NCBI RefSeq assembly: GCF_041228105.1
Contig: NZ_CP166097.1
Span: forward strand, 4,774,001-4,838,000
Length of the DNA: 64,000 bases
Direction: 5' to 3'
From: Pectobacterium aroidearum
GTDB lineage: Bacteria; Pseudomonadota; Gammaproteobacteria; Enterobacterales; Enterobacteriaceae
Shown: positions 1-64,000 of the stretch, in pieces
Layout: each line of letters starts with the position of its first letter
How positions within the stretch are numbered: the stretch's first letter is position 1
Notes under the pieces: model-generated
What the model saw: the letters and a program-made list of their open reading frames with translations, nothing else
Database searches by the model: none
What the model was told of the DNA's origin: nothing
Translations under genes and position numbers: made by a program

Positions 1-88
1 CATAACGTAAAACGACGGTTTATACGGTGCGGCCGCACAGATTCACAGCACGATATATCAGCCGCTACCGCCAGTATCGTCTGCTACA

Positions 89-1018
89 TCAGACTTCATC
101 ATAGCGGTAGGGCGTCCCCAGCGCGGAACCCTGTACGCCGTGCGTTTGCAGATAGCGATCCAACTCCACCATGCCCGTCCAGCGGTTTTCACACCACAGC
201 GGCGCCAGCAGGGTCGGACGGCGAGCGCTGGCAGAAATGCGGTGATAGATCACCTCCGGCGGCGTATGGCGAATCATCTCTCCCGCCGTCTCCACGTAGC
301 GATCCAGCGCCAGCTCGGGCAGCCTTCCCGCTCGCCAGGCTTTCGCCATCGTGCTGCCTTCCACGATATGGAGAGGGTGAAGCTTAATGCCCTCTACGCC
401 AGTCTCAACCACCTGCTCTAGCGTCGATAAACAGCGCTGGGCGTCTTCTCCCGGTAAACCGACAATCAGATGGCTACACACTTTCAGACCGCGCTCACGC
501 GCGCGGCGTGTGGTTTCCTGATAGCAGGCGAAATCATGTCCGCGATTAATTCGGTGCAGCGTTTTGTCACACGCGCTTTGCAGCCCCAGTTCCAGCCAGA
601 CCTCGTAACCCTGTTCATGATAGCGGGACAGCAAATCCAGCACCGCATCAGGCACGCAGTCAGGGCGCGTGCCCACGCACAGCCCCACCATTTCGGCCTG
701 CATCAGCGCTTCCTGATACATGCTTTCCAGAACCTGAACTTCGGCATAGGTGCTGGTATAAGCCTGAAAATAAGCCAGATAGCGTTTGGCCCGGTTCACC
801 TTTCCCGCCTGCGTTTCCAGCTGCTGCGCGATGCTGCGTTGCTGCATCTGTTCATCGGCAAACGAGGCCACATTACAAAACGTACACCCGCCTCGCCCCA
901 GCGTGCCATCACGGTTAGGGCAATTAAAACCACCGTGTAGCGTCAGCTTGTGGATCTTCTCGCCGTAACGACGTTGAAGATTTCCGCCAAACATATTGAT
1001 TAATTTTTGCAATTGCAT
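89..1018 (-). CDS. yhcC: YhcC-family radical SAM protein (TIGR01212 type)
   Basis: This is a radical S-adenosylmethionine protein of 309 residues, the usual size for the enterobacterial YhcC family. The N-terminal region carries the cluster cysteines C33, C45 and C48 in the spacing C-x11-C-x2-C, which is typical of this family and longer than the classical CxxxCxxC motif. The substrate of YhcC is not established; related proteins are placed near tRNA-modifying and Elp3-like enzymes, but I do not assign a reaction. The gene diverges from gltB, the same arrangement as in Escherichia coli, where arcB lies downstream; only 88 bases remain before the window edge and no gene can be read there. The ATG at 1016-1018 begins a protein matching the family N-terminus. 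Confidence 0.85.
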   Translation of the reverse strand: MQLQKLINMFGGNLQRRYGEKIHKLTLHGGFNCPNRDGTLGRGGCTFCNVASFADEQMQQRSIAQQLETQAGKVNRAKRYLAYFQAYTSTYAEVQVLESMYQEALMQAEMVGLCVGTRPDCVPDAVLDLLSRYHEQGYEVWLELGLQSACDKTLHRINRGHDFACYQETTRRARERGLKVCSHLIVGLPGEDAQRCLSTLEQVVETGVEGIKLHPLHIVEGSTMAKAWRAGRLPELALDRYVETAGEMIRHTPPEVIYHRISASARRPTLLAPLWCENRWTGMVELDRYLQTHGVQGSALGTPYRYDEV

Positions 1019-1669
1019 ATTCTAACCTGCTCCCTTGAGGAACAGCAGACTACCTTTCTCTTGCCCCCTTCGCGATGACCGCGATCAATCACACACATCC
1101 CAATGAAATGCATTTTTATTCGCTTTTAGTGAAAATAAACTCACGTCGGTGCTAATTAATTTTTCTTATCCCGTATGCAGGCTTAATGAAAAGATGAAGC
1201 AATACTTAAAAATAGTTTCATAAAATCTAAAAGTAGCCATATACAGCAGAATATTCTAGAGCGCAGAAAGAACGTAGCATGGATAAGGGTTCTCACGCTT
1301 TTGTATAGTGATACAGCTCACACTTCAATTAAATCCCATATTCACTTCCCGAGATAGTTTTTCTAAAAAAATCATTATGTTTCATAGGTATAATTAAAAA
1401 TTATCGTTTATCAGCACATTTTGCACTGGTATTTGACCTGAACAGGGTTTCTCGCTAATTTGGGAATCCGCTGGAAGCTTTCCTGACGGGTCCATGATTC
1501 GTCATATTTATGCAGTAAATGAAGACTCCCTCTAAAAACAAGTCATTTACCACTTGTGAGACCGTCACGAGAGGCCGAAGAAGAGAGCGTAATACTAGCC
1601 GCTCAACGCCACGGTGCTTTCTCGCAGTAGGTTGTGAGAGTCACACAGAGCCTGGGGAGGTTCACTAAT
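1019..1669. promoter_or_regulatory. AT-rich intergenic region between yhcC and gltB
   Basis: About 650 bases separate the divergent yhcC and gltB genes, and no convincing gene lies within them. The sequence is clearly more AT-rich than the genes on either side, especially around 1140-1420. In E. coli the gltBD promoter region is long and bound by Lrp and IHF, so the length and composition fit a regulatory region; this is family knowledge, and I did not identify individual operator sites. Confidence 0.5.
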
Positions 1670-4600
1670 ATGTTGTACGATGCATCCCAAGAGAGAGATA
1701 ACTGTGGTTTCGGATTAATCGCCCATATAGAAGGTGAGCCGAGCCACAAAGTAGTGCGTACCGCGATTCACGCACTCGCACGCATGCAGCACCGTGGCGC
1801 AATCCTTGCTGACGGCAAGACTGGCGACGGCTGCGGTTTATTACTTCAGAAGCCCGATCGTTTCTTTCGTCTGGTCGCGGAAGAGCATGGCTGGCGCTTA
1901 GCCAAAAACTACGCCGTTGGCATGATGTTTCTCAATCAGGACGAAGAGCTGGCTCGCGCCACGCGTCGGATTGTAGAAGAAGAGTTGCAGAACGAAACGC
2001 TGTCCGTACTGGGCTGGCGTGAAGTGCCAACCAACCCGGATGTACTGGGTGAAATTGCCCTGTCATCCATGCCGCGTATTGAGCAAATTTTCGTTAACGC
2101 CCCCGCTGGCTGGCGTCAACGTGATATGGAACGCCGTCTGTTCATGGCGCGCCGCCGTATCGAAAAGCGCATCGAAGATAAAGACTTCTACGTCTGTAGC
2201 TTCTCCAATCTTGTCACGATCTATAAAGGTCTGTGTATGCCGGCGGATTTGCCGCGCTTCTACCTCGATCTGGCTGACCTACGTCTGGAATCTTCGATCT
2301 GTCTGTTCCACCAGCGTTTCTCAACCAACACCGTGCCACGCTGGCCACTGGCGCAGCCGTTCCGCTATCTGGCGCACAACGGCGAAATCAACACCATCGC
2401 CGGTAACCGCCAATGGGCACGCGCGCGTGCTTACAAATTCAAAACCCCGCTGATCCCAGACTTGCAGGATGCCGCGCCGTTCGTCAACGAAACCGGTTCT
2501 GACTCCAGCTCGCTGGATAACATGCTGGAACTGTTCCTGAGCGGCGGGATGGATATCATCCGCGCCATGCGCCTGCTGGTTCCGCCAGCCTGGCAGAACA
2601 ACCCAGATATGGATCCTGAACTGCGCGCCTTCTTCGATTTTAACTCCATGCACATGGAGCCGTGGGATGGCCCGGCCGGTATCGTGATGTCCGACGGGCG
2701 CTATGCCGCTTGTAACCTGGATCGTAACGGCCTGCGCCCTGCGCGCTACGTCATCACCAAAGACAAGCTGATCACCTGCGCATCTGAAGTCGGTATCTGG
2801 GATTATCAGCCGGATGAAGTGGTTGAAAAAGGCCGCGTTGGTCCGGGCGAACTGATGGTGATCGACACCCGCAGCGGCCGTATCCTGCACTCTGCCGAAA
2901 CCGATAACGACCTGAAAAGCCGCCATCCTTACAAAGAGTGGATGGAGAAAAACGTTAAGCGCCTCGTGCCGTTTGAAGAGTTGCCGGACGATCAGGTCGG
3001 CAGCCGTGAATTCAACGACGATCTGCTGGAAACCTACCAGAAACAGTACGGCTACAGCAGTGAAGAGCTGGATCAGGTCATTCGCGTACTGGGCGAAAAC
3101 GGTCAGGAAGCGACCGGTTCCATGGGTGATGACACGCCGTTCGCCGTGCTGTCGAGCCGTCCACGAATCATTTATGACTACTTCCGCCAGCAGTTCGCGC
3201 AGGTCACCAACCCGCCGATCGACCCGCTGCGTGAAGCACATGTGATGTCATTGGCGACCAGCATTGGCCGCGAAATGAACGTCTTCTGTGAAGCGGAAGG
3301 CCAGGCTCACCGTCTGAGCTTTAAATCGCCGATCCTGCTTTACTCCGACTTCACACAGCTGACGTCGCAGGATGAACTGCACTATCGCGCCGACACGCTG
3401 GATCTGACGTTTGATCCGTCGCAGCAAACGCTGCAACAGACCATCGAAAAACTGTGTGACGAAGCAGAAAGCAAAGTCAGAGACGGTGCCGTTCTGCTGG
3501 TGCTGTCTGACCGTGGCATTAGTGAATCACGCCTGCCTGTCCCTGCGCCGATGGCTGTGGGTGCCGTTCAGCGCCGTCTGGTGGAAAAGAGCCTGCGCTG
3601 TGATGCCAACATCATTGTTGAAACCGCCAGTGCACGTGACCCTCACCACTTCGCCGTGCTGTTAGGCTTTGGTGCGACGGCTATCTACCCTTACCTCGCC
3701 TACGAAACGCTGGCGCGGATGGTGGATAACCACACCATCGACAAACCTTACCGCGCCGTGATGCTGAACTACCGTAACGGCATCAACAAAGGCCTGTACA
3801 AAATTATGTCCAAAATGGGCATCTCGACGATTGCGTCTTATCGCTGCTCCAAGCTGTTTGAAGCTGTGGGCCTGCATAAAGATGTGTCGACGCAATGCTT
3901 CCTGGGCGTCGTCAGCCGCATCGGCGGTGCAAACTACAGCGACTTCGAACAGGATCTGCTGAATCTGTCCAAGCGTGCCTGGCTGAAGCGCAAAACACTG
4001 GAACAGGGCGGCCTGCTGAAGTTTGTTCACGGCGGCGAGTACCATGCCTACAACCCGGATGTGGTTACCACGCTGCAAACCGCGGTGAAAACCGGGGAGT
4101 ACAGCGATTACGAGCAATACGCCAAACTGGTTAACGAGCGCCCGGCGGCCACATTACGCGACCTGCTGGCGCTGAAACCACAAGAAGGCGCAGCCATCGC
4201 TATCGACAGCGTTGAACCTGCATCTGAAATGTTCAAACGTTTCGATACCGCAGCCATGTCTATCGGTGCACTCAGCCCAGAAGCGCATGAATCTCTGGCA
4301 GAAGCGATGAACGGGCTGGGCGGTTTCTCCAACTCCGGTGAAGGTGGTGAAGATCCCGCGCGTTACGGCACCAATAAAGTGTCCCGTATCAAGCAGGTTG
4401 CTTCTGGTCGCTTTGGCGTGACACCAGCCTATCTGGTCAACGCCGATGTAATTCAGATTAAAGTGGCACAAGGTGCGAAACCGGGCGAAGGCGGTCAGTT
4501 ACCGGGTGATAAAGTTACGCCGTACATTGCCCGTCTGCGCTATTCCGTGCCGGGCGTGACGCTGATTTCACCTCCGCCACACCATGATATTTACTCTATC

Positions 4601-6130
4601 GAAGACCTGGCTCAGCTGATTTTCGATCTGAAGCAGGTTAACCCGAAAGCGATGATTTCGGTAAAACTGGTGTCCGAACCGGGCGTTGGTACCATCGCTA
4701 CGGGCGTTGCCAAAGCGTATGCCGACCTGATCACCATCGCCGGTTACGACGGCGGCACGGGTGCTAGCCCGCTGTCCTCCGTGAAATACGCGGGCTGCCC
4801 GTGGGAACTGGGTCTGGTAGAAACACAGCAGGCTTTGGTATCCAACGGTCTGCGCCACAAAATCCGCCTGCAGGTGGACGGTGGTCTGAAAACAGGTCTG
4901 GATATCGTCAAAGCGGCGATTCTGGGTGCGGAAAGCTTTGGCTTCGGCACCGGACCGATGGTCGCGCTGGGCTGTAAATACCTGCGTATCTGCCACCTGA
5001 ATAACTGTGCGACAGGCGTTGCGACGCAGGATGAGAAACTGCGCCGCGATCACTATCACGGCCTGCCTGAGCGTGTGACCAACTACTTCCAGTTCATCGC
5101 ACACGAAACCCGCGTGCTGATGGCAGAGTTGGGCGTCAGCCGTCTGGTGGATCTGATTGGCCGCACCGACTTGCTGGTCGAGCTGGACGGTTTCAGCGCT
5201 AAACAGAACAAACTGGATCTGTCTCCGCTGCTGCACGCTGCACAGCCTCAGCCGGGTAAAGCGCTGTACTGCACTGAAAGCAATCTGTCGTTCGATAAAG
5301 GCTTGCTGAACAAAGAGCTGCTGGCACAGGCACAGCCGCACATCGATTCGAAACAGGGCAAAGCACTCTACTTCGATATCCGCAATACCGATCGTTCTGT
5401 CGGCGCGACGCTATCCGGTGCAATTGCCGAGAAACATGGCGATCAAGGGCTGGCTGGCGATCCGATCAAAGCCTACTTCTCCGGTACCGCAGGGCAGAGC
5501 TTTGGCGTCTGGAACGCAGGTGGCGTAGAACTGAAATTAACCGGCGATGCCAACGACTACGTGGGCAAAGGCATGGCGGGCGGCAGCATTTCCGTGCGCC
5601 CTCCGGTGGGTTCAGCCTTCCGCAGCCACGAAGCCAGCATTATTGGTAACACCTGCCTCTACGGTGCTACCGGCGGTAAGCTGTTTGCCGCAGGCCGCGC
5701 AGGTGAGCGTTTCGCCGTGCGTAACTCCGGCTGTATCACCGTGGTAGAAGGCATCGGCGATAACGGCTGTGAGTACATGACGGGCGGTATCGTCTGCGTG
5801 TTGGGTCGTACCGGTGTGAACTTTGGCGCAGGCATGACCGGCGGGTTCGCCTACGTGCTGGATGAAGACGGTGAATTCCGCAAACGCGTTAACCCGGAAC
5901 TGGTAGAGGTGCTGGATGTGGAAGAGCTGGCAATTCACGAAGAGCATCTGCGTGGCCTGATCACCGAGCATGTACAGAATACTGGTTCACACCGCGGAGA
6001 AGAGATCCTCGCTAACTGGCCGACCTGGGCACCGAAGTTTGCTCTGGTGAAACCGAAGTCAAGTGATGTGAAGGCATTGTTGGGTCACCGTAGTCGTTCC
6101 GCAGCCGAGCTGCGGGTTCAGGCGCAGTAA
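1670..6130 (+). CDS. gltB: Glutamate synthase (NADPH) large subunit
   Basis: GltB transfers the amide group of glutamine to 2-oxoglutarate, giving two glutamates, in complex with GltD. I take the ATG at 1670 as the start because GGGAGG lies nine bases upstream and because it leaves an 11-residue propeptide before Cys12, the nucleophile of the N-terminal class II amidotransferase domain (mature N-terminus CGFGLIAHIEG). An in-frame GTG at 1634 is less likely. The 1486-residue product equals the E. coli length. The FMN/synthase domain follows, with 3Fe-4S cysteines around residues 1102-1113 in the pattern Cx5Cx4C, and the C-terminal glycine-rich beta-helix domain ends in AELRVQAQ. gltD begins nine bases after the stop, so the two form an operon. 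Confidence 0.97.
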   Translation: MLYDASQERDNCGFGLIAHIEGEPSHKVVRTAIHALARMQHRGAILADGKTGDGCGLLLQKPDRFFRLVAEEHGWRLAKNYAVGMMFLNQDEELARATRRIVEEELQNETLSVLGWREVPTNPDVLGEIALSSMPRIEQIFVNAPAGWRQRDMERRLFMARRRIEKRIEDKDFYVCSFSNLVTIYKGLCMPADLPRFYLDLADLRLESSICLFHQRFSTNTVPRWPLAQPFRYLAHNGEINTIAGNRQWARARAYKFKTPLIPDLQDAAPFVNETGSDSSSLDNMLELFLSGGMDIIRAMRLLVPPAWQNNPDMDPELRAFFDFNSMHMEPWDGPAGIVMSDGRYAACNLDRNGLRPARYVITKDKLITCASEVGIWDYQPDEVVEKGRVGPGELMVIDTRSGRILHSAETDNDLKSRHPYKEWMEKNVKRLVPFEELPDDQVGSREFNDDLLETYQKQYGYSSEELDQVIRVLGENGQEATGSMGDDTPFAVLSSRPRIIYDYFRQQFAQVTNPPIDPLREAHVMSLATSIGREMNVFCEAEGQAHRLSFKSPILLYSDFTQLTSQDELHYRADTLDLTFDPSQQTLQQTIEKLCDEAESKVRDGAVLLVLSDRGISESRLPVPAPMAVGAVQRRLVEKSLRCDANIIVETASARDPHHFAVLLGFGATAIYPYLAYETLARMVDNHTIDKPYRAVMLNYRNGINKGLYKIMSKMGISTIASYRCSKLFEAVGLHKDVSTQCFLGVVSRIGGANYSDFEQDLLNLSKRAWLKRKTLEQGGLLKFVHGGEYHAYNPDVVTTLQTAVKTGEYSDYEQYAKLVNERPAATLRDLLALKPQEGAAIAIDSVEPASEMFKRFDTAAMSIGALSPEAHESLAEAMNGLGGFSNSGEGGEDPARYGTNKVSRIKQVASGRFGVTPAYLVNADVIQIKVAQGAKPGEGGQLPGDKVTPYIARLRYSVPGVTLISPPPHHDIYSIEDLAQLIFDLKQVNPKAMISVKLVSEPGVGTIATGVAKAYADLITIAGYDGGTGASPLSSVKYAGCPWELGLVETQQALVSNGLRHKIRLQVDGGLKTGLDIVKAAILGAESFGFGTGPMVALGCKYLRICHLNNCATGVATQDEKLRRDHYHGLPERVTNYFQFIAHETRVLMAELGVSRLVDLIGRTDLLVELDGFSAKQNKLDLSPLLHAAQPQPGKALYCTESNLSFDKGLLNKELLAQAQPHIDSKQGKALYFDIRNTDRSVGATLSGAIAEKHGDQGLAGDPIKAYFSGTAGQSFGVWNAGGVELKLTGDANDYVGKGMAGGSISVRPPVGSAFRSHEASIIGNTCLYGATGGKLFAAGRAGERFAVRNSGCITVVEGIGDNGCEYMTGGIVCVLGRTGVNFGAGMTGGFAYVLDEDGEFRKRVNPELVEVLDVEELAIHEEHLRGLITEHVQNTGSHRGEEILANWPTWAPKFALVKPKSSDVKALLGHRSRSAAELRVQAQ

Positions 6131-7558
<1,428 letters not shown>

Positions 7559-7578
7559 GAACGACTCACTTCTCTTAA

Positions 7579-7605
7579 GGGCAGCGCTGGCTGCCCTTTT
7601 CTTTT
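7579..7605 (+). terminator. Rho-independent terminator of gltBD
   Basis: A perfect 7-bp stem, GGGCAGC at 7579-7585 with GCTGCCC at 7590-7596, and a GCTG loop are followed by TTTTCTTTT, 20 bases after the gltD stop. Confidence 0.9.
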
Positions 7606-7624
7606 CCCACCGTAACCTCAGTAT

Positions 7625-8038
7625 TCAATCTTTACCTGCATAAAGCGCGATAATATCCTGCTCAGTCAGCGTCGGCGTCTTCTCAACAAATGAGTAGTAG
7701 CCCGGTTTCTTATCAATATAAATCTGCGATATCAGCTTCTTATCCGTCTCGTCGGCAAAGAAACCCGCCGGAATATGGTAGGCATCACCGCCACGCAATC
7801 GGTAGAACAGATGTGTTCCGCATACGCGGCAAAAACCGCGCTCGGCCCATTCCGATGACGGCCAGACCGTAATATTCTCCTCGCCTTCTATCTCAATCGC
7901 CGGATCGGTACATTCAACCGCCATGAGCGGCCCACCGCCCCACGTCTGGCACATTCCACAGTGACAGGCAGCAACGTCCCGGACCGAATGCGCCGTGGAA
8001 ATCGTTACGCCGCCACATAAACAACGACCTTGATGCAT
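7625..8038 (-). CDS. GFA-family (CENP-V/GFA domain) zinc protein
   Basis: The 137-residue product belongs to the glutathione-dependent formaldehyde-activating (GFA)/CENP-V family. Zinc-binding cysteines sit in the motifs CLCGG near residue 6, CHCGMCQ and CRVCGTH. Members of this family are often named GFA enzymes by domain alone, and a role in formaldehyde metabolism cannot be claimed here. The start at 8038 is chosen because AGGAG lies just upstream and because the protein then opens directly with the first zinc motif; a longer frame to 8086 lacks such support. The gene converges on gltD and stands alone. Confidence 0.8.
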   Translation of the reverse strand: MHQGRCLCGGVTISTAHSVRDVAACHCGMCQTWGGGPLMAVECTDPAIEIEGEENITVWPSSEWAERGFCRVCGTHLFYRLRGGDAYHIPAGFFADETDKKLISQIYIDKKPGYYSFVEKTPTLTEQDIIALYAGKD

Positions 8039-9190
<1,152 letters not shown>

Positions 9191-9228
9191 GGGCAATTTC
9201 AGTTAACACTATTTTCAGCTAGCAACAC

Positions 9229-9261
9229 GAAAAATAAGAAAGGGCACCGCAGTGGTGCCCT
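9229..9261 (-). terminator. Terminator of sspA-sspB
   Basis: The stem AGGGCACC (9241-9248) pairs with GGTGCCCT (9254-9261) around a 5-base loop. Read on the minus strand it is followed by TTTCTTATTTTT, so it ends leftward transcription just after the sspB stop at 9272. It may also serve budC from the other side. Confidence 0.85.
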
Positions 9262-9271
9262 TGAAAATGAC

Positions 9272-9775
9272 TTATTTAACCACCCGCAGCGATGGCCTGC
9301 CACCTTTAGGCGGCTGTGGCGGTTCATCATCAGAACCAGAGCCACCGTCAGGGGCTTCAGAATCAGGCGAGCTATCGACAATCGACATCACTGTCCCTGA
9401 AGGGGCGCCTTCCTGGAAGTCTTCAAATTCGCCTGCGGATTCTTCGTAAGCAGGTTCAGGCTCAAACATCGTTCCAGCCCCGTTCTCACGCGCATAAATC
9501 GCCATTACGGCCGCCATCGGCACGTAGACCTGGCGCGGTACGCCGCCAAAACGGGCATTGAAACGAACGCTGTCATCAGCTAACTCAAGGCCGCCAACAG
9601 CGCGCGGTGCGATATTCAGCACGATCTGGCCGTCACGGGCGAACTCCATCGGCACCATAACACCCGGCAGAGTGACATCTACCACCAGATGAGGCGTTAA
9701 TTGGTTATCCAGCAACCAATCATAAAAAGCCCGTAATAAATACGGACGACGCGGAGACAGTTGAGACAACGCCAT
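9272..9775 (-). CDS. sspB: ClpXP protease specificity-enhancing factor SspB
   Basis: SspB is the adaptor that tethers ssrA-tagged and some other substrates to ClpXP. The 167-residue product has the conserved substrate-binding body (RRPYLLRAFYDWLLDNQLTP, then the PRAVGGLEL and FNARFGGVPRQV segments), a long acidic linker from about residue 115, and the C-terminal ClpX-binding tail GGRPSLRVVK, which matches the E. coli tail closely. The ATG lies five bases after the sspA stop, so the genes form the usual sspAB operon. Confidence 0.96.
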   Translation of the reverse strand: MALSQLSPRRPYLLRAFYDWLLDNQLTPHLVVDVTLPGVMVPMEFARDGQIVLNIAPRAVGGLELADDSVRFNARFGGVPRQVYVPMAAVMAIYARENGAGTMFEPEPAYEESAGEFEDFQEGAPSGTVMSIVDSSPDSEAPDGGSGSDDEPPQPPKGGRPSLRVVK

Positions 9776-9780
9776 ACGGT

Positions 9781-10422
9781 TTAACCTCGGGTTTGCAAAC
9801 GCATTTCACGTTCCACTTCCGTCAGGGAAGCCAGGAACGCATCACGCTCAAAGACGCGAGTCATGTAGCCTTTCAGTTCTTTCGCGCCCGAACCACTCAG
9901 TTCAATGCCTAACTGCGGCAAACGCCACAGCAGCGGAGCCAGATAGCAATCCACCAGACTGAACTCTTCGCTCATGAAATAAGGTGCTTCGTTAAACACC
10001 GGAGCAATAGCCAGCAGCTCTTCACGCAGTTGCTTACGCGCCGCGTCCGCTTCCTGCGCACTGCCATGGGTAATTTTCTTCAATAAAGAATACCAGTCGC
10101 TCTCAATGCGATGCATCATCAGGCGGCTGTTACCGCGAGCTACCGGGTAGACAGGCATTAACGGCGGATGAGGAAAACGTTCATCCAGATACTCCATGAT
10201 AATGCGTGATTCATAGAGCGTCAGTTCACGATCGACCAGCGTTGGCACGGAACCGTAAGGATTGAGGTCAATAAGATCCTGAGGCAGATTATCCATGTCT
10301 ACCTGCTCAATCTCGACACTCACACCTTTTTCCGCCAATACGATGCGGACCTGATGGCTAAAAATGTCGGATGGACCAGAAAACAGCGTCATTACCGAAC
10401 GTTTGTTGGCAGCGACAGCCAT
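9781..10422 (-). CDS. sspA: Stringent starvation protein A
   Basis: SspA is an RNA-polymerase-associated protein with a glutathione-S-transferase fold that acts in stationary phase and acid tolerance. The 213-residue product opens with MAVAANKRSVMTLFSGPSD and has the thioredoxin-like N-terminal domain followed by the helical C-terminal domain. The start at 10422 is chosen over the longer frame to 10509 because GGAGG lies just upstream and because it gives the length of E. coli SspA (212). It is the first gene of the sspAB operon. Confidence 0.96.
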   Translation of the reverse strand: MAVAANKRSVMTLFSGPSDIFSHQVRIVLAEKGVSVEIEQVDMDNLPQDLIDLNPYGSVPTLVDRELTLYESRIIMEYLDERFPHPPLMPVYPVARGNSRLMMHRIESDWYSLLKKITHGSAQEADAARKQLREELLAIAPVFNEAPYFMSEEFSLVDCYLAPLLWRLPQLGIELSGSGAKELKGYMTRVFERDAFLASLTEVEREMRLQTRG

Positions 10423-10691
10423 GAAAACCTCCAAGTTTATCGAGAAAATATGGCGAATAGCCGCGCAGTCAGTAACCTGCAAACCGCTATTCGAAATTCT
10501 GCTCGCCAATGTGTGTAAACGTCACCTGACAAAATTCGGCGTTTTAGGCAGCTACGAGATAGCTGGCACACAGGCATAAAATCGGCGAATAGCTTATCAG
10601 ATTTTGTTCGTTTTGTGGGGGTATAAGCGTAATTTCATCGCTAACATACGGAAAGCAAAGCGTATATTGCGAGGAATTTTTTTTCAGACAT

Positions 10692-10721
10692 AAAAAACCC
10701 GGTGACCAGCACCGGGTTTTT
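10692..10721 (-). terminator. Terminator of rplM-rpsI
   Basis: The perfect stem CCCGGTG (10698-10704) with CACCGGG (10710-10716) is flanked by A6 and T5 runs, so it can work in both directions; on the minus strand it ends the rplM-rpsI operon. It lies in the 330-base gap (10423-10752) that also contains the sspA promoter region and no gene. Confidence 0.9.
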
Positions 10722-10752
10722 CGCATTGATTTCGCTGCAAAGCAGCAAGAAA

Positions 10753-11148
<396 letters not shown>

Positions 11149-11160
11149 CTATAATCCCGA

Positions 11161-11607
<447 letters not shown>

Positions 11608-11749
11608 TTAGTTACACGTTGGTGAACACCCAAACGCTCAAAAACAGTTGAGGCTCACACGACCATCAAGTCCAGCAAACCTACCCCTTCGAATAGCCAT
11701 TGCCGGCACTATAAAGTTTTTGGGAAAAAAACTTTGTTGTAACGTGGGG

Positions 11750-11770
11750 TCGCAAGATTATAGAGAAGTC
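11750..11770 (-). promoter_or_regulatory. Candidate rplM promoter (-10 TATAAT)
   Basis: On the minus strand a perfect TATAAT hexamer lies at 11762-11757, about 170 bases upstream of rplM. I do not see a good -35 hexamer at standard spacing, so the call rests on the -10 alone. The long leader that would result is compatible with autogenous control by L13, which is known in E. coli but not demonstrated here. Confidence 0.4.
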
Positions 11771-11826
11771 ATTCCCAAAGATCGACCTTTTTTCACACGC
11801 AAATGACTAAAAAACCGCAGCCTGCG

Positions 11827-12978
11827 TTATGCCAAATGTGGCTGTCGTAAGTACTCTTCACTCTGCATTTCCTGCAAACGGGACAGACAGCGCTGATATT
11901 CAAATTTCAGGTGTTCTCCCTGATAAATCTCAAACATGGATGCCTGGGCAGAAATAATCAATTTGATGCGACGCTCGTAGCACTCATCCACCAGCGCCAG
12001 AAAACGGCGGGCGGTGTTTTCTTCCTTCGTTTCCATCACGGTCACATTGTGCAGCAGCATCGTGTGGTAGAGACGCGAAAGCGCGATGTAATCATTCTGG
12101 CTGCGCGCTTCAGTACACAGCGTGTGGAAATCAACCGCCAGCACGCCCTCACTCACACCGAGTGTCGCCAACGGGCGATGATTGATCTCCAGCACCGGCC
12201 CCGGCGTCTGCCAGCGTTTCCCCGTCAGGCGGGTAAACATCTGCTGCATCGTGGCCTCAGTCTCTTCATTCAACGGAGACAGATAAAGGTGTGCCTGTGT
12301 CAGTGTGCGCAAACGATAATCGATACCTGCATCGACATTACGCACTTCACAGTGCTGTTTAATCAGCTCAATCGCAGGAAGAAAACGGGCGCGTTGTAAT
12401 CCATTGCGATAGAGATCGTCTGGCGGAATATTCGACGTCGCCACCAGCGCGATGCCACGAGCAAACAGCGCCCGCAGTAGTTCAGCCAGCAACATCGCAT
12501 CGGTAATGTCAGAAACGAAAAATTCATCGAAACACAGCACATCAGTTTCAGCTTTGAACCCATCAGCCACTTTTTCCAGCGGATTTTCCTGTCCCTGAAA
12601 CTGGTTAAGTTCTTCATGCACGCGCAGCATAAAACGATGAAAATGCAGGCGCATTTTGCGCTCAGCGGGCAAGCTGTGAAAAAACATATCCATCAGCCAG
12701 GTTTTACCGCGTCCGACGCCGCCCCACATATACAACCCTTGAACTGGCGCAGATTCACGTTTCTCACGTAGCCCAAGCCAGCTACGCCATTTTCCCACGC
12801 GGCCGGATGCCCCTGCATTATCATCAGCAGCACGTTCGCATAGCGCCTGATGTATCGCTTCCAGGCGCACAACCGTTTGCCGCTGCACCTCATCCGGCTG
12901 ATATTCACCAGCGGAAAGCGCCTGCTGATAAAGTGCCAAGGGTGTTGTTTGCTGCCGTGTTGTCTGTGGAGTAGCCAT
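11827..12978 (-). CDS. zapE: Cell division protein ZapE (AFG1-like ATPase)
   Basis: ZapE is an AFG1/LACE1-type AAA ATPase that associates with the Z ring under stress. The product has 383 residues. The Walker A motif GGVGRGKT is at residues 86-93 and the Walker B-like segment DVLCFDEFFVSDITDA lies about 60 residues later, both characteristic of this family. The gene diverges from zapG, the order seen in E. coli (yhcM-yhcB). Confidence 0.93.
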   Translation of the reverse strand: MATPQTTRQQTTPLALYQQALSAGEYQPDEVQRQTVVRLEAIHQALCERAADDNAGASGRVGKWRSWLGLREKRESAPVQGLYMWGGVGRGKTWLMDMFFHSLPAERKMRLHFHRFMLRVHEELNQFQGQENPLEKVADGFKAETDVLCFDEFFVSDITDAMLLAELLRALFARGIALVATSNIPPDDLYRNGLQRARFLPAIELIKQHCEVRNVDAGIDYRLRTLTQAHLYLSPLNEETEATMQQMFTRLTGKRWQTPGPVLEINHRPLATLGVSEGVLAVDFHTLCTEARSQNDYIALSRLYHTMLLHNVTVMETKEENTARRFLALVDECYERRIKLIISAQASMFEIYQGEHLKFEYQRCLSRLQEMQSEEYLRQPHLA

Positions 12979-13193
12979 CGCAATCCCTGAGAAAAAAGTT
13001 AGTCGTGTTTTGCTGTGTGTTGCCGTCGATTTAAGCCGTAATCGTCGCAGTTAACAACCTTGATGTCTGCGGTGGGTCAACATTCCCTTCCGTCATCGAG
13101 TATCAGGATTCCACTCAGGCAAGGTTAACGGTTATAGTGACTATTATTAAGTGAAAAACCCTACGGGACAACGACGTCAAAATAGGAGCTATT

Positions 13194-13598
13194 ATGACTT
13201 GGGAGTATGCGCTGATAGGTTTAGTAGTCGGTATTATTATTGGTGCTGTAGCCATGCGCTTTGGTAACCGTAAGCTGCGGCAACAGCAGGTATTGCAGAA
13301 TGAGCTGGAGAAAAGCAAAACCGAACTGGAAGACTATCGTCAGGAATTGGTGGGTCACTTCGCCCGCAGTGCGGAGCTATTGGATAACATGGCGGATGAT
13401 TATCGTCAGCTTTATCAGCACATGGCGAAAAGCTCCAATAACCTGTTACCTAACGTTCCCGGCCAGGATAATCCGTTTAAATATCGTCTGACCGAATCCG
13501 AAGCGGATAACGATCAGGCTCCGGTGAACATGCCACCGCGTGATTATTCCGACGGTGCATCAGGCCTGCTGCGGGGCGAACGCCCGATTCGCAAATAA
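13194..13598 (+). CDS. zapG: Z-ring associated protein ZapG (YhcB, DUF1043)
   Basis: This 134-residue protein has one N-terminal membrane segment (about residues 5-22, ALIGLVVGIIIGAVAMRF) followed by a long charged coiled coil of about 60 residues and a disordered tail. It matches the YhcB/ZapG family, which links the divisome and envelope growth. AGGAG precedes the ATG. It stands alone between zapE and degQ and has its own terminator. Confidence 0.93.
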   Translation: MTWEYALIGLVVGIIIGAVAMRFGNRKLRQQQVLQNELEKSKTELEDYRQELVGHFARSAELLDNMADDYRQLYQHMAKSSNNLLPNVPGQDNPFKYRLTESEADNDQAPVNMPPRDYSDGASGLLRGERPIRK

Positions 13599-13613
13599 TT
13601 CAGTCTCCTCCAG

Positions 13614-13640
13614 CGTGAGGCTTTCTGGCCTCACGTTTTC
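13614..13640 (+). terminator. Terminator of zapG
   Basis: The perfect 8-bp stem CGTGAGGC (13614-13621) with GCCTCACG (13628-13635) and loop TTTCTG is followed by TTTTCCCTT, 15 bases after the zapG stop. Confidence 0.88.
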
Positions 13641-13873
13641 CCTTCCTATGCTCTACGCTTAAAGCGTTTGTCCGTTTAAGACGCGCACCGTAGGCTGCCA
13701 TCGTTCGATAACACCACCGTTCGGTAACACGTTGTATAAAAGCGATAGTTACAATCTGCTGACGAAACAGCAGTGAACTTTACACATTGATCGCCAGTCT
13801 GACTCTTCACCGTGTCTTTAAGTTTATATATCATCGTTTTATTCATCCGCAGGCCGTGAGAGAGTTAATAACA

Positions 13874-15244
13874 ATGAAAAAAACATCATTATTATTTAGT
13901 GCACTGGCAATGAGTATAGGTTTGACCCTGTCCACGCTTCCCGTAGCGAATGCTGCGTTGCCTGCCGTGGTACAAGGTCAACAGACGCCAAGCCTGGCCC
14001 CGATGCTGGAAAAAGTCTTGCCAGCCGTCGTCAGCGTGCATGTTGAAGGTACACAGGTACAGCGCCAGCGCGTACCGGAGGAGTTCAAGTTCTTCTTTGG
14101 CCCGAACTTCCCAACGGACAAACAAAGCTCTCGTCCGTTTGAAGGATTGGGCTCTGGCGTCATTATTGATGCCGCAAAAGGTTACGTGCTCACCAATAAT
14201 CACGTCATCAATAACGCCGACAAAATTCGCGTCCAGCTCAATGACGGGCGTGAGTATGAAGCAAAACTGATTGGTCGCGACGAGCAAACCGATATCGCCC
14301 TGCTACAGCTGAATGACGCCAAGAATCTGGTCGCAGTGAAAATGGCTGACTCCGATCAACTCCGCGTCGGTGATTTCGCCGTTGCCGTGGGTAACCCATT
14401 CGGCCTTGGTCAGACAGCGACATCCGGCATCATCTCTGCACTGGGGCGTAGCGGGCTGAATCTGGAAGGGTTGGAAAACTTCATCCAGACCGATGCGTCT
14501 ATCAACCGTGGTAACTCCGGCGGTGCGTTGGTTAACCTCAACGGTGAGCTGATCGGTATTAACACGGCGATTCTGGCGCCGGGCGGCGGGAACATCGGTA
14601 TCGGTTTCGCTATCCCCAGCAACATGGCTCAGAATCTGGCACAGCAGCTGGTTGAATTTGGCGAGGTCAAACGCGGGCTGCTGGGTATTAAAGGCAGCGA
14701 AATGACGTCTGAGATGGCGAAAGCCTTCAACGTCGATGCACAACGCGGTGCCTTCGTCAGCGAAGTCTTACCGAAATCTGCCGCCGCGAAAGCGGGTATC
14801 AAGGCGGGCGACGTGTTGACGACGCTGGATGGTAAACCGATCAGCAGCTTTGCGGAATTGCGGGCGAAAGTCGGCACTACCGCGCCGGGCAAGACCGTGA
14901 AAATCGGCCTGCTGCGTGATGGCAAACCGCAGGAAGTGTCCGTCGTGTTGGATAACAGCTCATCAGCGTCAACCAGCGCCGAAACACTTTCACCGTCATT
15001 GCAGGGCGCGTCTCTGACCAATGGCCAATTGAAAGACGGCAGCAAGGGCGTACAGATTGATAACGTCGCCAAAGACACACCTGCGGCGCAGGTTGGTCTG
15101 CAGAAAGGCGATATCATCATCGGCGTGAACCGTGAGCGTATTGAAAACATCACGCAGTTGCGCAAGCTGCTGGAAGCGAAACCTTCCGTTCTGGCTTTGA
15201 ATATCGTCCGGGGCGAAGAAACGATTTATCTGCTGTTACGTTAA
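13874..15244 (+). CDS. degQ: Periplasmic serine endoprotease DegQ
   Basis: DegQ is an HtrA-family periplasmic protease and chaperone. The 456-residue product starts at 13874 with a signal peptide MKKTSLLFSALAMSIGL ending in ANA-ALP, which places cleavage near residue 27; the in-frame extension to 13787 would spoil this signal. The catalytic triad is H110 (TNNHV), D140 (QTDIALL) and S215 (GNSGGALV). Two PDZ domains follow, and the protein ends in NIVRGEETIYLLLR. The paralogous degS normally follows within about 100 bases, but here the integrated element separates the two. Confidence 0.96.
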   Translation: MKKTSLLFSALAMSIGLTLSTLPVANAALPAVVQGQQTPSLAPMLEKVLPAVVSVHVEGTQVQRQRVPEEFKFFFGPNFPTDKQSSRPFEGLGSGVIIDAAKGYVLTNNHVINNADKIRVQLNDGREYEAKLIGRDEQTDIALLQLNDAKNLVAVKMADSDQLRVGDFAVAVGNPFGLGQTATSGIISALGRSGLNLEGLENFIQTDASINRGNSGGALVNLNGELIGINTAILAPGGGNIGIGFAIPSNMAQNLAQQLVEFGEVKRGLLGIKGSEMTSEMAKAFNVDAQRGAFVSEVLPKSAAAKAGIKAGDVLTTLDGKPISSFAELRAKVGTTAPGKTVKIGLLRDGKPQEVSVVLDNSSSASTSAETLSPSLQGASLTNGQLKDGSKGVQIDNVAKDTPAAQVGLQKGDIIIGVNRERIENITQLRKLLEAKPSVLALNIVRGEETIYLLLR

Positions 15245-15292
15245 TCACCTGTCGTCTTTTTCGGCAGCGTAATCAGACAGAACCTCGCTGAT

Positions 15293-15322
15293 GTTAAAAA
15301 ATTTCCGGGAGAAATTTTTAAC
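15293..15322 (+). terminator. AT-rich hairpin after degQ
   Basis: GTTAAAAAATTTC (15293-15305) pairs with GAAATTTTTAAC (15311-15322) with one bulged A and loop CGGGA, 48 bases after the degQ stop. It is a plausible degQ terminator, but the T run lies inside the stem and not after it, so efficiency is doubtful. Confidence 0.45.
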
Positions 15323-15370
15323 GTTGTATCAGCAACGGCCCGTAAGGGTGGCGGCCAAGGATGGCACGCC

Positions 15371-15379
15371 ATAAAAAAT
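15371..15379. repeat. Proposed att direct repeat, trb-side end
   Basis: ATAAAAAAT here is repeated exactly at 59329-59337. Its complement, ATTTTTTAT, differs by one base from the TTTTTCAT core described for Tn4371 over the shared eight bases. It lies about 275 bases beyond the stop of the last element gene. Confidence 0.6.
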
Positions 15380-15653
15380 GTCCAGTGTCAAGCCTTTCGT
15401 GGAAACACGGCGGGCTTGAAACCATATACGGGGCAATAGGTTAGCTCTGTTTCGTGCCGCTTGCCGTGGAGGCGGCGTTGTGGGCTGGGAGCCACATAGG
15501 AGCCTTGAGAAAGCAAGCCGGGTCGCGCTGTGGCGGTGACGATTGCCAAGGGATGGCGGGCTTGTTCGGCCATCATAGTCCAATCGTTCGCGGCACCCCA
15601 GAACGAAGAACGCGCAGCGTTCAAGGGGTGGCCTGCTTGGTTACTGCGGATCA
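15380..15653. other. Terminal non-coding segment of the element
   Basis: About 270 GC-rich bases between the proposed end and the DUF2274 gene hold no convincing gene. They contain an imperfect hairpin: TCAAGCC (15388-15394) with GGCTTGA (15413-15419), and inside it CGTG and CACG closing a GAAA tetraloop (15398-15409). This could end the leftward trb operon or mark the element terminus. Confidence 0.5.
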
Positions 15654-15899
15654 TCAGCTTGGTTTTGGTGGCGCGACCTTACCCGCACTACCCTTCCTGA
15701 ATCCTCTATCCCCAGCGATGAACGCCTCCAGCATGTGCGGGATCAGCGTCGTGGCATCGACCGCCTCGCCATACGCCTGCGCGTGCAACGCGGCGTAGCG
15801 GTCGAGGTCGGCTTTCAAGCTGGCCGGGCAGGCAAAGGTCAGCTTGACGCTTTCGAGCTTGGGTAGTGGCCCCAGCCGCAGTTTCCTGGTCGTGTTCAT
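15654..15899 (-). CDS. DUF2274 domain protein, last gene of the trb operon
   Basis: This small protein of 81 residues is of the DUF2274 type that follows trbI in Tn4371-like elements. It has a basic N-terminus, a central LTFACPASLKADLDRYAALHAQ segment that looks helical, and a proline-rich tail. Its ATG overlaps the trbI stop by ATGA (15896-15899), so it is translationally coupled to the mating-pair genes. Its function is unknown; from the layout of the central segment I would consider a small DNA-binding or accessory role, but nothing in the sequence proves it. Confidence 0.75.
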   Translation of the reverse strand: MNTTRKLRLGPLPKLESVKLTFACPASLKADLDRYAALHAQAYGEAVDATTLIPHMLEAFIAGDRGFRKGSAGKVAPPKPS

Positions 15900-17173
15900 C
15901 GTGAAGTCCCCTTGTTGAAGAACAGCGGCTGATAAGGCCGTAGCACCAGATCGCGGTTTACGATGATGCGCACCGGCAAGCCGGGGCGGCTGGTCAGCGT
16001 GGGTTGGATGTTGAGGTTGCGCCGGGTCACTTCCTGGCCGACTTGGTTCACGGTGTCCTGCAGGCTGTCGCGCCCGGCGATGATGACGCGATCACCGTCC
16101 TGGTGGTTTTCAGGTGCAGCCAGTTCGGCTCCCACACCCAGCAGTGTCGTCAGCACGGCACCAGCAAAGATCCGATCCCAGTGCCAGTCCACGTCGTCTT
16201 CCAGACCGGCATAACCCGCCGGGTCGGTGCCGATCAGGTTGTCAATCGTGAGCGAAGACGTGTCCGGCAGGATGATGCGGTTCCACACCACTTGGACGCG
16301 GCTCTGCCCGTAGCTGACCTGGCTGTTGTACTTGCCCAGGATGCGCGAGCCCTGCGGGATCAGCAGGAACTTGCCAGTGGCCGTGTCGTAAATCGGCTCC
16401 GTCACCGTGGCGATTACGTCGCCCGGCAGGTCGGACTTGATGCCCGTCACCAAAGCTCCGGCTATGACGGTTCCAGCCATCACCTGATACGGCGAGGTGG
16501 GCATTTGCAAGTTGCCGGAGTTACGGGTTTCCGTAGAGCCGCCCGTCAGGAACGCCTCTTTCTGGTCTTGCCGGTTCTGCACGGCAGTTGGATCAGCGGG
16601 CTGGGCCGCCGTCGAGGCCGGGCCAGCGGCCAGCGGATCGAACGCAGCATTGGCAGCGAAGCCTGGTGCGGCAGCGACCTGCGACTGCGCCACGGGCGCT
16701 GCCTGCGTGGAACCAGTGGAAAAGAACACCGATGAAGCCGCAGCCGCTTCTGCTTCCTTGCGCAGCGCATCGTTAGGGTCGTAGCCCGGCGCGGCATAGG
16801 TGGCGGCAACTGGCTGCTGCGAGTTGACGATGGCTGGCCCCAGGTCGCCGGGCAAAGGAGGCCCCAGCTCCGGCACGTCAGGCGGCAGCGCTGGCAGTTT
16901 GGAATAGTCGGTCGGTAGCGCATCCAAACCTTCCGACTTGGACACGCGATCCACGTTGTACAGCACGGTGGATTCGCCCGCGCCGCGTTGCTGCGGTTGC
17001 AGTGACCAGATCAGCGCGCCCATCACGCCAACCGACAAGCTGCCGGCTAGGATGGCCAGCGTGCGCCGGTTCAGGCGCGTGACTGGGCGCGGTTGGGCGC
17101 GCAGCGCCACCGCCTCGGGTGCCACCTTGCCCACCTGCGGCGTGGCAAGGTCGGGAGTATCGTCCTGGCTCAT
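15896..17173 (-). CDS. trbI: Conjugal transfer protein TrbI (VirB10-like)
   Basis: TrbI is the VirB10 homologue that spans the envelope and links the inner-membrane ATPases to the outer-membrane pore of the type IV secretion channel. The 425-residue product has a short cytoplasmic N-terminus, one membrane segment at about residues 37-57 (TLAILAGSLSVGVMGALIWSL), a proline- and alanine-rich periplasmic linker, and the conserved C-terminal VirB10 domain (TSPYQVMAGTVIAGALVTGI, then LIPQGSRILGKY). It starts two bases after the trbG stop. Confidence 0.93.
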   Translation of the reverse strand: MSQDDTPDLATPQVGKVAPEAVALRAQPRPVTRLNRRTLAILAGSLSVGVMGALIWSLQPQQRGAGESTVLYNVDRVSKSEGLDALPTDYSKLPALPPDVPELGPPLPGDLGPAIVNSQQPVAATYAAPGYDPNDALRKEAEAAAASSVFFSTGSTQAAPVAQSQVAAAPGFAANAAFDPLAAGPASTAAQPADPTAVQNRQDQKEAFLTGGSTETRNSGNLQMPTSPYQVMAGTVIAGALVTGIKSDLPGDVIATVTEPIYDTATGKFLLIPQGSRILGKYNSQVSYGQSRVQVVWNRIILPDTSSLTIDNLIGTDPAGYAGLEDDVDWHWDRIFAGAVLTTLLGVGAELAAPENHQDGDRVIIAGRDSLQDTVNQVGQEVTRRNLNIQPTLTSRPGLPVRIIVNRDLVLRPYQPLFFNKGTSR

Positions 17174-17175
17174 GC

Positions 17176-18168
17176 TCAGTTCCTCCCGGCAATGCCACCC
17201 GTGCGCTCGATGCGTATCACATCGCCCATGTCGTCTCCCAGGCGCAGTTCTGCCGCACCGAACAGGCGATCAACGATGTAGTACGGTGAGCGGAAGCGAT
17301 AGTTCACCAGTTGCCCGTCGCCCTGCGCACCGATGACGAACAGCGGCGGCAGCTCGCCCTGAGCGATGCCTGCCGGGAACTGGATGTACACCTTCTCGCC
17401 ATCGTCGAAAGCGCGCAGCGGCTTCCATGGTGGATTGCTGCCGCTGATCGCATAGCGAAACCGGATGTTCTCCAGCGACAGGCCCGCATCGACCGGCGCG
17501 GCAGCGCTGGCAGCCTGTGCCTGTCGCTGCAAGGCCAGCATCCGATCCTTGGGGTAATCCCAGGACACCGACGCCATCCATGCCTTGTCGGTCGAAGTCA
17601 GTTCCAGCAGATAGGTGCGGCGGCTGGTGGTGATGACCAGATTGGTCTTCAACCCGGAACGGATAGGCTTGACCAGCACATTGACGCGCAGATCGGCCCC
17701 GCTGCCGCTGGAGGTGTCGCCCACAATCCATCGCACGGTATCGCCCGCAGCGACCGTCACCAATTCCTCGCCGGGCTGGAGCGCAATCACGGTTACGCGG
17801 CCCACGGACGCATAGACCTGATACAGCGCGCCATCGGTGAAGGGCCAGACCTGGATCGCATTGACATAGCCCTCACGAGTCGGCGCAATGCGCGCCTCGG
17901 CATTGGCGCGGGAGACGCGCACCTTCTCGTCGACAGGCTCCGGTGCCACCGGGGCCGCATCAACGTCCGGCAGTGGCTTCAACTGTGCGGGCAGCGCCAA
18001 GGGCTCGGGCACTGCCACGACTTCGATGGGCTTGGGCGGCTCGGGCAATGGTTGAGCCTGGATCGGCTCATCGAGTGATATCACAGGCGGCGGCTTGCCC
18101 TGCGTGGCGCAGCCCGCAAGTCCCAGCAGGATTAACGGCAAAGCGTAAAAACGGAAAGGCACACTCAT
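17176..18168 (-). CDS. trbG: Conjugal transfer protein TrbG (VirB9-like lipoprotein)
   Basis: TrbG is the VirB9 homologue of the outer-membrane core complex. The 330-residue product has a lipoprotein signal with lipobox LAGC (Cys at about residue 20), a proline-rich segment, and the CagX/VirB9 domain, including the VGRVTVIALQPGEELVTVAAG and RTYLLELTSTDKAWMASVSW segments. The ATG overlaps the trbF stop by ATGA (18165-18168), which indicates coupled translation. Confidence 0.93.
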   Translation of the reverse strand: MSVPFRFYALPLILLGLAGCATQGKPPPVISLDEPIQAQPLPEPPKPIEVVAVPEPLALPAQLKPLPDVDAAPVAPEPVDEKVRVSRANAEARIAPTREGYVNAIQVWPFTDGALYQVYASVGRVTVIALQPGEELVTVAAGDTVRWIVGDTSSGSGADLRVNVLVKPIRSGLKTNLVITTSRRTYLLELTSTDKAWMASVSWDYPKDRMLALQRQAQAASAAAPVDAGLSLENIRFRYAISGSNPPWKPLRAFDDGEKVYIQFPAGIAQGELPPLFVIGAQGDGQLVNYRFRSPYYIVDRLFGAAELRLGDDMGDVIRIERTGGIAGRN

Positions 18169-18869
18169 GGTTTCACTCCTTCAGAAGAATCCAGTTCACG
18201 GCTCCACGACAAGCCATTGACGTAGATGCCCAGCGGGTTGCGGCGCAGGCGTTCTTCGGTGCGCGGGGTCTGCTGCACGATGGACACCACCGCCGTCCAT
18301 CGCTCCAACCCGGCAGCCGCTCCATTGACGTAGCGGCGTTCCGTCCAGCGCACGTTGAAAGACGCATCGCTGGCGCGTACCACGCTGGTGATCTGTACCG
18401 TCACCGACTCCTTGCCGATGCGGGCGAACGGGTCATTCACCCGCGCATAGTCGTTGAGCACCGCCGCGCCCCGGTCGGTGGTGTAGTCGTAGGCATCGAG
18501 CCAGTTCTGCCGCACGACGATGGGGTCGATGGACAACGACCGCACCAGCGTCATGAAGCGCGCGATGTGGTGTGCCGTCTGCGCATCGGTGGGCCGGTAC
18601 GGCGTGGCCGCTTCGCCTACGGTGCGCACCTGGCCGGACTGATCGACCTCGATGACATAGGGCGTAACGATGGATTGGGCCGAGCGCCACACCAAGCCGC
18701 CTGCCATCAGCAGCGCGAGCACCAGGCAGCCAAAAGCCATCAGCCGCCAATTCTTGGCCTGCACGCGGGCCGAGCCGATGCGCTCGTCCCACACCTGGGC
18801 GGCGGCTTGATACGGGGTGGCAGGCTGCGGCGTATCGGCATAGCGCACCTGCGGTCGTTTGAATCGCAT
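18165..18869 (-). CDS. trbF: Conjugal transfer protein TrbF (VirB8-like)
   Basis: TrbF is the VirB8-like inner-membrane assembly factor. The 234-residue product has a cytoplasmic N-terminus, one membrane segment at about residues 43-60 (LMAFGCLVLALLMAGGLV) and a periplasmic NTF2-like domain. AAGGAG lies upstream of the ATG. It follows trbL after a gap of 17 bases and overlaps trbG. Confidence 0.92.
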   Translation of the reverse strand: MRFKRPQVRYADTPQPATPYQAAAQVWDERIGSARVQAKNWRLMAFGCLVLALLMAGGLVWRSAQSIVTPYVIEVDQSGQVRTVGEAATPYRPTDAQTAHHIARFMTLVRSLSIDPIVVRQNWLDAYDYTTDRGAAVLNDYARVNDPFARIGKESVTVQITSVVRASDASFNVRWTERRYVNGAAAGLERWTAVVSIVQQTPRTEERLRRNPLGIYVNGLSWSRELDSSEGVKP

Positions 18870-18886
18870 GGAGTTCTCCTTGAAAG

Positions 18887-20281
18887 TCAGCTATCGGAAT
18901 CCCGCAGGCTCGGGCCTTGGCCCGAACCGCCGCCGTCGCCACCGCGCAGCGTATGGGCGGCCGTGGCGGTGGCCTGGGTGAGTTGTTGGCGGCGTTGTAG
19001 GCGCTTGGCCCAGCCGGGTTGCTCCTGCTTCTGCGCATTGGCCGTGTTGCCGGCGGCATCGCCTGTGGTGGCCTGCCCGGAACTGGCAGCGCCACCGCCT
19101 GAACCACCATCGGTGCCGGAGCCTTGCCAGCCTGCTTTGAATGGCGCGGCAGTCTTGGCAGCGGCTGCTTTGATGCCAGCACCCGCGCGTTGACCTGCCG
19201 CCTGTGCGCCGCCCTTGGCGACAGTGCCCAGCCCTGCCAGCGCGCCTTTGGCCCCGCCGCCCGCAGCGGCGGAACCGGCCTGGAAAGCCGTCTTCGCGCT
19301 GCCAGCCGCCGAGGTTGCGGCCCGCGCACCAGACCCGGCGAGCTTGGCGGCAGCCGGTGCCATGCGCGCCCCGGCCATCACGGCTCCGCCCACGCCGGTG
19401 GCGGCGGCACCTACGGCAACCGCCGCGCCTGCGGCACCCACAGCAGCACCGGCCATCGCCCCGGCACCCAACTGCGGTGCGCCGGAAACCAGCCCGGTGG
19501 CAATGCCAGGGCCGAAGATCCCCAACGCCAGCAGCGTCAGTGAGGCCAGCATGATAACCACCGCATGGTCGATGGACGGCTCGGCTGGATGCACCTGGAA
19601 CTCGGCAAACAGGCCCGAGCCGATGCCGACGATGACGGCCAGCACCAACACCTTGATGCCCGAAGACACCACGTTGCCCAGCACTTTCTCGGCGAGGAAG
19701 CTGGTCTTGTTCCACAGCGCAAACGGCACCAGCACGAAGCCCGCGAGCGTGGTCAGCTTGAACTCGATCAGCGTGATGAAAAGCTGGATCGCCAGAACGA
19801 AGAAACACAGGATCACCACCGCCCAGGCCAGGAACATGACCACGATGGGCGTCATGTTCACGAACACTTCGGGAAAGCCCGCCATGTCGCTGATCTGCTC
19901 AAGAATCGGTGCCGCCGCGTCGATGCCAGTCTTGGCCAAACGTCCCGGTTGCAGGAATTCGCCCATGCTCATCGTCGAGCCGCTGGCCGTCAGGCCCAGG
20001 CCCGCGAATGAGCGGAAGACGATGCTGGCCAGCCAGTTGAAGTTGTTGATGATGTAGGCGAAGGCACCGACGTAGAGCACCTTGCGCAGCAGCTTGGCGA
20101 TCACGTCATCGCCTTGGCCGGTGGCGTGGCTCATCGCCCAGTACAACCCGGCAATCGTCATGTCGATGACGATCAGCGTGGCGGTGAGGAACGCGACTTC
20201 GCCCTGCAGCAGCCCAAAACCCGAGTCGATGTAGCGCGAGAAAGTAGCAAGAAAGCGGTCGATCACTGTCACGTCATTCAT
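18887..20281 (-). CDS. trbL: P-type conjugative transfer protein TrbL (VirB6-like)
   Basis: TrbL is the polytopic VirB6-like inner-membrane component. The 464-residue product has several hydrophobic segments in its first 260 residues, among them FLTATLIVIDMTIAGLYWAM and VVMFLAWAVVILCFFVLAI, and then a long alanine- and glycine-rich C-terminal region of about 200 residues, which is usual for TrbL of this family. The start overlaps the stop of the preceding lipoprotein gene by ATGA. Confidence 0.92.
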   Translation of the reverse strand: MNDVTVIDRFLATFSRYIDSGFGLLQGEVAFLTATLIVIDMTIAGLYWAMSHATGQGDDVIAKLLRKVLYVGAFAYIINNFNWLASIVFRSFAGLGLTASGSTMSMGEFLQPGRLAKTGIDAAAPILEQISDMAGFPEVFVNMTPIVVMFLAWAVVILCFFVLAIQLFITLIEFKLTTLAGFVLVPFALWNKTSFLAEKVLGNVVSSGIKVLVLAVIVGIGSGLFAEFQVHPAEPSIDHAVVIMLASLTLLALGIFGPGIATGLVSGAPQLGAGAMAGAAVGAAGAAVAVGAAATGVGGAVMAGARMAPAAAKLAGSGARAATSAAGSAKTAFQAGSAAAGGGAKGALAGLGTVAKGGAQAAGQRAGAGIKAAAAKTAAPFKAGWQGSGTDGGSGGGAASSGQATTGDAAGNTANAQKQEQPGWAKRLQRRQQLTQATATAAHTLRGGDGGGSGQGPSLRDSDS

Positions 20282-20592
20282 GGCACGTCCCCCTCGAAGG
20301 GCATGGCGTCTTGGTCACTGGCGGGTGTGTCAAAGCTCGGCGGGATCGGCGGCAGATCAGCCAGCGTGCGAAACTCGTCAGGCCCGGTTTCCCCGGCGAA
20401 GAAGCGCCGCCGGAAGGCATCGGCCGCGGCCAGGCAGGCGTCTTCGCCTGCCGTCGTCCTGTCGGCGGCACACTGCGCACGCAAAGCCTTTAGCCGCACG
20501 GGATCGGCGGCCAGAGCAGCGGCCAGGTCTTCGGTCGGCTGCTGGCCGCAAGCGACCAGCAGCACGGGCAGCACCAAGAAAACGCATCGCAT
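20278..20592 (-). CDS. trbK: Putative entry-exclusion lipoprotein, TrbK-like
   Basis: The 104-residue product has a short signal and lipobox LLVAC (Cys at residue 15), so it should be a lipoprotein. Its place between trbJ and trbL is that of trbK, whose product blocks redundant transfer between donor cells. The core carries LAADPVRLKALRAQC, then a second cysteine in DACLAAADAF and the segment RRRFF. The same pattern occurs in the lipoprotein at 28238-28504, so this element has two related genes of this kind. Sequence similarity to RP4 TrbK is not evident; the name follows position and lipoprotein character. Confidence 0.72.
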   Translation of the reverse strand: MRCVFLVLPVLLVACGQQPTEDLAAALAADPVRLKALRAQCAADRTTAGEDACLAAADAFRRRFFAGETGPDEFRTLADLPPIPPSFDTPASDQDAMPFEGDVP

Positions 20593-20604
20593 GGCCGTCT
20601 CCCG

Positions 20605-21348
20605 TCAGTTGCCGTAGAAATCCACGCGCTGCGGTGTGTAGGGCGTGCCATCACCTAGAAAGCGACGCGTCACTTCACGTCCACGTTCGACAGCAGCTGC
20701 TTGGCGTGCCAGTTCGAGCGCGGCAGCGCGTTCCTGCGTGATCTGGAGTTGCTGCGCCTGGATGGATTGCTTGGCCTGCAAAGCCAGAAGCTGATTGGTC
20801 GCCTGCATGGCTTGCAGCGCGCCGGTGGCGGACTGACTCTGGCTGATCAGATCGGACAGTGCGCTTTCGTCTTGTGCCAGGTTCTGCGACACCTGCGCCT
20901 GCATCCGCATGGCGGTATGCAGGCCATTCAAAGTGTTCTTCCAGCGTTCCTGCGCATCGCGCAGCATCTGGTCGCCGCTGACGGTCGCGGCGTATTGTTC
21001 CGGGTACAACCGGGCGAAAGTGGCATCCATGCTCTGCACGTCATAGGCCAGGCCGCGCGCCTCGGCGATCAGGCGCTCAGTGGTTGCCAGCGTCGAGCGC
21101 AGGCGATTGACGATGTTGAAGTCCAGATTCGCCAGATTGCGCGCCTGGTTCATCAGCATCTGTGCTTCGTTTTGAAGCTGGTTGATTTGGTTGTTGATCT
21201 GCTCCAGCGTGCGAACAGCGGTCAACGTGTTCTGCACGAAATTGGACGGGTCAAACACCGTCAGCGCAGACGCAGGCTGTGAGGCCAGCAGCGATACCGA
21301 CAGCACGGCGGCGAGTGAGACAGAGAGCAAACGGGGTTGGGTGTTCAT
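20605..21348 (-). CDS. trbJ: P-type conjugative transfer protein TrbJ (VirB5-like)
   Basis: TrbJ is the VirB5-like minor pilus or periplasmic component of the channel. The 247-residue product has a signal peptide ending in SALA or ASA near residue 28 and is otherwise largely helical, rich in Gln, Ala and Leu, with long coiled-coil-like segments (QINNQINQLQNEAQMLMNQA). The C-terminus contains RRFLGDGTPYTP; almost the same motif ends the EexN-like lipoprotein at 28238-28504. The start overlaps the trbE stop by ATGA, and a 12-base gap with GGGAG leads to trbK. Confidence 0.92.
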   Translation of the reverse strand: MNTQPRLLSVSLAAVLSVSLLASQPASALTVFDPSNFVQNTLTAVRTLEQINNQINQLQNEAQMLMNQARNLANLDFNIVNRLRSTLATTERLIAEARGLAYDVQSMDATFARLYPEQYAATVSGDQMLRDAQERWKNTLNGLHTAMRMQAQVSQNLAQDESALSDLISQSQSATGALQAMQATNQLLALQAKQSIQAQQLQITQERAAALELARQAAAVERGREVTRRFLGDGTPYTPQRVDFYGN

Positions 21349-23795
21349 GGCGAAACCTCCAGAGGATCAGAAGCGAGGAAGGACGCTGCCGCCGGTGAGG
21401 AAGGCAGCAGGTCTGCGGCCCAATCGAGGCCGCGATGGCGCAGCCAGGCACCGGCAAAGCCCGGTGTGCCTGCGTCCAGCAGCACGCGATCCATGTCGCG
21501 TTGGTCTTGCGGAGTGGAAGCCCCGGCAAAGGCCAGCGTGGCTGGCCCCAGGTCGAGGTCGAACAGGCGATTTCCCAACCGCGATTGGTAGTAGTAGTCA
21601 CGCTTGGGTTGCGCGGTCGCCACGATCTCGATCTGGCGTGAGTTCAGCCCGAAGCCTTCGTAGATCGTGCGGATCTGCGGCTCTGTGGCCTGCGGATTGG
21701 GGAGGAAAATGCGACTCGCGCAGCTTTCGATCACCGCCGCAGCAATGCTCGAATCCTTGATGTCGGCTAGCGACTGAGTAGCGAAGATGACGCTGACATT
21801 CTTCTTGCGCAGCGTCTTGAGCCACTGGCGGATGCGGGCGGCGAACACCGGGTCATCGAGGAACAACCAGGCTTCATCGAGGATCAGCAGCGTGGGCGCG
21901 CCGTCGAAACGTTCATCGAAGCGGGCGAACAGGTAGCCCAGCACCGCCAGCACCGCCGCCTTGCTGTGCATGAGTTCTTCCATCTCGAAGCACTGCACAG
22001 AACCCGAACCAAGACGATCCGAATCTGCGTCCAGCAGCTTGCCGTGCGCGCCGCCCAGTACATAGGGCGCGAGCGCCTGGCGCAATGCGTTCGATTGCAG
22101 CAGCACCGACAGGCCCGTCAGCGTGCGCTGCTCCGCCGGCGCACCCGCAAGGCTGCCGAGTGCCGACCAGATCGCGGCCTTCTCCTCTGGGCCGATGGCC
22201 ACGCCTTCGTGCAGCAAGCGGCCTTCCACCCATTCGGCGGCCCAGGTGCGGTAGCCCTCTTGGTCGACGCGGGCCAACGGCTGGAAAGCAATCGCCCCAT
22301 CGCTGCCCAGGTCGTAATGCTCGCCCCCAAGCCCCAGGATGGTGGCGCGCATGGAGCGGCCCATATCGAAGGCGAAGATGCGCGAACCGAAGTAACGGCG
22401 GAACTGCATTGCCAGCGTGGCGAGCAATACCGACTTGCCCATGCCGGTTGGCCCGGCGACCAGCGTGTGGCCCACGTCTCCGATGTGCGTCACCAGCCGG
22501 AACGGCGTCGCGCCATCGGTGCGCGTGACGATCAGCGGCGGGCCATCCAGATGCGCGTTTTTCTCCGGCCCTGCCCAGACCGCTGACAGCGGCATCATGT
22601 GCGCCAGGTTCAGCGTCGAAACGATGGGCTGTCGCACATTCGCGTAGGCGTTGCCGGGGATCGAGGACAGCCAGGCATCGACAGCGTTGAGGGTTTCGGG
22701 GATGGTGACGAAGCCGCGCCCCTGGATGACGCGTTCCACCATGCGAAGCTTCTCGTCGGCGGTCGCCGGATCAGCATCGAGCACCGTCAATGTGGCAGTG
22801 AGATAGCCGAAAGACACCTGATCGCTGCCCAGCTCCTGCAGGGCGGCATCGGCATCGGCGGCCTTGTTGTTGGCGTCGGTATCGACCAGCGGGCTTTCCT
22901 GCTGGAAGATCGTTTCACGCAATAGCGCGACGACGTTCTTGCGCTTGGCGAACCACTGGCGGCGCAGGCGGCCCAGTTCTTTTTCCGCTTCGGCTTTGTC
23001 CAGGCACAGAAAGCGGGTGCTCCAGCGATAGCCAAAGCCCAGACGGTTGAGGTCGTCCAGAATCCCCGGCCAGGTCGAAGTCGGAAAGCCCCGCACCGAT
23101 ACCACTCGCAGGTGCTGGTCGCCCAGCATGGGGGTCAGACCACCGACCAACGGCGAGTCAGTTAGCAACGCGTCGATGTGAAACGGCACGCCGGGCACAC
23201 CGACGCGGTAGCGTCGCGTGGACACCGTGGCGTGCAGGTAAGTCAGTGTCTGCGCGTCATCCAGCCAGCCAATTTCCGGCATCACGCCATCGAGCAGGTC
23301 GAACACGCGATCTGTTTCTGCCACGAAAGCTTCAAGCCGACCCTGCCAGTCCACACCGTCGCCCGGTGCGTTCTCATAGAGCATCTTGGCGGCGCGGGCG
23401 CGAGATTCTTCTGGTGGCAGATAAGCCAGCGTGAGGTGATAGGCGCTCTCGTAGTGATGGCCGGATTCCTTGAAAGCCGCGCGGCGTTCTTCTTCCACCA
23501 ACCAGGACAACGGCTCGGGGAAGTCGGAACGTGGATAGCCCGCCGCTGCGCGGCGCTCGGCTTCGATGAACAAGGCCCAGCCCGATCCCAGGCGGCGCAG
23601 TGCGTTGTTGAGCCGCGCCGACGTGGCGATCAGCTCGCCTTGCGTGGCGCTGTCCAGATCCGGCCCACGAAAGCGTGCTGTGCGCTGAAACGAACCATCC
23701 TTGTTCAGCACCACCCCCGGCGCAATCAGCCCGGCCCAGGGCAACCAGTCGGCCAGCAGCGCGGGCCGCTGGCGGTATTCGGCAAGGTTCAGCAT
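21345..23795 (-). CDS. trbE: Conjugal transfer ATPase TrbE (VirB4-like)
   Basis: TrbE is the large VirB4-type ATPase that powers pilus assembly and substrate transfer. The 816-residue length is usual. The N-terminal CagE/TrbE domain is followed by the P-loop GPTGMGKS at about residues 446-455 and Walker B with TLLILDEAWLFLDDP near residue 640. GGGAG precedes the ATG, 12 bases after the trbD stop. The gene lies in the middle of the mating-pair operon and is intact. Confidence 0.95.
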   Translation of the reverse strand: MLNLAEYRQRPALLADWLPWAGLIAPGVVLNKDGSFQRTARFRGPDLDSATQGELIATSARLNNALRRLGSGWALFIEAERRAAAGYPRSDFPEPLSWLVEEERRAAFKESGHHYESAYHLTLAYLPPEESRARAAKMLYENAPGDGVDWQGRLEAFVAETDRVFDLLDGVMPEIGWLDDAQTLTYLHATVSTRRYRVGVPGVPFHIDALLTDSPLVGGLTPMLGDQHLRVVSVRGFPTSTWPGILDDLNRLGFGYRWSTRFLCLDKAEAEKELGRLRRQWFAKRKNVVALLRETIFQQESPLVDTDANNKAADADAALQELGSDQVSFGYLTATLTVLDADPATADEKLRMVERVIQGRGFVTIPETLNAVDAWLSSIPGNAYANVRQPIVSTLNLAHMMPLSAVWAGPEKNAHLDGPPLIVTRTDGATPFRLVTHIGDVGHTLVAGPTGMGKSVLLATLAMQFRRYFGSRIFAFDMGRSMRATILGLGGEHYDLGSDGAIAFQPLARVDQEGYRTWAAEWVEGRLLHEGVAIGPEEKAAIWSALGSLAGAPAEQRTLTGLSVLLQSNALRQALAPYVLGGAHGKLLDADSDRLGSGSVQCFEMEELMHSKAAVLAVLGYLFARFDERFDGAPTLLILDEAWLFLDDPVFAARIRQWLKTLRKKNVSVIFATQSLADIKDSSIAAAVIESCASRIFLPNPQATEPQIRTIYEGFGLNSRQIEIVATAQPKRDYYYQSRLGNRLFDLDLGPATLAFAGASTPQDQRDMDRVLLDAGTPGFAGAWLRHRGLDWAADLLPSSPAAASFLASDPLEVSP

Positions 23796-23807
23796 GTCGG
23801 CTTCTCC

Positions 23808-24077
23808 CTATGCGTCCAGCAGCGGCTTGTGCTTGATGTGCCGGGCGAAGACCTGCATGAACTGCGGATCGACGCGCGCGCCCCAGACCGCCAGCGAGTG
23901 CCCGACGATCCAGAGCACCACACCGGGAATCCACAGTTGCAGGCCCAGCCCGACGGCGGCGGCCAGCGTGCCGTTGGCAATGGCCACGGTGCGGGGCGCA
24001 CCGCCCAGCAGGATCGGCTCGGTCAGCGAGCGATGCAGCGGCACTTCAAAACCCGGAAGATCGGTGGCCGTGCTCAT
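23808..24077 (-). CDS. trbD: Conjugal transfer protein TrbD (VirB3-like)
   Basis: The 89-residue product is the VirB3-like inner-membrane protein. It starts with MSTATDLPGFEVPLHRSLTE, the typical entry of this family, and has two hydrophobic segments separated by a short turn (VAIANGTLAAAVGLGLQLWI and GVVLWIVGHSLAVWG). The ATG at 24077 overlaps the trbC stop by ATGA; a longer frame reaching 24296 only reads the trbC region in another frame and is rejected. Confidence 0.92.
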   Translation of the reverse strand: MSTATDLPGFEVPLHRSLTEPILLGGAPRTVAIANGTLAAAVGLGLQLWIPGVVLWIVGHSLAVWGARVDPQFMQVFARHIKHKPLLDA

Positions 24078-24460
24078 ACGACGGCCCCGCCGGAGAAGCT
24101 GAAAAACGACAGGAAGAAGCTGGAAGCCGCAAAGGCAATGGACAGACCGAAGACGATCTGGATCAGCTTGCGGAAACCGCCACTGGTATCCCCAAAGGCC
24201 AGCGCCAGACCCGTCGCAATAATGATGATGACCGCTACGATGCGGGCTACCGGCCCCTGGATGGATTCGAGGATGGATTGCAGTGGGCCTTCCCACGGCA
24301 TTGAGGAACCGGCGGCCTGAGCCGTACCCGCCAGCAACAGCATCAACACCGCGAGCAGCAGCCCTTGTCCTGCGGGGCGAACCAGACTACGCAGCCGCGG
24401 CAGCGTGGGCGGCGGAGAAAGTGGATTGACAGAAAGACGGAAAGCATCAACGTGCGTCAT
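24074..24460 (-). CDS. trbC: Conjugal transfer pilin TrbC (VirB2-like)
   Basis: TrbC is the major pilin precursor. The 128-residue product has a long signal region ending at GTAQA-AG near residue 50, then two hydrophobic helices (ARIVAVIIIIATGLALAFG and LIQIVFGLSIAFAASSFFL) with a short basic loop, the VirB2 hairpin. In RP4 the homologous pilin is cyclised by the peptidase TraF; a TraF homologue is encoded at 40849-41448. The start overlaps the trbB stop by ATGA. Confidence 0.92.
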   Translation of the reverse strand: MTHVDAFRLSVNPLSPPPTLPRLRSLVRPAGQGLLLAVLMLLLAGTAQAAGSSMPWEGPLQSILESIQGPVARIVAVIIIIATGLALAFGDTSGGFRKLIQIVFGLSIAFAASSFFLSFFSFSGGAVV

Positions 24461-25527
24461 GGCAGTTCTCCAGGTTGATCAGTGGTCAGGGAAGGCGCAG
24501 CGGCACCGGCTGCAAGAGGAACCGGCGGCAACTCGGGAAGCGGTGCTTCCAGCGCATCCGCCAGGCGGTAGCCCGCGCCGTCGAAGCCGACAACGCGGGA
24601 AATGGTTTCGACGTGGCGCTTGCGGCCGCGTCCGGCGATGTGGATGACGATGTTGACCGCCTCGGCGATCAGGGCGCGGGGCGGGTTCACCGCCACTTCG
24701 AGAATCAGTTGCTCCAGGCGCAGCAGTGCGCCCAAGGCGGAGCCGGCATGGATGGTGGCGATACCACCGGGGTGGCCGGTGCCCCAGACCTTCACCAGAT
24801 CCAGCGCTTCGCCGCCGCGCACTTCGCCCACGATCACGCGATCCGGGCGCAGCCGCATCGTGGCGCGCACCAGCTCCTGCATCGACACCACGCCCGCACG
24901 GGTGCGCAGCGGCACATGGTCACGGGCTGCGCATTGCAGTTCGATGGTGTCTTCCAGCACCAGCACGCGGTCGCCGGTGGCGGCGATCTCGGCCAGCAAG
25001 GCGTTGGCCAGCGTGGTCTTGCCGGTACTGGTGCCTCCGGCGATCAGGATGTTGTGCCGCTCGCGCACTGCATGACGCAGAAACTCGGCCTGCCCAGCGG
25101 TCAGGATGCCATCGGCCACATAGCGATCCAGACCGATGATGCTCACGGCGCGTTTGCGCAGCGCAAAGGCCGGGCCGGGGGCGGCGGGCGGCAAGATGCC
25201 CTCGAAGCGTTCGCCGGTCTCCGGCAGTTCGGCGGTCAAGAGCGGTTGGCCGCGATGCACCTCCGCACCAACATGGGCGGCTACCAGGCGGATGATGCGT
25301 TCGCCATCGGCCTCGGGTAGTTCAACGCCGAGCGGCGCACGGCCAGAGGACAACCGATCTACCCACAATGTCCGATCGGGGTTGAGCATCACTTCCACCA
25401 CGTCCGGGTCTTCCAGCGCGGCGGCAATCACCGGCCCCATCGCCGTGCGCAGCATCTGGATGCGGCGATCCTGGGACGCCGCAGCGGATGAGCGTGGATC
25501 GGGCGCGATCTGTGGAACGGCACTCAT
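24457..25527 (-). CDS. trbB: Conjugal transfer ATPase TrbB (VirB11-like)
   Basis: TrbB is the hexameric VirB11-type traffic ATPase on the cytoplasmic face of the channel. The 356-residue product has the P-loop GGTSTGKTT at about residues 163-171, the Asp/His boxes further on (VIVGEVRGGEALDLVKVWGT, then HPGGIATIHAGSALGALLRL). The start overlaps the stop of the CopG-like gene by ATGA and its stop overlaps trbC. Confidence 0.95.
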   Translation of the reverse strand: MSAVPQIAPDPRSSAAASQDRRIQMLRTAMGPVIAAALEDPDVVEVMLNPDRTLWVDRLSSGRAPLGVELPEADGERIIRLVAAHVGAEVHRGQPLLTAELPETGERFEGILPPAAPGPAFALRKRAVSIIGLDRYVADGILTAGQAEFLRHAVRERHNILIAGGTSTGKTTLANALLAEIAATGDRVLVLEDTIELQCAARDHVPLRTRAGVVSMQELVRATMRLRPDRVIVGEVRGGEALDLVKVWGTGHPGGIATIHAGSALGALLRLEQLILEVAVNPPRALIAEAVNIVIHIAGRGRKRHVETISRVVGFDGAGYRLADALEAPLPELPPVPLAAGAAAPSLTTDQPGELP

Positions 25528-26000
25528 GACGCACGCTCCGCTGTGCGTTCATGGGCGGCAGCCATCCCCGCCGCCTCATCCATGCGCATGGGGTCGGGGT
25601 GCAGTTCTTCCACCACGTCGCGCACCAAGCTGCGGCCACGCAGCAGGTGACGGCCCAACTGTTCGACGAACTGCTCGAAACGCGCCTTGCCCTGAGCGCG
25701 GGCTGCATCCTGATGCGCCTCCGGCACCGGCGTGCTGACAGTCAGGTAGTAGCGGATGAACAGCGCCAGCGTTTCGATCTGGATGTTCTGGTCGCGCTCC
25801 AGGCGCTCGGCCTGCCGCGACAGGCGATCTAGTCGTTTGGCAATGGCGGCCTCGCGCTGGTCGCCGGCATCGGGTGACAGCCAGGACGCCAAGGCAGCGG
25901 CGACGATGCTGGACTTGGACACGCCTTTCTTAGCGGCCAGCTCGTCCAGGCGTTTGGCGTGCTCGTGCTGGATGAACAGGTTCAATCGGTATTGGCTCAT
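25524..26000 (-). CDS. CopG-family ribbon-helix-helix protein
   Basis: The 158-residue product has an N-terminal ribbon-helix-helix segment (YRLNLFIQHEHAKRLDELAA, then KKGVSKSSIVAAALASWL), followed by helical regions with heptad-like leucines. Such a protein is always found between traG and trbB in Tn4371-like elements and may control the operon or help processing at oriT. ATGA overlaps tie it to traG upstream and trbB downstream. Confidence 0.82.
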   Translation of the reverse strand: MSQYRLNLFIQHEHAKRLDELAAKKGVSKSSIVAAALASWLSPDAGDQREAAIAKRLDRLSRQAERLERDQNIQIETLALFIRYYLTVSTPVPEAHQDAARAQGKARFEQFVEQLGRHLLRGRSLVRDVVEELHPDPMRMDEAAGMAAAHERTAERAS

Positions 26001-28003
26001 AGGTCGATTCCGTCGTTGGGGTTCAGCGATGCCAGCCGCGACGTGCGTTGCAGGGCGGGGTCTAGCTGGCCGGGAAGCACCGGGGGCATGTCGTCGTCAT
26101 CGAGCAGCGACAGGTCGCTGGCCGGGGCATCCATCGCTGGGGCATAGGCGATGGCTTCGGACAGTTCGGGCTGGCGGCGTGGGCCGCCGTCGTCGGTCGA
26201 ACCCAAGGCCTCCAGGTCATCGGCGGATGCCGTGGCCGGTGCCGCAGGAACCGCAGGTATTGCCAGGCCGCTCCAGTCGTCAGGTCGTGCAGGCGGCACA
26301 TCGGCATAGCGGCCTGCCGTCACCGCAGGCGGCGGAATCACCCGTTGCTTGAAATTGGCGTCGGCGAAGTAGCGCAGCTTCTTCGCCTTGATCGGCGCGA
26401 CACTGGACACCATCACCACCGCCTCATCGGTCGGTAGCTGCATCACTTCACCCGGCGTCAGCAGCGGCCGTGCGGTTTCTTGGCGCGACACCATCAGGTG
26501 GCCCAGCCACGGCGCGAGCCGGTGGCCCGCGTAGTTGCGCTGCGCACGCAGCTCAGTGGCCGTGCCGAGGGTTTCTGAAATGCGTTTGGCCGTGCGTTCG
26601 TCGTTGGTGGCGAACGTCACACGCACATGGCAGTTGTCCAGAATCGAATGGTTCTGGCCGTAGGCCTTGTCGATTTGATTGAGCGATTGCGCGATGAGGA
26701 AGCTGCGGATGCCGTAACCCGCCATGAAGGCCAGCGCCGTCTCGAAGAAGTCCAGACGGCCAAGCGCCGGGAACTCATCGAGCATCAGCAGCAGCTTGTG
26801 CCGGCGCTCGATACCGTCGGAGCCGTCGAGCGATTCGGTGAGCCGCCGGCCGATCTGGTTGAGGATCAGCCGGATCAGCGGCTTGGTGCGCGAAATGTCC
26901 GAAGGCGGCACCACCAGATAGAGCGATACCGGATGCTCTGCTGCGATCAGGTCAGCGATGCGCCAGTCGCAGCGCGAAGTGACTTCGGCCACGGTCGGAT
27001 CACGGTACAGACCGAGGAACGACATGGCGGTGGAGAGCACGCCAGACCGCTCGTTGTCCGACTTGTTGAGCACTTCGCGGGCAGCGGATGCAACGACGGG
27101 ATGCTGGGCATCGCCCAGGTGTTTGGTCGTCATCATTCGGTGCAAGGTCAGCTCGAACGGGCTGGCCGGATCGGACAGGAAGTTGGCGACGCCACGCAGC
27201 GTCTTGTCTTCCCCCGCGTACAGCACATGCAGGATCGCGCCGACCAGTAGCGCGTGACTGGTCTTCTCCCAATGGTTGCGCTTCTCCAGCGCGCCTTCTG
27301 GATCGACCAGGATGTCGGCGATGTTCTGCACGTCGCGCACCTCATGCGCGCCGCGCCGTACCTCCAGCAGCGGGTTGTAGGCCGCCGAACTGGCATCGGT
27401 GGGGTTGAACAGCAGGCAGTGGCTGAATCGACTGCGCCAGCCAGCGGTGATCTGCCAGTTCTCGCCCTTGATGTCGTGGATGACGGCGGATGTCGGCCAG
27501 GACAACAGCGTTGGCACCACTAGGCCCACGCCCTTGCCCGAGCGAGTGGGCGCAAAGGTCAGGACGTGTTCCGGCCCTTCGTGCCTCAGGTAATGGCCGT
27601 CATGCTGACCGAGAAAGACGCCGGCGGGCTGCGTCAGCCCGGCCTTGCGAATGTCGGCGGCATCGGCCCAACGGGCCGAGCCATAGGTCGTCACCTTGCG
27701 CGCCTGCCGCGAGCGCCAGACAGACATAGCGATGGCGACCGCCACGGCCAGCAGGCCGCTGCTTGCCGCGATCATGCCTCCGGTGTCGAACACCTGCGGC
27801 GCGTAGGCGTCGAAGAAAAACCACCACTCGAAGAGCTTCCACGGGTAATAGACCGGTGTGCCGTGGAAGTCGAACCAGGGCGAGCCAAGGCGTAGCTGGT
27901 AGCCCAAGGCGGCGGCTGTCCATTGCGTGGCACCCCACACACCGGCGATCACGATGCCGAACACGGCGGCGATCTGCCCGAACAAAACGCCCTGAGCTTG
28001 CAT
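25997..28003 (-). CDS. traG: Type IV coupling protein TraG (VirD4-like)
   Basis: TraG is the coupling ATPase that brings the relaxase-DNA complex to the channel. With the start at 28003 the product has 668 residues: two N-terminal membrane segments (FGQIAAVFGIVIAGVWGA and a second near residue 75), the P-loop APTRSGKG at about 149-157 and Walker B LLLMLDEFPALG near 404-415. GGAGG seven bases before this ATG favours it over an in-frame ATG at 28054. It heads the long leftward operon that runs through trbI to the DUF2274 gene. Confidence 0.95.
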   Translation of the reverse strand: MQAQGVLFGQIAAVFGIVIAGVWGATQWTAAALGYQLRLGSPWFDFHGTPVYYPWKLFEWWFFFDAYAPQVFDTGGMIAASSGLLAVAVAIAMSVWRSRQARKVTTYGSARWADAADIRKAGLTQPAGVFLGQHDGHYLRHEGPEHVLTFAPTRSGKGVGLVVPTLLSWPTSAVIHDIKGENWQITAGWRSRFSHCLLFNPTDASSAAYNPLLEVRRGAHEVRDVQNIADILVDPEGALEKRNHWEKTSHALLVGAILHVLYAGEDKTLRGVANFLSDPASPFELTLHRMMTTKHLGDAQHPVVASAAREVLNKSDNERSGVLSTAMSFLGLYRDPTVAEVTSRCDWRIADLIAAEHPVSLYLVVPPSDISRTKPLIRLILNQIGRRLTESLDGSDGIERRHKLLLMLDEFPALGRLDFFETALAFMAGYGIRSFLIAQSLNQIDKAYGQNHSILDNCHVRVTFATNDERTAKRISETLGTATELRAQRNYAGHRLAPWLGHLMVSRQETARPLLTPGEVMQLPTDEAVVMVSSVAPIKAKKLRYFADANFKQRVIPPPAVTAGRYADVPPARPDDWSGLAIPAVPAAPATASADDLEALGSTDDGGPRRQPELSEAIAYAPAMDAPASDLSLLDDDDMPPVLPGQLDPALQRTSRLASLNPNDGIDL

Positions 28004-28237
28004 ACCTTGGCCTCCGATTTCTCCTGCGCTGATTCGCCGTGGAAAACGCGGCACGAAGGCGTGCCGCAGGCGTCAGGATCGGTGCCGGTTCAGTGCCGGT
28101 CAAAGACCGTTATCGGCAGCAAGGTGATGCAAAAAGCATGGCTCCATGTAGAGAAGAAGCCAGTAGAAACGCCGCAGGCGTGGGCGCGCTGCGGCGTGTA
28201 GAGAAAATAACGAAGATACGCGGCAAGCCGCCAACAG

Positions 28238-28504
28238 TTAGAACTTGGGCGGCGTGTCCGATGGCGTGTAAGGCACCTTGCCGTCGCCCAAAAAGCGCTT
28301 ATTCGTCGCCTCCGCTACCCGGTTGCAGAGTACGTCTTCCATTGCCGTACGCTTGGTCTTGCACTGACGGCGCAGTTCCTTCAAGCGTTCGGGATCGGCC
28401 GCCAGTTCTTCCACGGTCGGGACACCGAAGTCCTGCTTCGGCGACTCCGACGGGTCGCATGCTGTAAGCGCCGCGACCAGCAGCAAAGGGGTCATTCGCT
28501 TCAT
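28238..28504 (-). CDS. EexN-like entry-exclusion lipoprotein
   Basis: The 88-residue product has a signal with lipobox LTAC (Cys at residue 16) and belongs to the EexN-type lipoproteins found beside mating systems, which prevent entry of a second copy. The core LAADPERLKELRRQC, the second cysteine in DVLCNRVAEA and RF match the lipoprotein at 20278-20592. The tail RFLGDGKVPYTP nearly repeats the end of TrbJ. The start overlaps the stop of the LysR gene by ATGA (28501-28504), so expression is coupled to that regulator and not to the traG-trb operon, which begins after a gap of about 235 bases. Confidence 0.78.
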   Translation of the reverse strand: MKRMTPLLLVAALTACDPSESPKQDFGVPTVEELAADPERLKELRRQCKTKRTAMEDVLCNRVAEATNKRFLGDGKVPYTPSDTPPKF

Positions 28505-29445
28505 GGCTCGGTGTCCTCCGGGGCATCAGGTTCAGGTGGTTGTTCGGGCCTCGCGCCTTCGAGCAAGTCAATAGCTTGCACCCGCTCGATAAATCGGGAC
28601 AGCGCTTCCGAAGGCTCACCTTCGCGATGCAGTAGATAGGTCGTCAGCACTGGGGAACAGCCTGCCAAGGGCCGCGCAACTACGCCCGGTTCGCGGCTGG
28701 CCTCGATGTGTGGTGCGGCAGTCAGGCCCAGCGCGAAGCCCGCTGATACCAGCGCCATCATCAGGTCGTATGAGGACACACGCTCTGCAATCAGTGGCTC
28801 CATTTCCGCGCGGCGCAGCACCCGCTCGACCTGGCGCGCGTGTCCTTCACAAGCGAGCGGATCACACAGTACGAGGGGGTAACGTATCATCTCCTCCAGC
28901 GGAATGCGCTTGTGTCTGAGCAGCGGGTGGCGAGCTGGCACCGCCACCATTAGCGGATCACTCCACACAGCCTGGGCTGCAATGCCTTCACCCACTTCAT
29001 TGGATTGTGCGAAACCAACGTCGTAAAGGTCGTCGTGCAGCCCTTTGATCTGCTGTGAAAGCGGCACCTCAAACAGACGGATCTCGACTTCGGGTTCCTC
29101 CTGCCGGCACAACGCCAACAAGTTCGGCAAGCGCGATGACGTCGTGCCGTCGGACAGTGCAATGCGTAATTGCCCATGAAAGCCATTGGCCGCAGCCTGC
29201 ACGCTGTCTCGGGCTTGCTGCAAGGCTGTGAAGATGCGCGGCACATGCTCAAGAAAAAGCTTGCCTGCCCGTGTCAGTCGTGTGCTGCGGCTGGTGCGTA
29301 CGAACAATTGCTCGCCCAGATCTTCTTCCAATTCCCTGATGGTGCGCGACAAGGGCGACTGTTCTATATGTAGTTTTTCCGCAGCTCGGGCAAAGTGAAG
29401 CTCTTCCGCAACAGCGAGGAAACACCGTAAGTGCCGCAGTTCCAT
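28501..29445 (-). CDS. traR: LysR-family regulator (TraR of the Tn4371 type)
   Basis: This is a LysR-type transcription regulator of 314 residues with an N-terminal winged helix-turn-helix (MELRHLRCFLAVAEELHFAR, then AEKLHIEQSPLSRTIRELE) and a periplasmic-binding-like effector domain. In Tn4371 a LysR gene named traR occupies the same place just upstream of traG and is thought to control transfer. The start at 29445 gives the family N-terminus and has AAGGGA upstream. Its effector is unknown. Confidence 0.8.
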   Translation of the reverse strand: MELRHLRCFLAVAEELHFARAAEKLHIEQSPLSRTIRELEEDLGEQLFVRTSRSTRLTRAGKLFLEHVPRIFTALQQARDSVQAAANGFHGQLRIALSDGTTSSRLPNLLALCRQEEPEVEIRLFEVPLSQQIKGLHDDLYDVGFAQSNEVGEGIAAQAVWSDPLMVAVPARHPLLRHKRIPLEEMIRYPLVLCDPLACEGHARQVERVLRRAEMEPLIAERVSSYDLMMALVSAGFALGLTAAPHIEASREPGVVARPLAGCSPVLTTYLLHREGEPSEALSRFIERVQAIDLLEGARPEQPPEPDAPEDTEP

Positions 29446-29550
29446 AGTTTCCCTTGTTCCCAATCGTTCCTATAAGAGCCTTGGGTATTCAACAGTCCCA
29501 CTCACCACAAGAACCACAGTCAAGGCAACGCTCAAAGCGTGCCGAAAGCT

Positions 29551-29571
29551 TATGCCTTATGCCTTATGCCT
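29551..29571. repeat. TATGCCT tandem repeat (3 copies)
   Basis: Three exact tandem copies of TATGCCT lie across the stop of the chimeric OYE/MFS remnant. Slippage here would change the last residues or the stop of that frame. Confidence 0.85.
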
Positions 29572-29898
29572 CTGCAGGGTGGGAGCCAACAGCAACGGCA
29601 GAGCCAACAGCGTTAGAACAACAAGCATGGTGAGCCGAAGGCCGATGTGCTCGCCGATGAAGCCGAGTGGCGGAGGGCCGACGAGAAAGGCCGTGTAGCC
29701 GATCGTGGCCAAAACCGCGATGCGCGCGATTAGACCGAACCCGCCGTTCGCGAATCCAGAGAGGTGAACGTGATGCCAGTCATATGGCACGCCATCTTTA
29801 GACATGTACTGACACATGGGGGCTACCCAAGCCCTGTTTGGGATCGTGACGCCGCCTGTAACCAAAGGCGAAAAAAGGTGGGTTTGTGCCGAAGCCAT
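29557..29898 (-). pseudogene. Chimeric remnant: OYE N-terminus fused in frame to MFS C-terminus
   Basis: The frame codes 113 residues from two unrelated genes. Residues 1 to about 57 (from MASAQTHLFSPLVTGGVTIP to PMCQYMSKDGVPYDWHHVHL and GFANGGFGLI) are the start of an old-yellow-enzyme NADH:flavin oxidoreductase. The rest (ARIAVLATIGYTAFLVGPP onward) is the end of a major-facilitator exporter and agrees at 48 of 53 positions with the end of the MFS gene at 30786-31967. A deletion between two such genes, or recombination, is the simplest cause. Neither part can work alone. No good ribosome-binding site precedes the ATG, so expression is doubtful. Confidence 0.8.
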
Positions 29899-30017
29899 CA
29901 AACGCACATGAATGGTGTAGTAGGAGAAAATGGGCAGGGACATAGCGTCCCGGTCTCTTGGCATGCATCCAATTACCGATTGCGCAATCTGATGCATGCA
30001 GAGACGTCGAGATACCA

Positions 30018-30638
30018 TCAGAGCCCGTTGCGGAAGTCGGCGATGCTCACGTCGGTCAACGCGTAGTTGCTGAACGAGACATTGCAGCCATCGGCATTGG
30101 GGGATTGCGCCTCAAAGCCAATTTCCGGCTCCGCCTCGGTGTTGTCAAAAGCGAATGCCCGCACGAAAATCCACTTCACGCCATCCACTGAAGCATGCAG
30201 CGCGTACACGTTCTCTTTACGAGAAATGCGCAGATTTACCTGCTTGCCATCCACAGTAAAGGCATTCGCGTCGTCGGAGGTGCCACCTTTATTGATGACT
30301 GAAACCACCATGGGCTCCCCGTCTGGGGAATATTCGAAGCACAGCTTCGCCCAGGTGCTCTCATCGACCCGCAAGAGCAGCACGCCCGCGTCAAAGGTGG
30401 CTCCGAACTCGACGTGTACTGTGGCACTGAATTGAAAGTCACCGGCCGGAATGCGAGTCATCAACGTCGCCGCATTGTGACGGCTGGCAGACGACACTAC
30501 GGATCCAGCGCGGCCCGGATCTATGAAGATGTCGCTATGCCTGGGTGCGGTGGTGGTCACGCGACCGCTTTTGTTGTCAACCTTCCAGTCAGACCCTTGC
30601 GAAGCAACGAAGTCGTAAGGGACGTTGTGTAGTTTCAT
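30018..30638 (-). CDS. DUF1349 domain protein (concanavalin-like fold)
   Basis: The 206-residue product resembles the DUF1349/Ree1-like family, predicted beta-sandwich proteins related to laminin-G-like domains. Segments typical of it are DFQFSATVHVEFGATFDAGV, then LLLRVDESTWAKLCFEYSPD and VDGVKWIFVRAF. No signal peptide is seen, so it is probably cytoplasmic. GGAGAG precedes the ATG at 30638; an in-frame start at 30722 is less likely. It lies downstream of the MFS gene on the same strand with a gap of about 150 bases. Its role is unknown; sugar or small-ligand binding is only a guess from fold. Confidence 0.72.
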   Translation of the reverse strand: MKLHNVPYDFVASQGSDWKVDNKSGRVTTTAPRHSDIFIDPGRAGSVVSSASRHNAATLMTRIPAGDFQFSATVHVEFGATFDAGVLLLRVDESTWAKLCFEYSPDGEPMVVSVINKGGTSDDANAFTVDGKQVNLRISRKENVYALHASVDGVKWIFVRAFAFDNTEAEPEIGFEAQSPNADGCNVSFSNYALTDVSIADFRNGL

Positions 30639-30785
30639 GACGCTCTCCAGTTCTAGGTTGGCAGAAAGAATCCGCGCGTATTGAAAGTGTCTGATCAGCG
30701 TGTGATGACGCGAACCAGCCATGGTGAAACTATGTCGCTCGCGTGCCTAGTGCGGGCTCAAGGTTTTGAAGAATCCTGTGAAGGC

Positions 30786-31967
30786 TCATGAACTACGCCT
30801 TTGCAAAGTGGTTGCCAACAGCAATGGCAGAGCCAATAGAGCCATGACAAATAGCATCGTGAGCCGTAGGCCTATGTGCTCGCCGATGAAGCCGAGTAGC
30901 GGAGGGCCGACAAGAAAGGCCGTGTAGCCGATCGTGGCCAGAACCGCGATGCGCGCGGATGGATCATGTCCAACTGAGGCACCGGCTGACATCGCTACAG
31001 GAAAGCCCAGTGATGCACCGATTCCCCAAAGGAATACGCCGATACCTGCCACAGACAAGGTTGGGGCCAGAACTACTATTAGTATTCCGACTGCGCCGAT
31101 AAGCGCACTGGCGCGAATTACGTTGACGGGTCCGAAACGGCTCAGCACCCCGGTTCCCAAGAACCGTCCCAATGTCATCGTCGCAGCGAAAGCGACGAAC
31201 AGAAGCGAACCAATGGCTTCAGAGGTTTCGTGCGCGTCCACAATCAGCAGTGGTAGCCAGTCGTTGGCGGAGCCTTCGGCCAGCGCCACAGCCAGCACAA
31301 TTGCACCGATGAGGATGAGCTTCGGATCATCCTTGATGGTCGTGATGAAGCCTCGCTTATTTGCGGAATCAGTCACGCGTGCGCCGTGTGATCCGACCAC
31401 ACCGTAGGCGACATAGACCAGCATCGGACACAGCAGCGCACAGACGACGAGCATGTGCGAGGTAACGGACAAGCCTTTTGCAACCAGTAGCAGACCACAC
31501 ACGGCACCGAGCGTCGTACCCAGGCTGAAGCAGCCGTGTACCAGCGTCAGCACGGGTCGCCCCAGCCCACGTTCCACATGCGCCCCCAACACGTTGACGG
31601 CCACTTCGGCCTGGGCCATTCCAAAACCAACCAGGCCCAAGCCAAAGCCTGTCATCCAAGCCAAAGCGAGGTGAGTACCGCTCGACAGCACGATCAGGCC
31701 CGCCAGAGCGAGCGTCATGCCAGCGCAGACTGCACGATCTGCACCAATACGGGCCACGATGTTGCCGGCCAGCAGAATCCCGCCCATCGAGCCAAGCGAG
31801 AACCCGAAAAGGATCAGACCCATCTCTGCTGTGGATGCGCTCAGAGCGTCGCGGATAGAGGGCGTGCGCACGATCCAGGAGGCCATGACAAAGCCGAGCA
31901 CGAGGAAACATCCGAACAATGCCCGGCGCGTTTTGAGCAATCTTGCGTTTTCAGTATTCACATTCAT
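30786..31967 (-). CDS. Major facilitator superfamily transporter
   Basis: This is a complete 12-helix exporter of 393 residues. It begins MNVNTENARLLKTRRALFGC and ends ALLALPLLLATTLQRRSS, with the alternating hydrophobic segments of the MFS fold. It is only 18 bases downstream of the UvrA-like gene, so both probably form an operon. Substrate cannot be told; the pairing with a UvrA-like ABC protein suggests export of a toxic compound. Confidence 0.82.
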   Translation of the reverse strand: MNVNTENARLLKTRRALFGCFLVLGFVMASWIVRTPSIRDALSASTAEMGLILFGFSLGSMGGILLAGNIVARIGADRAVCAGMTLALAGLIVLSSGTHLALAWMTGFGLGLVGFGMAQAEVAVNVLGAHVERGLGRPVLTLVHGCFSLGTTLGAVCGLLLVAKGLSVTSHMLVVCALLCPMLVYVAYGVVGSHGARVTDSANKRGFITTIKDDPKLILIGAIVLAVALAEGSANDWLPLLIVDAHETSEAIGSLLFVAFAATMTLGRFLGTGVLSRFGPVNVIRASALIGAVGILIVVLAPTLSVAGIGVFLWGIGASLGFPVAMSAGASVGHDPSARIAVLATIGYTAFLVGPPLLGFIGEHIGLRLTMLFVMALLALPLLLATTLQRRSS

Positions 31968-31985
31968 TCTTGGTTGCAGGAGGCC

Positions 31986-34679
31986 TTAGGCCTTGCTGGT
32001 TGATCTGACGAAGCGAGCCGTTTGTTTGCCTACCAGTTCATTGGAGAGATAAGGCGCTGTCCGGCTTGCCTTTACGGCAGCCACTACCTCTGGAGGCCCA
32101 CTGACCACCACTCGGCCTCCCGAATTGCCAGCCCCTGGTCCCATGTCGATGACCCAATCACACGCCGCGACCACGCGCATGTCGTGCTCGACCACCACAA
32201 CTGTGTTGCCTGCCTGGACCAATCCATCGAGTTGCAGGAGCAAGCGATCGACATCCGCCGGGTGCAGTCCAGTGGTGGGCTCGTCCAGCACGTAAAGGGT
32301 GTTGCCATGCTGCAGCCGCTGCAACTCGGTGACGAGCTTGATGCGTTGCGCCTCACCCCCGCTCAACTCGGTCGCAGGCTGCCCCAGTCGCAGATAGCCC
32401 AGGCCGATGTCGTGCAACAGCATCAGTGGTCGCAGTACGGCAGGCTCATCCGAAAACACCTCGCAGGCATCCTTCACTGTGAGGTCAAGCACCTGCGCAA
32501 TCGTCAGATCCTTCCACTTGATCTCAAGCGTTGCCGGGTTGTAACGAGCACCGTGGCATTCCGGGCACGGTGCGTACACGCTCGGGAGGAACAGCAACTC
32601 CACGCTCACAAAGCCTTCGCCTTCGCACTTTGGGCATCGTCCCTGTGCGACGTTGAAGGAAAAACGCCCGGGCCCATAGCGGCGCCGCTGTGCTGCAGGT
32701 GTGGCCGCGAACAGCTTGCGTACGCCGTCGAACAAGCCGGTGTAAGTTGCCAGGTTGGACCGTGGCGTGCGGCCGATGGGCTTTTGATCAACCCGAACCA
32801 GTCGTTTGATACCGACCAATTCCGCCAAGCGGCCCGCCGTCACGACGCCCGCACTATTGCTGGCAGCACCCGGATCATCGTCTTGCAGGTCGCTGAAGGG
32901 TTGCGCGCTACTGGGCGAGCTATCGCCATCGTTGTGCTCGGCGTCAACCAAAGGCGTGCCGAGCTCCTGCGCTACAAGTTCGACCAGTGCATGACTGACC
33001 AGACTCGACTTCCCAGAACCAGAAATTCCGGTCACCGCCGTCAGACACCCTGTCGGAAACGCGGCGTCCACATCTTTAAGGTTATGGCGCACAACGCCTT
33101 CAAGGCGTAGCCACTCAAGGGCATCCCGGCGAACTTGAACCTTTCTGTCGCTCTTGGCCGGGAACAGGTAGCGCGCCGTTTTGGATCGACTAACTTTCGC
33201 TAGCCCAGCAGGAGGGCCGCTATAGAGAACTTCTCCTCCATGGGCGCCAGCGTCGGGTCCGACGTCTACCAACCAGTCCGCTTCGCCCATGGTGGCCAGA
33301 TCGTGCTCCACCACAAACAAGGAATTGCCAACTCTTTTGAGCCGATGCAGTGCAGCAATCAGTGCTTCGCCGTCTGCGGGGTGTAATCCTGCAGACGGTT
33401 CATCGAGTACGTACACGACTCCGAAAAGCTGTGATACCAGTTGCGTGGCCAGACGCAGGCGTTGCAGCTCGCCCGAGGACAGCGATGGCGTCGCGCGGTC
33501 GAGCGACAGATACCCAAGCCCGAGCTGTGTCATCGCGCTGATGCGCGAGGTAATTTCCTGGGCTAATCGCTGGGCAGCAAGCACCTGCTCCTGGGCATAT
33601 TCAGGTACGGGCTTTGTCGTCGATCCCGAGCGGCGTTTACCGCCAGCCGTGGTGGGAAGACCCGCATGAATGCTGGCTGCTGGGATCTCCTGTCCGAGCC
33701 TGCCTTCGGCCGCCGGAGTAAGGAGCACTGCCATCTCGTCGAGCGTCAACCGCCCGAGCTCAACGATGTCGACACCCGAGAAGGTGACCGTCAAAGCCTC
33801 AGGCTTGATGCGCTTTCCACCACAAACATGGCAGTCGCTACTGACCATGAATGCCGCGGCCCGCTCGCGCATACGCGCGCTCTTGCTGTGTGCGAAGGTG
33901 TGCAAGACATGCCGCTTCGCACTGCTGAATGTGCCCATGTAGCTTGGCGACAAACCAGTCTTTTGCGCGGCCTTGGCTTCCTCATGGCTGGCTCCGGCAT
34001 ACACCGGGACGGTAGGCTGCTCTTCAGTAAAAAGAATCCAGTCGCGCAATTTCTTGGGAAGCTTTCGCCATGGCACATCGACGTCGTGTCCCAGCATGAC
34101 GAGGATGTCCCGCAGATTCTGCCCACCCCACGCAGTGGGCCAGGCCGCTACAGCGCGCTCGCGAATCGTCAGGCCGTCATCCGGAACCATCGACTGTTCG
34201 GTAACTTCATAGACTTTGCCCATGCCGTGGCAATGCGGGCATGCACCTTCCGGTGTGTTGGGCGAAAAGTCTTCCGCATACAGCATGGGGTGCCCCACGG
34301 GATACCGGCCCGCACGGGAGTAAAGGAGCCGCACCAAATTGGAAATGCCGCTCAGACTCCCAATAGAGGACCGAGCGGTAGGTGTACCCCGACGCTGTTG
34401 CAGCGCCACGGCGGGTGGCAGACCGTCGATAGCGTCCACATCCGGCGTACCCGCTTGGTCGATCAGCCGACGTGCATAAGGCGCAACTGATTCCAAGTAG
34501 CGACGCTGCGACTCGGCATATAAGGTGCCGAAAGCCAGGGACGACTTGCCCGAACCCGAGATACCCGTGAAGACCACCAGCGAATCACGGGGAATCTCAA
34601 CGTCAATGTTCTTTAGGTTGTTTTCCCGTGCCCCGCGAATACTTACAAACCCGTGATTTTTAGATATTTCGTTCTTCAT
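31986..34679 (-). CDS. UvrA-like tandem ABC ATPase
   Basis: The 897-residue product is a UvrA homologue with two ABC ATPase halves. Walker A motifs GISGSGKSS lie at about residues 39-47 and 548-556. Signature motifs [15 protein letters not shown] and [15 protein letters not shown] and Walker B segments [13 protein letters not shown] and [13 protein letters not shown] are intact. Zinc-type cysteine pairs are present (CPHCHG, CHVCGG, CPKCEG, CPECHG). It is a little shorter than housekeeping UvrA (about 940) and diverges from it, like the UvrA2/DrrC class linked to drug tolerance in some bacteria. Being on a mobile element next to an exporter supports a protective role rather than general excision repair, but this is inference. 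Confidence 0.85.
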
Positions 34680-35017
34680 AATGTCGACTGATATCGTGGT
34701 TTCTTCCGAATTTGCAGGAGCGCAAAATGCTGTGCCCCCGCAATGATTCCGTTGCCTCCGTATTGCGTTGCTACACCCATTGAGGCCACAGCATCCACAT
34801 CACAGCATTTGCATACGTTGGATTCGGACGACTTGCCACAGGTGCGTTCTCCGTTTTCCCTAAAGTCCGGGCAACGCCGCACTGCGCTTACGCTGCCCAA
34901 GACGAATCAGTTGCTCCCAGCAGCCGTAACAATATCAACCGAGCTATAAGCCAGTACCAGCCTCAGTTCTAATTTTTAGCTGGTTTCTGACTGTATACAT
35001 GACTAAGCAATAAAGGA
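34680..35017. other. Gene-free gap between the UvrA-like and MFS genes
   Basis: These 338 bases have a mixed composition and no frame with a convincing ribosome-binding site or family pattern. They should hold the promoter of the leftward UvrA-MFS operon. I saw no repeat or terminator with good structure. Confidence 0.4.
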
Positions 35018-36202
35018 TCAGCATTCCGCTAAATGATCAGCTCGCTTTCTTCTATCGAGAAAGCCCGCCCATACTGTCAGAGCGAATGCCAAAAATACGA
35101 ATATTGCAGCGATCAAAGGTGTGGATGTCAAACTTCCCCTTGCCACGATCATCCCCCCGATAGAAGCGCCTCCGGCGATCCCCAAATTGAATGCCGCGAT
35201 ATTCAGCCCGGAAGCGACATCCACGGCAGACGGCACATAACGCTCGGCTTGTTTAACGGCATAAAACTGAAGACCAGGAACGTTTCCGAAGGCGACTGCA
35301 CCCCATATCAGAACGGTGATGAGCATCATCCATTTGCTTGATGCAGTGAATGCCAATGCGATAAGGACAACTGTCAATGCCAAGAATATCGAACGAAGCG
35401 CGGGCACAGCACCGTAGCGATCTACAAGCTTTCCACCATACAGATTTCCAACTGCAACAGACACGCCATACAAAAGCATCACGCCACTCACTGCTGCTGC
35501 CGAGAAGCCCGTGATTTCTTCAAGAATTGGCGCGAGGTAGGTAAAGGCTACGAAAGACCCACCGTAGCCAATAGCGGTAATTGCATAGGCCAGTATCAGG
35601 CGTGGGTGCGTTAGCACGCTGGCAAGTTGCCGCAATGTTGCAGGCTTGCTACTGGGGATGTTGCTAGGAACGAACAAAAGTGTTCCCAATATTGCGATTG
35701 CTCCCAAAGTAGCCACAACGAGGAAGGTCGAGCGCCAACCAAAAATCTGCCCAATAAAGGTTCCAATCGGCACACCAGTGACAAGTGCTACGGTCAGCCC
35801 TGTAAACATTATCGCAATAGCGCTGGCGGCTTTTTCCTTTGGAACAAGCCCTGCGGCAATGATGGTCGCGATTGAGTAAAAGACTCCGTGAGCTAGTCCT
35901 GTTAACACCCGAGCTGCGACTAGTGTCTCAAAACTCGGTGATGCCCATGCCAATATGTTGCTCGCAGTGAAAATCGCCATCAATGAGATAAGCAGAATCT
36001 TCCGGTGGACTTTCCCCGTGGCCGCGGTAAGCAAAGGGGCGCCGACCGCGACGCCCATTGCATAAAGGCTGACGAGCAGGCCTGCGGATGGCAGGCTAAC
36101 GCCCAGGTCCGTTGCTACGATTGGAATCAATCCCACAATGACAAATTCGGCAGTGCCGATTGCAAAAGAACATATCGTTAGGGCAAACAATGCAATTGGC
36201 AT
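35018..36202 (-). CDS. MFS transporter, DHA1/AraJ-like
   Basis: The 394-residue product is a 12-helix drug:H+ antiporter-1 type exporter. The start MPIALFALTICSFAIGTAEF, followed by VIVGLIPIVATDLGVS and the loop GAPLLTAATGKVHRKILL, are typical for the AraJ/YdhP group. Base composition is lower in GC than the element core, so this gene was likely acquired separately. It runs in the same direction as the azoreductase gene but with a gap of 317 bases (36203-36519) in which I see no gene. Confidence 0.85.
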   Translation of the reverse strand: MPIALFALTICSFAIGTAEFVIVGLIPIVATDLGVSLPSAGLLVSLYAMGVAVGAPLLTAATGKVHRKILLISLMAIFTASNILAWASPSFETLVAARVLTGLAHGVFYSIATIIAAGLVPKEKAASAIAIMFTGLTVALVTGVPIGTFIGQIFGWRSTFLVVATLGAIAILGTLLFVPSNIPSSKPATLRQLASVLTHPRLILAYAITAIGYGGSFVAFTYLAPILEEITGFSAAAVSGVMLLYGVSVAVGNLYGGKLVDRYGAVPALRSIFLALTVVLIALAFTASSKWMMLITVLIWGAVAFGNVPGLQFYAVKQAERYVPSAVDVASGLNIAAFNLGIAGGASIGGMIVARGSLTSTPLIAAIFVFLAFALTVWAGFLDRRKRADHLAEC

Positions 36203-36519
36203 CAGATCCTCTTAAATCATCAAAGAAAAAGCTCCCTGCAAAACCAAGGAAGTGGACTTTCCTAAGTCAACCCTGTCACCATGCTCGCACTGAGGGGCAC
36301 CCAGGAAACAATTTGGGTTTTTTGAATAGGCCGCCTCAATTACCGAAAATGTGATGGCAGCCAAATCGAGCCTTACGCTAGTGGTTTTAGTCAACCGGCG
36401 TTTCCAAGCGCTAACAGAATTAAAAACGAAAATATGGGGACTAGACACTCACTGTTAGAAAGTAGTGTATAGCTCCGTTCGTGGATCAGTGACCGCCGAA
36501 AGTTCCAATATGCCAGTGC
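36203..36519. other. Gene-free gap, MFS / azoreductase
   Basis: About 317 AT-richer bases lie here. An open frame on the minus strand (36212-36448) shows no known pattern and no clear ribosome-binding site. The gap may carry the MFS promoter or the decayed remnant of a regulator gene. Confidence 0.35.
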
Positions 36520-37224
36520 TTACTTTTTGGAATTAAGGCTTTCCTGAGTATTAGCCCAGCCGGCCAGATTCTCGACCAGGTTATCAACAGCCAACTCGGC
36601 CTTCTCAATAGACTCGACGACTCGCGCATCCCTAAACTCATCGAACTCGATAGCGATCGAATCGAAGTCCTTGATTCCGATATAGCGCAGAGCGGCCATT
36701 ACGCCACCCTCGACATGGTTGTCAGCAGACAGACGTCCCCCTGCGTCGTAGCCATAGTCTCCGCGCGAACTCAGGAGTACAGCCCGACGACCTTGGTCGG
36801 CCAAGAGCGGCCAATACGGTACTTCACCACGAGCCAGATCAAAACCGAATGTACGACCCACGCGGATGAGGTTATCGAGCCAGGCTTTCACCTGCGTTGG
36901 CACGCCAAAGTTGTACATGGGCACACCGAGCACTATCAAATCGCTTCGCAGAAGTTCGTCAATCAATGCGTCGCTCTCAGCAAGTCGCTCAACCATCCAA
37001 GGCTCTCGCTGCTCAGCTGGTGTAAATGCGGCATGAATCCACGCCGCGTCAACTTGGGCCGGAGGAGCTTTTCCAAGATCTCGGTAAACGACAGAATCTT
37101 GGGGCCGGATGCCCTGCCATTTAGACACGAAGCGCGACGTCAACCGCCTGGTATGCGAGCCGTGAGCTTGCTCAGCGGAGGAGCCAGGGCGGGCGCTTCC
37201 ATCCAGGTAAAGAACATTAAGCAT
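36520..37224 (-). CDS. FMN-dependent NADH-azoreductase (AzoR-like)
   Basis: The 234-residue product belongs to the flavodoxin-like azoreductase/quinone reductase family. The FMN-binding start is MLNVLYLDGSARPGSSAEQA, with the conserved segments DLIVLGVPMYNFGVPTQVKAWLDN read as two blocks and the SRGDYGYDAGGR loop. It would reduce quinones or azo compounds with NADH by two electrons in the cytoplasm. It is slightly longer than E. coli AzoR (201). The LysR gene diverges from it 112 bases away and is its likely regulator. Confidence 0.85.
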   Translation of the reverse strand: MLNVLYLDGSARPGSSAEQAHGSHTRRLTSRFVSKWQGIRPQDSVVYRDLGKAPPAQVDAAWIHAAFTPAEQREPWMVERLAESDALIDELLRSDLIVLGVPMYNFGVPTQVKAWLDNLIRVGRTFGFDLARGEVPYWPLLADQGRRAVLLSSRGDYGYDAGGRLSADNHVEGGVMAALRYIGIKDFDSIAIEFDEFRDARVVESIEKAELAVDNLVENLAGWANTQESLNSKK

Positions 37225-37336
37225 AATTCATCTATCCTTCTCAAATGTAGGCATGGAACTGCCGATAAGCGTATGATCTACGGGAGTAGACTTCACGACA
37301 AACGATCTTTTCTCAGTCGATAGGTGAGATAACTTC
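37225..37336. promoter_or_regulatory. Divergent promoter region, azoreductase / LysR
   Basis: The 112-base gap between the divergent azoreductase and LysR genes is the expected place for LysR-type binding and both promoters. I do not define a particular T-N11-A box with confidence. Confidence 0.5.
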
Positions 37337-38260
37337 ATGCATCAGCACATCCTCGGGAACATACCTCTTAGCGCGCTACGCGCTTTTGAGGCAGCGGCAC
37401 GCCTGCAGAGCTTCAAGGAAGCTGCTACAGAGTTGTCAATCACTCCAACAGCGGTAAGTCATCGCATCAAACAGTTAGAGGATGCTCTTGATATCCGGTT
37501 ATTCGCGCGTGAGGTACGCAGCGTCAGCCTCTCCGATGCTGGCCAACTTTTGTATCCTGCTGTCCACACAGCGTTTACCGGCATTGTGGGTGCGATCGAA
37601 GAACTGCAACGTCGAGACCGCAGGCCATCCGTTACATTAAGCACAACCTGCGGTTTTGCCGCTCGTTGGCTTTTACCTCGTCTGCCTGCCCTCGCGGCGG
37701 CTATTCCTAACGTCGATTTGCACCTACATTCTTCTGATTCGCCAGTTCAAATTAAAGCCGGCAGTGCAGACCTTGCTATTAGATTTTGCACACCACCCGA
37801 TTCAAGTGTTGAAAGCGAGGTATTGCTTCCTGGCAGATATGTGCCAGTTTGCGCTCCCTCACTTAATGCCGAAAATCGCGACGATTTCTCCAATATTGCG
37901 AGATTGCGTTTCCGTTCGAGTAAAAATGACGACTGCATTCCGGATTGGCCGCAATGGCTAGCCACTTCAACCATGGATGGAAAGCCGTCTGGACCAGAAA
38001 TCGGCTTTTCTGACGAAGCACATACCATTCAAGCCGCAATTGCCGGTCAAGGAGTTGCACTTTCAAGTGTTGCCCTTGTTGCGGATGCTCTCGACGAAGG
38101 ATTGCTTCGCGTGCCTTTCGGCCCGGCAGTGGATGGTCGTGATTTCTATCTGCTCTCAGCCTTAGGTTCTTGTGAACATCCCGCCGTCGTGATGGTCAAA
38201 AATTGGCTTAGGGAAGAAGCGCGATTATTCGTGGCCAAACATTCGAATTATTTTTCATAG
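37337..38260 (+). CDS. LysR-family regulator, GcvA-like
   Basis: The 307-residue product is a LysR-type regulator of the GcvA subgroup, with the winged helix in residues about 10-68 (SALRAFEAAARLQSFKEAAT, then ELSITPTAVSHRIKQLEDAL) and an effector domain that starts with RRPSVTLSTTCGFAARWLLPR. It probably controls the divergent azoreductase gene and perhaps the MFS exporter. Its GC content is lower than that of the element core. Confidence 0.85.
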   Translation: MHQHILGNIPLSALRAFEAAARLQSFKEAATELSITPTAVSHRIKQLEDALDIRLFAREVRSVSLSDAGQLLYPAVHTAFTGIVGAIEELQRRDRRPSVTLSTTCGFAARWLLPRLPALAAAIPNVDLHLHSSDSPVQIKAGSADLAIRFCTPPDSSVESEVLLPGRYVPVCAPSLNAENRDDFSNIARLRFRSSKNDDCIPDWPQWLATSTMDGKPSGPEIGFSDEAHTIQAAIAGQGVALSSVALVADALDEGLLRVPFGPAVDGRDFYLLSALGSCEHPAVVMVKNWLREEARLFVAKHSNYFS

Positions 38261-38411
38261 GATGCCCCTAAGACTAGAGATTAAATCTGTCAGCTCAAAA
38301 ATAGTTCTGCTCATAGCTCGCGTCATGTGTACAAGGCGGTTATCAATTCATCTCCAATGATGGTGTCTTGCTCGCCAAAAGAATTATTTCGTGGTGCCTA
38401 CTCTATCCAAT

Positions 38412-40400
38412 TCACAGGCCGCGTTGTTTTCTGAAATCCCACGCGACCCCGTTCCCATGCACTGTCGCAGCAATCTGCTGCCCTAGCCGCTGTTCGATTA
38501 CTGGCCGCCACGGCACTAGACTGAATTCCTTGCCATGGTCCAGGAGCGCGTAGCGGCCACTCACAAGCATCAAGGAGCGCCGGTAGATGCCGACCACCCT
38601 TTGCCCATCCGCAATCGGACGATGCTCCAGGCCGGTTGCAATGGCAATTCCTTCGGCAGCTTGCGCGATCTCCCGATTGCGCAGCGTGCCCAGCAGGTTG
38701 CGTGCGAGGATGACACGCTGCCCACGCCGCTGCGCCAGTCCCTGTTCTTCGAGGAAGTCGATGCGCTGCTGCAAGGCCTGCTTGGCGTCACCGCCAAAGC
38801 CGAGGTCGCCCATCCCACGGCCGCCGCCGATCAGTTGCTGGTCCAGCCAGGTGGCCCCAATCACGCGGGCCTGACGCTCAATTGCAAGATGCGATTTCAG
38901 TTGCACCGCCACGTCGCCCAGCCGCTGCGCGTCGTACTGGCGGCCACGCTCGGCCAGGTCGTCCGGCACCTTCCAGAGTCCATCGGCCACGCGCTCCACG
39001 ATGCCGGCGCGGCGCAGGGCCTCCAGCCGGCGGACATGGGCAGCGACAACCTCCTGCGGATCGCGTCCGGCCTTGGCCCGGCCCTGTTCGATGGCCAGGT
39101 GATGGTCGGCGCGGTACAGGCCATCGCTCGCCAGCGCGGCGATGTTCTTGTCGGCCGCGCGTATGTTGGCCGAATCCTTCACTTCCACCACCGCGCCGGT
39201 GGGATAGTTCGCCAGCTCGTCGCGGGCGTTCAGTGCGACGTAGTGGGCCTTGCCATCCACACCGTCGATGACCAGATAGCCACGGTCGTGCAGCTCGTCG
39301 GCCAGCCCCTTCGCAGCCACGCGGCCGAGGATGCTGCGGCCACCTCCATCATCATTCTGGCTCGGCTCGAACACTGCCAGCTCGCGCTGCTGGCCGCTCA
39401 TGGCGCGCTGCATAGTGCGGATGATGTCGCCACGCTCGCCCAAGGCGCGCAAGGTCTTCTCAGCATCGGCATGGACGGCCCAGATGCCGGGCTGCATTTC
39501 GTCGGCCAGGCCCAGCCGTTGTAAGCGTTGCAGCCGGCCGATCAGCAACAGACGCTGGCGTTGCAGCACCGGTGCGTTGAACTGTTCGATCTGCACTCGG
39601 CCATCGTCGCCGGCTTCGCGTTGCAGGGTGCGATCCAGGTTCGTCCACCGCTCCTGTTCCACCTCGCGCCCCAACGTCTGCTGGATCTCCAGTTCGGTGC
39701 GCGGCCCCAGCCATTCGGTCGCCAGTTCGGCGGCCCGGTGGCGGAAGCCGTGGGCGATGTAGTCGCCGGCGATGATGAGGTCTTTGCCGGTGTCGTCGCG
39801 CCCGCGCACGATCAGATGGGTGTGCGGGTTGTCGGTGTTCCAGTGATCGACCGCCACCCAATCCAGCCGCGTGCCCAGGTCGGCTTCCATGCGGTTCACC
39901 AGATGCCGGGTATAGGTGCGCAGGTCGTCCAGTTCCGCGCCGTCTTCCGGGGAAACGATGAAGCGGAAATGGTGCCGGTCGTCCTGGCAGCGTTCCTTGA
40001 AGGCATCAAGGTCGGCTTCATCGGCCTGCGGCCCGTAGGCCCGGCCCGGTTCGCCATCGCGGCCCGCGCCATCGCGCTCGATATAGCGCAGATGTTTCGC
40101 CAGCGACTGTGGGCTGGCGTTGCGCTGATTGACCAGCAGCGTCTTGATAGTCACGCGCCGCGACATGGGGGTCAGCTTCGCGCCTGCGAAGCGCGCCGCC
40201 GTATGGCCGCGCCCCAAGCGCGAGCCGGGCCGCTGGCCTTGGCCGCCGGACGCGGCGGAATGGCGCACCGCCGACTTCCCGCCGCTGGCCTTGCCCGACT
40301 GCTTGAGCACCTTGGAAACGAAGCTCTGGCCTTGGCCGTTGCCCCGGTTCTTCGGGGCGCTCGGGCGCACCCGGAAATCGTCGTCGCGGCGGTCGGTCAT
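38412..40400 (-). CDS. rlxS: Relaxase of the DUF3363 family (RlxS type)
   Basis: The relaxase nicks oriT and leads the transferred strand. With the start at 40400 (MTDRRDDDFRVRPSAPKNRG) the product has 662 residues. The N-terminal relaxase domain includes LAKHLRYIERDG, a likely site of the nucleophilic tyrosine, and the metal-binding histidines DNPHTHLIVRG near residue 190-200. The rest is the DUF3363 region. The frame continues to 40883, but that part is a low-complexity reading of the traF-side sequence and lacks a family pattern. I did not locate the nick site. Confidence 0.9.
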   Translation of the reverse strand: MTDRRDDDFRVRPSAPKNRGNGQGQSFVSKVLKQSGKASGGKSAVRHSAASGGQGQRPGSRLGRGHTAARFAGAKLTPMSRRVTIKTLLVNQRNASPQSLAKHLRYIERDGAGRDGEPGRAYGPQADEADLDAFKERCQDDRHHFRFIVSPEDGAELDDLRTYTRHLVNRMEADLGTRLDWVAVDHWNTDNPHTHLIVRGRDDTGKDLIIAGDYIAHGFRHRAAELATEWLGPRTELEIQQTLGREVEQERWTNLDRTLQREAGDDGRVQIEQFNAPVLQRQRLLLIGRLQRLQRLGLADEMQPGIWAVHADAEKTLRALGERGDIIRTMQRAMSGQQRELAVFEPSQNDDGGGRSILGRVAAKGLADELHDRGYLVIDGVDGKAHYVALNARDELANYPTGAVVEVKDSANIRAADKNIAALASDGLYRADHHLAIEQGRAKAGRDPQEVVAAHVRRLEALRRAGIVERVADGLWKVPDDLAERGRQYDAQRLGDVAVQLKSHLAIERQARVIGATWLDQQLIGGGRGMGDLGFGGDAKQALQQRIDFLEEQGLAQRRGQRVILARNLLGTLRNREIAQAAEGIAIATGLEHRPIADGQRVVGIYRRSLMLVSGRYALLDHGKEFSLVPWRPVIEQRLGQQIAATVHGNGVAWDFRKQRGL

Positions 40401-40848
40401 GGCTGTGCTCGCTGCAAGCTCTGGCGTGTCCTGGCGTGCGAAGCACGCGGACATGCCTGCATTGGCGCGACCCTCGCGCCGAACGCGGCACGACGGCGAA
40501 GCCGCACCGTGCCGCGCCACCCCCATGTGCAGACAGGCTTTCGATGCGGCCCGGTGCCGCGTCCTTTTGTCTTGCCTTCCGCCTTTGCCCCTCGCTGTCG
40601 CTCCGGGCGTCGGCGGCCCGGCGGCGCTGCGCTGCTTGCAGCCAGCCCGCCGGCGAACGCGCCGATGGCCGCAGGCCAGGCACGTTCGAGGCAAGATGCC
40701 TGCACACTGGACGGCTGCGCCGGATACAGCGCGAAGTGCGACGCGGATGCACCCGCACTGCACGCGCGACGACACGGCGACGAACAGCAGGACGACACGC
40801 CCGATGGCACGATGAGATGCACGGCAACGTGCAGCGAATCGGCGGCCA

Positions 40849-41448
40849 TCATGGGCGTGTCTCCACCCAGATCGGATGCGCAACGCCGATCACGGCGGAT
40901 GCGCTGACAGGCCCGAAATAGCGGCTGTCGAACGATGCCGGATTGGTCACGCTCAACAGGAACAGTTCGCCCGCCTCAAGGCGACGGCAAAGCTGCAAGG
41001 ATGGCAACGGTCGTCCCAGCCGGTCGGTAGGCAGCGCAGCGGCCATCGGCACGCTGTCGATGCGTACCTGACCGGCGACGATGCAGACGTGTTGCGGCGC
41101 GACCGCGCCCACACGTTTGAGCAGCGGAACGTGTGCCGGCAGATAGCCGCGCTGCGCAGCGAGCGTGGCAACATCTGGCGACAATGTAGTCATGACGACG
41201 CTGCCCACGGAGAAGGGACGTGGTAGCGAGTCGGCGCCGTGGCGCTGCGGATCGACGCGATACCAGCCGACCGGAACGCTGTCGGACGGGTTATAGATCA
41301 GGCGCGGCAGCGGCTGCACGAAAGCCGCCCAAGCCAGCGCAGCGAGGCTGACGGCGGCGAAGCCCGCTAACACGAGGCGAGCGCGCAGGCGTGAGCGAGG
41401 AATCGACGCGGATTCGGGCGTGCGTGCAGCGGTGGAATGGGCCGTCAT
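40849..41448 (-). CDS. traF: TraF-like S26 signal peptidase
   Basis: TraF of the RP4 type matures and cyclises the pilin. The 199-residue product has one N-terminal membrane segment at about residues 25-43 and the S26 catalytic dyad: Ser57 in NPSDSVPVGWY and Lys111 in LLKRVGA. The start overlaps the stop of the DUF2840 gene by ATGA. The stop is about 450 bases before the start chosen for the relaxase, although the relaxase frame stays open across this gap. Confidence 0.92.
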   Translation of the reverse strand: MTAHSTAARTPESASIPRSRLRARLVLAGFAAVSLAALAWAAFVQPLPRLIYNPSDSVPVGWYRVDPQRHGADSLPRPFSVGSVVMTTLSPDVATLAAQRGYLPAHVPLLKRVGAVAPQHVCIVAGQVRIDSVPMAAALPTDRLGRPLPSLQLCRRLEAGELFLLSVTNPASFDSRYFGPVSASAVIGVAHPIWVETRP

Positions 41449-41990
41449 GGCAGCGCCCTCCCGGCCAGCCGGGCGGCGTGTCGCTCGGCGGTGTATTCGG
41501 GCAACGGCAAATGCGCGGCGAGCCGGTTGGCGACCATGCGCCAGTACGCAGGCGACACGTCGATGGCAGCGATGCCCAGCGCCTCGATGCCGTCGATGCG
41601 TTCCAGCACGGCGCGCACATTAGCGTCACCTTCGGCATGCAGTAGCAGGCACGCGCCTGGCTGCACGCCGTGGATGCGCTGCACGGCATCAAGCGGTGTA
41701 GCAGCCTGCATCACCATGAGCTGCCAGCGGATCGTGCCGTAGTCATTGGCCTGCCAACGAACGCGGCAGAGAATTGCACCCGGCATGAACATGGCACAGC
41801 GCCGCCAGCGATCGAGTTGGAGCGTGCGCGCTGGTTCGCCGAAGCGCAGGTAGAGCTTGAAGCGAGGTTCGATGTAAGCCAGAGCCACGCGCGTCAGCGG
41901 CGCGCTGGCGGGTTGGCTGGAAGGCGCTGTGTGCGCAGCCGTGACCGCGATGGCAGGCGGTGCGGCAACAGACAATGCGGATGTGGTCAT
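41445..41990 (-). CDS. DUF2840 domain protein
   Basis: The 181-residue product is of the DUF2840 type, found only in this neighbourhood of Tn4371-like elements. Recognisable segments are VALAYIEPRFKLYLRFGEPA and YGTIRWQLMVMQA. An alanine-rich N-terminus of about 30 residues precedes it. Its job is unknown; ATGA overlaps on both sides tie it to the partition genes and traF. Confidence 0.78.
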   Translation of the reverse strand: MTTSALSVAAPPAIAVTAAHTAPSSQPASAPLTRVALAYIEPRFKLYLRFGEPARTLQLDRWRRCAMFMPGAILCRVRWQANDYGTIRWQLMVMQAATPLDAVQRIHGVQPGACLLLHAEGDANVRAVLERIDGIEALGIAAIDVSPAYWRMVANRLAAHLPLPEYTAERHAARLAGRALP

Positions 41991-42274
41991 GGCGTGTTTT
42001 CCCTGCGGTGTTCTGGAAACTCGCGCTCCAGCAAACCGCGCAGTAGGTCGGCCACGGTCACGCCTTGCGTGAAGGCCGACACCTTGATGCGTGCCCGCAT
42101 GGCGGGCGTGATGTCGAGGGTCAGGCGAGCGGTGTAGAGGTCGCCCTTGTTGAGCGCATCCGCATCGCCCTGGCGAATCCACGCCTCGGCGTGCGGATTG
42201 GCGGGCGGACGCACGCCAATGCCGACCCGTTTGGTCGCGCGTTTGCCGTTGGGTGGGTTGCTGTTGTCGCTCAT
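41987..42274 (-). CDS. Small RHH-like protein coupled to ParA
   Basis: The 95-residue product begins MSDNSNPPNGKRATKRVG and has a C-terminal ribbon-helix-helix-like part (DLYTARLTLDITPAMRARIK, then VSAFTQGVTVADLLRGLLER). It overlaps the parA stop by ATGA, as small centromere-binding proteins often do in type Ib partition loci, so it is the probable ParA partner. The large ParB at 49422-51506 is a separate gene. Confidence 0.7.
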   Translation of the reverse strand: MSDNSNPPNGKRATKRVGIGVRPPANPHAEAWIRQGDADALNKGDLYTARLTLDITPAMRARIKVSAFTQGVTVADLLRGLLEREFPEHRRENTP

Positions 42275-42909
42275 GACGGCCACCGCAGCAGCTCATCGAC
42301 CAGCGCGGTGATTTCCTGCGCTGCCGCGCTATCGGGGGCTGTCTCCCGCGCCAATCGACCCGCAGCCACGCTGTCGGCAAAGACGATGCGCTGGCGCACC
42401 TCGCTACGCAGCGCTGGCAGCGGCTGTTCGGCCAAGGCTTGTCGTGCTTCGCGCCCGATTACCGTGGTGCTGACGCGCCGGTTGATGACGAAGGCCGCGC
42501 GTAGCGCAGGCCGGAACACCTGGGCCTCACGGATCAGCGCCACCATCTCGGCGCTGGCCCACAGGTCGTAGGGGCTGGGTTGTACCGGGATCAGCACCCG
42601 TTCGGCCGCCAGCAGCGCAGAACGCGCCAAGGCGGCGATCCTGGGTGGCCCGTCGATGATGACGTGATCGGCCCGCCTGGCGAGTTCTGGGGCTTCCTGG
42701 TGCAGTGTTTCGCGCGCCAGGCCCACAGCGCTGAACAGCCGGGGCAAGCCTTGCTGGCTTCTGCGCTGCGTCCAGTCCAGTGATGAACCCTGCGGGTCGG
42801 CATCCAGCAGGACGACGTGCTGGCCGCGCAAGGCCAGCTCCCCCGCGATGTGCGTGGCGAGCGTGGTCTTGCCGACGCCGCCTTTCTGGTTGAGCAAGGC
42901 GACGATCAT
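42271..42909 (-). CDS. parA: ParA-family partition ATPase
   Basis: The 212-residue product is a short ParA/MinD-type ATPase with the deviant Walker A motif NQKGGVGKTT at residues 7-16 and ADPQGSS near residue 37. Its small size fits type Ib ParA, which lacks an N-terminal DNA-binding domain. GGAGG precedes the ATG at 42909; the frame is open to 43014 but without support. It probably helps keep the excised circular form. Confidence 0.92.
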   Translation of the reverse strand: MIVALLNQKGGVGKTTLATHIAGELALRGQHVVLLDADPQGSSLDWTQRRSQQGLPRLFSAVGLARETLHQEAPELARRADHVIIDGPPRIAALARSALLAAERVLIPVQPSPYDLWASAEMVALIREAQVFRPALRAAFVINRRVSTTVIGREARQALAEQPLPALRSEVRQRIVFADSVAAGRLARETAPDSAAAQEITALVDELLRWPS

Positions 42910-43198
42910 GGCGTGGCCCTCCAGCTTGGAAGACCGGCCTGTTTTTGCCGTGCCGAACGGGGTAGTTTTTGCGGCTTTTCCTGGTTGGTTTTCCGGCCTG
43001 CGGCAGTTGTCCACCGCAATGTTGCTTCTCTACCAATAGTTAGAGAATTTAAGTTAGTAATGTTAGAGGGATCGCAAACCCGCGCCGCTACTAGCTTTCC
43101 GGCGTTTTCGTACTCCTGATAGCACGATAGGCGTACTCCCGATAGCACGACACCCCTTACTCCTGATAGCACGACCCCATCCACAGCTTGTCCCGCTG
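42910..43198. promoter_or_regulatory. Candidate replication origin / RepA control region with iterons
   Basis: The gap between repA and parA contains three near-identical 17-base iterons, TACTCCTGATAGCACGA at 43111-43127 and 43158-43174 and a one-base variant at 43134-43150. Their starts are 23 and 24 bases apart, about two helical turns. An AT-rich stretch with repeated GTTAGA/GTTAGT words lies beside them (43030-43075). This is the usual build of an iteron-controlled origin next to repA. DnaA-box matches are only partial (7 of 9). Confidence 0.72.
43111..43174. repeat. Three 17-bp iterons
   Basis: Copies 1 and 3 are identical (TACTCCTGATAGCACGA); copy 2 has C for T at position 7. The even spacing on one face of the helix suggests cooperative protein binding, most likely RepA. 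Confidence 0.88.
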
Positions 43199-44068
43199 TT
43201 ATCCCCGTGCCGTCTGCGGCACGGGCCGGAAGGTCAGCAATTCCATGTCGTCCTCGGGAATCCGCACGATGCTCAGTTCGTACCCCGGCAGCGATTGCTT
43301 GGCGACCAGCGCCCGCAGGTCGTAGGCGAAATCCGAGAACCGCGTGCTGCTGCCCGACTTGCGGTGCAGGTGCCGGAAGTCGAACTGCCAGCCGTGTTCC
43401 TGCTTGCCGCCATGCTTGCGCACCAAGCGGTACAGCCAGCGCTCGATCCCGCCCGTGAGCCTGAAATACGTCGGGTCGATGGTCAGCACGAGGGCGGCGT
43501 CCAGCACGCCCGCATAGAACCAGTCCGGCAGGATCAGCTCGATGCCCAGCGGCGTGCCGTTGGCATCGGCCAGCTCTTTCCACTCGTTGATCCACGAAAA
43601 GCGGTGCAAGCGCCTTCCAGTGGTTTCGCGGATGGACGTTGCCACCGTGGTCGATTGCAGCCGATCCAGCGCGGCCTTGAGGCGCTGGTAGTCGCGCAGC
43701 GACTTGCCACGCCCAATGAAGCGCAGGATCTCGTAGGGCGTGGCCTGCATCCGCCGGGACGGCTGGATGCCCGCGTCCTTGGCTTCGACGATTTGGCTGG
43801 CGGCCCAGATCAGGATGTCGGCATCCCAGATGGTGGCGATGCCATGTTCCTGTGTGCCTTCCACGCGGATGGTGATGTTGCCGCTGCGAAAGTCGATTGG
43901 CGCGGTGCGGCGCGACTTCGCCAGCGAGAAAAACGGATAGGCCATCAAGTCCTGGGCATCGCGCGGTGCCATGTCCTCGCCCGGCAGTGCGCGGAACAGG
44001 TCGAGCTGTTCGCGCTGCTGCAAGGCGTGCCTTGGTGGGCGGGACATGGCGATGGCCACCGACGACAT
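43199..44068 (-). CDS. repA: Replication initiator protein A (RepA)
   Basis: The 289-residue product belongs to the RPA/RepA family of plasmid initiators with the conserved segments RDAQDLMAYPFFSLAKSRRT, IDFRSGNITIRVEG, and the winged-helix region RGKSLRDYQRLKAALDRLQS. It ends RPVPQTARG. Such genes are standard in Tn4371-like elements and suggest autonomous replication of the excised form. It starts six bases after the stop of the AlpA-like gene, so they are probably co-transcribed, and its stop faces the iteron region. Confidence 0.9.
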   Translation of the reverse strand: MSSVAIAMSRPPRHALQQREQLDLFRALPGEDMAPRDAQDLMAYPFFSLAKSRRTAPIDFRSGNITIRVEGTQEHGIATIWDADILIWAASQIVEAKDAGIQPSRRMQATPYEILRFIGRGKSLRDYQRLKAALDRLQSTTVATSIRETTGRRLHRFSWINEWKELADANGTPLGIELILPDWFYAGVLDAALVLTIDPTYFRLTGGIERWLYRLVRKHGGKQEHGWQFDFRHLHRKSGSSTRFSDFAYDLRALVAKQSLPGYELSIVRIPEDDMELLTFRPVPQTARG

Positions 44069-44073
44069 GCCGA

Positions 44074-44355
44074 TCAGCGCGCACGGCTGTCAGCCGAGTG
44101 GTGCTCGGCATATTCGGGGTCGGAAGTGGTCTCGAAGCTACGCGTTTCCGCCCAGGCATCGAGGTCGGCCACGGCGTACATGACTCGGCGACCGAACTTG
44201 CGAAACTTCGGGCCACCACCGATGACGCGCTGTTTCTCCAGCGTGCGTGGTGACAGGCGCAGGTAGTCGGCAGCCTCATCGTTGGTGAGATAGCGCTGGG
44301 GTTGTGTGGGTGTGGCAACGGGAGCGGCGGCAGGCCGCAAGGGAGCGGGTCGCAT
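44074..44355 (-). CDS. AlpA/MerR-type helix-turn-helix protein
   Basis: The 93-residue product has a short proline- and alanine-rich N-terminus and then an excisionase-type helix-turn-helix (RYLTNDEAADYLRLSPRTLE, then KQRVIGGGPKFRKFGRRVMY and AVADLDAWAE). It may act as recombination directionality factor or as a regulator of repA. GGAGG nine bases before the ATG at 44355 sets the start. Confidence 0.82.
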   Translation of the reverse strand: MRPAPLRPAAAPVATPTQPQRYLTNDEAADYLRLSPRTLEKQRVIGGGPKFRKFGRRVMYAVADLDAWAETRSFETTSDPEYAEHHSADSRAR

Positions 44356-44430
44356 GGGATGTACCTCCATCAAGTCCGGCCACAAAGCGCGGCCGGATGG
44401 AGGCAGTCTCAAGAAACATGAGGCTCTTGC

Positions 44431-45237
44431 TCAGGGACGTTCTGCTGCGGATGCGAATCGTCCCCCATCATGCGAAGTGACAGCCGGAAGCTGTGCCAGA
44501 CGGCGATAACCGCCGCGCATAAGCCCATCCCCCCGGCGTACCAGCCGCCGAACGCGGGCGCGCAGAGCGCTGTCGGCGTGCCAGTCGGCGGTAACGGCAT
44601 CCACACCAAACAGCCCTTCGGCGACTTCGCGCAAGGACGCGCCCGCCAAGGTCGCGTCCAGCGCCTGCAGCGTGTGCAGTTCCAGCAATGCGGACAGCGG
44701 CGGGCGTGGCCGGACGGTCGCCGCAGGTGCGGCACCGGCGGCTACGGCGATTTTGTTCAATTCGCTCGCCAGGGCCGCATAGCGTTCGCAAGGCGCGGCG
44801 CAGGCCCGGATGGCATAGGCGTAAGCCATGCCATCGGCCAAGCCTGGCGCGAGCACGAAACGCAGGCAGCAGCCGGGCCAGCGCGCCACCAGCACCAGGC
44901 GCTTGCCGTCATGGGTCAGGTGTTTGTGTCCCGGCAGCTTCCAGAACTCAAAGCACAGGGCATCGGGCGGCGGATCTGCATCTGGGTAGAGCTGCACCAC
45001 GGCATCGTGATCGGGGAACCAGGCCGGGTGCGCGTCTCGCGCATCCAGAGAGGGATCTTCCAGCAGGCGGAGCCCCCAATGCCCGGCAATATCCGGTTGG
45101 CGACGACGGCGCAGCCAGTCGTGCCGATAGTCTGGATGACGGCGCAGGTACTCCCAGGCCAGCGCCGGGCCATCCAGGTGCAGAACGTAGAGATAGGCCG
45201 CCGTGGCATACCACGGCTCGGCACTGCGATCAGCCAT
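44431..45237 (-). CDS. DUF2285 / DUF6499 domain protein
   Basis: The 268-residue product has the N-terminal part found in putative transcription regulators of these elements (WEYLRRHPDYRHDWLRRRR) and the DUF2285 C-terminal region, which looks like a helix-turn-helix fold (LREVAEGLFGVDAVTADWHA, then ALRARVRRLVRRGDGLM). It is the usual neighbour of the AlpA-like gene. A regulatory role is inferred from the fold only. Confidence 0.75.
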   Translation of the reverse strand: MADRSAEPWYATAAYLYVLHLDGPALAWEYLRRHPDYRHDWLRRRRQPDIAGHWGLRLLEDPSLDARDAHPAWFPDHDAVVQLYPDADPPPDALCFEFWKLPGHKHLTHDGKRLVLVARWPGCCLRFVLAPGLADGMAYAYAIRACAAPCERYAALASELNKIAVAAGAAPAATVRPRPPLSALLELHTLQALDATLAGASLREVAEGLFGVDAVTADWHADSALRARVRRLVRRGDGLMRGGYRRLAQLPAVTSHDGGRFASAAERP

Positions 45238-45557
45238 GAGGCAACCTCCCTGTGCTGGGGGTGCGTCGCCACGGCGAAACAGCGTGCTACGAGGCCATCG
45301 TCAAAACGTCATGGGTGAAGCGTAAACTGGCAGTGTCAAGACCGATGAACTCCGATGCGTTGCTGAAATCGTCCGAGTGCGACGGCGGCAACGCACTCCA
45401 TGGCATGCCGCGTCGGTCAGCTTGCCGCAGCCCGCGCCAAGCATCATGACCGTTTCGATCAGGCACGCACCGCTTCGGTGCAACACTGCCGATTCAGACC
45501 GAACGGGTCACAGACCAGACCGAAATAGACACAGTGCGCCTCGCTTTGCGGTGGCGC
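45238..45557. other. Gene-free gap with one small hairpin
   Basis: About 320 GC-rich bases lie between the DUF2285 and DUF2958 genes. The only structure I see is the short hairpin GCACCG-CTT-CGGTGC near 45466-45480, possibly a terminator for the DUF2958 gene. No frame shows a known pattern. Confidence 0.4.
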
Positions 45558-45905
45558 TCAATCGGTGATCGAACCGTTGTCTTCGGCCAGCCGCAGGTAT
45601 TCCGACAGCCGCCGCACCGGCTGGAAGTAGCGATCCCGCATCACGGGCTGCTCGCGCGGCCCGACGATGGCGGCCAGGTCGGACAGCTTCACCGTTCCCA
45701 GCGCAGGCATGCCAATCCCCAAGTCGATCAGGCCGTGGGCAGTATCGCCATCGGCGGGGTCGAGCGAGGCCAGCAGCCAAGTGGCATGCGCATCTGGCGT
45801 GAACAGACGCACCACGGGCAGCGGATCGGTGTCCTGTCCGGCGGCGCGGGCCTGTCCGTTGGCCAGCAGGTGCATGCGCTCGTCGGCGGTGATGAGTGAA
45901 GTCAT
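45558..45905 (-). CDS. DUF2958 domain protein
   Basis: The 115-residue product is of the DUF2958 type: MTSLITADERMHLLANGQAR at the start, then VVRLFTPDAHATWLLASLDP and the segment MRDRYFQPVRRLSEYLRLAE. The family is frequent on plasmids and integrative elements and has no known role. The start at 45905 agrees with the family N-terminus. It diverges from the XRE regulator gene. Confidence 0.8.
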   Translation of the reverse strand: MTSLITADERMHLLANGQARAAGQDTDPLPVVRLFTPDAHATWLLASLDPADGDTAHGLIDLGIGMPALGTVKLSDLAAIVGPREQPVMRDRYFQPVRRLSEYLRLAEDNGSITD

Positions 45906-46170
45906 GGCCGTACTCCCACGGATGTACGGAGCAGCAGAGGCGCTTTCACGCCTTCCAACGAAAGCACCAATGCGCAATCCCACGTATCCGCAGAGACGTA
46001 GAGGCACGAAGGCACATGCACGGAAGTCAGGAAAGACACGGATCAGGCTCTCCGCTTTTAAAGAAAGCCGCCGATGCGGATTTCAGTAAAGGCACAAAAA
46101 CAGGTGAGATTGGATGAATGAGTTAAATATAACGTGGTTTTAATTGTGCTGCGAATCGACGCTTCTGCCT

Positions 46171-46461
46171 ATGCAGAAGCGAACCGTCCAACGCGGCCGA
46201 CCGACCGGCTCCACCACCTTCGACGCCGAGCTGGCCCAGGCCTTCGGCGCGGTGGTGCGCGCACTGCGGGTCGAGCGAGGCGTGGCGCAGGAAACCTTGG
46301 CACATCAAGCCGGTATCGAGCGTTCTCACATGGGCAAGATTGAGCGCGGTGAACACATGCCCACGCTGGCGATTATTTTCAAGATCGCGCGTGCGCTGGG
46401 GCTCAGCGTCGCCCACTTGATGGGGGCCGTTGAAGAAGTCCTGGGCGAAGTGCCTAATTGA
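46171..46461 (+). CDS. XRE-family helix-turn-helix regulator
   Basis: The 96-residue product carries one Cro/C1-type helix-turn-helix at about residues 26-80 (VAQETLAHQAGIERSHMGKI, then ERGEHMPTLAIIFKIARALG). Such a regulator occurs here in most elements of this family and probably controls core genes; it could also control the HNH-type gene that begins 52 bases downstream. I chose ATG at 46171 by the family length; no strong ribosome-binding site is visible. Confidence 0.82.
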   Translation: MQKRTVQRGRPTGSTTFDAELAQAFGAVVRALRVERGVAQETLAHQAGIERSHMGKIERGEHMPTLAIIFKIARALGLSVAHLMGAVEEVLGEVPN

Positions 46462-46513
46462 CTCTGCATCGCATAGCTTCGCTTGGCGTGGTGCAACTTT
46501 GGAAAGGAACTCA

Positions 46514-48025
46514 ATGGCGAAGACATGCATCGTGTGCGGACAGGCCGCAGGCTCTGGGGAGCACGTTTTTCCGGCGTCTCTTGGAGGCCGGCGGGTCAAC
46601 TCCGGCATCTATTGCCCCAAGCACGACAACAGCTATTCGGGTCTCGTCAATGAGATTGCCGAGCAGCTCGACTTCCTCAATGCATACTTGGGCGTTCGGC
46701 CGGATCACTCCAAGCACCCCAAAACTGCCTATGGCGAGCACACGCTGACGGGAGAGACCGTTTCGATCTCTGCCAAGGAGATCAAATTCACGAAGCCCCG
46801 CGTCATCTCCCGCACCGCAGTTGGCGAAGGTGAAGAGTTGCATCTGGCATTTCCCAACCAGCAGTCCGTCAAACAGTTCGCAAAAAAGATGGAGGACGAT
46901 GGACACGAGTGGACACCCTTGTCGAAGCCCTCCGCTCGGCCGTATATCACCGGCTCCATTCACCATAAGCGCAAATTTGGCGGTGCCTGTGGTCTGGGCG
47001 CCATCGCGTACATGACGCAGACATTCTTCGCGCAGGAATTCCCAGAGCTCGCGCGATCAGGGACGCTTTCCAACTTCATCAACTACACGCAAGCCATCGC
47101 CAAGGTCGCAGCGCTGGGCGGCTGCGAACAGCAGCCGGAAGAGCGCGAGGAATTGATCGAGGCACGCGCGGCGGTGACGGTTGCGCTGGAGCCCTTTGGA
47201 GGCACGGCACCGATCTGGTGGGATTTCAGCCCGCCCGCCGGAGCGCGCGCCAACAAGTTTGAATTTGGGCATCGAGTGACGGTTGGTATTGATGGCTTTG
47301 ACGGCCAAATCTACGGCCGTGTCGCGCTGTTCTCCACTTTAACCTTTGCCGTACACCTGGGCACGGCACCGCAGGGTTCCGCCACGCGAGAAGTGACCGT
47401 GGACATTGATCCTCTCGCGGAGCATCCGCCACACGATATCGACAAACATCAGGTGCTCTCAGCGCTAGGCCGCGTTCAAGTGCCAGAACACTCTACCGAA
47501 GGGCTTGCGAATGCGCTCGCCGACGGCACGCAACAGCGTGCATTCGCAAACCTGCTGGAACGCTTGGAAGAACATCAACTCCTCAAACTGGCTCGCACCA
47601 TGAGTATGGCGCTCGCGCCATGTTCCACCTTGTCGCCATTTGAAGCGCGAACACTGATCGAAAAGGAACTTGACCAACAACCACAGCAAATTTGGCGCTT
47701 GGTCACTTTTGTCGTTGAAGGCTTACGGGCGAAAATGGTCAAAGGCGGCATGGGAAGCATTACCCCAGTGCTAGATAACCTGATTGCATATGACGCTCAA
47801 TCAGCAAGCGGTCTATCGCAGCAGGCCGAGGCCACGTTAGCCCTGGCCAAATCCGCATTAGTTGCACAGATGGAGCAAGACTGCGCAGCGGGCGTACTCC
47901 ACGAGGAACGCATTGCGGAACTCATAGGCAGAGGCCCTGGCCTTTATGCCGTGGGGCAGTTGGTGCTGGCCCCTGTCTTGCAGGTGTTTAGTGAATCCGC
48001 TCACCCCAATGAAGTGAGCAGGTAA
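46514..48025 (+). CDS. Large protein with N-terminal HNH-like zinc motif
   Basis: The 503-residue product starts with a zinc/HNH_5-like motif: C5-x2-C8, then GEHVFPASLGGRR with His17, then C34 and H37 in YCPKHDNSY. This pattern is seen in HNH nucleases, including several from defence loci. The following 450 residues have no pattern I recognise; they include a possible helical C-terminus. AAGGAA precedes the ATG at 46514, and the frame before it to 46430 overlaps the XRE gene. Base composition is lower in GC than neighbouring core genes, so it is probably cargo. Nuclease function is inferred from the motif alone. Confidence 0.7.
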   Translation: MAKTCIVCGQAAGSGEHVFPASLGGRRVNSGIYCPKHDNSYSGLVNEIAEQLDFLNAYLGVRPDHSKHPKTAYGEHTLTGETVSISAKEIKFTKPRVISRTAVGEGEELHLAFPNQQSVKQFAKKMEDDGHEWTPLSKPSARPYITGSIHHKRKFGGACGLGAIAYMTQTFFAQEFPELARSGTLSNFINYTQAIAKVAALGGCEQQPEEREELIEARAAVTVALEPFGGTAPIWWDFSPPAGARANKFEFGHRVTVGIDGFDGQIYGRVALFSTLTFAVHLGTAPQGSATREVTVDIDPLAEHPPHDIDKHQVLSALGRVQVPEHSTEGLANALADGTQQRAFANLLERLEEHQLLKLARTMSMALAPCSTLSPFEARTLIEKELDQQPQQIWRLVTFVVEGLRAKMVKGGMGSITPVLDNLIAYDAQSASGLSQQAEATLALAKSALVAQMEQDCAAGVLHEERIAELIGRGPGLYAVGQLVLAPVLQVFSESAHPNEVSR

Positions 48026-48029
48026 GCCA

Positions 48030-48057
48030 AGCGCCTCGCCATAGTGGGCGAGGCGCT
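48030..48057. terminator. Shared hairpin between convergent genes
   Basis: AGCGCCTCGCC (48030-48040) pairs perfectly with GGCGAGGCGCT (48047-48057) around a six-base loop, between the convergent HNH-type and DUF736 genes. No T run follows on either side. Confidence 0.6.
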
Positions 48058-48064
48058 GAGGTGG

Positions 48065-48379
48065 TTACGCCGCCTTGGGCTTGCTGCGTGACCAGATCAG
48101 GTCATGCGTGCCATCCTCGTTTTCGATCAGGCGGGCATAGACCGTTGCAGGGAACGAAGGATCGTCCAGGGTCACGGACACATAGGGGCGTCCGGCCTCG
48201 CTGGTCTTTTTCCACGCTGCGCCTATATCGTGGCCAGCCGCTTGCAGGCGGTAGTCTGGTGCGCTCTCGTTGTCACCCTTGTCGCTGGGAACCAGCTTGA
48301 CCTTGATGTTGAGCGTCAGGGTGCGAAGCGTGCCGGTGAGGCCGTCTTTCTCTGCGGTGAAGGTGCCGATGTTAGCCAT
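48065..48379 (-). CDS. DUF736 domain protein
   Basis: The 104-residue product is a typical DUF736 protein, MANIGTFTAEKDGLTGTLRT at the start and ARLIENEDGTHDLIWSRSKP at the end. The family is common on plasmids and integrative elements of proteobacteria; its role is unknown. AAGGAG precedes the ATG. The unusual hairpins at 48490-49147 lie upstream. Confidence 0.88.
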   Translation of the reverse strand: MANIGTFTAEKDGLTGTLRTLTLNIKVKLVPSDKGDNESAPDYRLQAAGHDIGAAWKKTSEAGRPYVSVTLDDPSFPATVYARLIENEDGTHDLIWSRSKPKAA

Positions 48380-48489
48380 GATGATTTCTCCTTTCGGGTT
48401 GAACAAGGTCGCGCCAGTGCGTTCTTGTTGTGATCCGCCCGGCGGGGGATGGGCTGGCGGCACCGCGCAGCGGTCGCAACACCGTGGAG

Positions 48490-48563
48490 AACCTGGAGGC
48501 GAAAAGAATTTGTCCCGCGAGGAATGCGCGCAGCGCAGGGGAAATTGTTTTCGCCTCCAGGTT
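48490..48563. repeat. Long inverted repeat with 16-bp perfect arms
   Basis: AACCTGGAGGCGAAAA at 48490-48505 is the exact complement of 48548-48563. Inside, AATTT (48507-48511) pairs with AAATT (48542-48546), then CCC with GGG and GCG with CGC, so a stem of more than 25 pairs with small bulges can form. It lies about 110 bases upstream of the DUF736 start. Confidence 0.85.
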
Positions 48564-49016
48564 GCAGTCATAAAGCCCAAGGCGCAGCCGCGCCAACGCC
48601 AGGATTCACGACAAGCCAAGGACGCACGGGCCGCCTCTCCCGAATGGAGACATGACCGACTCGGCATCCTCGCATGGCAGCTTCACCGGCTTGCGCCCTA
48701 ACGCGGCCAGGTCAATGCCCCAGCGACAAGGTACGAGCGCTCCTGCCACAACTTGCGACCACATGCTTGATGCGTGGCGTGGAAGCTCCACATCGAGGCC
48801 AGGTGGTGTGTCGGTGAACCGTCTTTCGTGACGTACAGGCAACGAACCGCCAGCGTCGAGCACGGCACGCTTTCGTGCAACCTGCCGCAGCAAGCCGGGG
48901 CTTAGCCTCACAAGCGCCGCCCATTGCGGCGAGGTGCTGTCGGAATGTCGGCGGCGCGTGCGCCGCTGCACTTGCATGACTTCAATGACTTTTGCGCACA
49001 AGGCGACTGGTGCGCG

Positions 49017-49052
49017 GCCCCTTTGCCGCCTTCGGTAAGGCGGCAAAGGGGC
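49017..49052. repeat. Perfect 16-bp hairpin with CGGT loop
   Basis: GCCCCTTTGCCGCCTT (49017-49032) is the exact complement of 49037-49052, with loop CGGT. GTTTTGG follows on the plus strand, so it could act as a terminator in that direction, although no gene precedes it. Confidence 0.85.
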
Positions 49053-49112
49053 GTTTTGGCTTTGAGCCTTGAAACCGGGTGCGGCCACTGCAGCGCACGG
49101 AGCTTTGGCATT

Positions 49113-49147
49113 CCCCGCGCCCAAGACGGAACGGCTTGGGCGCGGGG
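49113..49147. repeat. Perfect 13-bp hairpin
   Basis: CCCCGCGCCCAAG (49113-49125) pairs exactly with CTTGGGCGCGGGG (49135-49147) around a nine-base loop. It lies 61 bases from the preceding hairpin. Confidence 0.82.
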
Positions 49148-49377
49148 TTGCTTCCTATTCTTTGGTTTCGATGATCCGCCATATGGCACGCGGCAAGGCG
49201 CGGCCCGTGATGGGGTGTAGGTCGGTCAGGTCGGCACGGGCTCTCCAGCCGCGAGGCGGACGGTAGCCGCGCACGTCGCTATCGCCATGCCAGCGGCGGG
49301 CGCGTATCGTGCCGGGGGCGTAAGTCGCGGCCATGCGCGGTTCGTGGTGTCGTGGCTCATGGGGGAATCCTCGACAT

Positions 49378-49406
49378 GAAAGCGCCCCGACCGGAACCGG
49401 GGCGCT
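49378..49406 (-). terminator. Terminator of parB
   Basis: AGCGCCCCG (49381-49389) pairs with CGGGGCGCT (49398-49406); on the minus strand TTTC follows, 15 bases after the parB stop. The T run is short. Confidence 0.6.
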
Positions 49407-49421
49407 ATCTGTGGTGCGGGG

Positions 49422-51506
49422 TCAAGCGGCCAGTGCCTCGGCCTGCGTCTGTTCATCCGCCACGGCGGCGACTTCCTCCGGTGCTTCGGCTGCCTCGTCC
49501 GTCACCACCTCCTGCGCGGCCTGCTGCGTGACTTCGGCGGCGAAGATGGCAGGCATCCAACCGGTGCCATCGGCCAGCCGTTCGGCTTCGCTGGCAATGT
49601 CGCCTTTTTTCAACTTCGCCAGCCGGGTGACGTGCTGCGGTGCGAATTCGCCCACGGCTTCCAGAATCGCGACCTTCGGCACATGCTGGAAATAGCCATC
49701 TGCGGTCGGTTGCCACCATGCCGCCATCTCCAGCGCCACGGCCTGCGCCAGTTCGGCACCCGGCTGGCGCTGCGTGGCGCGGGGCGTCACCACATCGACC
49801 GTGGATGCTACGCATACGGCCAGCAGGCGCACCAATTCATCCTGCGGCTTCGCCAGCAGTGCGGCGAACAGTTCGGCACTGTCCTCCGGCAAGGCCTCAC
49901 CCGCTACCTGTTGCAGTGCGCGCAGAGCCACGGCGGCGGGCGATTCCGGCCAGTCCGGGGCCATGCCTTCCAGCCGATCTTGCTGGGTCAGCTTCACGCC
50001 CAGCGGCAGATCGTGGCCGTAGTGGCTGCCTTGCAAGACAGTCTGCACCATACCATGCACCAGTGCGGCCAGCGCCACCTGCGGATGCCGTGCGACTTCG
50101 ATTTGCAGCGCGGCGGTACGGTGGGCACTCAAGCGTTGCGCCAGCCGGTCGGACATGGCGGCGGGCTTAGGGGCGTCGTCGGCTTCCTCGCCGGTGTCGT
50201 CGTTCCCGGCTTCGCCCTCGCTGCCGAAACCTTGCCGCAGCCGTTCCAGCGTGCGCAGTGCCTTGGCCTCGGCTTCGCGCAGCAGGCCACGATGAATCAC
50301 GGCCTCGCCGTTGCGGTCGATGGTGACGATGGCACCGGCGGCAGCTTTGACGACTTCCCCGTAGTCCTGCAAGCCATCTTCCAACGCCTGCAACTGTTCG
50401 CCCAGGTATTCGCCTTCCTGCTGCAAGACATCGGCCTTTTCTTCGTCGTCGGCGTCCAAGGCGGCATCCACGGCCTCGGCCAGCGCCTGCATCTTGGTTT
50501 GCAGCTTCTCGATGCGTTGGGCCTCGCGCTTGTTCGGGCTGCGGCGTTGCCTCGGGGCGCGCTGGAAGGCTTGCAGGTCGGCATGGGTCGTGCCGGGGGT
50601 GGCATCCACCCATGCCCAGCCTTCGGCCTTCACCTCGGCGGCAAGGCTGGCCAGCTTGTCCTGCGCCAGCCGTTCCAGCAGCGTGGCATCGGTCAGATAC
50701 ACGCCGCTATCGGCTTCCGCGAACAGATCGCGGCGGGTGCCACCGCCTGCGGCCTCGTAAGCATCCAGTCCAACGAAGCGCACCAGCGGATGCCGGTGGG
50801 CATCAATCTCTCGCTCGGTCAGGCGGTCGCGCAAATTGTGCGGGCCGCGCTGCCATGTCGGCGCATCGTAGAACGCGGCTTCCTGTGCGGTGTGGTCGTC
50901 GGTGATGGCAAGGGCCATCAACTGGTCAAGGCTCACGGCCTCGGCCCGGTAGTCGGCCAGTAGGCGCGGCGACACGTTGGCGAGTTTCAAGCGGCGCTGC
51001 ACCACCAGCGGCGTGACGCTGAAATCGGCGGCAATGTCCTCGATGGGTCGGCCTTCGGCCACAAGCGCGGCGAATGCCTCGAACTGGTCAGCGGGGTGCA
51101 TGGCTTCGCGCTGCACGTTCTCGGTCAGGCTGGCGGTGCGGGCGGTGCCATCGGCCACCAGCAGGCAAGGGACGTCCCATTCCTTGCTGATGCGGCGCTT
51201 CTTCGCCAGCAGCTTGAGGGCGGCAAGGCGACGGCCTCCGGCCACGACTTCGTAACGCTCGCCGTCAGCGGTCGCGGTCACGATCAGGTTTTGCAGCAGG
51301 CCGACACGCTGGATGCTGGCGGCGAGTTCGGGAATCGACATGCGCGGGGTCTTGCGCACGTTGCGGCCCGTGGGGCGCGATACCAGCCGCGACAGCGACA
51401 CAAGAATCAGATTCTTGCTCGGGTCGGCGGCTTCCAGCAGCACGGCAGGCGCGGCGTTGGCCGTGCCGTGGATGGCTTGGGCTTCGGTGTGGTTGATGGC
51501 GTTCAT
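49422..51506 (-). CDS. parB: Large ParB/RepB/Spo0J-family protein
   Basis: The 694-residue product has the N-terminal ParB/Srx domain at about residues 35-130 (RPTGRNVRKTPRMSIPELAA, then GERYEVVAGGRRLAALKLLA and SLTENVQREAMHPADQFEAF) and the helix-turn-helix region (IEDIAADFSVTPLVVQRRLK). It is more than twice the usual ParB length; the long C-terminal part is acidic and helical (ALDADDEEKADVLQQEGEYL) and ends in an alanine- and glutamate-rich tail. Such long forms are usual in Tn4371-like elements. It is not next to parA, so a role other than partition is possible. Confidence 0.85.
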   Translation of the reverse strand: MNAINHTEAQAIHGTANAAPAVLLEAADPSKNLILVSLSRLVSRPTGRNVRKTPRMSIPELAASIQRVGLLQNLIVTATADGERYEVVAGGRRLAALKLLAKKRRISKEWDVPCLLVADGTARTASLTENVQREAMHPADQFEAFAALVAEGRPIEDIAADFSVTPLVVQRRLKLANVSPRLLADYRAEAVSLDQLMALAITDDHTAQEAAFYDAPTWQRGPHNLRDRLTEREIDAHRHPLVRFVGLDAYEAAGGGTRRDLFAEADSGVYLTDATLLERLAQDKLASLAAEVKAEGWAWVDATPGTTHADLQAFQRAPRQRRSPNKREAQRIEKLQTKMQALAEAVDAALDADDEEKADVLQQEGEYLGEQLQALEDGLQDYGEVVKAAAGAIVTIDRNGEAVIHRGLLREAEAKALRTLERLRQGFGSEGEAGNDDTGEEADDAPKPAAMSDRLAQRLSAHRTAALQIEVARHPQVALAALVHGMVQTVLQGSHYGHDLPLGVKLTQQDRLEGMAPDWPESPAAVALRALQQVAGEALPEDSAELFAALLAKPQDELVRLLAVCVASTVDVVTPRATQRQPGAELAQAVALEMAAWWQPTADGYFQHVPKVAILEAVGEFAPQHVTRLAKLKKGDIASEAERLADGTGWMPAIFAAEVTQQAAQEVVTDEAAEAPEEVAAVADEQTQAEALAA

Positions 51507-51587
51507 GGTGAAAACTCCTTGCGATGATGGAATGCAGCAGCGAATGACGCGGCAAGGGTTGCTGCCTGCCCCTGCCGCGCAGGGAAA

Positions 51588-52415
51588 TCAGGCTTTCAAC
51601 TGGCGCAGGCCATCGGCCAGCAGCCACAGGGCGCGATTGAGGCGAATATCCGAATCAATGCCCTGCACCGGGCGGGTCTGCTGGCGGCGTCCGTTGGCGC
51701 TGCGTCCAGACAAACCGCCTTTGGTCAGGTTCTCTTGGGTTCGGTTGAACACGCTCCACAAGTCCGGGCGGCGGTCGTCGAACCGGCGCGGCATCAGGAT
51801 TTGCGATTCGGTGATGGGTGCGGGCTTGTCCGGGTCGTCGTACTTAAGCGACAGCGCGGCGCGGGCGAACACCTCGGCTTCGCCTTCGTCCAGCGTGATG
51901 GCCTGCATGGATTCTCGGGATTCCAGCGCACGGTCAAAACCGTGTAGCACCTGATAGGCACCTTCGATCACTTGTCCGGCCACGTTGCCCTTATGCGGCA
52001 CGCGCACATCGGCCACGGTATCGCCGCACACCAGCCCATTGCTGCACACGAAACGGAACATCCCGGCCAGCATCTGGTAGCTGCTGGTGCCATCGTGCGA
52101 GTTCAGCAGGATGATTTCGTTGGCCTCGCCTCGGGCGTTGATCTGGCTGGCGTGGCGTAGCCGGATCATGTGCTTGGTGTAGTCGCGGCGGTCTTGGTGG
52201 CGGGTGCGGGTCTGCGTCACCATGAAAGGCTGAAACCCTTCCTTGCGCAGTTCGGTCAGCACCGTGGCGGTGGGGATATAGGCGTAACGCTGGGAACGGC
52301 TTTCGTGGGGCGCTTCCGCAAAGATAGACGGGGCCACGCGGTGAATCTGGTCGTCCGACAGCGGGGTATCGCTGCGCAGAACCGGGGAACGTGATGCGAA
52401 ACGGGATGCAAGCAT
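51588..52415 (-). CDS. DUF932 domain protein
   Basis: The 275-residue product is of the DUF932 type (phage/plasmid-like protein), with segments YIPTATVLTELRKEGFQPFM, IRLRHASQINARGEANEIIL, and FRFVCSNGLVCGD. Its function is unknown. AGGAG precedes the ATG at 52415; the frame continues to 52457 without support. It lies upstream of parB in the same direction with an 81-base gap, and a structured leader precedes it. Confidence 0.88.
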   Translation of the reverse strand: MLASRFASRSPVLRSDTPLSDDQIHRVAPSIFAEAPHESRSQRYAYIPTATVLTELRKEGFQPFMVTQTRTRHQDRRDYTKHMIRLRHASQINARGEANEIILLNSHDGTSSYQMLAGMFRFVCSNGLVCGDTVADVRVPHKGNVAGQVIEGAYQVLHGFDRALESRESMQAITLDEGEAEVFARAALSLKYDDPDKPAPITESQILMPRRFDDRRPDLWSVFNRTQENLTKGGLSGRSANGRRQQTRPVQGIDSDIRLNRALWLLADGLRQLKA

Positions 52416-52986
52416 GGTCTTTCTCCTGACGAAAAGGGTTTGCTGTTCAAACCGCACACCGGATTCCTAGATTCGGAGCCCAGCCTTTCGGCTGTTCGGT
52501 GCGGTTGGCACGAGGAACCAGGTTGGCCCTGTTGCCACCGTCTTTCCTGAGTTCATCGCCCGCGACGGTCAGGAGCCCACGGACGTGGGCCGTCAAGGAG
52601 AAAGGCGGCAGGTAGGTGCGGCCCGCAGGCGTAGCCGAGGACACGGCCTGGCGCGCCTTGACGGCACGCGGCCACGGGCTACAGTCGCGAGCAAGGTGAT
52701 GGAGTCAGGAGAGACGGCTGGACATGGCAACGGCCGCCGTGATGTGCAAGCCGCACGCAAGCGAAGCGCGCAGGCCCGAAGCTGGAAGCCGGGCCGTAGG
52801 CGTCAGGGATGTGGAAGGCTGGCGAATGCCAGTCCCGTCAGGGATGAGCGAAGAGCGAACCTGGAGCAGCGCGGTCCGCAAAGCGGAGACGCAAGGCTCT
52901 TCTTGGCTTATTATCTATTTGTAAGCACCTACAACCGAATAACTTCTTTCCAGTTCAGGAATCTCAAATATAAAAAGGATAGAGCC
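52416..52986. other. Structured leader and hairpin-rich gap before the SIR2 gene
   Basis: This segment divides into two parts. The part next to DUF932 can form a three-way junction: AACCGCAC (52450-52457) with GTGCGGTT (52499-52506), enclosing hairpins at 52459-52476 and 52481-52494. The part at 52690-52900 has a run of short hairpins (52773-52795, 52819-52832, 52875-52887) and the repeat CGTCAGGGATG at 52801-52811 and 52836-52846. Composition changes sharply to AT-rich after about 52905, the likely edge of the SIR2 cassette. A plus-strand frame covers all of this but has no protein pattern before the SIR2 domain. Confidence 0.55.
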
Positions 52987-54000
52987 TTGTCTGATGTCAA
53001 CTACGAAAAGCAAGCTCAGGACTACTACGGCAAGGCTCCCATTATTATTTTGGGTAGTGGAGCCTCGGCTGCCCATGGAATGTCTGGCATGTGGGGGCTT
53101 GCGCAGCATTTGATAAAGAATACTGACGTTTCAGGGCTCTCTGATGCTGAGATGGAGTCCTGGGGGATGTTCTGTCAGACACTGACAGAAGGCGTGGATT
53201 TAGAGGCAGCTCTCCACCGAGTAGCAGTATCTGAAGTGCTGACGTGCAGAATCATAAATTCCACTTGGTTACTTATAAACCATGAAGACTGCGGCATCTT
53301 CAAGAGTGGCTTGCAAAATAGCTCGATGTTCCCGCTGAGCCGTCTGCTTGAACATATGTTCAAAACAAGCCTAAGAAAAATAAATATCATCACTACAAAT
53401 TATGATCGTTTGGCAGAGTACGCATGCGAGCAAAGCAGGCTCCATCACTACACTGGTTTCACACACGGTTTTTTCCGTCAACTGGCCACGCCCGATGAAC
53501 TGACCTGCTCGCGCAGAGTGAATATTTGGAAAGTACATGGCTCTCTAGACTGGTTCCAGTCCCCACTAGAGGACACTGTCGCAATTTCGGGCTCACAAGA
53601 AATACCTGAAAACTACAGCCCCCAGATTGTCACGCCTGGCACGCAAAAGTATCAGAAGACGCATCTTGAGCCATTTCGCTCAATTATAAATAATGCAGAC
53701 GTAGCCATTAACGAGGCCGGATCATATTTGTGCGTCGGATATGGATTCAATGATGAACATATCCAGCCAAAACTTATGGCCAAATGTCAGCGGCATGGCG
53801 CACCAGTCACCATCATTACATACGCGCTTTCGGAGTCAGCTAAGAGACTTATCCTTGGCGGCAAAGCACAAAATTATTTAGCCATAGAGCGAGGAGAAAC
53901 AGACAATCAGTCTATTGTCTACTCCTCCCTTAGCAGTTCTGCAGTTACAGTAGAGAAAAACATCTGGAGCCTTGAGGGCTACTTATCACTCATCATGTAG
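52987..54000 (+). CDS. SIR2-domain protein (putative anti-phage NADase)
   Basis: The 337-residue product has a SIR2_2-type domain. NAD-binding and catalytic features are GSGAS at 23-27, TTNYD at 136-140 and the probable catalytic His184 in KVHGSLDWF; the C-terminal part has YLCVGYGFNDEHIQPKL, typical of prokaryotic SIR2 effectors. In known SIR2-HerA systems such a protein depletes NAD+ on phage infection together with the HerA ATPase. I propose TTG at 52987 as start because AAGGAT lies eight bases upstream and no ATG is close to the domain start. The frame stays open to 52585, but that part is GC-rich element sequence without a domain. Confidence 0.82.
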   Translation: MSDVNYEKQAQDYYGKAPIIILGSGASAAHGMSGMWGLAQHLIKNTDVSGLSDAEMESWGMFCQTLTEGVDLEAALHRVAVSEVLTCRIINSTWLLINHEDCGIFKSGLQNSSMFPLSRLLEHMFKTSLRKINIITTNYDRLAEYACEQSRLHHYTGFTHGFFRQLATPDELTCSRRVNIWKVHGSLDWFQSPLEDTVAISGSQEIPENYSPQIVTPGTQKYQKTHLEPFRSIINNADVAINEAGSYLCVGYGFNDEHIQPKLMAKCQRHGAPVTIITYALSESAKRLILGGKAQNYLAIERGETDNQSIVYSSLSSSAVTVEKNIWSLEGYLSLIM

Positions 54001-54009
54001 AGAGGACAT

Positions 54010-55737
54010 ATGCCAATATTCAACTTTAGGGATGAAGAAGCGCTCGGGAAGGTTGCCTCGGTTGACACCACGAATGTCATCGTGGACGTCGAGAATGTGT
54101 CTCATCTGAAGAGGCTTCAGGTTAATCACCTCGCTGTACTCCAGAGTAGCAAGCCAGGACAGCACCTGATTGGTCTTATTACGCAAGTGACAAGAAAGCG
54201 CGGCATTGAGAATCTTTCTGATGACGGAATCGTAGATCAGAATTCAGAGTTGAATCTGTGCCGCATTGCATTAATTGGAACCATGCTGGATCGCGATGGT
54301 TCCAAGGAGAATGTTTTCCGTCGAACACTCGAAAGTGTTCCTGAAATAGATGCAAACTGCTTCGCTCTCGAAGGCGAGAACCTCACTGGATTTATGCGCA
54401 CGCTCTCCAGTGTTTCAGCCGACGGCAATGCATTGACGCTCGGCAAATACACTCTGGATGACAATGCAGTAGCCTACCTTAATGGAAATAAATTCTTCCA
54501 GCGCCATGCCTTTATTGGAGGGAGCACAGGGTCTGGGAAGTCTTGGACAACGGCCAAAATTATTGAGCAGATGTCAGGGCTTTCTACAGCGAACGCCATT
54601 GTCTTCGACCTCCACGGAGAATATGCGCCATTGACGGGGCCTGGCATTCAGCACTTCAAGGTTGCTGGGCCTGCAGATGTTGAAGCCCAACGCACTATTT
54701 CTGATGGTGTGCTTTACCTGCCTTATTGGCTACTTTCTTATGAGGCGCTAGTTTCCATGTTTGTGGATCGCAGCGACCAAAATGCCCCGAACCAAGCCAT
54801 GATTATGGCTCGCGAGATTAATCAGGCTAAGAGGAAGTACCTTGAAGACAATGGACAACAGGACTTGCTTAAGCATTTTACTGTAGATAGCCCTGTGCCA
54901 TTTGATCTTAACTTCCTGATGTCGCGACTAAATGAAATAAACATCGAAATGGTTCCTGGTTCGCGCGGCGACAAGCAAGGCGACTTCTTCGGAAAGCTCG
55001 CACGCATGATTTCTCGCCTTGAGAACAAAATTTCCGATCGACGCCTCGGATTTATGTTCAATGGCGGCGGAGATATTCTTGATTTCACATGGCTTGAGAA
55101 ATTTGCCAGCGCTGCTCTTGGGAGCACTGCGGAGAACGGGAAAGCAGGAATCAAGATCATCAACTTCTCCGAGGTTCCCTCGGACGTCTTGCCCCTAATC
55201 GTATCCCTCGTTGCACGAGTTACGTTCTCAGTCCAACAGTGGACGCCATCAGAGCTTCGCCACCCTATTGCGCTTCTTTGTGATGAAGCGCACCTATATA
55301 TGCCGCAGCGCAATATGGCAGATTCTGCCGACGATATTTCACTGGATATATTCGAGCGCATCGCCAAAGAGGGGCGAAAATATGGCGTTAGCTTGGTTGT
55401 AATCAGCCAACGTCCATCCGAAGTAAACAAAACACTGCTTAGCCAGTGCAGTAACTTTGTATCTATGCGTCTAACCAATGCTGAAGATCAAGGAGTTATT
55501 AAACGTCTACTTCCTGATAGCCTCGGCGGCTTCAGCGATATCCTTCCTACGCTCGACACTGGCGAGGCTTTGGTTGTTGGTGATGCCAGTTTATTGCCAA
55601 GCCGCATCAGAATCGACGAGCCACAAAATAAGCCGAATAGCGGGACTGTTAATTTTTGGGATGAATGGCAGATCCCAGTCGAAGAGAATCGACTAATGAT
55701 CGCTGTTGACAACTGGCGAAAGCAAAATATCCAATAA
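54010..55737 (+). CDS. herA: HerA-type ATPase/translocase of the defence cassette
   Basis: The 575-residue product is a HerA/FtsK-like ATPase with an N-terminal HAS-barrel region (residues about 8-60), the Walker A motif GGSTGSGKSW at 170-179 followed by IVFDLHGEYAPL, and Walker B ALLCDEAHLYMP near 420-430. It begins nine bases after the SIR2 stop with GAGAGGA upstream, so both are one operon. HerA-SIR2 pairs are known to form large complexes that defend against phages; this gene is the expected partner. Confidence 0.88.
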   Translation: MPIFNFRDEEALGKVASVDTTNVIVDVENVSHLKRLQVNHLAVLQSSKPGQHLIGLITQVTRKRGIENLSDDGIVDQNSELNLCRIALIGTMLDRDGSKENVFRRTLESVPEIDANCFALEGENLTGFMRTLSSVSADGNALTLGKYTLDDNAVAYLNGNKFFQRHAFIGGSTGSGKSWTTAKIIEQMSGLSTANAIVFDLHGEYAPLTGPGIQHFKVAGPADVEAQRTISDGVLYLPYWLLSYEALVSMFVDRSDQNAPNQAMIMAREINQAKRKYLEDNGQQDLLKHFTVDSPVPFDLNFLMSRLNEINIEMVPGSRGDKQGDFFGKLARMISRLENKISDRRLGFMFNGGGDILDFTWLEKFASAALGSTAENGKAGIKIINFSEVPSDVLPLIVSLVARVTFSVQQWTPSELRHPIALLCDEAHLYMPQRNMADSADDISLDIFERIAKEGRKYGVSLVVISQRPSEVNKTLLSQCSNFVSMRLTNAEDQGVIKRLLPDSLGGFSDILPTLDTGEALVVGDASLLPSRIRIDEPQNKPNSGTVNFWDEWQIPVEENRLMIAVDNWRKQNIQ

Positions 55738-55885
55738 TGAACCCTGCATTAAAGCGGGTGCTATTTTAATTAGGTTATTGCTTCCCACTATTCGGAAGAA
55801 AAATCGAGGCAATAACTTTTTAAATTTACATTTCCAATGCCTGGTTGGTTTTTTGCACATGCAGGTAGTTTTCTGGAGTAGACGG

Positions 55886-56752
55886 ATGAGGGATGTATTC
55901 AAGGATCTCAACGATGAAGATTGGGAGAATTTTGCTCAAGATGTTCTATTCCATCTTGGCTATACAATAGCTCTCGGGCCATCTGTGGGGCGCGATGATG
56001 GCGTGGATCTTCTTGTCGAGAAAGGTGGACAGAGATTTGTTGTAAGTTGCAAACACCATCAGAAGGCTATTGGTGTTTCGCAGGAAAAAGACATTCGAGA
56101 TCGCATGGAGCTTAATTCATGCTCGGGATTTATAGCATTCTACTCGTCATCAGTAACTTCAGGCCTGAAAAAAAAGTTTGGCAAGCTTCGCGAGCTTGAT
56201 TTTAAAGTGGTCGAGTACTACAAAACAAACATCTTAGACATAATCCCTACAATGATGGGATTTGTTCTGGAAAAGTACTTCAAGCAAGTGCACGACCTAT
56301 ATCACCATGTGAACACAAACATGGTATACAAGCCACTACCTTGTGTAATGAGGTGTGGATGTAATGATATTTTATCAAAAGAGAATCTCCCTCGCTCAAT
56401 GGTTACCCTTGTAAAAAAGGGTAATAAGCTATGTTTCGAATACGGCTGCAAAAAATGTCTCAGGGATTATCCTGAACACAACCTGGACTGCTTCGACCCC
56501 GAAATAATAGGAGGATTCGATCTCATCGAAATATACTGGATGGAGATATCGCAGATTCGTTTTTTTGAGGAGTACTTCAAGTGGCGAGACTTAATTGATT
56601 TATGCCTCGAGAATCTCGAGGTTGTCCCTGATGACGATTTCTACAAGAACTTATCCATATTTAACATGGCGCTAATGCAAGTTATGGTTCCGCAAGGATG
56701 GGGGGTATGGCTGCCTGAAGAGTATGAAATCACCACGATTCGTTTGATGTGA
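55886..56752 (+). CDS. Mrr-like restriction endonuclease-fold protein
   Basis: The 288-residue product has an N-terminal PDDEXK domain of the Mrr type: WENFAQDVLFHLGYTIALGP near residue 13, then RDDGVDLLVEKGGQRFVVSCKHH, with Asp41 and Lys56 as probable catalytic residues. The usual Gln/Glu two places before the lysine is Ser54. The C-terminal part contains cysteine groups that may bind zinc (MRCGCNDI and YGCKKCL). GGAG eight bases upstream favours ATG at 55886. It follows herA after 148 bases in the same direction and has the same AT-rich composition, so it belongs to the same acquired block. Confidence 0.75.
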   Translation: MRDVFKDLNDEDWENFAQDVLFHLGYTIALGPSVGRDDGVDLLVEKGGQRFVVSCKHHQKAIGVSQEKDIRDRMELNSCSGFIAFYSSSVTSGLKKKFGKLRELDFKVVEYYKTNILDIIPTMMGFVLEKYFKQVHDLYHHVNTNMVYKPLPCVMRCGCNDILSKENLPRSMVTLVKKGNKLCFEYGCKKCLRDYPEHNLDCFDPEIIGGFDLIEIYWMEISQIRFFEEYFKWRDLIDLCLENLEVVPDDDFYKNLSIFNMALMQVMVPQGWGVWLPEEYEITTIRLM

Positions 56753-56893
56753 ATTTTGCAATTTATTTCTGAGCGATCAGATTAACTCTAAGGACTCTCT
56801 CGGTTAGGGCTTAAGAATTGATACGTCATATCTTCATGAGGGTATGCTGTTTAAAAAACTTCGACAGTGCGACATACAACTTTGCTTTTTTCT

Positions 56894-57955
56894 TCACGAA
56901 GTTTTAGTTGGCGTTTTGATGTGCAATTGTGCCCGTTGAGTTGCCTGCTTTAACTTCTCACTTAGCACTGCGCGCGGCGGCAAGCTTGTCAGGTACTCGG
57001 CGACGTGGATGCCCGACTTGTCTAGTTCCAGCAACTCAATCTGTTCGCGCTTCTTGCCGGTGCAAAGGATGATCCCCAGCGGCGAGGCTTCCGCCAGCTC
57101 CCGCTCGTTCTTGTCCAGCCAGCGCAAGTAAAGCTCCATCTGCCCTTTGTAGGCCGCCTTGAACTCGCCGATCTTCAACTCCACCGCCACCAGCCGCCGC
57201 AACTTGCGGTTGTAGAACAGTAGGTCAAGGTGGAAATCCTCATCGTCGATCTGGATGCGCTTCTGTCGGGCGACGAAGGAGAAGCCCGCACCCAGCTCCA
57301 GCAGGAAGGATTCCATTTCACGGATGATGGCCGCCTCTAGGTCACTTTCCTGCCAGCTATCTCGCATTCCCAGAAAGTCGAGGATGTACGGGTCGCGCAT
57401 CACGAGCGCCGGTGTCATGCGTTGCGCGTCGCGCAAGGTCGCCAGCTCCCGCTCGATGGTTTCCTTCGGCTTTTGCGACAACGCCGTGCGCTCGTACAGC
57501 ATCGAGTCAATGCGCTCGCGCAGAGTTCGCACGCTCCAGCGTTCAGCACCTGCAATCTGCGCGTAGTAGTCCCGCTGGAGCGGTTCCTTGAGTGCCAGCA
57601 GCAGGACAAAATGCGACCAGCTCAATTGTCGCGACAGTGTCGCGACAATTTGTTCTTCTGGGAACGTGGCGGCGAATTTGACCATCCGACGCAGATTCTT
57701 CTCCCCAAAGCCGCGCCCATAGTCGCGGGCAAGCTGCTCGGCCAGAGTCGGCAAGATTTCCTCGCCGTACCCGGCCCGCTGCCCGGAAAGCACCTCCGTA
57801 TGGATGCGCTGGCCAATCTGCCAGAATAGCAGGGTCAGTTCGGCATTGATCGTTGAGGCGACGCGCTGCTTCGATGTCTCGATCAGTGCCCGAATGTCCC
57901 CCAGCAGCGCCGTCGGTTCTGCTGGTGACGTGATGGATACCTTTCGCCTGGTCAT
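56894..57955 (-). CDS. DUF1016 (YhcG-type) PDDEXK nuclease
   Basis: The 353-residue product has the DUF1016 N-terminal domain (LTLLFWQIGQRIHTEVLSGQ, then GYGEEILPTLAEQLARDYG) and a C-terminal PDDEXK nuclease domain, with the acidic residue in DFHLDLLFYN near 243 and the VAVELKIGEF motif near 257-266. The family is found with restriction and other defence genes, and its targets are mostly unknown. The ATG at 57955 overlaps the integrase stop by ATGA, so it should be translated from the integrase transcript. An in-frame extension to 58210 only reads integrase sequence in another frame. Confidence 0.88.
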   Translation of the reverse strand: MTRRKVSITSPAEPTALLGDIRALIETSKQRVASTINAELTLLFWQIGQRIHTEVLSGQRAGYGEEILPTLAEQLARDYGRGFGEKNLRRMVKFAATFPEEQIVATLSRQLSWSHFVLLLALKEPLQRDYYAQIAGAERWSVRTLRERIDSMLYERTALSQKPKETIERELATLRDAQRMTPALVMRDPYILDFLGMRDSWQESDLEAAIIREMESFLLELGAGFSFVARQKRIQIDDEDFHLDLLFYNRKLRRLVAVELKIGEFKAAYKGQMELYLRWLDKNERELAEASPLGIILCTGKKREQIELLELDKSGIHVAEYLTSLPPRAVLSEKLKQATQRAQLHIKTPTKTS

Positions 57956-59154
57956 GCTGTCACCTCCGCAGGTGATTGCTTGACACAGGTTAGCGCTTTG
58001 CGCCGGTTCGCCACCAACTCGGCGGCCTCCCGCACGGGCTTGTCTTCGGTGTGGACGTAGCGCATGAACATCGCCACGGTCTTGTGCGCCGTCAGCGCCA
58101 TACCGACCTTCACTGGGATGCCCGAATTGGCAATGTCCGTCGCCGAACGGTGGCGGATGCCGTGCGTACCCACATGCGTTACACCAGCGGCTTTCAGAGT
58201 GCGAGTCCAACCGCTGTAATACTCGCCATCGCTCAGGTGCCGATCTGGATGCCGTGGAGAGGGCAGCACATGGGGCGTCATAGCATTGCGGGCGGCTGTT
58301 GAAAGAAGCCGATAGGCTTCTTCGCTCATGGGCTTGGACATACCGCCTGTCTTGCTGTCAGGCCACACCACGCGCCGGTTTTCCAGATCAATCCAATCCC
58401 ATTGAAGCTCAATGATTTCGGAGCGACGAGCGGCAAACTCGAATTGCAGGCGGATGGCCAGCGGGATCACTACATGCTCCAGGCCTTCCGCCTCCAATTG
58501 GTCAAGGTAGCGAAACAACTTGCCCATTTCCTCGTCGCTGATGAGGTGAGTCGCCTTGCCGTTCGGGTACATGGGCACATGGCGGCATGGGTTAGTGCCG
58601 TCAGGGCGATAGCCCCATACCTCAGCCAAGTTGAACATCTTGCGCATCACGCTGAACGTGCGGTTCGCATCGGCGGGTTTGTGCGCCATCTTCTTCATCA
58701 TCGAAGCCACGTCAGGCCGCTTCAGATCCTGCACCTTCATGCGACCAAGCATCGGGATGATGTTGCGGTCAATGACGCTCTGGTAGCCTTCCTGCGTGCT
58801 AGGCTTGTTACGCTGGCTGGAGTAGTCTTCCATGAACTTGATGCACAGCTCCTTGACCGTGGGTGCCTGACGCGCTGCAGCCTTCTCTGCAGCAGGGTCG
58901 CCACCTCGGCGCACTTGCGCCAGCCACTCCTGCGCCAGCGACCGAGCCTGTTCGACGGTCAGTTCTCCATAGAGCCCCAAGGCAGGTTTGCGCCGCTCTC
59001 CGGCATTCGTGCGGTACTGGAGCATGAACACCTTGCGGCCTGCCGGGGTGATCTTGCACAGGAAGCCGGGAACCAGGGTATCGCGCAGTTCGACTGGCTG
59101 CGCTTGGGCTTGTGCCGCATCGACTGCGGACTTGGTGAGTTTGATTTTCGCCAT
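57952..59154 (-). CDS. int: Tyrosine site-specific integrase
   Basis: The 400-residue product is a phage-type tyrosine recombinase with an N-terminal arm-binding domain (MAKIKLTKSAVDAAQAQAQP onward), a core-binding domain from about residue 97, and the catalytic domain. Catalytic residues are Arg243 (FAARRSEI), His331 and Arg334 (HGIRH), His357 (TAHK) and the nucleophile Tyr366 (MFMRYVHTE). It lies about 175 bases inside the right end and is transcribed inward, as in Tn4371. All catalytic residues are present, so it should be active. Confidence 0.95.
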   Translation of the reverse strand: MAKIKLTKSAVDAAQAQAQPVELRDTLVPGFLCKITPAGRKVFMLQYRTNAGERRKPALGLYGELTVEQARSLAQEWLAQVRRGGDPAAEKAAARQAPTVKELCIKFMEDYSSQRNKPSTQEGYQSVIDRNIIPMLGRMKVQDLKRPDVASMMKKMAHKPADANRTFSVMRKMFNLAEVWGYRPDGTNPCRHVPMYPNGKATHLISDEEMGKLFRYLDQLEAEGLEHVVIPLAIRLQFEFAARRSEIIELQWDWIDLENRRVVWPDSKTGGMSKPMSEEAYRLLSTAARNAMTPHVLPSPRHPDRHLSDGEYYSGWTRTLKAAGVTHVGTHGIRHRSATDIANSGIPVKVGMALTAHKTVAMFMRYVHTEDKPVREAAELVANRRKALTCVKQSPAEVTA

Positions 59155-59328
59155 GATGACTCCTCGGAAAGCCCGATTTCCAGGAGCCTGTTGGGAGCCA
59201 AGCGGGTGGAAGCCGGGTCAAGTTTCAGAAAGCACCGGCATATGATGAATCCGCCTAAGTTATTGATAAACCTGCTGTATCAGACTGTGGCGTAGTCCAG
59301 CGAAGTTAGGTGCTGGAATCATGGTGAA

Positions 59329-59337
59329 ATAAAAAAT
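59329..59337. repeat. Proposed att direct repeat, integrase-side end
   Basis: ATAAAAAAT is the second copy of the terminal repeat at 15371-15379. It directly abuts a 9-bp perfect hairpin on the chromosomal side. Confidence 0.6.
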
Positions 59338-59362
59338 CGGACACCGAATCATGCGGTGTCCG
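59329..59362 (-). terminator. Minus-strand terminator at the element junction
   Basis: CGGACACCG (59338-59346) pairs perfectly with CGGTGTCCG (59354-59362) with a seven-base loop. On the minus strand the stem is followed by ATTTTTTAT, which is exactly the proposed att repeat. The element therefore appears to have integrated in the T run of an intergenic terminator upstream of degS. Confidence 0.7.
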
Positions 59363-59416
59363 AACTTCTCATGATATCCTCTCCACTACCTCCCTTTTCC
59401 ACAGTAAATCACGGCC

Positions 59417-60529
59417 ATGCTTGCTAAGTTATTACGTTCAGCACTCTTTGGTGCCCTCGTCGCCGGTATTATTCTGGCCATACTCCCCTTTATCGGGTCT
59501 GGTACGTCGTTTCTGAAAAGCAGCGACAGACAGACTGATGGTTCGCCTATCAGCTACCATCAGGGAGTCAGCCGTGCGGCACCGGCTGTGGTTAACATTT
59601 ACAACCGGGTTGCCAATCAAGAAAAACCCAGTGAAGTCGCTATTCATCCCCTGGGATCTGGCGTCATCATGAATGAAAAAGGATATATTTTAACCAACAA
59701 GCATGTGATTAATAACGTGCAACAAATCCAGATAGAACTGTCAGACGGCAGGCTGTACGAAGCCCGTGTGATCGGTTCCGATTCCTTGACCGATCTGGCC
59801 GTGTTGCAAATTGATGGCGTCAATCTGCCCGTTATTCCGATAAATGCAGACCGCATACCGCACGTCGGTGATGTCGTGATGGCAATCGGCAACCCTTATA
59901 ATCTGGGGCAGACCATCACGCAGGGTATCATCAGTGCCACTGGTCGCGTCAGCCTCAGCGCTTATGGCCAGCAGCGAAGCCAGGTCGGACGCCAAAACTT
60001 GCTGCAGACCGATGCGTCCATTAACCACGGCAACTCCGGCGGCGCGCTCGTCAATACGCTCGGCGAACTGGTCGGTATTAATACCCTATCTTTTGATAAA
60101 AGCAGCAACGGCGAAACGCCGGAAGGCATTAGTTTTGCGATCCCCGTGGCGCTGGCTACCAAGGTGATGGGCAAGCTCATCCGCGATGGTCGCGTGGTGC
60201 GTGGCTATATTGGCGTCAACGGCGTACAGATCGAGAATATAGAGAACAGCACGTTGGCCAACAATCGTGGTGTTCAGGGGCGATTAAGCGGTATTCTCGT
60301 TCAGACTATCGACCCTGGCGGGCCGGCGGATAAAGCGGGTATACGTGTCGAAGACGTCATCGTGAGTGTAAACAATAAGCCTGCACGCTCAATTATTGAA
60401 ACCATGGAACAGGTTTCGGAAATACACCCCGGCACCGTCATTCCCGTCACGATTGAGCGTAATAACGATAACAACGATACTAAGCAAATCACGCTACAAA
60501 TGACGATCCAGGAGTTTCCCACTCAATAG
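59417..60529 (+). CDS. degS: Outer-membrane-stress serine protease DegS
   Basis: DegS is the membrane-anchored protease that cleaves RseA and starts the sigma-E response. The 370-residue product has one N-terminal membrane anchor (residues about 5-26), the protease domain with H96 (TNKHV), D126 (LTDLAVL) and S207 (GNSGGALV), and one PDZ domain. It is a little longer than E. coli DegS (355). The reading frame and about 80 bases upstream are intact, but any promoter located nearer degQ is now 44 kb away. Confidence 0.95.
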   Translation: MLAKLLRSALFGALVAGIILAILPFIGSGTSFLKSSDRQTDGSPISYHQGVSRAAPAVVNIYNRVANQEKPSEVAIHPLGSGVIMNEKGYILTNKHVINNVQQIQIELSDGRLYEARVIGSDSLTDLAVLQIDGVNLPVIPINADRIPHVGDVVMAIGNPYNLGQTITQGIISATGRVSLSAYGQQRSQVGRQNLLQTDASINHGNSGGALVNTLGELVGINTLSFDKSSNGETPEGISFAIPVALATKVMGKLIRDGRVVRGYIGVNGVQIENIENSTLANNRGVQGRLSGILVQTIDPGGPADKAGIRVEDVIVSVNNKPARSIIETMEQVSEIHPGTVIPVTIERNNDNNDTKQITLQMTIQEFPTQ

Positions 60530-60574
60530 CGGCATCCGAGGCGAGCTGATAAAGCACTATCGGCAGGCAAACAA

Positions 60575-60600
60575 GAAACCGGGTGGGAACCCACCCGGCT
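60575..60600 (-). terminator. Terminator of the murA operon
   Basis: CCGGGTGG (60579-60586) pairs with CCACCCGG (60591-60598) around a four-base loop. On the minus strand the stem is followed by TTTCTTGTTT, 36 bases after the murA stop. Confidence 0.8.
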
Positions 60601-60635
60601 GAAAACATCATCGTGAAGATGAACAACAGAAACGC

Positions 60636-61931
<1,296 letters not shown>

Positions 61932-61980
61932 TCATCACACTGATACAGGCGATTTATCTCCGCTCACACACGGAGAGTAT

Positions 61981-62235
61981 TTAGAAGCCGTTCAGTTTAC
62001 GGTCGCGTTGCCACTCTTCCGGCGTATAGGCCTTGATTGACAGTGCGTGAATGCGGTTATCCGCGATGTACTCCATCAGCGGCGCATAAACGGCCTGCTG
62101 TTTTTTGACTCGGCTCATTCCAGCAAAAAGTCCGCCCACCACGATGACCTGAAAATGGCTGCCATCACCAGAAACATGGGCTTCTTCCAGTGCTAATGCG
62201 TTCATCAGCACGTCTTTAATTTCGTTATTTTCCAT
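61981..62235 (-). CDS. ibaG: BolA/IbaG-family protein
   Basis: The 84-residue product is IbaG (YrbA), a BolA-family protein linked to iron-sulfur trafficking with monothiol glutaredoxins and to acid stress. The sequence matches E. coli IbaG nearly throughout (VHVSGDG-type segment [17 protein letters not shown], and the end [12 protein letters not shown]). It lies between mlaB and murA as in E. coli. Confidence 0.95.
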
Positions 62236-62369
62236 CGCTCTCGATTTCTATGTCAGGGGGAGATGATTTACAGGGAGGTATCTTAGATGAATATGGCGCT
62301 ATCTTAAACAAAGAATACGCCCCTTCAGACAATGCCTAAAGGGGCGTATCCGGTAACCCGTGTTACCGT

Positions 62370-62672
62370 TTAAGACACTGGAATGATTTCATTCAGGTTA
62401 TAGAGCGCAATGAGCGTTTTTAACCGATCGCTGGCGCCGACAATCGTTATCTCACGGCCTGAAGACGGCTGTTGATAAACGTGCATCAGCAATGCCAACC
62501 CGGCAGAATCAACGCGGTTTAACCCCGACACATCCAACACGGTTTTACCCACGAGCAGCGATTCACGCTGCTGCCAGAAGGGTAACAGCGTTTCACGATC
62601 CAGATCGCCCGTTAACGCCAGCGTGTCGTCCTGCGCCTGCCAGTTCAATGCGTTAGCCATGTTCATACCCAA
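62370..62672 (-). CDS. mlaB: Phospholipid ABC transporter STAS protein MlaB
   Basis: MlaB is the cytoplasmic STAS-domain partner of the MlaFE transporter, which keeps outer-membrane lipid asymmetry. The 100-residue product has the STAS motifs TLALTGDLDRETLLPFWQQR and DVSGLNRVDSAGLALLMHVY. Its start lies one base from the mlaC stop, so translation is coupled; the true start may be one of two further in-frame ATG codons at residues 3 and 5. Confidence 0.92.
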   Translation of the reverse strand: MGMNMANALNWQAQDDTLALTGDLDRETLLPFWQQRESLLVGKTVLDVSGLNRVDSAGLALLMHVYQQPSSGREITIVGASDRLKTLIALYNLNEIIPVS

Positions 62673-62673
62673 A

Positions 62674-63303
62674 TTACTTTTTCTGATCCAACGTGATGGT
62701 CTGCTTCGCTGAGGATTCCAGCTGTTGAGTCAGGCCATCAACGCCTTTCTGACGCAGAATGGTCGCCCACTCATTTTGCTTCGTGGTGATCATACTGACG
62801 CCTTCGGCAATCATGTCGTACGCCTGCCAGTTACCAGTTTTGCTGTTCTTACGCCATTGGAAATCCAGACGCACCGGAGGGCGACCACCGTTATCAATGA
62901 TGGTCACGCGAATAGAAATAATATCGGCATTGCCCAGCGGCTGTTCAGGGGCGATCTGGTAGGTTTGGCCGTTGTACATCGCCAAAGCCTGACCGTAAGC
63001 CTGCTCCAGATAAGCTTCAAACGCTTTGAAGTAGGCATCACGCTGTGCCGGTGTCGCGTCTTTGTAGTAACGCCCCAGAACCAGCGCACCGGCGTATCTC
63101 ACCTGAACATACGGCAGCAGTTCTTCACGCACGACAGTACGCAAATAGTCAGGGCTTTGTTTAATCTTTGGTTGCTCGCTCTTCAAGCGGTCAAAAGTTT
63201 TTTCCGCTGCTTCATTCATCAAACGATAAGGGTTCGTTTGATCCGCCGCGTTGGCTAATGGTGCCACCACCAGTAAAGCTACCATCAGTAAACGTTTAAA
63301 CAT
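62674..63303 (-). CDS. mlaC: Periplasmic phospholipid-binding protein MlaC
   Basis: MlaC carries phospholipid between the outer-membrane MlaA complex and the inner-membrane MlaFEDB complex. The 209-residue product has a signal peptide ending ANA-ADQ near residue 19 and the Ttg2 domain ([20 protein letters not shown], then [20 protein letters not shown]). It follows mlaD after a 12-base gap. Confidence 0.95.
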
Positions 63304-63315
63304 GCAGATATCCTC

Positions 63316-63882
63316 TTATGGATGTGAAGGAACGGGTTCATTATGGTGCTCAGAGGTTGCCGCAGGATCGGCACCCGGCTCTGTACCCGATTGACCGGCA
63401 TTATCTTCGCTATTACCGCCGCTCTTATATAGGAATTGACCGATGAGATCTTCAAGCACCATCGCTGACTTGGTGTCCTGAATCACACCGCCATCCTTCA
63501 GGATCGTGGTGCCCATATCCTCATCTTCAAATCCAATGTTCAGTGACAGATACTGTTCGCCCAGCAAACCAGAAGTACGAATGGCCAGAGAACTGGTATC
63601 AGGAATATGATCGTAGCGCTGCTGAATATCCATCGCTACGCGCGGCAGGTAGGTTTTCTCGTCCAGCGAAATATCCGCCACGCGGCCAATGACCACGCCG
63701 CCAATTCTGATTGGAGAACGCGCTTTCAGCCCGCCAATGTTGTCAAATGTCGCGTACAGACGGTACGTCGGCTCACTGCCGATCGACTTGAGATCCGCCA
63801 CTTTCAGGCATAAAAACAGGATGGCAGCCAGCGCGATCAACATAAACACACCAACCCAGACTTCAGTTTTCTTTGTTTGCAT
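63316..63882 (-). CDS. mlaD: Inner-membrane MCE-domain protein MlaD
   Basis: MlaD forms the hexameric MCE ring of the MlaFEDB transporter. The 188-residue product has an N-terminal membrane anchor (residues about 7-27, VWVGVFMLIALAAILFLCLK) and the MCE domain (YRLYATFDNIGGLKARSPIR, then LGEQYLSLNIGFEDEDMG). The ATG at 63882 gives the family start MQTKKTEVWVG; a TTG at 63897 is less likely. Confidence 0.95.
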   Translation of the reverse strand: MQTKKTEVWVGVFMLIALAAILFLCLKVADLKSIGSEPTYRLYATFDNIGGLKARSPIRIGGVVIGRVADISLDEKTYLPRVAMDIQQRYDHIPDTSSLAIRTSGLLGEQYLSLNIGFEDEDMGTTILKDGGVIQDTKSAMVLEDLIGQFLYKSGGNSEDNAGQSGTEPGADPAATSEHHNEPVPSHP

Positions 63883-63886
63883 CGAC

Positions 63887-64000
<114 letters not shown>

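Follow-up and report, generated by a model that had tools for sequence, protein, structure and literature searches.

The closest described relatives of the locus analyzed here are SIR2-HerA (Nezha) anti-phage systems, which consist of two genes. According to the available text of the report on the Vibrio cholerae system (PMC11559045), it depletes NAD+ and requires both the SIR2 active site and HerA, while in relatives the two proteins are joined in one large 12:6 SIR2-HerA complex. DUF4297-HerA is a second two-gene system, of the ATPase-nuclease type, in which a HerA ring has a nuclease as its partner; the accessible part of its description (PMC11291478) gives D40A/Q53A/K55A as the name of the nuclease-dead mutant. 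In a 64,000-nucleotide stretch of Pectobacterium aroidearum DNA (positions 4,774,001 to 4,838,000 of NZ_CP166097.1, here called the window), HerA is already partnered by SIR2, and an Mrr-type nuclease gene stands third and separate. We consider it likely that the three genes make up two independent defence modules that occupy one slot of an integrative element, namely, a SIR2-HerA pair and a one-gene Mrr-type nuclease.

All three open reading frames lie on the + strand. A predicted SIR2-domain NADase gene (52987..54000; 337 aa, TTG start; PF13289, 3.8e-11) is followed after 9 bases by a HerA ATPase gene (54010..55737; 575 aa; PF01935, 3.7e-26) and, after an AT-rich gap of 148 bases (55738..55885; 38.5% GC), by a predicted Mrr/PDDEXK nuclease gene (55886..56752; 288 aa; PF04471, 8.1e-07). 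The reading frames, gaps, and common strand described in an earlier note on this DNA were confirmed, as were the GSGAS, TTNYD, and KVHGS motifs, the Mrr domain, and the cysteine clusters. The left limit set there, 52905, does not hold: it is upstream of the SIR2 start, at a point where the backbone match to Pseudomonas putida pTTS12 still continues (to 52922). TTG 52987 is the most likely SIR2 start; the resulting 337 aa equal the length of most homologues (best 120 of 1838), and DNA homology to three plasmid SIR2-HerA pairs begins at 52988-53006, fitting this position. For the Mrr gene, a TTG start at 55706 that overlaps HerA was ruled out, because aligned homologues begin at or near 55886. 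The third gene had also been said to share the composition and direction of the pair. The direction is indeed the same, but its GC content (41.9%) is below that of SIR2 (46.8%) and HerA (48.3%), which is weak evidence of a different source. A weak terminator-like hairpin is present at 55743-55758, though such hairpins occur at about chance frequency, and a promoter and terminator scan was uninformative (7 promoter-like elements versus 5.4 expected; 7 terminator-like versus 4.0 expected).

The SIR2 protein matches the PADLOC SIR2 model over residues 4-337 (E=8.3e-141), and the HerA protein matches the PADLOC HerA model over residues 1-573 (E=6.4e-242). The former has a SIR2-like domain with GSGAS at 23-27, TTNYD at 136-140 (catalytic Asn, N138), and KVHGS at 182-186 (catalytic His, H184); the adjoining HerA carries Walker A (GGSTGSGKS, 170-178) and Walker B (LLCDEAH, 422-428). 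Relatives of known structure found by sequence include PDB entries holding chains of both proteins, e.g., 8j4u. Judged by these near-full-length matches and motifs, the pair is a two-gene SIR2-HerA (Nezha) anti-phage system, as had been proposed, and it resembles the studied systems in gene order, spacing, N/H motifs, Walker motifs, and PADLOC models. The scores with two NCBIfam equivalog models are far under their cut-offs (NF042942 SIR2_antiphage, 28.4 versus 500 bits; NF042944 HerA_antiphage_2, 290.7 versus 850 bits), and we therefore regard the pair as another subfamily of the same kind. By analogy with the studied relatives, HerA would form a ring-shaped ATPase in complex with SIR2, and upon phage infection SIR2 would hydrolyse NAD+, halting phage growth.

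The genes are carried by an integrative element that may be Tn4371-like; the backbone order of such elements is RepA-ParA-ParB-DUF932-slot-radC-integrase. Its backbone matches regions of pTTS12 (94.8% identity) and of an Enterobacter plasmid (85.6%). Homology ends at 52922 (pTTS12, L043) or 52895 (Enterobacter plasmid, L044) and restarts at 56918 (L044); because it flanks the three genes and breaks around them, we conclude that they fill one exchangeable cargo slot (52923..56917). A DUF932 gene (51588..52457, - strand) adjoins the slot on the left. On the right are a YhcG/DUF1016 gene with a PDDEXK nuclease domain (56894..57950, - strand; the listed reading frame extends to 58210, over the end of the integrase gene) and the tyrosine integrase gene of the element (57952..59154, - strand). 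The end of the element falls near 59329-59340: from about 59329 the flanking chromosome is shared with 24 other genomes of the genus, and one genome, G586, matches the element to 59340. In G586 the element is present at 97.9% identity over 19 kb, and its SIR2, HerA, and Mrr proteins are 100% identical to those of the window. No radC-sized gene is left in the slot of the window; in both plasmids the annotation places radC between the cargo and YhcG, and the window has 141 bases there (56753-56893), which leaves no room for it.

The same slot holds other defence genes elsewhere. In pTTS12 it contains LmuA (7.4e-156), LmuB (3e-247), Gabija-like GajA (1.6e-51), and GajB (1.6e-24), and in the Enterobacter plasmid a PDC-S06 gene (3.8e-174), a candidate defence gene. 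Two systems together in the slot, Lamassu and Gabija-like genes, have thus already been seen. Apart from the slot, a 531-aa open reading frame at 46430-48025 (+ strand) has a weak HNH_5 match (E 0.0054, under the Pfam cut-off); the GC content of this stretch, about 56-61%, is under that of most of the surrounding backbone, and it is possibly a second cargo gene. The pTTS12 element has a DUF4917 gene (L043:7216-8256) that matches PDC-S21 (5.7e-126), which hints at a second cargo spot.

In the Mrr protein, Mrr_cat (PF04471) scores over its gathering cut-off, and the predicted structure has an intact alpha-beta core. The cysteines are C153, C157, and C159, followed by C188 and C191, with a four-cysteine C-terminal half. 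A second Cys is found no more than 7 residues after C153 in all 51 sequences aligned, while column 159 is Cys in 23/24 sequences of alignment A1 versus 13/51 of the larger alignment. This cysteine-rich half is probably zinc-binding and may recognise DNA. Modelled alone (4 sequences), it gave a low-confidence structure (pLDDT 65.6) without a PDB match at E<0.001. A sequence search of the PDB with the family alignment gave nothing significant, the best hits being zinc-finger chains with E values from 0.028 upward, and no PHROGs match was obtained at E 0.01. The protein matched only PDC-S73 (0.0013) and ZorD (0.003) in PADLOC; PD-Lambda-3 was considered as an identity and rejected, there being no PD-Lambda-3 model among these matches.

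The family comprises 50 proteins besides that of the window, shares an invariant S-C-K-H motif, and appears uncharacterised, no description of it having been found. Five relatives have a readable genomic context. One (L002, 7977-9690; 46% identity) adjoins an integrase gene and precedes a PD-Lambda-3_B gene (1.1e-134) by 109 bases; here, too, a member of this nuclease family is paired with a defence gene. The others are near an ABC-transporter ATPase gene (L003), next to a RelA/SpoT-domain gene (L004), between TrlF-like and hypothetical/caspase genes (L040), and in the Z region of the P2-like prophage P2-EC67 (L039). The last, ORF1, is the sole annotated gene of a 1.5 kb record and lies between inverted repeats; it is 40% identical to residues 7-103 of the Mrr protein, more distant in its C-terminal part, and its annotation says no more than putative lysogenic conversion protein. 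SIR2 or HerA was found beside none of these five relatives, a set that leaves out the 58-79% homologues (the contexts of P0005-P0017 are unreadable) and also L005-L008, L029, L030, and L066, which match the Mrr protein partly. Viral contigs contained no relative of the Mrr gene, whether queried with the alignment or with the single protein, and one relative of HerA. E. coli genomes had no match to the DNA of the cassette or of the L002 homologue.

That homologues occur on plasmids and in the Z region of a P2-like prophage would fit a role for the Mrr gene in the fitness of the element itself, directed against other mobile DNA, such as foreign-modified plasmid or phage DNA (type IV restriction), and not in defence of the cell. 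The structural model points the same way, since its fold matches include the modification-dependent enzymes AspBHI and MspJI. However, fold similarity does not show specificity, the identity to MspJI/AspBHI is 14%, and no modified-base-reading domain was identified, the low-confidence model of the C-terminal half having no fold match. We regard this role as possible but doubtful; it is compatible with two independent modules and refines the second of them.

Less probable still is the three-part system put forward in the earlier note, in which the Mrr protein would be a subunit of SIR2-HerA or an added effector, cutting or sensing DNA while NAD+ is removed. The shared strand, the 148-base spacing, the slot without other genes, and the nuclease fold, intact in the model, are in line with this proposal, and the identical arrangement recurs in a second genome and probably in a third lineage. 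The distribution of the genes argues against it. By tblastn (E 1e-3) of fetched flanks, neither the Mrr gene nor any of 24 aligned family members was detected at 18 other SIR2-HerA loci (downstream flanks are short in three: L049, 614 bases; L056, 395; L058, 49), and the adjoining nuclease gene thus sets the present pair apart from those examined. This count excludes L034, with HerA but no SIR2 match, and the weaker HerA matches L012 and L014-L027; L009-L011 and L013 were left out as shorter copies of loci already included. L058 and L059 were included though their HerA match comes in two pieces, so these copies may be broken; in L058 (G326) the pieces are about 1.3 kb apart, as if interrupted by an insertion. 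A whole-genome search with the family alignment covered 16 genomes, namely, G586, G584, and 14 other SIR2-HerA genomes, among them those of the three loci with short downstream flanks. No full-length homologue turned up in the 14; in one of them, G388, a weak partial match lies on another contig. Homology of the window to the three plasmid pairs (Pseudomonas aeruginosa, Catenovulum, Serratia), the closest compared, ends at the HerA stop (55735-55739), and other genes lie downstream of them.

Surveys of larger collections agree with this picture. Among 398 genomes of the phylum, HerA was detected at 1e-150 in 10 and the Mrr family at 1e-10 in 3, with both in the genome of the window only; of the other two Mrr-family genomes, HerA is matched weakly (5.6e-38) in one and not at all in the other. 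None of five plasmid records with the Mrr family is among the HerA records listed (40 of 645) or the listed records with DNA like that of the pair (60 of 81). A crude test for shared source yielded 18 SIR2/HerA, 1 Mrr/HerA, and 0 Mrr/SIR2 cases (best 120 of 6341 HerA, best 120 of 1838 SIR2, and 50 Mrr proteins). The trio was found only in the element of the window and in its near-identical copy in G586. One further linked case is likely, as a 91% Mrr homologue (P0004) probably shares its source with P0056, a HerA 98% like that of the window. This single case aside, the linkage was seen in one element only, which comes close to the outcome that the earlier note had named as refuting its proposal. 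Titles and abstract openings searched in the literature gave no description of a SIR2-HerA-Mrr system, which is not proof of absence in print. One observation lowers our confidence in independent action. An endonuclease or predicted restriction endonucleases are described for classical Vibrio cholerae islands, including the Nezha island, in the available portions of two reports (PMC11559045, PMC12409358); a Vibrio cholerae protein, P0044, belongs to the Mrr family, and the Nezha-island endonuclease is possibly the same gene. The distribution of the genes, together with the lower GC content of the Mrr gene and the relatives that occur without SIR2 or HerA, makes a three-part system improbable. 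It is similarly improbable that the nuclease was recruited in this element lineage alone as a third SIR2-HerA effector, such that infection would trigger both NAD+ loss and DNA cutting.

The putative PDDEXK site of the Mrr protein consists of D41, S54-C55-K56-H57, and E67 and departs from the canonical D...(E/Q)xK triad of Mrr_cat. The Ser noticed previously at the usual Glu/Gln position is real, but it is no defect: S54 is invariant (51/51 sequences) and is the rule throughout the family. D41 is kept in 50/51 sequences, K56 in 51/51, and an acid at position 67 in 51/51. Twelve residues separate the Asp from the Ser in 48/51, and the spacing from Lys to the acid is K-x13-acid in 32/51 and K-x10-acid in the other 19, which include the window protein. 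With Ser at the E/Q position in every sequence and the acid at 67 possibly substituting, we consider that the protein combines the Mrr fold with a variant active site. The D41/S54/K56 spacing equals the D-x12-[Q]-x-K spacing of DUF4297-HerA, as far as the mutant named in the accessible text indicates (PMC11291478), with Ser in the position of Gln. According to the available text on CCGG-family enzymes (Cfr10I, NgoMIV), these use a permuted PD...K...D/E site (PMC6344858), and the order D...K...acid is alike, an analogy of active-site order alone. A catalytically dead DNA binder, e.g., a regulator or sensor, as suggested by the phrase that the protein "may bind rather than cut," is very unlikely, since despite the invariant Ser and a lower-Z resemblance of the model to the non-nuclease Rpb5 jaw, loss of D41 and K56 would be expected and both are kept, with the acid at 67, in a predicted intact fold and in an order that active CCGG-family enzymes employ. 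Because the invariant Ser stands beside a conserved Asp, Lys, and downstream acid, we find it more probable that the protein cuts DNA by way of a permuted active site than that it binds without cutting.

Two independent modules therefore remain our preferred reading. The Mrr-type protein would act as a DNA nuclease by means of its N-terminal PDDEXK domain, with a permuted D41/K56/acid 67 site and Ser in the usual place of Glu/Gln, and its position beside SIR2-HerA would have arisen recently or locally and would not reflect a conserved partnership. Because the slot itself gathers unrelated modules, the fact that genes adjoin in such a defence slot says little about whether they work as one system. 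The analysis also brings to notice a small nuclease family, marked by its invariant S-C-K-H motif, whose member in the window has no PADLOC match better than E 0.0013.
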